From NCBI GenBank assembly GCA_021295775.1, contig JAGWBS010000022.1:1-42660 (forward strand): a stretch of 42,660 nucleotides of DNA. The letters are read 5' to 3'. The notes under the pieces were generated by a model. That model was given only the letters and a program-made list of their open reading frames with translations. It had not been told where the DNA came from and did not search any database. Shown here in pieces: positions 1 through 42,660 of this stretch (positions are counted from its first letter, which is position 1; each line of letters opens with the position of its first letter). This stretch comes from Pseudomonadota bacterium (GTDB taxonomy: Bacteria > Myxococcota_A > UBA9160 > SZUA-336). Position numbers and translations under genes: made by a program.

Positions 1-1257
1 CCCCTCGGGGGGCGGCGGGGCGGCGGGCGGGGCGCCTGCGGTTGCCGCGCTCTGGGTCGGTGCGCGGCCGGGCCCCGGTCGGCCGGGCGGCGCGCCGCCG
101 CCCGAAGGTCCCGGCGAGTCGCCCCCGAGCGCGTCGAGTCGGGCGATCAGCCGCCCGATCTCCTCGGCGTCGGGCAGGGTGGCCAGGCGCGCGATGGCCA
201 TCTCGATCACGTGGTCCGGGCGGGGAGCGTACGTCAGGTCCTCGATCCGGCTCAGCAGCACCCGGAAAAGCTTCTGCAGGGTTTCGGGCGCGTGCGGGCG
301 CGCGCGCTCCTGCAGCTCCGCCACCTCCTCGGGCGAGCCGTCGAGCAGGGGGCCGGGGTCGTCCACGACCCGCGCCACGATCAGGTCGCGCAGCTGCTCC
401 AGCACGCCCGCCCCCAGGCGCGAAGGCTCGATGCCGCGCTCCAGCGCCCCGCGCACCGCCTGCAGGGCCTTGGCCGCGTCGCGCGCGAGCACGGGTTCGA
501 CCACTTCGGTCAGCACGCGGCGGTCGATCAGGTCGAGGACCGCGTTGGCCTCTTCCTCTCCGATGGTCGAGCCCAGACCGCTGGTGAGCCGGTCGAGCAG
601 GGTCAGCGCGTCGCGCAGGCTGCCCGCGCTCTCGCGGGCCAGGGCGCGCAGCACCGGCTCGGCGATCTCGATCTCTTCCGCGGCGGCGATCTGCCGCAGG
701 CGCTCGAACGCCTCGGCCGGTCCCAGCGCCTTGAGGTCGAAGCGCTGCACGCGCGAGAGCACCGTCGCCGGGATCTTCTGCGGGTCGGTCGTGGCCAGCA
801 CGAACAGGCTGTTGGGCGGCGGCTCTTCCAGCGTCTTGAGCAGCGCGTTGAAGGCCGCCTGCGAGAGCATGTGCACTTCGTCGATGATGAAGATGCGGTG
901 CTTGCCGGGCGCCGCGGCGTAGCGGACGCTGTCTCGGATCTCGCGCACGTTGTCGACGCCGGTGTTGCTGGCGGCGTCGATCTCCTGCACGTCGAGCGAG
1001 GTGCCCGCGGCGATCCGGACGCAGTCGTCGCACTCGCCGCAGGGCTTCTCGGTGGGCCCCTGCGCGCAGTTCAGGCCGCGGGCCAGGATGCGCGCCAGCG
1101 TCGTCTTGCCCACCCCGCGCGGTCCGGCCAGCAGCAGCGCGTGCGGCAGGCGCTCCAGCCGGATCGCGTTGCGCAGCGCCCGCGTGACGTGCTGCTGTCC
1201 GCAGACGTCGTCGAACGTCAGCGGACGCCAGCGGCGCGCCAGAACTTCGTAGCTCAT
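1..1257 (-). CDS. dnaX: DNA polymerase III subunit gamma/tau (3' end cut by window edge)
   Basis: This is the clamp-loader ATPase subunit of the replicative polymerase; 419 codons are visible and the reading frame leaves the window at its left edge. It starts ATG at 1257 with the family N-terminus MSYEVLARRWRP. Walker A GPRGVGKTT lies at residues 45-53. A zinc-binding cluster follows (Cys64, Cys73, Cys76, Cys79), then a DEVH Walker B box and the sensor-1 segment LATTDPQKIP. After about residue 365 the visible part becomes a Pro/Gly/Ala-rich linker, as expected before the tau-specific region. The SRP RNA gene lies just upstream on the same strand, a neighbourhood also known from other bacteria. 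Whether a gamma-producing frameshift site exists cannot be judged, because the rest of the gene is missing. Confidence 0.96.
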   Translation of the reverse strand, partial: MSYEVLARRWRPLTFDDVCGQQHVTRALRNAIRLERLPHALLLAGPRGVGKTTLARILARGLNCAQGPTEKPCGECDDCVRIAAGTSLDVQEIDAASNTGVDNVREIRDSVRYAAAPGKHRIFIIDEVHMLSQAAFNALLKTLEEPPPNSLFVLATTDPQKIPATVLSRVQRFDLKALGPAEAFERLRQIAAAEEIEIAEPVLRALARESAGSLRDALTLLDRLTSGLGSTIGEEEANAVLDLIDRRVLTEVVEPVLARDAAKALQAVRGALERGIEPSRLGAGVLEQLRDLIVARVVDDPGPLLDGSPEEVAELQERARPHAPETLQKLFRVLLSRIEDLTYAPRPDHVIEMAIARLATLPDAEEIGRLIARLDALGGDSPGPSGGGAPPGRPGPGRAPTQSAATAGAPPAAPPPPEG

Positions 1258-1321
1258 CGGGGGAGGGTCTTCGTCATGCCTTGGCCGCGGAGCGCTCGGA
1301 GCGGCGAGCCCCGGACCCATC

Positions 1322-1441
1322 GAGAGTGACCGCTGGGCCGATCCGGCCACCTGGAGCGAAACGCTACCGTTGCTTCCTTCCGGACCTGGCGGGTTTCACG
1401 ACCGATCCACCGGCCGGGACCCAGCGATCCCGGCCACTCTA
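1322..1441 (-). ncRNA. ffs: Signal recognition particle RNA (4.5S type)
   Basis: Read on the minus strand, this stretch contains the bacterial SRP apical-loop core CAGGTCCGGAAGGAAGCA (about 1370-1387). The flanks pair into a long hairpin. The ends AGAGTG (complement of 1435-1440) and CACTCT (complement of 1323-1328) match perfectly, and inside them CGCTGGG pairs with CCCAGCG and CGGCC with GGCCG. The length, about 118-120 nt, fits the short 4.5S form without an Alu domain. This RNA binds Ffh and targets membrane proteins to the translocon. The ends are inferred from pairing and may be off by a few bases. Confidence 0.93.
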
Positions 1442-1543
1442 GCCGCCGGCGGGGGGGAGCGTCTAGCCAGAGGCGGGACGCAGCGGCGAGTCTTCGAGGA
1501 TCGGCCGCCGCGCGGCGGCGTCCGCGTGCGGCGCGCGCGGACG

Positions 1544-2458
1544 CTAGCGGCCGGCCGCGGACCGGAGCAGTCCGCGCGCGGCCGTCTCTACCTCCTCCAC
1601 CCGGAGAGCGTCCAGCCCCGCCGGGTCTTCCGAGCGCAGCACCCGCACCTCGGGTCCGCGCGGCGCCCAGCGCAGCGGATCGCTGGGGCCGAACAGCGCC
1701 AGCACGGGCGTTCCCAGCGCGGCGGCCAGGTGCGCGACGCCGGAGTCGTGGCCGAGCAGGGCCGAGCAGGCCGAGAGCGCGCAGCCCAGGTCGACCAGCG
1801 GCAGATCCCGCAGCACGCCCGCCGCGCGTCCGGGCGGAAAGGCTCGCACGGGCTCCGCGTCCGCCGGACCTTCGACCAGCGCGACCGGCCGCCCGAGCCG
1901 CCCGCAGAGCTCGCCCCAGCGCTCGACGGGCCAGCGCTTGGCGGGACTTCCGGCGCCGGGATGCAGCGCCACGGCCAGCTCGGGCTCGGACACGCCCGCG
2001 TTTTTCAGCAGCCGCCGGCCGCGTCCGGGGTCGAGGGTCATTCGGGGCACGGCGGGAGCGGAGTCCGAGTCGGCGGCGGCGTGCAGGTGGTCGGCGGCGT
2101 GCACGCCCGGCGGAGGCCGGGGATCGACCCGCCGGACGCTGCGCGCGCCCAGGTCGCGCAGGTTGGCCGCCAGCCGTTCGCCGCCCGGTCCCCGTCCGGC
2201 GACCAGCAGGCTGTCTTCTCCGCGCGCGAGCCGGCGCCCCAACTCCGGCGCCTGCCGGCGCGGGTCGGGCCGCTCGCCGTAGAGCGGGTGGACGCCCGGG
2301 CCGTCGGCGTCCACGGACTGGTCCGGCCGCAGCAGCCCGGCCGCGCGCGCAAGCTCCAGATGCTCGCCGCGGGCGACGACCAGCGGGTCGTCCAGGCTCC
2401 GCAGCAGCGGCAGGCTGACCACGAAGTCCCCCAGGGCGCAACTTCGAAACACGATCAC
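1544..2458 (-). CDS. Glycosyltransferase family 9 (heptosyltransferase-like)
   Basis: This 304-residue protein belongs to the GT9 family, which adds ADP-activated heptose to lipopolysaccharide core or related glycans at the inner face of the inner membrane. Visible hallmarks are the N-terminal GDFVVSLPLLRSL segment (residues 10-22), the nucleotide-sugar motif LHPGAGSPAKRWP in the middle, and the C-terminal HDSGVAHLAAALGTPVLALFG. The start is GTG at 2458; no upstream ATG fits better. It lies upstream of ffs/dnaX on the same strand and diverges from the NAD-kinase-like gene at 2529. There is no LPS gene cluster around it, so the exact acceptor is unknown. Confidence 0.85.
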   Translation of the reverse strand: MIVFRSCALGDFVVSLPLLRSLDDPLVVARGEHLELARAAGLLRPDQSVDADGPGVHPLYGERPDPRRQAPELGRRLARGEDSLLVAGRGPGGERLAANLRDLGARSVRRVDPRPPPGVHAADHLHAAADSDSAPAVPRMTLDPGRGRRLLKNAGVSEPELAVALHPGAGSPAKRWPVERWGELCGRLGRPVALVEGPADAEPVRAFPPGRAAGVLRDLPLVDLGCALSACSALLGHDSGVAHLAAALGTPVLALFGPSDPLRWAPRGPEVRVLRSEDPAGLDALRVEEVETAARGLLRSAAGR

Positions 2459-2516
2459 GCGGCCGCCCAGACTACGCCAAACGCCGGTCCGTCCGCGGCC
2501 GCCGCGGGCCGCGCGC

Positions 2517-2522
2517 TAAGAT
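2517..2522 (+). promoter_or_regulatory. Putative -10 box close to the GTG start at 2529
   Basis: TAAGAT lies six bases before the GTG start of the NAD-kinase-like gene, with no purine-rich ribosome-binding site between them. If it is a -10 box, transcription would begin at or next to the start codon and give a leaderless mRNA. No good -35 element is visible. Confidence 0.4.
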
Positions 2523-2528
2523 CGGGGC

Positions 2529-3584
2529 GTGAGCGGCGATTCGACCCGGCCCGGGCACCTGGGCATCATCGTGAATCCGCTCTCGGGCCGGGACGTGCGG
2601 AGGTTGGCCGCGCGCGCCCACTCCGAGAGCCCCCAGTCCAAGCGCAACACGGTCGCGCGCGCCGTGATCGGCGCGGCGGCCGCCGGAGCGACCGACTTCT
2701 ACCTGGTGCGCGAGCCCTTTCAGATCGCCACCGGCGCGGTGGAGAACCTGCGCATCGACGCGCGCTTCGAAGTGCTCGACCTGCCGCTGACCATGCGGGC
2801 CGAGGACAGCGCGCTGGCCGCGCGGCGCATGCGCGAGGCGGGCTGCGGCGCGCTGATCGTGCTGGGAGGGGACGGCACCAACCGGGCGATCGTGCGCAGC
2901 TGGCGCGACGCCCCGCTGATGCCCCTGTCCACGGGCACCAACAACGTCTTCCCGCGCATGATCGAGGCGACGGTCGCGGGGGCGGCGGCGGGGGCGGTCG
3001 CCTCCCGCGGCGTGGCGCTCGCCGAGGCGGCGCCGCGCGCCAAGCTGATCGAGGTCGAGATCGAAGACGAGCCGGACGACCTGGCGCTGGTGGACGCGGC
3101 CTTCCTGGTCGGAGACCACGCCGGCAACCTGCTGCCCTTCGACCCGCACCACCTGCGCACCGCCGTGCTGGCCCGGGCCGAGGCCGGCGCGGTGGGCATG
3201 TCGCCCATCGGGGGCCTGATCGACCCCTGCGGAGCGGGCGACGACTTCGGCGTGGTCGTGGACTGCGAGGCCCACGCGCCGGGGGCGCGCGAGCTGCTGG
3301 TGCCGGTCTCTCCGGGGCTGTACCGCAAGGTCTTCGTCACCCGTCACCGCCGAGTGTCGCTGGACGAACCGCTGCGGCTCACCGGGCCGGGGCTGCTGGC
3401 CTTCGACGGCGACCGCGAGCGCGAACTGGCGCCGGGGCAGCGCGCCACGCTGCGGATCGCCCGCCGGGGACCGCACGTGCTCGACGCCGAGCGCTGTCTG
3501 GCGCTTGCCGCCGAGCGCGGCCTGTTCGTGGACCGCGCCTGGAACGACCCCTACGACGGTCCCCGGGGCGGGGGCTGCTGCTGA
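2529..3584 (+). CDS. ATP-NAD kinase-like (AcoX-type) protein
   Basis: This 351-residue protein has the fold signature of the NAD kinase/diacylglycerol kinase superfamily. IIVNPLSGRDVRRL near the N-terminus is the first nucleotide-binding strand and loop. VLGGDGTNRAI (about residues 115-125) is the GGDGT phosphate-binding motif, and STGTNNVFP is the second substrate loop. It is longer than NAD kinase proper and resembles the AcoX-like proteins, whose substrate is not firmly known. The start is GTG at 2529. Transcription is divergent from the GT9 gene and convergent with the ACP-phosphodiesterase-like gene. The last three codons before the stop are Gly-Cys-Cys, a small oddity. NAD phosphorylation is an inference from family only. 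Confidence 0.8.
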   Translation: MSGDSTRPGHLGIIVNPLSGRDVRRLAARAHSESPQSKRNTVARAVIGAAAAGATDFYLVREPFQIATGAVENLRIDARFEVLDLPLTMRAEDSALAARRMREAGCGALIVLGGDGTNRAIVRSWRDAPLMPLSTGTNNVFPRMIEATVAGAAAGAVASRGVALAEAAPRAKLIEVEIEDEPDDLALVDAAFLVGDHAGNLLPFDPHHLRTAVLARAEAGAVGMSPIGGLIDPCGAGDDFGVVVDCEAHAPGARELLVPVSPGLYRKVFVTRHRRVSLDEPLRLTGPGLLAFDGDRERELAPGQRATLRIARRGPHVLDAERCLALAAERGLFVDRAWNDPYDGPRGGGCC

Positions 3585-3618
3585 GGCGGGTTCGAGACCG
3601 CGGCGGACGGGCTGCGCT

Positions 3619-4254
3619 TCAGGTCACCTCGGCGCGCAGCGCGGCGAGGATGCGCGGGACCGCCGCGCGCACGCGCGGCTGAGCGTCGCCGACCCAGCCG
3701 GCCACGCGCCCGGGCGCCTCGTCGTCGAGCTGCAGGTGCCTGCGGCCGTGCAGCGCGCGTTCGATTCCCTCGGCCACGCGCCCGGGGGTGCGGTAGCCGA
3801 GCGGGGCGCCCGCCTCCCGAAGCCGGTCGAGCAGATTTACCCAGCGCCGGGCCGCGTCCGGCGAGCGCCAGTGAATCGCCCGCGCCAGCTCCGGCCGCGA
3901 AGCGGCCCGCAGCGCGTCCAGGTAGGCCGTCTGCGCCCCGGGCTGGTCGAGCAGCTCGCCGTCGAGCAGAAGCTCGACGCCCACGTGCGCCGCGCCGCGC
4001 GCCGGCCCGCGTCCCAGTCCCCGCTCCTCCAGCGCCCGGGCCCCGTCCCGGTACAGCCGCCGGAACTCGGCCAGGCGGTGGAACGCCGCGTCGGTCCGCT
4101 GGTGCAGGGCCGCTCCTTCCCGCAGCCGTCCGCTCTGCAGCGACGCGATGCGCGCGCGGACCATGGCGGCGAAGTCGGGCAGCATCGCGCCGAGGACCAC
4201 GGCCGGCGAGTCCGTGGACCAGTTCGCGACGCAGGCGTGGCCGAAGTAGTTCAA
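3619..4254 (-). CDS. ACP phosphodiesterase-like protein (AcpH/DUF479 family)
   Basis: This protein of about 211 residues begins at a TTG codon (4254) with LNYFGHACVANWSTDSP. It closely follows the AcpH-type opening (MNFLAHLHLA... then a Gly-x-Leu-Leu-x-Asp-Phe segment, here GAMLPDF). GAALHQRTDAAFH and AAHVGVELLLD correspond to the two family segments that carry histidine and acidic residues for metal binding. AcpH removes 4'-phosphopantetheine from acyl carrier protein. A longer open frame exists upstream, but its sequence is unlike the family and overlaps the promoter of the divergent amidohydrolase, so TTG is preferred. No clear ribosome-binding site precedes it. The family match is by eye and fairly weak over the second half. 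Confidence 0.66.
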   Translation of the reverse strand: MNYFGHACVANWSTDSPAVVLGAMLPDFAAMVRARIASLQSGRLREGAALHQRTDAAFHRLAEFRRLYRDGARALEERGLGRGPARGAAHVGVELLLDGELLDQPGAQTAYLDALRAASRPELARAIHWRSPDAARRWVNLLDRLREAGAPLGYRTPGRVAEGIERALHGRRHLQLDDEAPGRVAGWVGDAQPRVRAAVPRILAALRAEVT

Positions 4255-4290
4255 GCGCGGTGCCCGCGAAATACTCGCACACGCCGCGTC

Positions 4291-4296
4291 TATACT
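4291..4296 (+). promoter_or_regulatory. Putative -10 box for the first amidohydrolase
   Basis: TATACT lies 25 bases before the ATG at 4322 and is followed by the ribosome-binding site GGGAGGAGA. No good -35 is visible. It sits in the short divergent gap shared with the ACP-phosphodiesterase-like gene. Confidence 0.45.
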
Positions 4297-4321
4297 GGCG
4301 GCGAAGCGGGAGGAGACCGGC

Positions 4322-5752
4322 ATGCAGAATCGTTCCAACCCCACCGCCGAGAAGATCCGCTCGCGCCTCGACCACCCGGTGATCGACTCGGACGGCCACC
4401 TGGTCGAATACCTGCCCCTGGTGCAGGATTTCGTACGCGAGCTGGCGGGTCCCGAGGTCGAGGCCGGCTTCACCCGCAACGTCGACCGCATGCTGGGCTG
4501 GAAGAAGATGACGCCCGAGCAGCGCCGCGACCTGGGCTTCGTGCGGCCGGCGTTCTGGGCCCTGCCCTGCCAGAACACTCTCGACCGCGCCACGGCCATG
4601 CTGCCGCGCCTGCTGCACCAGCGTCTCGATGAGCTGGGGATCGACTTCGCGGTGCTGTACCCGACCTACGGCCTGATCCCGGCCAACCTGGCCAACGACG
4701 AAGTCCGGCGCGCGGGCTGCCGGGCCTTCAACCGCTACTGCGCCGAGCTGTACGGCGAATTCAGCGCGCGACTGGCTCCGGTCGCGGCCATCCCGATGCA
4801 CACGCCCGGGGAGGCGGTGGAGGAGCTGGAGTACTGCGTGCGCGAGCTGGGGCTCAAGGTGGTCATGCTGCCCAACTTCATCCAGCGCCCGCTGCCGGCC
4901 GCCGGAGACGTCGACCGGCCGCCGCTGTGGATGGACACCTACGGTCCGGACAGCCCCCACGACTACGACCCGGTCTGGGCCAAGTGCGTGGAGCTGGGCG
5001 TCTCGCCCACCTTCCACTCCGGCGGCTTCGGTTGGGGCAGCCGCGCCTCCAGCCACTCGTACGTCTACAACCACATCGGCAGCTTCGCCTCCGCCGGGGA
5101 CGCGATCTGCCGCTCGATGTTCATCAACGGCATCGTGGCGCGCTTCCCCGAGCTGCGCTGCGCCTTCCTGGAGGGCGGCGTGGCCTGGGGAGCGAACCTG
5201 TATTCCGACATCCTGGGACACTGGGAAAAGCGCAACGCGGACCACATCCAGCACTACAACCCCGCCAACCTCGACCGCGAGCGGCTGCGGGAACTCTTCG
5301 AGAGCTACGCTCCCGACTCCCTGAACCAGCGCTACGACCGCATCGAGTACGCGCTGCAGACCCTGTCGAATCCGGACGAGCCCCTGGATACCGTGGACGA
5401 GTTCGAGCGGTGCCGGATCGAGCGCGCGGAGCAGATCGGAGAGGTCTTCGAGACCAACTTCTACTTCGGCTGCGAAGCCGACGACCCGTCCAACGCCGCC
5501 GCCTTCGACACCCGCCGCAACCCGCACGGCATCCGTCTCAACGCCATCTTCAGCTCCGACATCGGCCACTGGGACGTGCCCGACATGCGCCACGTGCTCG
5601 AAGAAGCCCACGAGCTGGTCGACCGGGGCCTGTTCAGCGAACAGGACTTCCGCGACTTCGTCTTCGCCAACCCGGTCAAGCTCTGGATCGGCTCCAACCC
5701 GGACTTCTTCGCCGGCACCGCCGTCGAGGACTCCGTCCCCAAGGCGCTCTAG
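4322..5752 (+). CDS. Amidohydrolase-2 family metal-dependent hydrolase
   Basis: This 476-residue TIM-barrel protein belongs to the ACMSD-like amidohydrolase-2 group, whose members are decarboxylases or hydrolases acting on aromatic or cyclic compounds. The N-terminal metal motif is VIDSDGHLVE (residues 20-29). Later barrel strands carry SPTFHSGGFGWGS with the conserved His, CAFLEGGVAWG, and the terminal SSDIGHWDVPDM with the conserved acidic residue. The ATG at 4322 has the ribosome-binding site GGGAGGAGA. A second paralogous family member lies at 38933-40099. The substrate is unknown. It stands alone between a divergent and a convergent gene. Confidence 0.88.
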   Translation: MQNRSNPTAEKIRSRLDHPVIDSDGHLVEYLPLVQDFVRELAGPEVEAGFTRNVDRMLGWKKMTPEQRRDLGFVRPAFWALPCQNTLDRATAMLPRLLHQRLDELGIDFAVLYPTYGLIPANLANDEVRRAGCRAFNRYCAELYGEFSARLAPVAAIPMHTPGEAVEELEYCVRELGLKVVMLPNFIQRPLPAAGDVDRPPLWMDTYGPDSPHDYDPVWAKCVELGVSPTFHSGGFGWGSRASSHSYVYNHIGSFASAGDAICRSMFINGIVARFPELRCAFLEGGVAWGANLYSDILGHWEKRNADHIQHYNPANLDRERLRELFESYAPDSLNQRYDRIEYALQTLSNPDEPLDTVDEFERCRIERAEQIGEVFETNFYFGCEADDPSNAAAFDTRRNPHGIRLNAIFSSDIGHWDVPDMRHVLEEAHELVDRGLFSEQDFRDFVFANPVKLWIGSNPDFFAGTAVEDSVPKAL

Positions 5753-5762
5753 AACCGAGGGC

Positions 5763-6488
5763 TCAGCGGGCCGCCGCGCCGCCGGCCAGCTCGCGCAGGA
5801 CGGGCATGGCGTCGAGGTCGGCTTCCGACAGCCGGGACCAGTCGATGCCGTCGGGCTCCGGGCGCGGCGGCTCGACGCGCAGCGCGCGCTCGGGGGTGGC
5901 GATCCAGGCGAGCGGGAGGTCGTTGGCGTCCGCCGGGAAGCGCTCCACGAGCTGCAGGGCGTGGACGGTCGTCGCCACCGGGACCGGGGCGTGGCCCAGC
6001 TCGAGCAGGATGGCGTACTCGATGTCGCTGTAGCCGTGGCCCTTGCCGCAGCGCCGCCCGTCGGGCGTCACCGCCACCGAGCCGGTCACGATCGCGTCCA
6101 TCTGCGGCAGCTTTCGCAGCGGAACCTCGCGGGCCCAGCGGCGGCAGCCGGACAGACTGGCCGCCCGGCGGAGTTCGGCGGCGGGGATGCTCCGCGGGTC
6201 CAGTTTCAGGAACCCCGCCCGCAGCCTGGGACTGGGCATGTAGACGACGCTTCCGCGCCGCAGCAGGGCCAATCGCAGCGGGAGCTGCGGCGCGTCGGGG
6301 TTGACCTTCACGCGCCTGGCGTCCGCCAGCGGCGGCTCGGCCAACAGACGCTCGGCGGCTTCCGCGGCTCCGGCGAAATTGGGAATGCGTCCGTGTGGGG
6401 GAAACGGGAAGCGCGCCGCGCCGGCGCTCCGCAGAGCGTCCCAGACAGCTTCGCGGGCGGCTCGCTTGGAGCGGAAGCGCCGGCGCAC
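5763..6488 (-). CDS. 5-formyltetrahydrofolate cyclo-ligase family protein
   Basis: This 241-residue protein matches the cyclo-ligase/MTHFSD family, which converts 5-formyl-THF to 5,10-methenyl-THF using ATP. The N-terminal basic segment, MPSPRLRAGFLKLDP in the middle and the glycine-rich KGHGYSDIEYAIL (folate and nucleotide site) are family features. The tail VPVATTVHALQLVERFP contains the usual Val-His-Asp-like strand. It starts at GTG 6488, one base after the stop of the EamA gene, so it is the last cistron of the ABC/EamA operon. Its loop GKGHGYSD differs from the classical GxGxGYYD, so it belongs to the less-studied MTHFSD-like branch and enzymatic activity is not certain. Confidence 0.82.
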   Translation of the reverse strand: MRRRFRSKRAAREAVWDALRSAGAARFPFPPHGRIPNFAGAAEAAERLLAEPPLADARRVKVNPDAPQLPLRLALLRRGSVVYMPSPRLRAGFLKLDPRSIPAAELRRAASLSGCRRWAREVPLRKLPQMDAIVTGSVAVTPDGRRCGKGHGYSDIEYAILLELGHAPVPVATTVHALQLVERFPADANDLPLAWIATPERALRVEPPRPEPDGIDWSRLSEADLDAMPVLRELAGGAAAR

Positions 6489-6489
6489 C

Positions 6490-7416
6490 TCACGGCCCCC
6501 CGGAACCCGAGGATCGCCAGCCGCGCCACTCGAAGCGGAGCTGGGTCAGCGCCAGCCCGCCCAGGATCAGTCCCAGGGCGATCAGGGCCCGCCAGGGCGG
6601 CCGCTCGCCCAGGAACGCCACCCCGGCCGCCAGGGCGACCATGGGAATCAGGTAGTTGGTGCCGACCGTGAAGGTCCCCCCCGGACCCTGGATCAGGTGG
6701 AAGTAGACGACCGTCCCCGCCGCGGTCGCGCCCAGTCCCAGCGCCACGATCGCCGCCAGCGGCGCCGCCGCCGGCAGAGACGTCCGGGAGACTTCCAGCC
6801 AGAGCGCCAAGGGCCCCATCAGCGCGCTCGCCACCAGCATCACGCAGGCCCCGGACACCAGCGGGTGCATGGGCGGGAGCCGCCGCGATAAAATCGCGTT
6901 GGCCGCGTAGCAGAGCGATCCCGCCAGTACCGACAACTGGCCGAAGAGCTCGGCCGGGTCGCCCCCGAGCCCGCGCAGCGCGTCCAGTCCGGTCAGCACG
7001 GCCACGCCCAGAAAGCCCAGGCACGAGCCGGCGATCCTCGGCGCCGTCATCCGCTCCCCCGCCACGAACCAGTGCGCCAGCATCAGCGTGACCAGCGGCA
7101 TCGGGGCCATCAAGATTCCGGCCAGGCTGGAGTCGATTCGCTGCTGGCCCCAGCTGATCAGGAAAAAGGGCAGCGCGTTGCCGACGCACGCCACCAGCGC
7201 GAGCTGGCGCCAGATCCGCGCGCGCCGCGGCAGGGCGAGCCCCAGCCAGCGCGCCAGCGCGAGCATCGCCACCGCCGCGACCGCCAGGCGCCCCGCGACC
7301 ACCACGACCGGCGGCACGCTCTCGACGGCGACCTTGGTGAACATGAACGCGCTGCCCCAGAGGCCCGACAGCGCGCCCAGCCAGGCCCAGTCCGAGAACG
7401 CCGGCGGGCGGCTCAT
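6490..7416 (-). CDS. EamA/DMT-family transporter (first copy)
   Basis: This 308-residue integral membrane protein has about ten hydrophobic segments in two repeats of five, the EamA arrangement. The first repeat opens WAWLGALSGLWGSAFMFTKV and the second contains LCYAANAILSRRLPP. It probably exports small metabolites or amino-acid-like compounds; the substrate cannot be read from sequence. The ATG at 7416 overlaps the stop of the permease gene by four bases (ATGA), so translation is likely coupled. Another EamA protein is encoded at 24910-25803, but the two are not near-identical. Confidence 0.88.
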   Translation of the reverse strand: MSRPPAFSDWAWLGALSGLWGSAFMFTKVAVESVPPVVVVAGRLAVAAVAMLALARWLGLALPRRARIWRQLALVACVGNALPFFLISWGQQRIDSSLAGILMAPMPLVTLMLAHWFVAGERMTAPRIAGSCLGFLGVAVLTGLDALRGLGGDPAELFGQLSVLAGSLCYAANAILSRRLPPMHPLVSGACVMLVASALMGPLALWLEVSRTSLPAAAPLAAIVALGLGATAAGTVVYFHLIQGPGGTFTVGTNYLIPMVALAAGVAFLGERPPWRALIALGLILGGLALTQLRFEWRGWRSSGSGGP

Positions 7417-8180
7417 GCGATCAGCCGCCGGCGCGCTTTGCGCAGCGCCCAGCCCAGCAGCAGGGGCGTGACGAGCGCCATGTAGGCCAGATCCCAGACG
7501 GCGATCCAGCCGAGCCGGCCCGTGAAGATGGCGCGCGCGAGGCGGACCGGGTGCAGCAGCGGCAGCGCCTCCGCCAGCCACAGCCAGCCGGCGGGCAGCC
7601 TTTCCTCCAGCGGGAAGAACACGCCCGAGAACAGGAACAGCGGCGTCACGAAGAGCGTGAAGTAGAAGCTGTACAGGTCGATGTTGACGATGTGCAGGGT
7701 GAAGACGATCCCGATCGCCGCGAAAAGCAGTCCCGTCAGCGGGATCAGCGGGACGGCCGCCAGGGAGCGCGGCAGCGGGGCCAGCCCGAAGAGCGCCGCG
7801 ACGGCGAAGAAGCCGCCGCCGTACAGGCACACCCGCGTGAGCGCCCAGAGCATCTCGCCGGCCAGCACGTCGTCGGGGGACAGCGGGGTGGTGAGCATGG
7901 CGTCGTAGGTCCGGCGCATGTTGAGGCGCACGAACATGTTGTACGTCACCTCGAAGCTGGCGCCGTTCATGGCCGCCACGCAGACCAGCGCGGGGGCCAG
8001 GAACTCGATGTACGTCTGTCCGTCCATCCGCGAGACGTACGCGCCCAGGCCGATCCCGATCGCCGTCAGGTACAGGACCGGCTCGAAGAAGTTCGGCAGC
8101 AGGTTCCACTGCCAGGTGCGCAGGTAGAGCGTGGCGTTGCGCCGCCAGACCGACCAGGCGTAGGGCAGGGAGAGGTTCAC
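7413..8180 (-). CDS. ABC-2 type transporter permease (NodJ-like)
   Basis: This 255-residue permease has six predicted membrane segments and the NodJ-type N-terminal stretch NLLPNFFEPVLYLTAIG, followed by the cytoplasmic loop RRTYDAMLTTPLSPDDVLAGE that contacts the ATPase. Its frame stays open far upstream, but the real start is the GTG at 8180, which overlaps the ATPase stop by three bases (GTGA). With the ATPase at 8177 it forms an ABC-2 exporter of the kind used for drugs, polysaccharide or lipo-oligosaccharides. The substrate is unknown. Confidence 0.88.
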   Translation of the reverse strand: MNLSLPYAWSVWRRNATLYLRTWQWNLLPNFFEPVLYLTAIGIGLGAYVSRMDGQTYIEFLAPALVCVAAMNGASFEVTYNMFVRLNMRRTYDAMLTTPLSPDDVLAGEMLWALTRVCLYGGGFFAVAALFGLAPLPRSLAAVPLIPLTGLLFAAIGIVFTLHIVNIDLYSFYFTLFVTPLFLFSGVFFPLEERLPAGWLWLAEALPLLHPVRLARAIFTGRLGWIAVWDLAYMALVTPLLLGWALRKARRRLIA

Positions 8181-9145
8181 CCCGACTCCCGCAGAACCGT
8201 CCCGGTCGCGTCCAGGAAGACGTCTTCCAGGTTCGTGGGGCGCGCGACCAGCGGGCGGAGCTCGCCCCCGTCGGAACGGCGGATGCGCTCGATCACCTCG
8301 GCCGCGCGTTCGGCGTAGACGATCAGACGCTCCCCGGTGCGGATCCGACGGTCCGGACTCCCGGGAGCGGTAAACCAGCGCCGCTCGTCCTGGGCCGAAC
8401 AGTCGACTTCCACGGCTTCGCGCGGGAGCCGCTCGGCGATCAGTTCGCGCGGCGCGCCTTCGCACACGCAGCGCCCGCGCGCCAGGATCGCGACCCGGTC
8501 GCACAGACGCTCCGCCTCTTCCATGTAGTGCGTGGTGAGAACGATGCTGGTGCCGGCGGCGCGCAGCTCCCGGATGCGCGCCCACAGGAGCTGGCGAGCC
8601 GCCGGATCCAGTCCGGTGGTGGGCTCGTCGAGCAGCAGCAGCTCCGGCCGGTTGACCAGCGACAGCGCGATCGCCAAGCGGCGCTGGAAGCCGCCCGAGA
8701 GCGCGGCCACCGGCACCTCCGCGTGGGAGCGCAGGTCGAGCCAGTCGATCAGTTCTTCGACTCGGGCGCCGAGCCGCTTTTCGGGCAGGCGGTGGTAGCG
8801 GCCGAAGACGCGCAGGTTCTCGACCGGGCTGAGCTCCTCGATCAGCACGTTCTCCTGCAGGGTCACGCCCAGGCGCGCGCGCACGGCGCGGGGGTTGCGG
8901 GCCACGTCCAGCCCGAACACGCGCACGCTGCCGGCCGAAGGCCGCGCCGCGCCGTAGATCATGCGCAGGCCGGTGGTCTTGCCGGCGCCGTTGGGTCCCA
9001 GCATCGCGAAGCACAGCCCGGCGGGAATCTTCAGGTCCAGATCGACCACTGCCGCGCGCGCGCCAAAATACTTCGACACGCCGCGCAGTTCCACGACGCC
9101 AGGAATCCGCTCCTCCGCGAGCTGAACGGATGCCCATATAGGCAC
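8177..9145 (-). CDS. ABC transporter ATP-binding protein (NodI/CcmA-like)
   Basis: This 322-residue ATPase carries Walker A GPNGAGKTT (about residues 51-59), the Q-loop TLQENVL, the signature ALSGGFQRRLAIALSL, Walker B LLLLDEP with the D-loop TTGLDP, and the H-loop TTHYMEEAE. A C-terminal regulatory domain of about 100 residues follows. It pairs with the overlapping permease gene. The start given is GTG 9145; a GTG at 9094, just before ELRGVSKYFG, is an alternative that would remove 17 residues. The first ATPase gene of this minus-strand operon lies 50 bases downstream of the DUF1015 gene, so read-through from that gene is possible. Confidence 0.9.
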   Translation of the reverse strand: MPIWASVQLAEERIPGVVELRGVSKYFGARAAVVDLDLKIPAGLCFAMLGPNGAGKTTGLRMIYGAARPSAGSVRVFGLDVARNPRAVRARLGVTLQENVLIEELSPVENLRVFGRYHRLPEKRLGARVEELIDWLDLRSHAEVPVAALSGGFQRRLAIALSLVNRPELLLLDEPTTGLDPAARQLLWARIRELRAAGTSIVLTTHYMEEAERLCDRVAILARGRCVCEGAPRELIAERLPREAVEVDCSAQDERRWFTAPGSPDRRIRTGERLIVYAERAAEVIERIRRSDGGELRPLVARPTNLEDVFLDATGTVLRESG

Positions 9146-9195
9146 CCGCCCGCACCAGCGTCAAACCAGGCCGGGCCGCGAACGGTCCCGCCCGA

Positions 9196-10551
9196 TCAGG
9201 GCTCGATGCGCCGCACCTCCATGTAGAAGCGCTTCTCGCTGGCCTCGCCCAGCGAGAAGGACTTGCGCGGCAGGACCCCGCCGGAGATCACCGCCGCGAA
9301 CAGCGAGCGCTTGTCCAGCGCCGGCAGGTAGAAGCCGATGCGCCGCGGACCGGCGGCCAGGCCGCGGACGACCTCGTCTCCGTGGATGTAATCGATCGAC
9401 GCCTCGGGGTACTTGCCGACCTGGGCGTCCAGGAACTCCTGCAGCGCTTCGACCGCGAGCGCGTCCGCGCCGGGCTCGATCTCGATCAGACCCGCGGCCG
9501 ATCCCGCCGCGTAGCCGATGCGGTGGGGGGCCGACGGCCCGCCGGCGAGTTCGCGCATGCGTTCGGAGAGTTCCGCCGCGCCGCCCAGCTCGGTCCGGCG
9601 GCAGCGGATTCCCCGCTCGGCGAACCAGCCCGGCAGGGCCGCGAGCAGGTCGTCCGGTTCGATCTCGAACACGACCCTGTGGATCGGTTCGAACACCAGT
9701 CCCGGGTCGTGCAGGTTGACCAGTTCGACCAGGGCGTGACGGGCGGGGTGGCGTGCGGCTTCCGCGGGCGAGAGGCGCTCTCGCAGGCGATCCCAGGCGA
9801 GCCGCGCCGCGGCCAGGGAGTGGTTCCCGTCCCCGACCGCGTACAGCAGGCCGGCGGCGTCCGAGTCGCCGTCGCGGCGCTCGGGCGCCCGCGGATCCGC
9901 CAGCTCGCTGAGCGCCCGAGCGATGCGCTCGATCTGCGGCCCGCGCGAAACCAGCCACCCCCGCAGGTGGCCGGCGCCTTCGAGCAGCGGGGTGTCGTAC
10001 AGCGGCGTCTGTCCGGCGACCTCGGATTCGAGCGGGGCGATCACGCCGTGGTCCGGATCGTCGATCAGCACCAGCACGTGCGAAAGCTCGAGCGCGGCGC
10101 CCTCGCGGACCCGGAGCCGGGCGGGCAGGCGCTGTTCCAGAGTCTCCTCGGTGGCCCGGGCGAGAGTGCGCGCGCCGGGCCGGTAGTCGTAATGCGACAG
10201 GTCCAGCGCGACCATCAACCCGCGCCGCGTCGCTCCCCGATGCGTCGTGCGCTCGACGTAGACGAAGCCGCGGCCCGGGGAGCGCAGCAAGTCCCGTTCG
10301 AGATAGCCGCGCATGCGCGCGTGGATGCCGGCCACGCGCCGCGCTTCGTCCCCGTCGCCCAGGTAGGCCTCGGGAAAGATCAGGTCGAGCGTCGAGGGAG
10401 CCTCCCCGACCTGTTCCCGCAGGTTTTCCCAGTGCGCGCGCTGCGAGGTGTACTGATCGCAGGCGACCACCGCCCAGCGGCGGAGATCGACGTGATCGGC
10501 CGGCACGAGCACTTCGGGGACGTCGATTGCGAGTGAGGAAAGATCGGCCAT
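9196..10551 (-). CDS. DUF1015 family protein
   Basis: This 451-residue protein belongs to the widespread DUF1015 family, whose biochemical role is not established. Typical features seen are PADHVDLRRWAVVACDQYTSQ near the N-terminus, the HVLVLIDDP strand, and the diagnostic YAVGDGNHSLAAARLAWD (family DGNHS/DGHHR motif). The end SIDYIHGDEVV and FYLPALDKRSLFAAV is also family-like. The open frame begins further upstream, but the ATG at 10551 has a good ribosome-binding site (GGAGA) and matches the family start. It diverges from purL across a 152-base gap. Confidence 0.86.
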   Translation of the reverse strand: MADLSSLAIDVPEVLVPADHVDLRRWAVVACDQYTSQRAHWENLREQVGEAPSTLDLIFPEAYLGDGDEARRVAGIHARMRGYLERDLLRSPGRGFVYVERTTHRGATRRGLMVALDLSHYDYRPGARTLARATEETLEQRLPARLRVREGAALELSHVLVLIDDPDHGVIAPLESEVAGQTPLYDTPLLEGAGHLRGWLVSRGPQIERIARALSELADPRAPERRDGDSDAAGLLYAVGDGNHSLAAARLAWDRLRERLSPAEAARHPARHALVELVNLHDPGLVFEPIHRVVFEIEPDDLLAALPGWFAERGIRCRRTELGGAAELSERMRELAGGPSAPHRIGYAAGSAAGLIEIEPGADALAVEALQEFLDAQVGKYPEASIDYIHGDEVVRGLAAGPRRIGFYLPALDKRSLFAAVISGGVLPRKSFSLGEASEKRFYMEVRRIEP

Positions 10552-10643
10552 CGTTCTCCAGGCGCGCGGAGAATACCCGATCGCCGAGCGGTCTCCATCG
10601 GCCGGCGCCGCGGGCGCCCCTGGTGGCGACGGCCGCGGGCGCA

Positions 10644-10649
10644 TAGAAT
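10644..10649 (+). promoter_or_regulatory. Putative -10 box for purL
   Basis: TAGAAT lies 54 bases before the purL ATG in the divergent gap 10552-10703. No convincing -35 or PurR-like operator was found; the rest of the gap is GC-rich without other recognisable elements. Confidence 0.35.
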
Positions 10650-10703
10650 CGCCCCGCCCGCCCTCTTTTCCCAAGTCCGACCCTCTTCCGGGAGCCCGAT
10701 CCG

Positions 10704-13700
10704 ATGCTCCACCTGCGCGGCGGCCCCGCCCTCTCGGCCCACCGGCTCCGGCAGCTCCGCGAGCGGGCGCGGCAGCATGCGCCCGCGCTGCGGGAGCTGA
10801 GCTGCGAGTTCGCGCACTTCGCCGACCTGGCCGAGCCCCTCGACCCGGAAAGTCTGAGGGTGCTGGAGCGCCTGCTGGAGTACGGACCGCGCTCGGCGGC
10901 CGCCGAGCCGCGCGGAACCCTGCTGCTGGTCGTGCCGCGCCTGGGCACGATCTCGCCCTGGTCGTCCAAGGCCACCGACATCGCGCACGCCTGCGGCCTG
11001 GGGTCCGTGCGCCGGCTGGAGCGCGGCACGGCGTACTACGCCGCGGGCGCTCTGGACGCCGCCGGGATCGACGCGCTGGCGCCGCTCCTGCACGACCGCA
11101 TGACCCAGAGCGTGCTGCGCGACTTCGACGCCGCGGGCGCGCTGTTCGAGCGCGCCGAGCCCGCGCCCGGCGGCGCCGTCGATCTGCGGACGGGCGGGCG
11201 GGACGCCCTGCTCGAAGCCGACCGCGAGCTCGGCCTGGCGCTGGATCCGGCCGAGATCGACTACCTGCTCGACGCGTTCGCCAAGCTCGGGCGCAACCCC
11301 AGCGACGCGGAGCTGATGATGTTCGCGCAGGCGAACTCGGAGCACTGCCGCCATAAGATCTTCAACGCCGACTGGACCCTCGACGGCCTGCGCCAGCCCG
11401 ACTCGCCTTTCGGGATGATCCGCCACACCACCGCGAGCTCGCCGGACGGGGTGCTGTCGGCATACGCGGACAACGCCGCGGTGATCGGCGGGGCGAGCGC
11501 GGGGCGCTTCTTTCCGGATCCCGAGACTGGCGTCTACGCCGCGCATCCCGAACCAGTCCACATCGTCGTCAAGGTCGAGACACACAACCACCCCACCGCC
11601 ATCTCGCCCTTCCCGGGCGCCGCCACCGGCTCGGGCGGCGAGATCCGCGACGAGGGGGCGACCGGACGCGGCGCCAAGCCCAAGGCGGGGCTGACGGGCT
11701 TTTCGGTCTCCAACCTGCTCATCCCGGGCGCGCTCCGTCCGTGGGAGGTCGACCGTGGCAAGCCCGAGCGCAACGCGTCCGCACTGGAGATCATGCTCGA
11801 CGGCCCGATCGGCGGCGCGGCCTTCAACAACGAGTTCGGCCGGCCGAACCTGTGCGGCTACTTCCGCAGCTTCGAGCAGAGTTTTCCCGGACCCGAGGGC
11901 GAGGAGGTCCGCGGCTACCACAAGCCGATCATGCTGGCCGGCGGGATCGGCAACGTGCGGCCCGGGCACGTCGACAAGAATTCGATTCCGGCGGGCGCCC
12001 CGCTGGTGGTGCTGGGCGGCCCGGCGATGCGGATCGGCCTGGGCGGCGGGGCGGCCTCTTCGGTCGCCTCGGGCAGCGGCGACGCCGAACTGGACTTCGC
12101 CTCGGTGCAGCGCGACAACCCGGAGATGCAGCGCCGCTGCCAGGAGGTCATCGACCGCTGCTGGGCGCTGGGTCCCGACAACCCGATCGCTTCGATCCAC
12201 GACGTGGGAGCGGGCGGACTGTCCAACGCGCTGCCCGAACTGGTCCACCAGAGCGGGCGCGGCGGGCGGATCGAACTGCGGCGGGTTCCCAACGACGACC
12301 CCGGCATGTCGCCCCTGGAGCTGTGGTGCAACGAATCCCAGGAGCGCTACGTGCTGGCCCTGGCGCCGGAGCGGCTCGAGGCCTTCGAGCGCATCTGCAG
12401 GCGCGAGCGCTGCCCCTTCGCGGTGGTCGGCGAGGCGACGCCGGAGACGGATCTGGTCGTTCGCGACGAGCACTTCGGCGACTCTCCGATCGACCTGCCG
12501 CTGGCGGTGCTGCTCGGAGAACCGCCCAGGCTGAAGCGCGACGCGCGGAGCCGGCCCCGGGGCGGGCGCCCGTTCGACGCCCACGCGCTCGACCTCGACC
12601 AGGCGGCGGAGCGCGTCCTGCTGCTCCCGAGCGTCGGCGACAAGACCTTCCTGATCAGCATCGGAGACCGCACGGTGGGCGGGCTGGTCGCGCGCGACCA
12701 GATGGTCGGTCCCTGGCAGGTGCCCGTGGCGGACGCCTGCGTGACCACCTCGAGCTACGACACGCTGGCGGGCGAAGCCCTGGCCGTCGGCGAGCGCGCG
12801 CCGCTGGCGCTGCTCGACCCGGAGGCCTCCGCGCGGGTCGCCGTGGGCGAGGCGCTGCTGAATCTGGCGTCTGCGCCGATCGAGCACCTGGGCCTGGTCA
12901 AGCTGTCGTGCAACTGGATGGCCGCGGTCGACCATTCCGGCGAGGACGCGGCGCTCTTCGACGCGGTCCGCGCGGTGGGCCTGGAACTCTGCCCGGCGCT
13001 CGGCATCGCCGTACCGGTGGGCAAGGACTCGCTGTCGATGCGCAGCGTGTGGAGGGAGGGCGCCGACGAACGCAGCGTCGTCTCGCCGCTGTCCTTGATC
13101 GTCACCGCCGTCGCGCCGGTGACGGATGCGAGCCGCGCCCTCACTCCACAGCTTCGTACCGACCGCGGCGAGACCTGTCTGCTGCTGGTCGACCTGGGGC
13201 GCGGCCGCGACCGGCTGGGGGGGTCGGCGCTGGCGCAGGTGTACGGCGAACTGGGAGAGGAGCCGCCCGACGTCGACGATCCCGGAGCGCTCTCGGGTCT
13301 TTTCGCCGCCGTCCAGGCGCTGCAGCGCGCGGGCCTGCTGCTGGCGTATCACGACCGTTCCGACGGCGGGCTGCTCGCCGCGCTCTGCGAGATGGCGTTC
13401 GCCGGCGGCTGCGGGCTGCGGGCCGATCTCGACGCGCTCGGTGGCGATCCGATCGGCGCGCTGTTCAACGAAGAGCTCGGCTGCGTGCTCCAGGTGCGAA
13501 CCTCCGAGCTGGAGCGGGTGACCGTCGAACTCGAGGCCGTCGGCCTGGGCGACTGCAGCCACGTGATCGGGGCTCCCGGCGACGACGACCGGATCCGCTT
13601 CTATCGCGACGGACGGAAACTGCTGGACCGCACGCGCGCCGAATGGAGGGCGCTGTGGTCGGACACCAGCTACCGGATGCAGCGCCTGCGGGACGATCCG

Positions 13701-14591
13701 GGCTGCGCCGAGGAGGAGCGCGACTCGCGCGTAGACCCCGCCGACCCCGGTCTCCAGCCGCGGCTGAGCTTCGACCCGGAGCAGGACGTGGCGGCGCCCT
13801 GGATCGGCCGTGGCGTCCGGCCGCGGCTGGCCGTTCTGAGGGAGCAGGGGGTCAACGGACAGGTCGAGATGGCCGCGGCCTTCGCCCGCGCCGGCTTCGA
13901 GGCGGTCGACGTGCACATGAGCGACCTGGTCGAGGGCCGCGTCGATCTGGCCTCCTTCCGCGGGCTGGCCGCATGCGGCGGTTTTTCCTACGGCGACGTG
14001 CTGGGCGCGGGAGAGGGCTGGGCCAAGTCCATCCTGTTCAATCCGCGGGTCCGAGAGGCCTTCGCGGCGTTCTTCGAGCGCGGGGACAGCTTCGCGCTCG
14101 GCGTCTGCAACGGCTGCCAGATGCTGTCGAACCTCAAGCCGCTCATTCCCGGCGCCGAGCACTGGCCGCGCTTCGTGCGCAACCGTTCCGAGCAGTTCGA
14201 GGCCCGGCTCAGCCTGGTCGAGATCCTGCCCGGCCCGTCCGTGCTGCTGAGCGGCATGCACGGCTCGCGGCTGCCGATCGCGGTGGCGCACGGCGAGGGC
14301 CGGGCCGAGTTCGCGAACCCCGGCGAGCGCGAGGCGTGCGAGCGCGACGGACTGGCCGCCGCGCGCTTCAACGACAACCGGGGCACCCCCAGCGAGCGCT
14401 ATCCGGCCAATCCCAACGGCTCGCCCGGGGGAATCACGGGCCTGACGAATCGGGACGGGCGCGTGACGATCCTGATGCCGCACCCCGAACGCGTGTTCCG
14501 CGGCGTGCAGCACTCCTGGTGCCCCGACGAATGGGGCGAGGATGCTCCCTGGATGCGCCTGTTCCGAAACGCCAGGGCGTGGGTCGGCTGA
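10704..14591 (+). CDS. purL: Phosphoribosylformylglycinamidine synthase (large single-chain form)
   Basis: PurL converts FGAR, glutamine and ATP to FGAM in purine biosynthesis in the cytoplasm. At 1295 residues it has the length of the E. coli enzyme. The N-terminal PurS-like domain is followed by two synthetase halves, with [18 protein letters not shown] in the linker/first half, [20 protein letters not shown] for the metal-binding site, and [18 protein letters not shown]. The C-terminal glutaminase carries GVCNGCQML with Cys1135 as nucleophile, [12 protein letters not shown], and PHPER with its His-Glu partners. The start is ATG 10704, with GGGAG eleven bases upstream. The gene is intact and followed by a hairpin terminator. 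Confidence 0.98.
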
Positions 14592-14641
14592 GCGGGGAGC
14601 GCCGCTCGACCGCTGGCGGCGGAAGGGAAAAGAGACGACGA

Positions 14642-14690
14642 CTCAATCCCGAGCGGCCCGGGGAAACCCCCGGGGCCGTCGGGGATCGAG
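14642..14690. terminator. Bidirectional hairpin terminator between purL and the repeat lipoprotein gene
   Basis: A GC-rich inverted repeat spans the convergent gap. Arms of about 20 bases (CTC-A-ATCCCGAGCGGCCCGGGG and its near-complement ending CGGGGATCGAG) enclose a short A/C loop around 14664-14667. There is no long T-run, but its position between two converging stop codons supports termination in both directions. Confidence 0.7.
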
Positions 14691-14700
14691 TCGGTTCGTC

Positions 14701-15024
14701 TTATTCTTCGGCGGCAGCCTCTTCGGCGCCGTCGTCCGCTCCGGCGTCGTCCGTCGCTTCGGCCTCGTCCATGGCTTCCGCGTCGTCCATCGCTTCGGCC
14801 TCGTCCATGGCCTCCGCGTCGTCCATCGCCTCGGCCTCGTCCATCGCCTCCGCGTCGTCCATCGCTTCGGCCTCGTCCATGGCCTCCGCGTCGTCCATCG
14901 CCTCGGCCTCGTCCATCGCTTCGGCTTCCATGCCGCTCTCGGCGGGATCAGGCGCCGAGGCGTCTTCGCCGGCGCCGCAAGCCGCGAGACCGAGCACCAG
15001 TCCAAGACAGATCCATCGATTCAT
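14701..15024 (-). CDS. Acidic hexapeptide-repeat lipoprotein
   Basis: No family was recognised. The 107-residue product has a lipoprotein signal: Met-Asn-Arg, a hydrophobic core, and lipobox LAAC with Cys16 as the lipidation site. Residues 35-94 are ten hexapeptides alternating EAMDEA and EAMDDA, with only the last unit deviating (EATDDA). An acidic tail follows (GADDGAEEAAAEE). The mature protein has almost no basic residues and would be a highly negative, probably helical or extended surface or periplasmic chain. The ATG at 15024 has GAGGA upstream. The neighbours are a small secreted protein gene (same strand) and purL (convergent). A role in ion or metal binding is only a guess. Repeat number may vary between strains. 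Confidence 0.8.
   Translation of the reverse strand: MNRWICLGLVLGLAACGAGEDASAPDPAESGMEAEAMDEAEAMDDAEAMDEAEAMDDAEAMDEAEAMDDAEAMDEAEAMDDAEAMDEAEATDDAGADDGAEEAAAEE
14743..14922 (-). repeat. In-frame tandem repeat, five 36-bp units (ten 18-bp half units)
   Basis: The coding DNA for residues 35-94 of the lipoprotein is a tandem array in which each 36-bp unit encodes EAMDEA-EAMDDA. Third-position changes (GAA/GAG, GCC/GCG) show some divergence between units. Such an array can expand or contract by slippage or recombination without breaking the frame. Confidence 0.9.
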
Positions 15025-15171
15025 GGCATTCCTCGTTCAGACGTGAAAGGTGTTTCGTCCCTAGTGTCTGCGGCTCTCCGTGGTCACCGCCGGACGCAGC
15101 TTATCACGCGGCGCGGAACAGGCAAATGCACTAGATGCATCTTCTTTTCTCCCGGGTTTCGCCGCTCGAAA

Positions 15172-15564
15172 TCAATAGCTCCAGCGGCTGCCATCGAAGG
15201 GAAAGATCTCCATCACCTCGACGGTCTCGATCACCCAGGGCTCGCTGATCCGCGCCCGGATGGGGTCGATGCCCTGCTTGCGGTAGCGAAATTCGCGGTA
15301 CACCAGCATCCCGACCGTGCGCTTGCCCGGCTGCACGCGTTCCCGCGTCTTACACGAAAGTGGGGCGCGGCCGTAACCCGTGTATTCACCGACGGTCCAG
15401 CCGGCGCTGCTCTTCATCTTCATCTGGCGCAGGTTGTGCGCCTCGCGCCGTTCGAGCTTGCGCATCCACTCGGCGCAGAAACGCTCGAAATCCCCGGCGT
15501 CCGGCGCGCTCGCGATTCCGAGCGCCAGCGCGGCACAGGCGATGATTGCGGCGGGGGGCTTCAT
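15172..15564 (-). CDS. Small secreted protein of unknown function
   Basis: Not recognised. The 130-residue product starts at ATG 15564 with a signal peptide (Met-Lys-Pro-Pro, then a hydrophobic alanine-rich core ending ALGIASA) predicted to be cut near residue 20. The mature part has a charged helix (ERFCAEWMRKLERREAHN) and then beta-like segments ending in VMEIFPFDGSRWSY. Two cysteines in the mature part (Cys29 and Cys70) could form a disulfide in the periplasm. No clear Shine-Dalgarno sequence precedes the ATG. It precedes the repeat lipoprotein on the same strand with a 147-base gap, so the two may or may not be co-transcribed. Confidence 0.7.
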   Translation of the reverse strand: MKPPAAIIACAALALGIASAPDAGDFERFCAEWMRKLERREAHNLRQMKMKSSAGWTVGEYTGYGRAPLSCKTRERVQPGKRTVGMLVYREFRYRKQGIDPIRARISEPWVIETVEVMEIFPFDGSRWSY

Positions 15565-15877
15565 GTCTGGTTTCGCGACCGTTCGGCTCGATCCACGGCT
15601 GCCCCGGGTCGAGGCGGAATCTCCTGTGTATCACTGCCAAGCTGATCGCGTGCGGAAAACCGACCGCTCCCCGGGGCCGCGGCGGTCCGGAACCGTCCCT
15701 CCCCGTCGCCGGCTTCGGCGCTCGGTTTTGGACGATGATCGGCCCGCGCGGATGCGCGCGCCTGGATCGACGCGGCCGATTCGATGGGATACGATCTGCC
15801 CCCTTGAGGCGGGAATGAGCGTGCCGGTCTCAAGTTGCCCTGAATCGCCTCCTATGGCCTTTGAACAGGAGAATGCC
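15565..15877. promoter_or_regulatory. Divergent intergenic region with a candidate promoter for the OmpA lipoprotein
   Basis: These 313 bases hold no gene that I can support. On the plus strand TCGACG (15767-15772) and TACGAT (15790-15795), spaced 17 bases apart, form a plausible sigma-70-type promoter for the OmpA lipoprotein. No promoter for the minus-strand secreted protein was convincing. Confidence 0.4.
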
Positions 15878-16726
15878 ATGCGCAAATCGAGCTGGCTCGC
15901 GCTGGCGAGCAGCCTCGCTCTGGTACTGAGCGGGTGCGCCACCACGGCTTCCGGACCGGGCAGCGGCACGGCCTGCGCGGTGATCGGTGCGATCGCCGGC
16001 GGCGCGGCCGGCGGCGCCGCGGGAGGCGTCGATGGCAAGAGCGAGCGGGGAATGGCCATCGGGGCGGTCGGCGCCATTCTGGGCGGCTACATCGGCAATC
16101 ATCTCTGCTACGTCAATGCGGAGCCGACGGCGCGCATCAGCGCCGAGCCGACCTCGGGCGACGCGCCGCTGGAAGTCGCGTTCCGCGGCGCCGGCAACGA
16201 CGTCGACGGGCGGATCCTGAGCTACCAATGGGATTTCGGAGACGGTGCGTCCTCCAGCGAACAGCACCCGACCCACACCTACAGCGCGGCCGGCAGCTAC
16301 ACCGCGCGCCTGACGGTCGCGGACGACGAAGAAGGCATCGGATCCAGCGAGATCCAGATCTCGGTCACGGATCCCCCGCCTCCGCCCCCGCGACGGATCG
16401 TGCTGCGCGGGGTCCAGTTCAGCTTCGACTCGTCCGCGATCAGCGACGAGTCCGAGGGGATCCTGGCCGTGGCCGTACAGACGTTGATGGAGAACCCCGA
16501 CGTCCAGATCCGGATCTCCGGCCACACCGACTACACGGGTCCGGAGGCCTACAACCAGAAGCTGTCCGAGCGGCGCGCGCAGGCCGTGCTCGACAACCTG
16601 GTCGCCGCCGGAGTCGACGCCGGGCGCCTGACGGCCGTTGGCTTCGGCGAGAGCCAGCCCATCGCCGACAACGGCACGCGCGACGGCCGCGCGCAGAATC
16701 GCCGCGTCGAACTGAACCAGCGCTGA
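15878..16726 (+). CDS. Lipoprotein with glycine-zipper, PKD and OmpA domains
   Basis: This 282-residue outer-membrane lipoprotein has signal MRKSSW, a hydrophobic core and lipobox LSGC (Cys20). A glycine-zipper segment follows (about residues 30-70, AIAGGAAGGAAGG). A PKD domain follows at about residues 86-165, with the hallmark YQWDFGDG and the HTYSAAGSYTARL strand. After a proline run comes a C-terminal OmpA-like peptidoglycan-binding domain with ISGHTDYTG and LSERRAQAVLDNL, ending in NRRVELNQR. It probably anchors the outer membrane to peptidoglycan. An in-frame ATG at 15854 exists, but the start at 15878 has a better site (AGGAG) and gives a proper signal peptide. Confidence 0.92.
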   Translation: MRKSSWLALASSLALVLSGCATTASGPGSGTACAVIGAIAGGAAGGAAGGVDGKSERGMAIGAVGAILGGYIGNHLCYVNAEPTARISAEPTSGDAPLEVAFRGAGNDVDGRILSYQWDFGDGASSSEQHPTHTYSAAGSYTARLTVADDEEGIGSSEIQISVTDPPPPPPRRIVLRGVQFSFDSSAISDESEGILAVAVQTLMENPDVQIRISGHTDYTGPEAYNQKLSERRAQAVLDNLVAAGVDAGRLTAVGFGESQPIADNGTRDGRAQNRRVELNQR

Positions 16727-16732
16727 GCGGAG

Positions 16733-16764
16733 CCCGGCGCACGCCCGAGGCGGCGTGCCCCGGG
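16733..16764. terminator. Hairpin between convergent genes
   Basis: A 13-bp inverted repeat with one mismatch (CCCGGCGCACGCC and GGCGTGCCCCGGG) and a six-base loop lies between the stop codons of the OmpA lipoprotein and the nitronate monooxygenase. It lacks a T-run, but its position suggests a terminator for both genes. Confidence 0.55.
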
Positions 16765-16768
16765 TCTC

Positions 16769-17845
16769 TCAGCCCGCTTCGCCCGGCCCCGGGGCCAGGC
16801 GTTCGAGGATCGACTCGGCTTCGCGCACGATCCGGTCGATCAGATCCTTGGCGCTCGGAATTTCGTCGATCACGCCGATGACCTGGCCGCCCGACATCAC
16901 GCCGCCCTCCGGCCGTCCGTCGACCATCGACGCCTTGAGCAGCATGGGCGCGTTGGCCGCCATCACCACCTGGCTCCAGCTCAGCTCCTGGCTGCGCCTC
17001 ATCGACAGCGCCTCCCGGATCAGGTCGATCCAGGGAGTGCCGAGCAGTCGCTTGAAGCGCAGCGCGTTGGCGATCGCGCGCGGCAGGCTGGTCAGGACGT
17101 TGGTGCGGGCCATCCGGTGCGTGAAGTCGGTGGCCAGCACGCGGTGCGGATGGCCGTCGATCTGGGTCGTGCGCAGTGTGTCGGTGGCCTGTTTGCCCAG
17201 GTAGATGCGCTTCACGGCCTCGGGCACGGGCGAGTCGCTGGTCAGCAGGAAGCGGGTTCCCATCGCGACCCCGGCCGCGCCGTACGCCAATGCCGCGACC
17301 AGCCCGCGGCCGTCGAAGAAACCTCCGGCCGCGATCACCGGGATGTCCACCGCGTCGATCACCTGGGGCAGCAGGATGGTGGTGGCGACCTCGCCGGTGT
17401 GTCCGCCCGCCTCGCCGCCCTGGACCAGGACCGCGTCCGCGCCCCAGCCCGCCACCTTCTCGGCGTGGCGCCGGGCTCCCACCGACGGAATGCAGATCAG
17501 CCCGGCGTCCTTGAGCTTCTTGATCAGCCTTTCGTTGGGGGCGAGCGCGAACGAGGCGACCGCGACACCGTGGCGGATCATCAGGTCGGCGCGCTCGAAG
17601 ATGTCGGGCGCGTCGGAGCGCAGGTTGACCCCGAAGGGCCGGTCGGTTCGCTCGCGGGTTTCCAGGATCGCCGACTCGAGCTGCGCGTAGTCCATGGTTC
17701 CGGCCGCCACGATCCCCAGTCCCCCGGCGTTGGCCGTGGCCGAGACCAGCTTGGCGCTCGCCACCCAGCCCATTCCGGTCTGGACGACGGGGTAGTCGAT
17801 GCCGACCAATTCGCAAAGCCGAGTGCGCAGGGCTGGATGCGTCAT
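16769..17845 (-). CDS. Nitronate monooxygenase (2-nitropropane dioxygenase family)
   Basis: This 358-residue FMN-dependent TIM-barrel enzyme oxidises alkyl nitronates or related toxic compounds. Family features are YPVVQTGMGWVASAKLVSA at the N-terminus, the GGLGIVAAGTM loop, the catalytic-histidine segment VQGGEAGGHTGE, and the FMN phosphate site VIAAGGFFDGRGL with the following GAAGVAMGTRFL. The ATG at 17845 has an excellent ribosome-binding site (GGAGGTGG). It diverges from the sugar-isomerase-like gene. Members of this family are often mis-assigned; some are enoyl reductases, so the true substrate is open. Confidence 0.88.
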   Translation of the reverse strand: MTHPALRTRLCELVGIDYPVVQTGMGWVASAKLVSATANAGGLGIVAAGTMDYAQLESAILETRERTDRPFGVNLRSDAPDIFERADLMIRHGVAVASFALAPNERLIKKLKDAGLICIPSVGARRHAEKVAGWGADAVLVQGGEAGGHTGEVATTILLPQVIDAVDIPVIAAGGFFDGRGLVAALAYGAAGVAMGTRFLLTSDSPVPEAVKRIYLGKQATDTLRTTQIDGHPHRVLATDFTHRMARTNVLTSLPRAIANALRFKRLLGTPWIDLIREALSMRRSQELSWSQVVMAANAPMLLKASMVDGRPEGGVMSGGQVIGVIDEIPSAKDLIDRIVREAESILERLAPGPGEAG

Positions 17846-17955
17846 GCGCCACCTCCGTTGCCGGCCCTTCTAGTCCGCTCCGGCGCCCCGGTCAAGGCGG
17901 CTTGACGGCCGCTGGCGTGCGCGTGCAGGCTCGCCCGGAGACGAAGAAGGGTTCG

Positions 17956-18816
17956 ATGCTCGGTCCCCGCGATCTGGTCCTGTGCTCCGGAACGATGCTC
18001 TGGGCGCCGTTCGAGGACATGCTGCTTGCCGCCTCCGCGGGCGGTTTCCGCGGCCTCACCCTCTGGCCGCACGACTACCAGCGGGCCCACGAGAGCGGAT
18101 TGAGCGACGCGGAAATGCGTCACATGCTCGACGACCACGGGATCGAGATCGCCGATCTGGACCCGCTTCTGAGCTGGATTCCAGGGGAGGAGATCCCCGA
18201 GCGCAACGGCGAAATCGTGTTCGCCTCGGAAGAGGACTTCTACGCCATCGCCGATGCGCTGGGAGGGAGCTCGCTGAATCTGGCGCAGGGCTTCGGGCAG
18301 GGAACCCCTCTGGACATCCTGGCGGAGGCGTTTGCCGGAGTCTGCGACCGCGCGGCCGACCACGGCTTGAAGGTCACGCTGGAGTACCTGCCCTGGAGCT
18401 CCGTCCCCGACGCCCGCACCGCGCTGGAGGTCGTCGACCGCGCCAACCGCGCGAACGGCAAGGTACTGGTCGATACCTGGCATCACTTCCGCGGTTCGGG
18501 CGATCCCGAACAGCTCCGCGCCCTGCCCGGCGAGAAGATCGGATCTACACAGATCAGCGATGCGCCGAGCAAGCCGGCGGAAGATCTCTCCGACGAGACC
18601 ATGGCCGCGCGGCTGCTGCCCGGGGAAGGAGACATCCCGCTGGTCGAATGGTTGCGGATTCTGGACGAAAACGGCCTGCAGGTCCCGATCGGGGTGGAAG
18701 TATTCTCCCGCGAGCTGGACCGGCTCCCGCCCGTGGAGGTCGGACGCCTCGCCGGCGAATCGGCGCGCAGACTGCTGGCCGAGGCTCGCGGTCGCCGCCC
18801 CGACGGCCTCCGCTAG
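17956..18816 (+). CDS. Sugar phosphate isomerase/epimerase-like TIM-barrel protein
   Basis: This 286-residue protein has the xylose-isomerase-like (AP endonuclease 2) TIM-barrel pattern. Barrel strands include GFRGLTLWPHDYQ, GLKVTLEYLPW with a conserved acidic metal ligand, and KVLVDTWHHFRGSGDP with Asp-x-x-His ligands. Near the end QVPIGVEVFSREL carries the last Glu. An open frame starts at 17902, but the ATG at 17956 has a better site (AAGAAGGG) and matches the family start. The substrate is unknown; members of this family include myo-inositol and hydroxypyruvate enzymes. The following vWA gene starts 17 bases downstream. Confidence 0.82.
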   Translation: MLGPRDLVLCSGTMLWAPFEDMLLAASAGGFRGLTLWPHDYQRAHESGLSDAEMRHMLDDHGIEIADLDPLLSWIPGEEIPERNGEIVFASEEDFYAIADALGGSSLNLAQGFGQGTPLDILAEAFAGVCDRAADHGLKVTLEYLPWSSVPDARTALEVVDRANRANGKVLVDTWHHFRGSGDPEQLRALPGEKIGSTQISDAPSKPAEDLSDETMAARLLPGEGDIPLVEWLRILDENGLQVPIGVEVFSRELDRLPPVEVGRLAGESARRLLAEARGRRPDGLR

Positions 18817-18833
18817 AATCACTCTGCCAAGGC

Positions 18834-20054
18834 ATGTCTGTCGTCGACCGCCCCGCGCTTCTGCTTCCGGTGTCCCTGGCGCTGCTTTTGCTGCCCGCGC
18901 ACTCCGCGGCCGAGCGCGTCTGGGCGCGCGTCGAGGCCCCGGAGCCCTGGGAGCGGGTTCGCGAACCCGTCGGCCTGGTCGAGGTCCGCGGTTTCGCGGG
19001 CACCGGCATCCCGGGCAATCACGACGTGGTGCTGCTGATCGACCGCTCCGGCAGCACCTGGGCCCCGACCGGGATCGACGTCGACGGCGACCGGATCGTG
19101 GGCGAGACCTTCCACGTCGAGATCGTTCCCGGCCAGCCGATCCACCACCTGACCGATCCCGACGACTCGATCGCGAGCGCGCAACTGACCGCGGCGCGGC
19201 GGCTGATCGAGCGGCTGGACTCCGAGACGACGCGCATGGGCATCGTCAGCTTCGACGGCTCGGAGACCGTGCGGGCAGCGGTCGGGGCGACGGCCGCCCA
19301 GCTCCTCGACGTGCTGCACCGCCTGCCCAGCCGGCCCCGCTCCGACGGCACCTATTTCTACGGCGCGATCATGGCCGCCATCGAGCTGCTCCAGCAGGCG
19401 CCGCGGACGCCCCAGCGTCGGCACCGCTCGATCGTGCTGCTCTCCGACGGCCTGCCGAACCGTCCCCTGCCGCGCAGCGCGGCCTACAAGGCGGCGATCC
19501 GCGCGGCGGTCCACGCCGCCAACTCGCGCATCCGCATCTACTCCTTCGCGCTCGGCCAGGAGACGGCGAGGAATCCCGGGGTGTTCGCGGACCTGACGCG
19601 CGCCAACCGCGGCGAACTGACCTTCGTCGAGCAGCCGGGCGACGTGGTCGACTTCGTGCCGTACATCAGTCTCACGCGCCTGACCCGCGTGGAGATCGAC
19701 AACCTCTCGCTGCGGCGTCCGGCGCGCGCGGTGCGCCTGTTTCCCGACGGCAGCTTCGACGGCTACGCGCCGCTGGAGGCGGGGGAGAACAGACTGCGCA
19801 TCACGGCCTTCGGCGAGGCGGGAGGCCGGGTCTCGACCGAGCGCTCCGTGTACTTCGAGAAGCTTCCCGGCCAGACCCCCGGGCTGCGGGCGCGCTCCGA
19901 GAATCTGATCGAACAGATGCGGACCCGGACGCTGGAGACCGAACTGGCGGCCGAAGCCCGCAAGCGACGCGCGCGCCTGCTCCAGCGCTCGGTGGAGATC
20001 CAGCTCGGATCCGCGCCGCCGACGCCCGAACCGGCTAGGGAGCCGCCCGATTGA
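18834..20054 (+). CDS. Secreted von Willebrand factor A domain protein
   Basis: This 406-residue protein starts at ATG 18834 with a hydrophobic signal segment that ends AHSA near residue 25. Next comes a short beta region and then a vWA domain at about residues 60-285. The MIDAS metal site is complete: Asp-x-Ser-x-Ser in VVLLIDRSGSTW, the Thr in SDGTYFYGA, and the Asp in VLLSDGLPN. The C-terminal part is beta-rich and ends with a charged helix (about residues 355-395). It probably works at the cell surface or in the periplasm in metal-dependent protein binding. A TAGAAT box overlaps the stop of the preceding gene, so it may have its own promoter despite the 17-base gap. No MoxR or other vWA partner genes are present. 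Confidence 0.85.
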   Translation: MSVVDRPALLLPVSLALLLLPAHSAAERVWARVEAPEPWERVREPVGLVEVRGFAGTGIPGNHDVVLLIDRSGSTWAPTGIDVDGDRIVGETFHVEIVPGQPIHHLTDPDDSIASAQLTAARRLIERLDSETTRMGIVSFDGSETVRAAVGATAAQLLDVLHRLPSRPRSDGTYFYGAIMAAIELLQQAPRTPQRRHRSIVLLSDGLPNRPLPRSAAYKAAIRAAVHAANSRIRIYSFALGQETARNPGVFADLTRANRGELTFVEQPGDVVDFVPYISLTRLTRVEIDNLSLRRPARAVRLFPDGSFDGYAPLEAGENRLRITAFGEAGGRVSTERSVYFEKLPGQTPGLRARSENLIEQMRTRTLETELAAEARKRRARLLQRSVEIQLGSAPPTPEPAREPPD

Positions 20055-22251
20055 CGAAGATCGGCGAGGACCAGGCGCGCTCGCGAACGCGGCCCAGGCA
20101 GTCGGGATTGTCGGGGTCGCTCTCGCACAGTTCGATCGAGACGACCTCGCCCCGCGCGTCCCGCCGCGGATTGAGCGGCGTTCCGTTGAGAGCCAGCGAG
20201 GGCTCTTCGATCGCGCGCGCGTAGTACAGCGCGTCGCGCTCCGAGTCCAGGAACTCGGGATCGTCGAAGCGCAGCACGCACCCCGCCGCGTCGTCGGGAC
20301 AGGAGTGCCGAAGCCAGGGGTCCTCGATCAGATCGCCGGGCGCCTCTCCCGGCCCGCTCCGCGGGCGGATGCGCACCACCTCGATCGCCTCGATCCGCCT
20401 CCGCTTTTCGCCGGGCGAATAGCACTCGCCCCGGCACAGCCACTCCAGGCGGTCGGCCGAAAGTCCCCGCTCGGCCCAGTCGGGGCAGCCGGGCCGGGGC
20501 TCGAAGGATCCCACGGCCCGCACCTCGAACATCGGATTGTGCGGCAGGCGATGCTCCGAGCCCATCGGAGCGGCGCCCCCGGGCGCGTTGAGCAGGTCGA
20601 ACCAGAGCAGGATGCGCGGCCCGCTCGTGCCATAGACCTCGCGCCGGTGCAGCGCGTCCCAGATCCGTTCCCGGCTGCGCCCGGCCGAATGGACCGCGGC
20701 CAGACCGCCGGCGTACAGGTAACTCTGCACGCGGGGATCGTTGCCGGTCAGGCCCGTCGTACGGTCCGAGGGAGGGACCGCGCGCGTCGGATCCTCCATC
20801 TCGGTCCGGTTCAGGCGCTCCATCCAGCTCAGCAGTGCGGGCCGCGACCCGGTGTCCGTCATCAGCGTCAGGTCGCTCTGCTTGTAGCCCACGCCCGCGC
20901 GGGCGTCGTGCACGTCGCTCGAGCCGATGAAGCCGTAGTTGAAGCGCCGCGGCTCGCCCCCGGCCGTCGGCTCCGACAGGCTCATGGCGTACTGGACGCT
21001 CTCCAGCGGCCGGTGCGCGTAGGACGGCTTGGCGCAGTCGCGGCACTGGCCGCAGTCGAGCCACTCTTCCGCAGCCGCGTCGGGAACCACCTGGGTCGGG
21101 CGCGTCCACGTCTGCATGGCGAGCCTGCGCGCTTCCGCGACGCGCGCCTCGCACTCGTCCGGCGGCAGATCGCCGCAGCGCGAGCGGATGATCTCGCCGG
21201 CCTGCCAGCAGCAGGGCAGGAAATCGGGGGTGGGTTCCGGGCAGATGCGCTCGCCGTCCGCGCCCAGGGTGAAGTGGCGCCAGTCGCGGTACTCCTCGGA
21301 GTTTCCGTGGCCCGACATGATCTCGATCAGGCGCTGCTTTTCCGGATCGAACTGTTCGGCCTCCAGATGCTTGTCGATGGTGGTGCTGACCGGCGTGTAC
21401 ACCCCCCAGGCAGTGCCGTGCGGAATGTCCAGCACGTCGAGTCCCCACTCGTCGAGCTTGGCGTGCAGCTCGCCCGGGGTCTCGGCGATCTCCAGACAGT
21501 CGGGGGGCAACTCGGTCGACGGGACGCCCTCGGCGCACTCTTCGCGAGCGCCGAGAGCCTCCAGGTGGTCCAGAGTGAAGGAGTAGGTGCCCCAGTGCTG
21601 CGGCTGCAGCCAGCGCACGCGCCGGAGCATGCCCTGCATCGCGAGGTAGCCGGGCGCGCGGTTCGCCGAGGCGATCGGCCGGGCGGGCAGCTCGTCGTCC
21701 CCGGTGCCGGGGAAGAACAGGCAGCGGTGGCCCCAGTGGTCCTCCGGCGTCAGCCCCGCCTGCGTCCACTCGAAGCCCATGAACGCGACCAGGTCCGGCT
21801 CGGCCGGATCGCCGGCGCGCGCGTTGCACTCGCGCACGCTCTGCTTGGAGGCCTCCCAGTGCTCGGGGCGCAGCGCCTCCGCGTGATCGGTGAGCGCGAA
21901 GAAATCCAGATTGGAGCAGTAGCGCGCGAAGTCGCAGGCGTCGGCCGGCGGGTGCGCGCCCTCTCCGCCGAAGAGCGGCAGGGACATGATGAACGCGTCC
22001 CACGAGTAGCTGGTGTGGACGTGCAGATCGCCGAACAGAATCGTCTTGTCGGGACCGGTCGGCGCGGCCGCCGGCGAGCGGGGCTCCAGGCCGGCGTGCG
22101 CCTCGCGCTGGGCTTCGCCCAGTCTCCGGACCTCCGAGTCGGGCTTGGCCGCGCCTTCGATCGGGTTGTCCCACGATTCGCCGGGTCCGCAGCCGGCCGC
22201 CAATCCGAAAAGAGTCGCGAGCAGCGCCCGCCCGAGCCGGTGTCTGGACAT
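20035..22251 (-). CDS. DUF3604 family lipoprotein (PHP-like metal hydrolase fold)
   Basis: This 738-residue protein belongs to DUF3604, a large family related to PHP-type metal-dependent phosphoesterases with no settled function. It starts at ATG 22251 with a lipoprotein signal (LAAGC, Cys21). The first metal motif is FGDLHVHTSYSWDA (about residues 72-85), the second FFALTDHAEAL, the later ones VLDIPHGTAWG, IEIMSGHGNSEEYRDW and GFIGSSDVHDAR. Paired cysteines (WLDCGQCRDC and others) suggest disulfides outside the cytoplasm. The 3' end overlaps the convergent vWA gene by 20 bases. It is probably an exported hydrolase. Confidence 0.88.
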   Translation of the reverse strand: MSRHRLGRALLATLFGLAAGCGPGESWDNPIEGAAKPDSEVRRLGEAQREAHAGLEPRSPAAAPTGPDKTILFGDLHVHTSYSWDAFIMSLPLFGGEGAHPPADACDFARYCSNLDFFALTDHAEALRPEHWEASKQSVRECNARAGDPAEPDLVAFMGFEWTQAGLTPEDHWGHRCLFFPGTGDDELPARPIASANRAPGYLAMQGMLRRVRWLQPQHWGTYSFTLDHLEALGAREECAEGVPSTELPPDCLEIAETPGELHAKLDEWGLDVLDIPHGTAWGVYTPVSTTIDKHLEAEQFDPEKQRLIEIMSGHGNSEEYRDWRHFTLGADGERICPEPTPDFLPCCWQAGEIIRSRCGDLPPDECEARVAEARRLAMQTWTRPTQVVPDAAAEEWLDCGQCRDCAKPSYAHRPLESVQYAMSLSEPTAGGEPRRFNYGFIGSSDVHDARAGVGYKQSDLTLMTDTGSRPALLSWMERLNRTEMEDPTRAVPPSDRTTGLTGNDPRVQSYLYAGGLAAVHSAGRSRERIWDALHRREVYGTSGPRILLWFDLLNAPGGAAPMGSEHRLPHNPMFEVRAVGSFEPRPGCPDWAERGLSADRLEWLCRGECYSPGEKRRRIEAIEVVRIRPRSGPGEAPGDLIEDPWLRHSCPDDAAGCVLRFDDPEFLDSERDALYYARAIEEPSLALNGTPLNPRRDARGEVVSIELCESDPDNPDCLGRVRERAWSSPIFVNRAAP

Positions 22252-22283
22252 GGCCGAAGTATAGGCAGGCGCGGGGGCATGCG

Positions 22284-22313
22284 TTGAACGGCTCGCCGGG
22301 CGCGTGAGATAGT
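22284..22313 (+). promoter_or_regulatory. Candidate sigma-70-type promoter for the SnoaL-like gene
   Basis: TTGAAC (22284-22289) and GATAGT (22308-22313) are spaced 18 bases apart, 31 bases before the ATG at 22345. This is the best-looking -35/-10 pair in this part of the window. Confidence 0.5.
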
Positions 22314-22344
22314 TCGCCCCCCTTTCGACGAGGAGACCGCGAGC

Positions 22345-22842
22345 ATGGCCGACCACCCCGACACCGACCGCATGGTCCGAGAACTCTGGGACCGCGAGCA
22401 GATCCGCCAGATCAAGTACAAGAACATGCGCCACCTCGACCTGAAGCAGTGGGACGAGATGGCCGAGACCTTCACCGCCGACGCCACCACCAGCTGGGTC
22501 GACGGCGACATCTCGCTGTCGGGCCGGGACGCGATCATGGACTTCCTGCGCTCGACGCCCTTCTCGGACGGCGATTCGGTCATCACCGTGCACCAGTGCG
22601 CCGCGATGGAGATCGAGTTCCTGTCGCAGGACCACGCCAAGGGCACGTCGCGGCTCTATAACCCGATGTGGTTCCGCGAGGGCGAGCAGCTCCACCTGCT
22701 GCTGGCGTTCTACCGCGACGAGTTCAAGCGCACCGACGCGGGCTGGCGGATCAGCCACTCGGGCCACGAGTACCTGTACGACGACACCTTCACCCGCACG
22801 GACCTGCCCAGCCATCAGGTACTCTACAGCCACCCCTTCTGA
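22345..22842 (+). CDS. SnoaL-like/NTF2-fold protein
   Basis: This 165-residue protein fits the SnoaL-like NTF2 superfamily of small alpha/beta-cone proteins, which includes cyclases, dehydratases and isomerases. The N-terminal helices (REQIRQIKYKNMRHLDLKQW) with Tyr and Asp positions lead into FTADATTSWVDGD and the beta strands HLLLAFYRDEFKRTDAGWRI. The ATG at 22345 has the ribosome-binding site AGGAG. An FMN/FAD reductase gene follows on the same strand after 85 bases, so the two may act on the same compound. The actual reaction is unknown. Confidence 0.8.
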   Translation: MADHPDTDRMVRELWDREQIRQIKYKNMRHLDLKQWDEMAETFTADATTSWVDGDISLSGRDAIMDFLRSTPFSDGDSVITVHQCAAMEIEFLSQDHAKGTSRLYNPMWFREGEQLHLLLAFYRDEFKRTDAGWRISHSGHEYLYDDTFTRTDLPSHQVLYSHPF

Positions 22843-22927
22843 GGCGGCGGCGGCCGCGCGTTGAGCCGGGGGACGGCGGCGCCCGCCCGGGCGGCGCGGA
22901 ATCCGCCGCGCCCGTCCGGAGTCGGCG

Positions 22928-24913
22928 ATGCGCTACCCCCGCCTGTTCGAACCGCTTGCGATCGGCCCCTGGACCGCGCGCAACCGCATCGTCTTCGGCT
23001 CGCACTTCACCATGTTCAGCGAGCCGTCGCCGGTGTACGGCGAGCCCGGCTACTACGGCGAACGCGTGGGCCGCTACCTGGCCGAACGGGCGCGCGGCGG
23101 CGCGGGCGTGATCATCCTGGGCCAGACGCAGGTCCACCCGACGACCGCCTACCAGATGAGCAACAACGCCGCGGCCTGGCGCGAGGAGTCCGTCGAGCAC
23201 TTCGAGCGCGTCACGCAGCCGATTCGCGAGCACGGCGCGCTGGCGTTCATCCAACTGGCGCACAACGGCGGCGTGAACGCGGGCGCCTGGTCGAAGCTGC
23301 CGGCGCTCGCCCCCTCGCACGTGGTCAACTACACCGAGCCGCCCAAGCCGCTCGAGAAGCACGAGATCCGCGACATCGTGGACCACTTCGCGCGCTCGGC
23401 CCTCAACGCCGCCCGCGGGGGATTTCAGGGCATCGAAATCCACGGCGCGCACGGCTACCTGATCCACGAGTTCCTCTCCCCCAAGAGCAATCAGCGCACG
23501 GACGAGTACGGCGGCCCGCTTGAGAACCGCATGCGTTTCGCGGTTCAGGTGCTGCGGGCGGTGCGCGCGGCGGTGGGCGATGGGGTCGCCGTCGGGATGC
23601 GGATGGTGGGCGACGAGGAGATCGGCGATTCGGGCCTGGGGCCGGAGGATTCGGCCGAAATCGGCGCGCGGCTCGAGGAGCTGGGCCTGGTCGACTTCCT
23701 CAACTCCAGCATCGGACTGTCCGGCCTCGGACAGGTGCGCCCGAACTACTCGGAGCCCGGCTTCGCGACCTACACCGCCGCCGCGACCAAGCGGCGAGTG
23801 CGCCAGGTGCCGGTCTTCGCGGCGCACCGCATCCTGACCCCGGCGCAGGCCGAGGCCATCCTGGAGCGGGGCGAGGCGGACGCGGTCACGGTGGTGCGCG
23901 CCCAGATCGCCGACCCCGAGTGGGCCGCCAAGGCCCGCGAAGACCGCGCCCCGGAGATCCGGCGCTGCACCGGCTCCAACCAGAGCTGCTACGGGAATCT
24001 GCTGCAGGGCCTGCCGATCAACTGCGTCCAGAACCCGGCTGTCGGCCGCGAGACCGAGCTGGGCGCGGGGACGCTGGTGCCCGCCGAAGAGCCCGGGCGC
24101 GTGGTGGTGGTGGGCGGCGGCCCCGCGGGACTGGAGGCGGCCTGGGTGGCGGCGGCGCGCGGCCACCGCGTGACGCTGCTGGAACGCGGCGCCGAGCTGG
24201 GCGGCAAGATCCGCCTGGCCCAGCGGCTGCCCGGGCGCGCGGAACTGGCGGACTTCGCCGACTGGCGCATCGGCGAGTGCGAACGCCGGGGCGTGGATCT
24301 CCGCACCGGCCAGGTCGGCAGCCGCGAATCCGTGCTCGCGCTCGAGCCCGACGCCGTGGTGGTCGCGACCGGAGGACGCGCCACCAAGACCGGCTCCGCC
24401 AAGTGGCACGCCATGCCGGTCCCCGGTTCCGAGCGGGACTTCGTCCTCGACCACGAACAGGCCCTGGAGCGGATCGACGAACTCGGGCCCCGGGTTCTGG
24501 TGCTCGACGTGGTCGGCCACATCGAGGGCCTCGGCATCGCCGAGATGCTGGCCGAGCGCGGCCGCGAGGTCAGCCTGGCAATGCCGCTGGCGACGCCCTC
24601 CAACCTCGACGGCGAAACCGCCGGTGCGGTTCTGCCGCGCGCCGTCCGGGCGGGCGTGAACTGGCTGCCCAGCACGCGCCTGGCGAAGATCGGCGACGGG
24701 GGAGAGGCGCGACTGGTCGACCTGCTCTCCGATCGCGAACTATGCATCGCCGTGGACCACGTCGTGATCCGCACCCACGGCCTGCCGGTCGACGACCTGT
24801 ACTGGGAGCTGCGCGACGAAGTTCCCCTGGTCGCGCGCATCGGCGACGCGATCGCCGTCCGCCCCGCCGACCGCGCCATCTTCGACGGCCACCGCGTAGC
24901 CCGCGAACTCTAG
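22928..24913 (+). CDS. FMN/FAD Old-Yellow-Enzyme-type oxidoreductase (FadH/2,4-dienoyl-CoA reductase-like)
   Basis: This 661-residue enzyme has an N-terminal OYE TIM barrel (residues 1-340, with IQLAHNGGVNAG and IHEFLSPKSNQRTDEYGG) and a C-terminal FAD/NAD(P) part beginning at VVVVGGGPAGLEAAW. The architecture is that of E. coli FadH and trimethylamine dehydrogenase, which couple FMN, a 4Fe-4S cluster and FAD. The linker cluster motif reads Cys347-x2-Ser350-x3-Cys354-x11-Cys366; in FadH the second position is Cys. The reductase therefore has only three of the four usual ligands. Its stop codon shares a CTAG tetranucleotide with the convergent EamA gene. It may act on an enone or an unsaturated acyl-CoA; the substrate is not known. 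Confidence 0.88.
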   Translation: MRYPRLFEPLAIGPWTARNRIVFGSHFTMFSEPSPVYGEPGYYGERVGRYLAERARGGAGVIILGQTQVHPTTAYQMSNNAAAWREESVEHFERVTQPIREHGALAFIQLAHNGGVNAGAWSKLPALAPSHVVNYTEPPKPLEKHEIRDIVDHFARSALNAARGGFQGIEIHGAHGYLIHEFLSPKSNQRTDEYGGPLENRMRFAVQVLRAVRAAVGDGVAVGMRMVGDEEIGDSGLGPEDSAEIGARLEELGLVDFLNSSIGLSGLGQVRPNYSEPGFATYTAAATKRRVRQVPVFAAHRILTPAQAEAILERGEADAVTVVRAQIADPEWAAKAREDRAPEIRRCTGSNQSCYGNLLQGLPINCVQNPAVGRETELGAGTLVPAEEPGRVVVVGGGPAGLEAAWVAAARGHRVTLLERGAELGGKIRLAQRLPGRAELADFADWRIGECERRGVDLRTGQVGSRESVLALEPDAVVVATGGRATKTGSAKWHAMPVPGSERDFVLDHEQALERIDELGPRVLVLDVVGHIEGLGIAEMLAERGREVSLAMPLATPSNLDGETAGAVLPRAVRAGVNWLPSTRLAKIGDGGEARLVDLLSDRELCIAVDHVVIRTHGLPVDDLYWELRDEVPLVARIGDAIAVRPADRAIFDGHRVAREL

Positions 24914-25803
24914 CCGCGGCTTTCGGACAGCCTCGCCGAATCCCGGGGCGGGGTGAGGGCGAGGAAGATGCCGGCGAGGACGCCGACGGCGCCGAGGATC
25001 CGGCCGGGGCCGAGGGACTGGCCCAGGATCCACCAGCCCAGCCACAGGCTGGCCACGGGCTGCAGGAGCAGCAGCAGCGAGCCGCGGTAGGCGGGCAGGC
25101 GGCGGATCCCGGCGGCGATGCAGAACCAGGCGAGCACCTGCGGGCCGAGCCCCAAAAGAACCAGCCACAGGTGCTGGGCCGGCGCGAGCGCGGGCGGCGC
25201 GGGGTCGGTCCAGGCCGCGGCCGCGCCGACGACGGCCATCGCCGCGACCACCTGAACGGTCAGCGCAGCTTCCGGGGCGACCGCGCCGGACATCTGGGCC
25301 TGGCGCAGGCAGAGCAGCGCCCCGGCGTACATCAGGCTCGAGGCCGCGCCCAGGATCAGCCCCAGGCGGTCGGCGGCGGCAAAGCCGCTCGGCGTCGCCC
25401 CGCCCAGCAGAGCCATGCCCAGGGCGAGGACCGGCAGCGCCGCCCAGAACCAGGCGGAGGGGCGCTGTCCCAGGAAAGCCCGCCCGAAGAGCCCGACCCA
25501 GACGACCTGGGTGTTGACCAGCAAGGTGGCCGGTCCGGCACCGATCAACTCGATCGAGCGATGCCACATCAGCAGGTCGAGGGCGAAGAACACGCCCGAG
25601 GCGGCGCCCAGCCCCAGCCAGCGGGCGCGGCGGAACGAGCGCCGCGCGGACGGCCGCAGCGCGCAGATCAGGAGCAGCGCCGGAAGCGCGTAGGCGAAGC
25701 GGAACAGCGCTCCCCGCGCCGGGGCGGTTTCCGAAAGCGCGAACAGGATCGGCGCCGTCGAGATGCCCAGCGCCCCCGCGGCGGTCAGCCAGCCGCCCTT
25801 CAC
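24910..25803 (-). CDS. EamA/DMT-family transporter (second copy)
   Basis: This 297-residue membrane protein has about ten hydrophobic segments in two repeats. Typical pieces are APILFALSETAPARGALFRF in the first repeat and LLLLLQPVASLWLGWWILGQ in the second, the latter being the EamA conserved end segment. The start is GTG 25803. It lies 31 bases after the aldehyde oxidoreductase gene and may be the last cistron of that operon, perhaps exporting a metabolite. The exported compound is unknown. Confidence 0.85.
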   Translation of the reverse strand: MKGGWLTAAGALGISTAPILFALSETAPARGALFRFAYALPALLLICALRPSARRSFRRARWLGLGAASGVFFALDLLMWHRSIELIGAGPATLLVNTQVVWVGLFGRAFLGQRPSAWFWAALPVLALGMALLGGATPSGFAAADRLGLILGAASSLMYAGALLCLRQAQMSGAVAPEAALTVQVVAAMAVVGAAAAWTDPAPPALAPAQHLWLVLLGLGPQVLAWFCIAAGIRRLPAYRGSLLLLLQPVASLWLGWWILGQSLGPGRILGAVGVLAGIFLALTPPRDSARLSESRG

Positions 25804-25834
25804 GGACTCCGGTCGCGCGCTCGCGCTCCCTCCG

Positions 25835-27571
25835 TCAGCCGAGCACCGCGCTGCTGAAGAAGTCCTCGGACAGCTCCGTCTTGCGCACCTTGGCGTCGGC
25901 GATGATGTCCGACTCGACGTCGAAGACCACCTTCTGCGGACCGATCGCGTCTTCCTTCATGCAGTCGGGCAGGATGTCGTCCGCCTCGGTGAAGCCTGCG
26001 CGGCGGTTGAACTCCCACTCGTCGAGCAGACACTGCCAGCCGTAGTCGGCCATCTCCTGCTGGCTGATGTCGCGGCCCTCGAAGGCTTCGTAGAGCTCGC
26101 GCATCTGCTCGACCGAAGGGCCGATGAACTGGCAGAACCCCGACGAGTCGCAGATGGCGTTCTTGACCTGCGACTCCTGCGACGCCTGGGCGAACTGGTC
26201 CGGCTGCATGCCCGGATTGATGATCAGGCCGGCGGTGTGGTCCGCGCCCATTGGGCTGCTCGCGTAGGTCACGCCGGTCGCCTTGAGCGGCCGCGGGTCC
26301 CAGGCCGGCAGCGCCTGGCCCTTGACCACCGGGACCCGGTGGTGGCCGGTGTGCCGGCCGACGGCCGCCGCGCCGTTGCCGACCGTCTTGCCCAGCTCGG
26401 TGGCGTCGGCGATCTGGCGGATGGCGTCCTTCATCGCCTCCACGTCGCCCCAGTCCATCTCGCCGGCGTCCATCAGCACGGCCAGCGCCGCGCCGGTCTC
26501 GATCGTGTCGAGGCCGACGTCGTCGCACAGCCGGTCCAGGTCGGCGACGTCCTCCCAGCTCGCGACCGCGCAGTTGGAGCCGAGCAGGGTGATGGTCTCG
26601 AACTCCAGCGCCGAGGTCTTGTAGTTGCCCTCGGCGTCGTGCACGACGTTCGAGCACTGCACGATGCAGCCGGTCAGGCAGTTGTGCATCCCCCCGCCGC
26701 GCTCCGGGAAGCTCTCGTGGATGCGCGCGCCGTCGAGCTGCTCGACGTCGGGCGACTGTCCCTCGACCCGGTTCTTGTGCGGGAAGGTGTTGAGCATCTG
26801 CGCGACCGGCACCGCGCTCGCCGTGCCCTTGGCCATCGCCTGCGGGCCGTCCAGATACTGCTTGGAGAACGTCTTGACCAGGCCGTTGAATTCCTTCTTC
26901 CGCCCCGCCGCGCGCAGGCGGGTCTTGCCGGGGTCGACCGCGACGAACTTGAGCCCCTTGGAGCCCATCACCGCGCCCAGGCCGCCGCGCGCCGCGTGGC
27001 GCGTGGGGTAGCGGTTGTCCTGATCGGTGTTCGCCACGTAAGCGCCCGCCAGGCGGTGCTCGCCCGCGGGTCCGCAGCTGATGAACGACGCCTGCTTGGG
27101 ATAGGACTCGCTCAGCTTCTCGCAGCTGGCGTAGTTCCACAGACCCTTGTGGTCGTCGGCCGGCACGATCCGGGCGCTCTGGTCGTCGACCTCCAGGCCG
27201 TAGCGGGCGTCGGCGTCCTCCGGCTGGCCGGTCACCACGATCGCGCGGTAGCCCAGCTTGGTCAGGTGCTGCGCGGGGTTGCCGCCGGTGTTGGCCTCCT
27301 TGATGCCGCCAGTCAGCGGGCTCTTGGCGCCCACCGAGAGCCGCCCGGAGGTGGGAGCGGAGGTGCCGGTGAGCACGCCGGGCGCGAACACGAGCACGTT
27401 GTCGGGCCCGAGCGGATCGCAGCCCGCGTCGCACTCTTCGAGCAGGATGCGCGCCGACAGCGCGCGCCCGCCCAGCAGCGCCCAGTCCTCGGGATACGGC
27501 TCGACGCTCACCGCGAGCCGCGTCATGTCCACTCGGATCAGCTTGTCGTCGTGCTCTCGAGTCGCGCTCAT
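25835..27571 (-). CDS. Aldehyde:ferredoxin oxidoreductase family protein (tungsten or molybdenum pterin)
   Basis: This 578-residue protein is of the AOR family, which oxidises aldehydes to acids with ferredoxin, using a bis-pterin tungsten site and a 4Fe-4S cluster. The N-terminal domain has PTSGRLSVGAKSPLTGG and the pterin loop ARGGLGAVMGSKGLK. The cluster ligands are Cys298, Cys302 and Cys306 in MHNCLTGCIVQCSN, a C-x3-C-x3-C arrangement that I believe is used by a known AOR branch, plus Cys480 in CDSSGFC. The ATG at 27571 has the site GGGAGG. It follows the thioesterase gene and precedes EamA. No AOR-linked electron carrier or pterin genes are in view. It is shorter than the 605-residue Pyrococcus enzyme. 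Confidence 0.9.
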   Translation of the reverse strand: MSATREHDDKLIRVDMTRLAVSVEPYPEDWALLGGRALSARILLEECDAGCDPLGPDNVLVFAPGVLTGTSAPTSGRLSVGAKSPLTGGIKEANTGGNPAQHLTKLGYRAIVVTGQPEDADARYGLEVDDQSARIVPADDHKGLWNYASCEKLSESYPKQASFISCGPAGEHRLAGAYVANTDQDNRYPTRHAARGGLGAVMGSKGLKFVAVDPGKTRLRAAGRKKEFNGLVKTFSKQYLDGPQAMAKGTASAVPVAQMLNTFPHKNRVEGQSPDVEQLDGARIHESFPERGGGMHNCLTGCIVQCSNVVHDAEGNYKTSALEFETITLLGSNCAVASWEDVADLDRLCDDVGLDTIETGAALAVLMDAGEMDWGDVEAMKDAIRQIADATELGKTVGNGAAAVGRHTGHHRVPVVKGQALPAWDPRPLKATGVTYASSPMGADHTAGLIINPGMQPDQFAQASQESQVKNAICDSSGFCQFIGPSVEQMRELYEAFEGRDISQQEMADYGWQCLLDEWEFNRRAGFTEADDILPDCMKEDAIGPQKVVFDVESDIIADAKVRKTELSEDFFSSAVLG

Positions 27572-27648
27572 CCCCTGCCTCCCTGGGTTTTCAGACCCTT
27601 CATTCTACGCCCCGCCGGCCGCAGCCGTCCCAACGCGGGGTGAGCATT

Positions 27649-28077
27649 CTAGCGCGCCCCGGGCGGCTCCACTCGAACCAGAATCGCGGTCGCGGAGGAC
27701 GTGGCCAGAAGCTCGCCGCCGGGAGTGCTCAACTCGCCCTCCACGAAGGCGGCCGAGCGCCCCTTGTGCACCACCCGGGCGCGCCCGACCAGGCGCCCGG
27801 CCTCGGCGCCGCGGACGAAAGAAACCTTGAGCTCCAGCGTCGGCGGAGCCTCGTCCTCCATCAGCACCGTGCTCAGGGCCGCGCCCATCACGCTGTCGAG
27901 CATCGCGGCGACGAAGCCGCCCTGAATCCGGCCCATGCCGTTCTCGAATTCGGGCCTGGCCTCGAATTCGAGCTCCGCGCTGCCGCTGTCGGGTTCCGCC
28001 CGGATCAGCTTGCGGCCCAGCAGCACGTGGCAGGGCGCGCTCTGGCTCTCGATGCGGCGGCGCCTGGGAGAACTCAT
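27649..28077 (-). CDS. PaaI-type hotdog thioesterase
   Basis: This 142-residue protein is a hotdog-fold acyl-CoA thioesterase of the PaaI/4HBT group. The central helix motif GRIQGGFVAAMLDSVMGAA (about residues 50-68), with its Gly-Gly and acidic Asp, and the strand LELKVSFVRGAEAGRLVGRARVV are diagnostic. The starting ATG is at 28077. It sits between the ABM monooxygenase gene and the aldehyde oxidoreductase gene on the same strand. It probably hydrolyses acyl-CoA or aryl-CoA intermediates in the cytoplasm; the substrate cannot be told. Confidence 0.85.
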   Translation of the reverse strand: MSSPRRRRIESQSAPCHVLLGRKLIRAEPDSGSAELEFEARPEFENGMGRIQGGFVAAMLDSVMGAALSTVLMEDEAPPTLELKVSFVRGAEAGRLVGRARVVHKGRSAAFVEGELSTPGGELLATSSATAILVRVEPPGAR

Positions 28078-28126
28078 TTCCCGCCGCGGCCGGCGCGCGC
28101 GTCCACGGCCCGACCCGCCCGCACGC

Positions 28127-28429
28127 TCACTGGATCGCCTCGAAGCCCTCGAACCGGGGGTGGCCCAGGTACGTGCCCTTCGGGGCCCGGGCCTGCGCGT
28201 GCGCCTTGCGGAAGCTCTCCGACTGCGTCCACGCCTCGAAGTCGGCGCGGGAATCCCAGACGGTGTGGGACGCGTAGAGCGTCTCCCCTTCCTCGCTGGG
28301 TCCGCGCAGGAGGTGGAATTCGCGAAAGCCGGGCACCTCTTCGAGGTAGGAGTCGCGCTGGGCCCAGAGCCGCTCGAAGCCTTCCTCGAAGCCGGCGGCG
28401 ATCCGAAATCGGTTCATTGCGATGTACAT
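28127..28429 (-). CDS. Antibiotic biosynthesis monooxygenase (ABM/HmoA-like) protein
   Basis: This 100-residue ferredoxin-like dimeric protein has MYIAMNRFRIAAGFEEGFERLW, the turn-helix segment VPGFREFHLLRG, and the diagnostic YASHTVWDSRADFEAWTQS. ABM-domain proteins include heme-degrading and quinone-forming monooxygenases. The ATG at 28429 has the ribosome-binding site GAGAGGA; an upstream in-frame extension exists but looks unlike protein. The ATG lies inside the end of a 52-codon ORF in another frame, so translation may be coupled to it. Heme binding cannot be judged from the sequence. Confidence 0.82.
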   Translation of the reverse strand: MYIAMNRFRIAAGFEEGFERLWAQRDSYLEEVPGFREFHLLRGPSEEGETLYASHTVWDSRADFEAWTQSESFRKAHAQARAPKGTYLGHPRFEGFEAIQ

Positions 28430-28572
28430 GGTTCCTCTCCCGGCGACGCCCACGGTTCCGTGGCCGCGGGCTCCGCGCAGGCTGCGCGGTCTCGCCGGGC
28501 GACCATCATCCGGCCGACCGCGCGGAAGACCGGAACGTCGTCCTGATTGAGCAGTTTCATCTCCACCCGCAC
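28414..28572 (-). pseudogene. Possible small MaoC-like ORF or remnant
   Basis: A 52-codon frame starts at GTG 28572 with a good site (GGAGGAGA) and ends at 28414, overlapping the ABM gene start by 16 bases. The stretch VEMKLLNQDDVPVFRAVGR followed by MMVARR looks like the last strands of a MaoC/hotdog dehydratase domain (the Asn-Gln-Asp turn followed by a hydrophobic strand ending in paired arginines). A TGA codon upstream in this frame and the lack of the family's catalytic part suggest a decayed gene or a small leader ORF. The family match is by eye and weak. Confidence 0.35.
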
Positions 28573-28664
28573 GAATGGGTCTCCTCCGCCCCGCCCTCAC
28601 GCGGCGGGACACCCCAGAGCCGCGATAACCGCTGTCCGCTCCGCCCGCTCGGGGCGCGGCGGAG

Positions 28665-28934
28665 CTAGCGGCGATCCCGGGCCGGTCCCCGGCTGCGCTC
28701 GCGCGCTCGATCCACGCGCAGCGTGCGACCGCCGAACTCCTTGCCGTCGGAGTTCGTGATCATCGCGTCGACGGACTCGTCGTCGACCTCGACGAAGCCG
28801 AACCCGCGGGAACGGCCCGTCTCCCGATCGACCACGATCGTGACGGCTTGCACGCTTCCGAACTCGGCGAAGTAATCCCGAACTTCGTCCTCGGTCGCGC
28901 TCCATGGCAGGTTGCCAACATAAAGCTTGCTCAA
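28665..28934 (-). CDS. RRM RNA-binding protein (second of two)
   Basis: This 89-residue protein is a single RNA-recognition-motif domain. RNP2 is LYVGNLP (residues 4-10) and RNP1 is RSRGFGFVEV (about residues 42-51), followed by the strand GRTLRVDRARER and a basic tail. The family includes bacterial/cyanobacterial Rbp proteins that bind RNA during cold or stress. No ATG exists near the expected N-terminus; the best start is TTG at 28934, directly before Ser-Lys-Leu-Tyr. Only a weak GCGAGA site precedes it. The divergence from the copy at 31232 is substantial, so they are paralogues rather than a recent duplicate. Confidence 0.9.
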   Translation of the reverse strand: MSKLYVGNLPWSATEDEVRDYFAEFGSVQAVTIVVDRETGRSRGFGFVEVDDESVDAMITNSDGKEFGGRTLRVDRARERSRGPARDRR

Positions 28935-29073
28935 ATCAGTCTCGCTGCAGGGCGCCGATGCCCCTTGTTCCCCGGCCGCGGAGCCCCGCAGGTCGCGGCC
29001 GAGGCTAGCTTGCCACAGGCGGAAGCGGGCGGCGACCCGAAATTGAGGCTTGGGGCACCGAGTTCGGAGTCGC

Positions 29074-30687
29074 TCAGACTCTGGCTCCGGTCACATCCAG
29101 GGCGAACCCCGCGCTGCTGCTGCACTGACCCGCAATCCGGTCGCCCGTGACCGTGCCGTGAAACTCCACGTCGGCTTGCATGGCCTCGAAAACGAAGGAG
29201 ACCTCGTTGGCGTCCACTCGAAAATCCCGGATCTCGGTGCTCTCGCCCGAAGCGGAGCTCTCGATCCGAGCCGAGCCGTCGTCGTCCAGCGCAAGCACGA
29301 GCGCGCCCCAGGGCAGGTTCAGAGTCCACTTCCCGGGGAACACGCCGGACGAGCCTTCGGGGGACGCCTCGCCGGAGCCCGCCTCCAGCGGCTCCGACAG
29401 GATCCGGGCCGCCACGCGATGCGTGCGCTCGGCCAGCTCGGAGATGCGGTTGTCGTTGCAGTCCCGGACGCACGACAGGAGTCGATCGCCGAGCACGCGC
29501 GTCCACTTCTCCGGCAGCGCCCCCGCCCCGAGCCTCGCGCCCAGGACGGAACCGGCCGTCGCTCCGTTGCAGTCGGTGTCCCAACCTCCTCGGACCGTGG
29601 CGACGATGCCGCTTTCGTAGCTGGTCGCGCCGAAGAACAGGCCCATGACCACGAGCGCGGCGTTGTTGATGGTGTGGACTGTGTGATAGTGCCCGTAGGT
29701 CGCGGAAATCCGGTCCCAGACGCTTTCCCAGTCCGGGAATTCCCGGCACCACGCGGCCGTCTCCCGGACCGCCTCGGCCAGCCGGCAGTTCGCCGGGATT
29801 TCCGAGAGACCCGTTTCGACGATCTCCTCGACGTCGCGGGTGACGAACGAGGCCGCCAGCATCGCCGCCACGAACATCTCCCCGTAAATCCCGTTTTTCA
29901 CGTGGGAAATGCTCGCGTCCCGAAAAGCCAGCTCGGCGGCTTTCTCCGGCCAGCCCGGGGTCACGTAGCCGAAGACATCGGCGCGAATCTGCGCCCCGAT
30001 CCACTCCCGAAACGGATTTCGCCAGTGCGCGGATTCCGGCGGCCAGCGACGATTGACGAAATTTCGATAGGCGGCGGATTCGGCCGTGTACACCATCTGG
30101 AACGGCATCCGGCTCAGCCAGGTATTCGCCATGCCGCGCGACGTGAGATCCGAGCCGTGCTGCTCCAGCGCGAGCAGGCCGAGGATCGGGTAGTCCATAT
30201 CGTCGTCCCGGGCCATGAATTCGATGTTGTCCCGGGTGCTGGTTTTCAGGTACGGGGAGATCGAGCCCTCGGTGTAGGGGATGTAGTCGTCGAGGGGCAG
30301 CGCGCCGCTCGACTCCAGGTAGTCGTCGATGCGCTGGCGCGGCCATCCTTCCACCGGCTTTCCCAGCGAACATCCCGCCGCCCGTCCGAGCCAGGCTCCG
30401 TAGATGCGGTCGCGGAGCGCGTCTTCGCCCAGGTCCAGACCCATGCGCCGGGGACCGTCCGGCCGCAGCGCGCGAATGCCTTCGAGATCGGACGGCTCCT
30501 GGTAGGGGAAAGACGCCGCGGGCTCGAGCGCGGCGAGCCGGTCGTAGAGCTCTACGAAAACGTCGGCGTCCGCGGCCTCGTTGGCGAGTGCCTCCTGGAT
30601 ACGCGATTCGAGGGCGGCGACGTCGCAGCCCTCCTCACGGCGCTGCGCCAGTTCCATGCGAATGAGCTGCCGCTCCAGGCTTGCCAT
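29074..30687 (-). CDS. ADP-ribosylglycohydrolase family protein with extra N- and C-terminal domains
   Basis: This 537-residue protein has an ADP-ribosylglycohydrolase core at about residues 85-430. The family hydrolyses ADP-ribose from protein or small molecules with two Mg ions. Metal motifs seen are ARDDDMDYPILGLLAL (the family Asp-Asp motif) and VRGGWDTDCNGATAGSVLGA (the GGDTD-type motif), and the entry helix is YGAWLGRAAGCSLGKPVEGW. It has about 85 extra N-terminal residues rich in helix-forming charged residues, and about 90 at the C-terminus predicted to be a beta domain (from about residue 450, with FPGKWTLNLPWGALVLAL). Its GC content is visibly lower than that of its neighbours. The ATG at 30687 has the site GGAGGG. 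Target unknown. Confidence 0.85.
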   Translation of the reverse strand: MASLERQLIRMELAQRREEGCDVAALESRIQEALANEAADADVFVELYDRLAALEPAASFPYQEPSDLEGIRALRPDGPRRMGLDLGEDALRDRIYGAWLGRAAGCSLGKPVEGWPRQRIDDYLESSGALPLDDYIPYTEGSISPYLKTSTRDNIEFMARDDDMDYPILGLLALEQHGSDLTSRGMANTWLSRMPFQMVYTAESAAYRNFVNRRWPPESAHWRNPFREWIGAQIRADVFGYVTPGWPEKAAELAFRDASISHVKNGIYGEMFVAAMLAASFVTRDVEEIVETGLSEIPANCRLAEAVRETAAWCREFPDWESVWDRISATYGHYHTVHTINNAALVVMGLFFGATSYESGIVATVRGGWDTDCNGATAGSVLGARLGAGALPEKWTRVLGDRLLSCVRDCNDNRISELAERTHRVAARILSEPLEAGSGEASPEGSSGVFPGKWTLNLPWGALVLALDDDGSARIESSASGESTEIRDFRVDANEVSFVFEAMQADVEFHGTVTGDRIAGQCSSSAGFALDVTGARV

Positions 30688-30951
30688 CGATCCGCCCTCC
30701 CTCGAGCCTCGGCCAGTCTACCTCGCAGAGGCAGTCCCACCGCCGACGCCGGGGCTCCGGAGCCCTCAGCGGCCTGCGCACCCGGCTCCGCGCGAGCGGG
30801 TCCTCCACCGGCTCGCAGACCTGCCCGGGGCCGAACCCCCGGACGCGGCCGGGTAGATGGGCGCACGTCCGCTTCCGCGGATCGGTTCCGTCCGCCCCCG
30901 CGGCGGACGGACCGGAGCCGCCGAGTCGCACGAGGGCGACGGCGGCCCGCT
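30688..30951. other. Gap of 264 bases holding a hairpin downstream of the 66-residue gene
   Basis: No gene could be supported here. A nine-bp perfect inverted repeat (CCGTCCGCC at 30888-30896, GGCGGACGG at 30902-30910) lies about 40 bases beyond the end of the small gene at 30952 and could terminate it. The rest is GC-rich without other signals. Confidence 0.45.
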
Positions 30952-31152
30952 CTAGACCTGTTCCGCTTCTTCCTCGCCCTCGACGACGCCGTAGCTTTCG
31001 AGATCGTCGCGGGTGGCGACCTGCTGCCCCGTCTCGGCTTCGATCTTGGCGTCCTTGCGCAGCGCCTTCAGCTCGCGCTTCTGCGCGGCCTTCTCGGCCT
31101 TCTTGCGTTCGCGTTGGCGCTTGAGCACCGACATTTTGGTGGAGCGTGCCAT
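30952..31152 (-). CDS. Small basic/acidic coiled-coil-like protein, unknown function
   Basis: Not recognised as a named family. The 66-residue product starts at ATG 31152 with GAGG upstream. Residues 8-38 are dense in Lys, Arg and Ala (VLKRQRERKKAEKAAQKREL), likely a charged helix, and the C-terminal part is acidic (Asp-Asp-Leu-Glu and a Glu-rich end). It sits between two RRM-related features: the RRM gene at 31232 lies 79 bases upstream, and the ADP-ribosylglycohydrolase gene lies downstream. A role in RNA or ribosome binding is possible, but only inference. Codon use is as in neighbours, which supports it being real. Confidence 0.65.
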   Translation of the reverse strand: MARSTKMSVLKRQRERKKAEKAAQKRELKALRKDAKIEAETGQQVATRDDLESYGVVEGEEEAEQV

Positions 31153-31231
31153 CGGGACCTCGAAGCCGGGGGTCGGGTTCAGGTGAATCGAGGGGTTTGC
31201 ATGCGCTCGCGGCCCCGTCCGGGGCCCGGGA

Positions 31232-31537
31232 TCAGTAGCGACCGCGGCCGCCGCCTCCTCCGCCGCCGCCGCCGCGGGGTCCGCCGCGCTCACGCTCCTG
31301 CGCCTCGTTGACGCGCAGACTCCGGCCGCCCAGTTCCGTTCCGTCCAGGGCGCGGATCGCGTCTTCGGCCGCGCTCTGCTCGTCGTATTCCACGAAGCCG
31401 AAGCCGCGCGATCGACCCGTCTCCCGGTCGGTGATCACCCTCACCGAAGCGAGGGAGCCGTGCGACTCGAAAACGTCTCGAAGTTCATCTTCCGTGATAG
31501 AAAACGGAAGGTTGCCCACATACAGTCTCTTAGCCAA
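31232..31537 (-). CDS. RRM RNA-binding protein with glycine-rich tail (first of two)
   Basis: This 101-residue protein is a single RRM with RNP2 LYVGNLP (residues 5-11), RNP1 RSRGFGFVEY (residues 43-52) and the final strand GGRSLRVNEAQE, followed by a Gly/Arg-rich tail, as in Rbp-type proteins of cyanobacteria and other bacteria. The start is TTG at 31537, directly before Ala-Lys-Arg-Leu-Tyr, with a good ribosome-binding site GGAGAGGAG. A long leader precedes it. Such proteins are often cold- or stress-regulated, and the leader and TTG suggest translational control here, but nothing proves this. Confidence 0.9.
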   Translation of the reverse strand: MAKRLYVGNLPFSITEDELRDVFESHGSLASVRVITDRETGRSRGFGFVEYDEQSAAEDAIRALDGTELGGRSLRVNEAQERERGGPRGGGGGGGGGRGRY

Positions 31538-31805
31538 CGGTGCTCCTCTCCGCGCCCCAGTCTCCGTTCCGGCGCGGTTCCGCAGCAGGGGGCCTTCCGG
31601 ACTTTCCGGACACGGCGTCCCCGTCGCGATTCGAAATGCCCAACAAGGGGCTGTCTTGACTTGAAAGGCGAACTCGACGGAGACAGTAAACGCGGCGAAT
31701 GCCGCCCGCTGCGGCCCGTCCGAAGGGCCTCTCGACGCGGCACCATAGCAAAAGATCTCCGAGTGCGTCGCATGAGAATCGGCCCTGCGCCCCGAAACGC
31801 TCGCT
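31538..31805 (-). promoter_or_regulatory. Leader and promoter region of the RRM gene
   Basis: These 268 bases hold no gene that I can support. On the minus strand TATGGT (complement of 31742-31747) is a possible -10 box without a good -35; it would give an untranslated leader of nearly 200 bases. That leader contains GGCCC-N7-GGGCC and GGCG-N5-CGCC hairpins. GC content is lower than in surrounding genes. A regulatory leader is possible. Confidence 0.35.
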
Positions 31806-32831
31806 CTACGCCGCGGCCAGGCCGCACTCGCGGGCGAGCAGTTCGTACGAGCGGACCCGCGCCTCGAAGTCGTAGCAGATGGTGACGACTCCCAGGTCCC
31901 GCGTCCCGTAGCGGCCGGCGAGCTCCTCGAGTTCCGCCCGAACCGAGCCGGGGTCGCCGACGACGCTGGTCAGAGGCGCCCGCTCCAGGAAGGCGAGCTC
32001 TTGGTCGCTGAACTCGTAGGCCGTGGCCTCCTCGGGCGGGACGATCCCGGTCTGCCGCCCGCGCGCCATCTGGATGCGACCCAGCTTCAGGCTCGAGGCG
32101 TGCCACTGCGCCTCGGCATCGGTCTCGGCGCACATCACCTGCACTGCCACGTTGACCCGCGGCTCGGACATCCGCTCCGAGGGTTCGAAGCGCTCGCGGT
32201 AGCTGGCGACGATCGCGGGGCCCTGGCCCGCCGCGGTTCCGAAGAAGTGGGCGTAGCTGAACGGCAGTCCTTTCCCCGCCGCCAGCAGCGCCGAGTCGAT
32301 CCCCGAACCGAGCAGCCAGACCTCGGGGACCGTCTCGGGGGTTGGGCCCGCGCGCACGCCGTGGAAGGGGTGCGCGGGGTCGAGATCGTCCGACAGGAAC
32401 GCCATCAGATCGTCGACCTGCTCGGGGTAGTGGCGGATGTCCAGGACCCGCCGGGGATAGGCGAGCGCCGCCGCGGAGCGCTGGTCGCCTCCGGGGGCCC
32501 GGCCCAGCCCCAGATCGATCCGCCCCGGGTAGAGCGATTCCAGCACCCGGAAGTTCTCGGCCACCTTCAGCGCGCTGTAGTGCGAGAGCATCACGCCGCC
32601 GCTGCCGACGCGGATCGAGTGGGTGCGGGCGGCGATCTGCCCGATCAGGATCTCCGGGCTGGTGCTGGCGATGCTGGGCAGGTTGTGGTGCTCCGCCACC
32701 CAGAAGCGCCGGTAGCCCAGAGCCTCGGTCGCCACCGCCAGCTCGACCGACTCCCGCAGAGCCTCCCCTCCGGTGCCGCCTTTGCGCACCGGGGCCTGGT
32801 CGACAACGCTCAGCAGCAGCTCTTCGGCCAT
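31806..32831 (-). CDS. Luciferase-like flavin-dependent monooxygenase (LLM class)
   Basis: This 341-residue TIM-barrel enzyme belongs to the bacterial luciferase-like family that uses FMN or F420. The opening VVDQAPVRKGGTGGEAL, FWVAEHHNLPSIASTSPEI, and the GSGGVMLSHYSALKVAENFRVLESLYPGR region (read as separate strands and loops) are typical of the YhbW/MsnO8-type subgroup. The start is ATG 32831; a GTG at 32888 is an upstream alternative, but its residues do not look like the family. It has no obvious partner reductase. It lies between isocitrate lyase and the RRM leader and is probably a separate unit. Substrate unknown. Confidence 0.88.
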   Translation of the reverse strand: MAEELLLSVVDQAPVRKGGTGGEALRESVELAVATEALGYRRFWVAEHHNLPSIASTSPEILIGQIAARTHSIRVGSGGVMLSHYSALKVAENFRVLESLYPGRIDLGLGRAPGGDQRSAAALAYPRRVLDIRHYPEQVDDLMAFLSDDLDPAHPFHGVRAGPTPETVPEVWLLGSGIDSALLAAGKGLPFSYAHFFGTAAGQGPAIVASYRERFEPSERMSEPRVNVAVQVMCAETDAEAQWHASSLKLGRIQMARGRQTGIVPPEEATAYEFSDQELAFLERAPLTSVVGDPGSVRAELEELAGRYGTRDLGVVTICYDFEARVRSYELLARECGLAAA

Positions 32832-32945
32832 CCGCCCGTCCGCTCGCCGTCCGCCGAGCCCGCGGCAGCTCGCGGGCCGCAGGGCCACGGCGCGCGGAGA
32901 GTACCACCGGGGCGCCGCGGAGGACCGCCCGGCCGGCTCCGGCGC

Positions 32946-34247
<1,302 letters not shown>

Positions 34248-34299
34248 CGGGGTCTCCTGTAGGGGGTGCGGAAGCGGAGGGGAATGCGGGGGATCGGCG

Positions 34300-35877
34300 T
34301 CAGTCGAGCAATCCGTAGGCCGGAAGCGTCAGGAACTCCGCGAAGTCCTCGGACACGGCCACGTCCTCGAAGAGCTTGCGGGCCTCGTCGAAGCGTCGCC
34401 GGTCCCAGTCGGGGGCGAATTCGCGGCGCAGCGCGTGCAGGGCGTCCTCGACCTCCGCGCGCACCCGCTCGTGGGTGACGGGCTCGCCGCCGTCGAGGCG
34501 GGCGGCGTGGCGCACCCACTGCCAGAGCTGCGCGCGCGAGATCTCGGCGGTGGCCGCGTCCTCCATCAGGTGGTCGATGGCCACCGCGCCCGTTCCGGAC
34601 AGCCAGGCCTCCAGGTACTGCAGGCCGACTCTCACGTTGGTGCGCAGGCCTTCGCTGGAGACGCCTCCCCCGGTCCGGTCGACGGCCAGCAGATCGGCCG
34701 CCGAGACGCGGACGTCCTCGCGCAGGCGCTCGATCTGGTTGGGGCGCTCGCCGAGAACCTGGTCGAAGGCGCGCGTGGCGGTCTCGATCAGGTCGGGGTG
34801 CGCGACCCAGGTCCCGTCGAAGCCGTCGGCCGCCTCGCGCCGCTTGTCCTCGGCGACCTTCTCCAGCGCCCGGGCCGTCACCTCCGGGTGCCTGCGGCTG
34901 GGGACGAAAGCGGCCATGCCGCCCATGGCGTGCGCGCCGCGGCGGTGGCAGGTGGCAACCAGAAGCTCGGTGTAGGCGCGCATGAACGGTGCCGTCATGC
35001 CCACCTCGGAGCGGTCGGGGAGCACGAACTCCGGCCGCGAGCGCAGCTTCTTGGCCACGCTGAAGATGTAGTCCCAGCGCCCGGCGTTCAGGCCCGCGGA
35101 ATGCTCCCGAAGCTCGTAGAGAATCTCCTCCATCTCGAAGGCGGCGGGCAGGGTCTCGATCAGCACCGTGGCCCGGATCGATCCCCCCGAAATCCCCAGC
35201 GCGGCCTCCGCCGCGCAGAAAACGTCGTTCCACAGCCGGGCTTCGAGGTGGTTCTCGAGCTTGGGCAGGTAGAAGTAGGGTCCGCTGCCGCGCTCCAGGG
35301 CTTCGCGGGCGCCGTGGAAGACCGTCATCCCGAAATCGAACAGGCTCGCGGAGACCGGCTCGCCGTCCACCCGGAAATGCCGCTCGGGGAGGTGCCACCC
35401 CCGGGGCCGGACCAGCAGCGTCGCGGTCCTTTCGGCCAACTCGACCCGGCGGCCGTCCCGTTCCAGCGAGAGCGTGCCGCGGATCGCGTCGCGCACGTTG
35501 ACCTGGCCCGCCACGATGTTCTCCCAGGTCGGAGAACAGGAGTCCTCGAAGTCGGCCATGAAGCCGCGGGCCGGAGAGTTCAGCGCGCCGAGCATCATCT
35601 TGCGGTCCACCGGACCGGTGATCTCGACCCGCCGGTCGGTCAGGTCGGGCGGCGGCGGACTGACCCGCCAGGCGGGATCGCTCACCTCCGGGCGCTCGGG
35701 GAGGAAGTCGGGCAGTTCGCCGGCGTCGAAGCGGCGCTGGCGCGCGACCCGCTCCGCCAGCAGTCCGGAGCGGCGGCGGCCGAACTCGCGTTGCAGTCCG
35801 GCCACGAAGTCGAGCGCCCGGGGCGAGAGGATCGCCTCGGCCTCTGGCTGGCGGGCGGTGTCGATGGCTTCGCTCAC
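34300..35877 (-). CDS. aceB: Malate synthase A
   Basis: This 525-residue enzyme condenses acetyl-CoA with glyoxylate to malate, the second step of the glyoxylate shunt. The signature [16 protein letters not shown] is complete. The acetyl-CoA/Mg region includes [15 protein letters not shown] and [14 protein letters not shown]. The open frame begins at 35904, but the GTG at 35877 has the strong site AGGAGGGA and gives the expected length (E. coli 533). It is the first cistron of the operon with aceA. The promoter lies in the AT-rich divergent region 35878-36013. Confidence 0.97.
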
Positions 35878-36013
35878 GGGTCGTCCCTCCTCGACCCGGC
35901 GCAAGCTACTGTCTGAAACAGTATATTTTCAAGATTATTTCACAGAAAATTTATTCATTTTTTTCTGAAATCCATTGTTTTAAGTAATATTATTTCTTCT
36001 TTCGGAGAAACGC
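35878..36013. promoter_or_regulatory. AT-rich divergent control region with candidate operator
   Basis: This gap is far more AT-rich than anything else in the window. A perfect inverted repeat TACTGT-N5-ACAGTA spans 35907-35923. On the minus strand TATACT (complement of 35921-35926 shifted by one base) forms a good -10 for aceB that overlaps this repeat. On the plus strand TAATAT (35985-35990) is a possible -10 for the regulator gene. The core TCTGAAA occurs in the repeat (35912-35918) and again at 35964-35970, near the regulator's -35 position. This fits one regulator controlling both genes and itself. Binding is inferred. Confidence 0.65.
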
Positions 36014-37483
36014 ATGAGCGAGGCCCTTCCCTCCGCAAGCATCGAAGGCGGAGCCTTCGGGCATCGGCTGCGCCACCTGCGCCGCCGAGCCGGACTCACG
36101 CTCGCCCAACTCGGAGCCCGCGTGGGCCGGCCCGCCCCCTACCTCTCGCGAGTCGAGAACGGACACGTGGAGCCCCGCCTCTCGCTGGTCGGAGAACTGG
36201 CGCGGTCCCTGGGATGCGCCGCTTCCGAACTGCTCGACCCGACCCCCCCGACCCGGCGCGCGGCCCTCGAGATCGAGCTGGCCAGGGCCCAGCGGGATTT
36301 GCGCTACGCGGCCCTGAAGCTGCCCGCGTTCCGACCCTCGGCGAACTGCCCCGACGAAGCCCTGGCGCACTGCCTGGGCCTCTGGCGCGCCTATACGGAC
36401 GCCTCCGCCTCCGCGCCCGGAGCCCCGGCCGATCCCGTGAGGCGGGCCAACGCGCGCCTGCGGGCGGAGATGCGCGAGTGCGACAACTACTTCGGAGAAA
36501 TCGAGGATGTCGCGGCCGAGGGGCTCAAGGCAGTGGACTACTCGGGCTCCGGACCCTTGCCGGAACGCTCCCTGCTCGACCTCACCGCCCACTTCGGCTT
36601 CAGCGTCGAGCGGGTGATGGACCTGCCGCGTTCGACCCGGTCGGTGACCGACCTGCGCCACCGCGTCATCTACGTTCCGCAGCGCAACCAGATGCGCACC
36701 CGCTCGGCCCGCTCCGCGATCCTGTCCACCCTGGGACACTTCGCGCTGCGGCACTCGGACCCGGCCGACCTCGGTGACTATCTGCGCCAGCGGGTCGAGT
36801 CCAACTACTTCGCCGGGGCGGTGCTGGCGCCCGAGAGCGCGGCCGTCCCTTTCCTGCGTCAGGCGCGCGACGCGGGCGACCTGTCCCCCGAAGACTTCAA
36901 AGAGGTGTTCTACGTTTCCTACGAGATGGCCGCCCACCGGCTGACGAATCTCGCCACCCACCACCTCGACATCCCGCTGCACTTCCTGCGCACCGACGAC
37001 GAGGGGATCGTCACCAAGGCCTACGAGAACGACGGGCTGCCTCTCCCCGGCGGCCGGGACGGGGCGCCCGAGGGGCAGCAGGTACCCGACTCCTGGGGGC
37101 CGCGGCAGGTCTTCCGCTCGGACGACACCTACGCGCTCCACTACCAGTTCACCGAGACCTCCGGCGGCGAGTACTGGTGCGTGACGCACGTCGAGACGGG
37201 ACAGGCCTCGCCCTACACGCTCACCCTCGGGACGGTGGAGCGCTACGCGCGCTTCTTCCGCGGCGGCGATACCGGGCGTCGGATCCCGGCGGACTCCGAC
37301 GCCCGCACCCGCGGACCGGCGACGGCCGAGAGCCGCGCCCGCTGGGAGGGCCACGCCTGGCCCTCGCCCCGCGACCGCGAGTTCGTGCTCGAAGGACTGC
37401 CCGGCGATTCGGAGGGTTTCGAGCCCTTCCCCGGCGTGGCGATGTCGGAGGTGTACGACTTCCTCGAGCGCCACACCTCCTGA
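36014..37483 (+). CDS. RamB/ScfR-type transcriptional regulator (XRE HTH plus IrrE-like domain)
   Basis: This 489-residue protein has an XRE helix-turn-helix at about residues 16-70 (LAQLGARVGRPAPYLSRVEN) and an IrrE/ImmA-like middle domain. Its C-terminal domain is of the short-chain fatty acyl-CoA regulator type, with the ending SGGEYWCVTHVETGQASPYT typical of it. The peptidase HExxH is not present; the corresponding segment is LGHFALRH at residues 240-247, so it should sense a ligand rather than cut proteins. In Corynebacterium and Mycobacterium, RamB-type proteins control glyoxylate-shunt genes. Here it diverges from aceB-aceA. The ATG at 36014 has GGAG upstream. The exact effector is unknown. 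Confidence 0.88.
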   Translation: MSEALPSASIEGGAFGHRLRHLRRRAGLTLAQLGARVGRPAPYLSRVENGHVEPRLSLVGELARSLGCAASELLDPTPPTRRAALEIELARAQRDLRYAALKLPAFRPSANCPDEALAHCLGLWRAYTDASASAPGAPADPVRRANARLRAEMRECDNYFGEIEDVAAEGLKAVDYSGSGPLPERSLLDLTAHFGFSVERVMDLPRSTRSVTDLRHRVIYVPQRNQMRTRSARSAILSTLGHFALRHSDPADLGDYLRQRVESNYFAGAVLAPESAAVPFLRQARDAGDLSPEDFKEVFYVSYEMAAHRLTNLATHHLDIPLHFLRTDDEGIVTKAYENDGLPLPGGRDGAPEGQQVPDSWGPRQVFRSDDTYALHYQFTETSGGEYWCVTHVETGQASPYTLTLGTVERYARFFRGGDTGRRIPADSDARTRGPATAESRARWEGHAWPSPRDREFVLEGLPGDSEGFEPFPGVAMSEVYDFLERHTS

Positions 37484-37516
37484 GCGGACCCTTCTCTCCA
37501 ATCCAAGACGGCCGGA

Positions 37517-37576
37517 GCCGCCCCGCGGGTTCCGTTTCCGCGTGAGGCCGCGCGGAAACGGAACCCGCGGGGCGGC
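37517..37576. terminator. Long perfect hairpin between convergent genes
   Basis: Two 26-base arms (37517-37542 and 37551-37576) are exact reverse complements with an eight-base loop. The arms contain the run GGTTCCGTTTCCGCG in one strand. It sits 33 bases after the regulator stop and 21 bases before the stop of the converging oxidoreductase, so a bidirectional terminator is the simplest reading. It is longer than typical terminators and could also be a small inverted-repeat element. Confidence 0.65.
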
Positions 37577-37597
37577 GGGCCACGATCTCGAACCCGC

Positions 37598-38557
37598 TCA
37601 GCGGCCGACGACTTTGCGGAACTCCTCGACCCAGCAGGAGAGATAGTCGGTGGCCGCGGCGGGATCGCCCGGAATCGGCAGCATCGCCCGGAAGTCCGTC
37701 TGCCCCGCTTCCACCAGTGCGGGGACTTTCTCCAGGCTGCGCTGCATGTCGATCTCGCCGTTCGAGCCCTTGACCACCGGCAGCCCGCTGGTCATCTGGA
37801 AACCGGCGGCGTCGCGCCCCGCCGCCGCCAGCGCCTCGCGCACCTTGGCCATGCCCGCCACGGGGTCGCGGAGGTCCGCCGCCCAGGGGATCCAGCCGCT
37901 GCCGAAGCGCGCGATGCGCTCCAGCACGCGCTTGTTGAGCCCGCCGCTCACCCAGAGGGGAACGCCGCCGGGCTGCAGCGGCTTGGGCATCATGTGGATC
38001 GCCTCGAAGCTCAGGCGCTCGGACGAGTGCTCGGCGCGCTGCTCGCGCCAGAGGGTCTGACACACCTCGAGGGTGTGGTTGAGCAGGTGGCCGCGTCCCT
38101 CGAAGCGAAGTCCGGCCGCTTCGTACTCCTCGCGCTGCCAGCCCACGCCGACGCCCAGGTCCAGGCGTCCCCCGGACAAAACGTCGAGGGTGGAGGCCGA
38201 CTTCGCCAGCACCACCGGACGGCGCAGCGCCGCGATCAGGATCCCGGTGTACAGCCGGCAGTGCGACGTGATTCCCGCCAGCACCGACAGGAAGGTCAGC
38301 GGCTCCAGCCAGTGACCGTCCGGTCCGGTGGGCTGCTTCCCGCCCTGGATTCCGCCCAGATCGGGGCGCGCGTAGGCCTCGAGGTTCTCGCCGAAGGCCA
38401 CGTGGTCGGAGACCACCAGCCGGTCGACGCCCGCCGCGTCGGCCGCCCGGGCCAGGTCCAGGACGTGATCCCAGCCCCCGGGGTCTTCCGCCGAGAAGGT
38501 CACGAGCTGGATGGAGAACGCGGGGGTGACGGCCTCGAGCGAGCTGCCGTTGGTCAT
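37598..38557 (-). CDS. LLM class oxidoreductase, probably F420-dependent
   Basis: This 319-residue TIM-barrel protein fits the F420-dependent luciferase-like group. The first strand AFSIQLVTFSAEDPGGWDHV, the loop VVSDHVAFGENLEAYARPD, and the GVGWQREEYEAAGLRFEGRG segment typical of that group are seen; LAKSASTLDVLSGGRLDLGV matches the barrel strand before it. The ATG at 38557 has AGGGA upstream; the upstream extension is not family-like. F420 use is inferred from similarity to mycobacterial relatives, and no F420 genes are in the window. It lies 74 bases downstream of a small ORF on the same strand. Confidence 0.86.
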   Translation of the reverse strand: MTNGSSLEAVTPAFSIQLVTFSAEDPGGWDHVLDLARAADAAGVDRLVVSDHVAFGENLEAYARPDLGGIQGGKQPTGPDGHWLEPLTFLSVLAGITSHCRLYTGILIAALRRPVVLAKSASTLDVLSGGRLDLGVGVGWQREEYEAAGLRFEGRGHLLNHTLEVCQTLWREQRAEHSSERLSFEAIHMMPKPLQPGGVPLWVSGGLNKRVLERIARFGSGWIPWAADLRDPVAGMAKVREALAAAGRDAAGFQMTSGLPVVKGSNGEIDMQRSLEKVPALVEAGQTDFRAMLPIPGDPAAATDYLSCWVEEFRKVVGR

Positions 38558-38631
38558 GAGTCGTCCCTTTCTGGTGAAATTTTCGATCCCGTATCGCTGC
38601 GGACCCGGAATCCGCGCCGGGCCGCGCCTGC

Positions 38632-38799
38632 CTAGGCCGGCGGGACCGGCTCCGGCAGCCAATTCAGCGTCGGAACCTCGGAGTCGATCCGTTCGGCGCT
38701 CCGGGGCAGGCAGCCCTCCGTCTCCGGATGCTCCGGCAGCTTCGGTCCGAAGACCTCGTCGCCCGGATTCTGCAGCCGCGAAGGGACGCCGAACTTCAT
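38632..38799 (-). CDS. Possible 55-residue small protein, unknown
   Basis: A short open frame from ATG 38799 to TAG 38632 begins MKFGVPSRLQNPGDEV and ends WLPEPVPPA. It is proline-rich and mildly acidic, with no signal or membrane segment. Codon use resembles that of real genes here. No strong ribosome-binding site precedes it. The sequence matches nothing that I recognise. It lies between the LLM oxidoreductase gene (same strand, 74 bases) and the divergent second amidohydrolase. The call rests on length, codon use and position only. Confidence 0.4.
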   Translation of the reverse strand: MKFGVPSRLQNPGDEVFGPKLPEHPETEGCLPRSAERIDSEVPTLNWLPEPVPPA

Positions 38800-38885
38800 G
38801 GCTCATGCTGTCCCCGGACCACCGCGAGCGTCAAGCGAGCGCAAAGGGGAGCGAGGAAAATCCACGGCCCCTTCGCGTACGGGGC

Positions 38886-38891
38886 TAGAAT
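38886..38891 (+). promoter_or_regulatory. Putative -10 box for the second amidohydrolase
   Basis: TAGAAT lies 41 bases before the ATG at 38933, which itself has GGGGAGG upstream. No good -35 is seen. The same GCTAGAATC context occurs before the vWA gene at 18814-18819. Confidence 0.4.
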
Positions 38892-38932
38892 CCGTCGGGC
38901 AAACCGCCCGAGCTTTCCGGGGAGGCTGTCCG

Positions 38933-40099
38933 ATGACCGAGATCTTCGACCGCATGCGTCCGATCGACACCGACACGCACGTGACCGAACCGCCCGACCT
39001 GTGGACGTCACGGGTCGCCTCCAAGTGGGGCGACGCCATTCCGCACACCGAGATGATCGACGGCAGGGAGATCTGGGTGATGGGCGAGCAGAGCTACATC
39101 AGCCCCGGGTTCGTCACCATGGCCGGCTTCGACGGCTCCTTCCCGGAGGGGCCCGAGACGTTCGCGGACTGTCCGGAGAGTGCCTGGGATCCCGCGGCCC
39201 GGCTGGCGTTCATGGACGGCGAGCGCATCCACGCCGAGGTGGTCTACCCGAACGTGGGCGGCTTCGGCTCGGCCGGCTTCCTCAAGCTGGGCGAGCCCGA
39301 ATTGATGCTCGACTGCGTCCGCGCCTACAACGACTTCCTGACCGAGTGGACGCGCGAGGACCCCGGGCGACTCGTGCCGGTGACGGCCACGCCCTTCTGG
39401 GACGTGCAGGCCACCGCCGCCGAGGTCGAGCGCTGCGCCGCGCGAGGCCACCGCGCGGTGCTGATGTGCGGCCAGCCGCAGGACTTCGGGCAGCCGGCCC
39501 TGTCGGAGAAGTACTGGGACCCGCTGTGGTCCACCGCCCAGGAAGCGGGTCTCTCGATCAGCTTCCACATCGGCGGCGGAGGACCCAACGACAGCCTCTA
39601 CCAGCGGCCGTCCCTGTCGGTCCGGGCCAACATGGCGCGCGTCTCCGGCCTGATGTTCGTCCACAACGCCAACAGCTTGGCCGACATCATCTTCGGCGGC
39701 GTCTGCCAGCGCTTTCCCGAGCTCAAGTTCGTCTCCGTGGAGAGCGGCGTGGGCTGGCTGCAAAGCGTGCTGGAGGGCTTCGACTGGCAGTTCATGAACT
39801 GTCAGGTGCGCCGGGACAACCCCGAGCTGGAGCTCCTGCCCAGCGAGTACTTCAAGCGCCAGATCTACGGCTGCTTCTGGTTCGAGCAGCGCGGGATCGA
39901 ACCGGCGCTCACCGCCTTCCCCGACAATCTGATGTGGGAGACCGACTTCCCGCACCCGACCTGCCAGCACCCGGGTCCGCTCAACACCTGGGCGACCCGG
40001 CCCGCCGAATACGCAGAGCGTGCGCTGGGCGACGTGCCCGAAGAAACCCTGCGCAAGGTGCTCCACGACAACGCCGCCGCCCTGTACGGACTGGCCTGA
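38933..40099 (+). CDS. Amidohydrolase-2 family protein (second copy)
   Basis: This 388-residue protein is a TIM-barrel amidohydrolase-2 relative of the protein at 4322-5752 but shorter and clearly divergent. The N-terminal metal motif is PIDTDTHVTEPPDLW (residues 11-25). The barrel His segment is SISFHIGGGGPND, followed by FVSVESGVGWLQ and the closing acidic segment WETDFPHPTCQHP. The longer frame upstream is not used; the ATG at 38933 has GGGGAGG. These proteins are often decarboxylases or hydrolases for aromatic or cyclic substrates. The next gene, pepN, starts 31 bases after its stop. Substrate unknown. Confidence 0.88.
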   Translation: MTEIFDRMRPIDTDTHVTEPPDLWTSRVASKWGDAIPHTEMIDGREIWVMGEQSYISPGFVTMAGFDGSFPEGPETFADCPESAWDPAARLAFMDGERIHAEVVYPNVGGFGSAGFLKLGEPELMLDCVRAYNDFLTEWTREDPGRLVPVTATPFWDVQATAAEVERCAARGHRAVLMCGQPQDFGQPALSEKYWDPLWSTAQEAGLSISFHIGGGGPNDSLYQRPSLSVRANMARVSGLMFVHNANSLADIIFGGVCQRFPELKFVSVESGVGWLQSVLEGFDWQFMNCQVRRDNPELELLPSEYFKRQIYGCFWFEQRGIEPALTAFPDNLMWETDFPHPTCQHPGPLNTWATRPAEYAERALGDVPEETLRKVLHDNAAALYGLA

Positions 40100-40130
40100 G
40101 CGTATTCGGGAGACCCGGAGACACCGTACG

Positions 40131-42660
40131 GTGGAGAAACCGACCGCGGTCCACCGCGGGGACTACAGCCCCCCCGACTACTGGATCGACGCCGTCGATC
40201 TGCGCTTCGACCTGGGCGAAGAGGTCACCGCGGTGGTTGCCCGGCTGTCGGTCCGCCGCAACCCGGAGCTGACCGGCGATCCCGCCCCGCTGGTCCTGCA
40301 GGGCGAGGAACTCGAACTCCAGGCGGTCCGGCTCGACGGCGTCGAACTCTCCCCGCCGCGCTACCACGCCACGCCCGACGAGCTGATCGTGACGCGCGTG
40401 CCCGAGAGCTTCGAGCTGGAGACGACCGTCTCGATCCGGCCACGGGACAACACCACCCTGTCGGGCCTGTACAAATCGGGCTCGGCGTTCTGCACCCAGT
40501 GCGAGGCTCAGGGCTTCCGCCGGATCACCTACTTCCTGGACCGGCCCGACGTGATGGCGCGCTACCGCACCACCATCGTCGCCGGCCGGGACGAGTGCCC
40601 GGTGCTGCTCTCCAACGGCAACCGCGTCGAGCAGGGCGAGGGGCCCGACGGCCGGCACTGGGTGCGCTGGGAGGATCCGTTTCCGAAGCCCAGCTACCTG
40701 TTCGCGCTGGTGGCCGGCGACCTGCGCTGCCACGCGGGCGAGTTCACCACCGCCTCGGGCCGCCGGGTCCGCCTGGAGATCTGGGTCGAGCCGGCGAACA
40801 TCGGGCAGTGCGAGCACGCGCTGCGATCGCTGCAGGAAGCCATGCGCTGGGACGAGCGGGCCTTCGGCCGCGAGTACGACCTGGACGTCTACATGCTGGT
40901 CGCGGTCGGCGACTTCAACATGGGCGCGATGGAGAACAAGGGCCTGAACATCTTCAACTCCAGGTACGTGCTGGCCCTGCCGGAGACCGCCACCGACGAC
41001 GACTACCAGGCGATCGAGGGCGTGATCGGCCACGAGTACTTCCACAACTGGACCGGCAACCGCGTGACCTGCCGGGACTGGTTCCAGCTCACCCTGAAAG
41101 AGGGCCTGACCGTGCTGCGCGACCAGCTCTTCAGCGCGGAGCGGACTTCGCCCGCGGTCAAGCGCATCGCCGACGTGCTCGCCCTGCGCACGCGGCAGTT
41201 CCCCGAGGACGACGGCCCGATGGCGCACCCCATCCGGCCCGAGTCCTACGTCTCGGTGGACAACTTCTACACCACCACCGTCTACGAGAAGGGCGCCGAG
41301 GTCGTGCGCATGTACCGCAGCCTGCTCGGCGCCGAGGGCTTCCGGCGCGGGATGGACCTGTACTTCGAGCGGCACGACGGACAGGCCGTGACCTGCGACG
41401 ACTTCCGGGCCGCGATGGCCGACGCCAACGGCCGCGACCTGAGTCAGTTCGGGCTCTGGTACGAGCGCGCCGGCACCCCGCTGCTGGAGGCCGAGGGGCG
41501 GCACGACGCGGAGGCGGAGACCTACGAGCTGACGCTGCGCCAGAAGGACGCTGGCGGGGGGGACGCGCCGCCGCTGCACATCCCGGTGGCGCTGGGCCTG
41601 CTCGACCGCGGCGGGCGCGACATTCCGCTGCGCCTGCCGGGCGAGCCGCCCGGGCGCGCCGAGACCACGCGCCTGCTGGAGCTGCGCGAAACCGAGCAGC
41701 GCTTCCGCTTCGCCGGCGTCCCCGAGCCGCCCGTGCCGTCGCTGCTGCGCGGCTTCTCCGCCCCGGCCAAGCTGAGCCTGGAACAGGGGCGCGAAGACCT
41801 GGCGCTGCGCATGGCCCACGACTCCGACCCCTTCAACCGCTGGGACGCCGGACAGACGCTCGCCCGGCGCATGCTGCTGGAGCTGGCCGAACGCCGGGCA
41901 GGCGGCGAGTCGCTCGAACTCGACCCGCTGTTCAGCGCCGCGTTCGGCCGCATCCTGGCGGACGGAAGTCTCGACGGCTCGATGAAGGCGCTGGCCCTGG
42001 CCCTGCCCTCGGAGCAGGTGCTGGGACAGGAGCAGACCCCCACCGATCCTGACGCGCTGCACGCCGCGCGCGAGTTCGCGCGCGTCGAGCTCGCGCGGGA
42101 GCACCGCCACGAGCTGCTGCTCTGCTACCGCACCCACCAGGACCGGCGCTATTCCCCCGACCGCGCCGCGATCGACCGCCGCCGGCTGAAGAACGCGGCC
42201 CTGCGCTACCTGGCCGCGCCCGGCGGCGAAGGCGTCGAACTGGCCGCGGAGCAGTTCGACGCCGCCGACAACATGAGCGACGCCCAGGCCGCCCTGGCGG
42301 TGCTGGTCGAGCACCCCGGAGCCGAGCGCGAGCGGGCGCTGGCCGACTTCTACGACCGCTGGCGCGGCGACCCGCTGGTGATCGACAAGTGGTTCGGCCT
42401 GCAGGCGGCCTCGGCCGCCCCCGACACCGTCGAGCGCGTGCTGGAGCTCTCGTCCCACCCCGACTTCACGCTGCGCAATCCCAACCGCGTGCGGGCGCTC
42501 GCCGGCGTCTTCGCCCACTCCAACCAGCTCCACTTCCACGCCGCCGGCGGCGAGGGCTACCGTTTCGTCGCGGACCAGGTCGTCGCGCTCGACCCGCTCA
42601 ACCCGCAGGTCGCCGCGCGGCTGGTCTCCGCCTTCAATTCCTGGCGCCGCTTCGACGCGG
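40131..42660 (+). CDS. pepN: Aminopeptidase N (M1 family), 3' end cut by window edge
   Basis: This membrane-alanyl aminopeptidase removes N-terminal residues from peptides in the cytoplasm. The 843 visible codons align well with E. coli PepN. The exopeptidase motif GAMEN is at residues 265-269, the zinc motif HEYFHNW has His301, Glu302 and His305, and the third ligand is Glu324 in LKEGL. CTQCEAQGFRRITYFLDRPD and SNPNRVRAL-like C-terminal helices also match. The start is GTG 40131, preceded by GGAGA. The frame remains open at the window end; about 30 residues are probably missing. The loop before GAMEN reads AVGDFNM rather than the AVDFFNM of E. coli. Confidence 0.97.
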   Translation, partial: MEKPTAVHRGDYSPPDYWIDAVDLRFDLGEEVTAVVARLSVRRNPELTGDPAPLVLQGEELELQAVRLDGVELSPPRYHATPDELIVTRVPESFELETTVSIRPRDNTTLSGLYKSGSAFCTQCEAQGFRRITYFLDRPDVMARYRTTIVAGRDECPVLLSNGNRVEQGEGPDGRHWVRWEDPFPKPSYLFALVAGDLRCHAGEFTTASGRRVRLEIWVEPANIGQCEHALRSLQEAMRWDERAFGREYDLDVYMLVAVGDFNMGAMENKGLNIFNSRYVLALPETATDDDYQAIEGVIGHEYFHNWTGNRVTCRDWFQLTLKEGLTVLRDQLFSAERTSPAVKRIADVLALRTRQFPEDDGPMAHPIRPESYVSVDNFYTTTVYEKGAEVVRMYRSLLGAEGFRRGMDLYFERHDGQAVTCDDFRAAMADANGRDLSQFGLWYERAGTPLLEAEGRHDAEAETYELTLRQKDAGGGDAPPLHIPVALGLLDRGGRDIPLRLPGEPPGRAETTRLLELRETEQRFRFAGVPEPPVPSLLRGFSAPAKLSLEQGREDLALRMAHDSDPFNRWDAGQTLARRMLLELAERRAGGESLELDPLFSAAFGRILADGSLDGSMKALALALPSEQVLGQEQTPTDPDALHAAREFARVELAREHRHELLLCYRTHQDRRYSPDRAAIDRRRLKNAALRYLAAPGGEGVELAAEQFDAADNMSDAQAALAVLVEHPGAERERALADFYDRWRGDPLVIDKWFGLQAASAAPDTVERVLELSSHPDFTLRNPNRVRALAGVFAHSNQLHFHAAGGEGYRFVADQVVALDPLNPQVAARLVSAFNSWRRFDA

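Follow-up and report, generated by a model that had tools for sequence, protein, structure and literature searches.

A lineage-specific acidic lipoprotein bearing ten tandem hexapeptides, and an array-less lipoprotein at the same locus in a same-genus genome

The acidic repeat protein (arp) of Treponema pallidum carries acidic tandem repeats whose number is variable. MrpX and BcrX, the MXKDX repeat proteins, are small methionine-rich repeat proteins of the envelope (PMC8315932), and the anionic low-complexity domain of LbpB is described as helical without a rigid fold and as condensing with cationic peptides (PMC11022072). Here we describe a gene from a Pseudomonadota bacterium (assembly GCA_021295775.1, contig JAGWBS010000022.1; the 42,660-nucleotide stretch analysed is referred to hereafter as the window) whose product is a real and unusual, lineage-specific repeat lipoprotein without a known family.

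The gene runs on the minus strand from an ATG at 15024 to a stop at 14701 and encodes 107 amino acids, arranged as a signal peptide, a lipobox, a short linker, ten hexapeptides and an acidic tail. A sequence-only reading of this DNA had placed it at exactly these coordinates; the strand is our addition. The features of the gene itself are as follows:

14701–15024, minus strand: acidic repeat lipoprotein gene (open reading frame with ATG, signal peptide and lipobox; array differences mostly synonymous in frame)
15030–15034, minus strand: Shine–Dalgarno-like GAGGA, 5 bases 5′ of the ATG (read by eye from the sequence)
14980–15024, minus strand: putative signal peptide, residues 1–15, MNRWICLGLVLGLAA (from the sequence and the lipobox rule)
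14977–14988, minus strand: lipobox L13-A14-A15-C16, followed by Gly17 (from the sequence)

Bacterial lipoboxes follow the rule [LVI][ASTVI][GAS]C. The LAAC at residues 13–16, as read from the sequence, fits this rule and bears out the lipoprotein signal claimed in the earlier reading. The mature chain from Cys16 comprises 92 residues (30 Ala, 22 Glu, 19 Asp and 10 Met) with no Lys, Arg or His and with a single cysteine, Cys16, the presumed lipidation site; the computed net charge is approximately −41 at pH 7, in keeping with the very acidic chain that had been described. Lipidation is plausible: LolA is present in the source genome, and Lgt, which was not found in that 89% complete genome, was found in all seven relatives tested, so the gap is probably one of assembly incompleteness. 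The vicinity of the gene showed no sigma-70-like promoter, a result that says little at the G+C of this DNA.

The central feature of the protein is the array, in which the ten hexapeptides of EAMDEA/EAMDDA type fall at residues 35–94, as had been read earlier:

14743–14922, minus strand: array of ten hexapeptides, residues 35–94: five EAMDEA, four EAMDDA and one EATDDA (TRF and in-frame reading)
14851–14922, minus strand: first 72-bp half, residues 35–58 (71 of 72 bases identical to the adjoining 72 bp)
14779–14850, minus strand: second 72-bp half, residues 59–82 (1 of 72 bases different from the first half)

Methionine occurs in nine of the ten units, the single EATDDA being the exception, and the mature protein contains eight methionine pairs at a spacing of six, a number reached in none of 20,000 shuffles. 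TRF reports the array at a period of 18 (score 245) and again at a period of 36 (score 312, 93% matches), these being the top two scores in the window. The structure of the array is hierarchical (18, 36 and 72 bp): the fourth 36-mer repeats the second without a change, and variation among the five 36-mers is confined to five columns, four of which are third codon positions. This pattern is what stepwise doubling leaves, and local duplication of the DNA would seem to have enlarged the array. The near-identity of the 72-bp halves, together with the identical second and fourth 36-mers, makes the last step look fairly recent, such that the earlier verdict of "not a very recent expansion", drawn from the synonymous differences between units, holds for the earlier steps and fails for the last. 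The assembly has 99 contigs, this one among them, and an estimated completeness of 89%, and the exact copy number may therefore be an assembly estimate; the possibility of an artefact, raised in the same reading, stands to that extent, although the units are non-identical and a simple assembly loop is thus unlikely.

Across the array all six reading frames lack a stop, so openness gives no support for any of them, and two other frames overlap it (120 aa on the minus strand, 367 aa on the plus strand). That another frame might be the true gene, or that the array might be an artefact, is nonetheless extremely improbable given how the units differ. Comparing the five 36-mers pair by pair gives 26 base differences. 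In the lipoprotein frame 22 of them are synonymous (11 of 11 if the last 36-mer is left out), whereas in the other five frames between 0 and 16 are synonymous, with 16 in the nearest rival; expressed the other way, 4 differences are non-synonymous in the lipoprotein frame against 10 to 26 elsewhere. The lipoprotein frame is, moreover, alone among the frames in starting with a signal peptide and lipobox. This uniqueness, and the mostly synonymous character of the differences, supports the lipoprotein frame as the coding frame, and because most unit differences are silent in it the acidic sequence looks maintained.

The surroundings of the gene provide two anchors for comparison with relatives:

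14633–14701, no strand assigned: long hairpin separating the convergent purL and lipoprotein genes, probably a terminator for both (located by folding)
15172–15564, minus strand: conserved gene for a 130-aa protein, upstream of the lipoprotein gene; synteny anchor (no Pfam or NCBIfam match)
15878–16726, plus strand: divergent gene for a lipoprotein that has PKD and OmpA domains and scores weakly for a glycine zipper; the second synteny anchor

The convergent purL matches its NCBIfam model with 2015 bits. The hairpin (an 81-nt stretch, −52.2 kcal/mol, z −6.6) was matched in stability by none of 200 shuffles, and is a probable bidirectional terminator for the purL and lipoprotein transcripts. 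Homologues of the 130-aa gene occur in 13 of the 39 genomes searched (the source genome counted in), and 9 of the family's 11 genomes have one; eight of these nine family loci have approximately 1.5 kb of readable sequence downstream, the ninth 71 bases only. Reading by eye, we found a small acidic lipoprotein 3′ of the 130-aa gene at two of the eight (in the source genome and in G001, of the same genus) and none at the other six family loci or at four loci outside the family. In both genomes that have the pair, it is flanked by the divergent OmpA/PKD lipoprotein gene. We also observe that the OmpA/PKD gene stays near the 130-aa gene in several relatives. In G001 purL lies some 18 kb further along the same contig, in the same relative orientation as in the window, a spacing that would fit one insertion or deletion.

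The genus has one further genome, G001, and the product of the G001 gene at this position, on the same strand, is a 115-aa acidic, Ala-rich, helix-predicted lipoprotein without the array. The lipoprotein start follows the 130-aa gene by 155 bases in G001 and by 153 in the window, as counted with the same script. The mature counterpart has 97 residues, of which 15 are Asp, 15 Glu and 3 Met, and the words AMDEA and EAMDDA are each present in it once; its sharing of methionine-containing five-letter words with the array was equalled in 403 of 500,000 shuffles of the mature counterpart, in a test chosen after the sequences were seen. The intergenic and upstream DNA is not conserved between the two loci, and a HMMER search of the source genome with the counterpart did not recover the window gene even at E 10. 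An alignment of the N-termini was rejected as proof of orthology: it scored 51, and of 28 other lipobox candidates three scored higher (the best four of these candidates had entered the set as matches to the query). On synteny and word content, then, the two genes are likely, but not proven, positional orthologues. Absence from relatives, which the earlier reading had named, together with a lack of transcription, as a finding that would count against it, is thus true of the array in every relative searched and is not true of the locus, which holds an array-less counterpart. As a separate observation, relative G021 encodes (at L055) an Ala-rich lipoprotein that has a AMDKMQEAADAAGEAA-type helix, scores weakly to Apolipoprotein and is of the same general kind as the G001 counterpart.

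Scans of the window protein against Pfam and NCBIfam at E up to 10 returned nothing above a curated cut-off, in agreement with the earlier "no known family", and the matches below it were composition-like (at best NF040677 in NCBIfam, 20.8 of 770 bits; in Pfam PF20854 only, E 2.7, 8.2 of 59 bits); a PDB sequence search gave one weak chain at E 0.22. A degenerate pattern comprising two hexamers and M[DE][DE] found no stretch in a collection of 84,980 species (from which records very near the window may be omitted) and none in viral contigs, and a protein query of the genome collection gave 77 pattern stretches, none of them confirmed by tblastn (where low-complexity handling may hide true matches). 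Closer to the source, a pattern covering a single hexamer and most of the following one was present in one of 377 genomes of the phylum, namely the source genome, and a class-wide protein search at E 1e-6 matched 2 of 90 genomes, the source genome and one with an unrelated low-complexity frame. Among 97 relatives at E 0.001, nine genomes were matched, the source genome counted in; the other matches were unrelated low-complexity frames or lipoproteins alike mainly in the signal peptide, had no methionine array and were set aside. A DNA search also gave seven distant plasmid records at 67–76% identity (six from Streptomyces, four of the seven over ParB genes), which we read as composition. By sequence search, the array is lineage-specific, occurring in one genome of all those searched.

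Other short-period arrays came to light in the course of these comparisons. Relatives G011 and G052, of genus g10, contain long open frames with arrays built from a 12-residue unit of type EAQDRAQAQRQG (at L010, in a minus-strand frame, and at L004); this is another period-6/12 array, unrelated in sequence to that of the window. G011 also encodes, on the plus strand of L013, a protein that is subtilisin-like by its translation and has approximately nine GIEPRR hexapeptides near its C-terminus, and in G033 (L008) a frame with some ten VEVADQ-type hexapeptides runs up to the contig end.

The array might be a near-neutral expansion, a minisatellite tolerated in a non-essential acidic lipoprotein that has gained no new function from it. 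Its restriction to one genome of all searched, the recent 72-bp duplication and the occurrence of unrelated short-period arrays in other genomes of the phylum are what such an expansion would leave, whereas the mostly synonymous differences in frame speak against it, with the proviso that recent copying could also leave few changes. We regard this explanation as somewhat unlikely.

We instead favour, tentatively, a reading in which the gene is an array-expanded acidic lipoprotein that acts as a membrane-tethered polyanion. By origin it would descend, in this lineage alone, from a gene for a small, acidic, helix-prone lipoprotein rich in Ala, in which one word was amplified: a codon-aligned 18-bp word (EAMD[E/D]A) would have been enlarged by in-frame tandem duplication, from 18 to 36 to 72 bp. 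The product would be exported, lipidated at Cys16 and probably placed in the outer membrane, displaying some 90 residues of polyanion, helical or partly disordered. Its action would be most likely by bulk charge, as a non-specific buffer or concentrator of cations near the membrane (divalent metals, cationic peptides or proteins, and polyamines being candidates) or as a charged spacer, with the repeat number setting chain length and charge. The array, the frame, the duplication pattern and the same-locus counterpart are the observations from which this reading starts; lipidation, localisation and orthology are steps that we infer, and the polyanion function is a conjecture, with the anionic low-complexity domain of LbpB as its precedent.

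Structure prediction is compatible with such a chain. AlphaFold2, run on the single sequence of the window protein, returns one helix at residues 27–104 with a mean pLDDT of 64 (low confidence), and for the G001 counterpart one long helix at pLDDT 87.7. Single-sequence models of low-complexity chains tend toward helix, so the window model is weak, and with 41 acidic and no basic residues the chain is likely helical only when its charge is screened or bound. On an ideal helix a methionine at every sixth residue (successive methionines 240° apart) would occupy three faces 120° apart, and this speaks against either a single hydrophobic stripe or a coiled coil of the ordinary kind.

The dense acidic and methionine side chains also suggest a specific metal-binding lipoprotein, with Cu(I) held by Met and Ca2+ or other divalent ions by Asp/Glu, and the G001 counterpart is weakly like the small metal-binding protein SMBP (PF16785; 23.3 bits against a cut-off of 29). 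That score, however, stands beside equally weak sub-cut-off scores to Apolipoprotein and YtxH, which points to composition; the window chain itself does not match SMBP, lacks histidine and has as its sole cysteine the presumed lipidation site, and no metal genes occur among the neighbours examined. Specific metal binding is consequently unlikely in our view.

A further rival would make the spaced methionines a sacrificial sink, scavenging hypochlorite or other envelope oxidants and being recycled by MsrP/MsrQ, on the model put forward for MrpX and BcrX (PMC8315932). The mature chain does have 10 Met in 92 residues, and the source genome has an MsrP match far above cut-off (467.9 bits) followed by a frame that, read from its translation, looks like MsrQ. 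Against this, the repeat is acidic with a period of six and differs from MXKDX (the window protein had no match to an MXKDX-type NCBIfam model at an E of up to 10), msrP lies on contig C40 and the lipoprotein gene on C4, no methionine-rich repeat frame was seen by eye within 1.5 kb on either side of msrP, MsrP is present in all four genomes tested, three of them without the array, and the G001 counterpart has few methionines. The sink is, in sum, quite unlikely, and the earlier guesses of a metal or methionine-redox role gained no specific support. The regular spacing of the methionines is most simply explained as a side effect of amplifying this one word. A hybrid, in which a tethered polyanionic rod serves as an oxidation-sensitive charge brush (methionine oxidation shifting its helicity and hence its hold on cations or cationic peptides, with repeat number tuning the response), is very improbable.

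The comparison of the window with G001 offers a snapshot of how a low-complexity envelope protein can come about: one species has an ordinary acidic helical lipoprotein, and its closest available relative has a near-perfect hexapeptide array at that locus. Were a polyanion or methionine-redox role true, changing the number of repeats would give evolution a simple way to adjust envelope charge or redox capacity. The interest is modest, since the gene comes from a single assembled genome and what it does is a matter of conjecture.

Set beside known systems, the window protein shares acidic tandem repeats with arp of Treponema pallidum and differs from it in repeat length and sequence. SMBP gives a sub-threshold score for the G001 counterpart and no match for the His-free window protein; Apolipoprotein scores weakly with the counterpart and the G021 protein, and YtxH with the counterpart, all below cut-off and probably by composition. 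MrpX and BcrX differ in period and sequence, and the window protein, unlike them, has a lipobox, has no lysine in its mature chain and is not linked to msrPQ. LbpB of the Neisseriaceae and Moraxellaceae is a large receptor with folded lobes, whereas the window protein is an acidic chain alone; the two are nevertheless alike by description in presenting a low-complexity, anionic, helix-prone and non-rigid region on a lipoprotein (PMC11022072).
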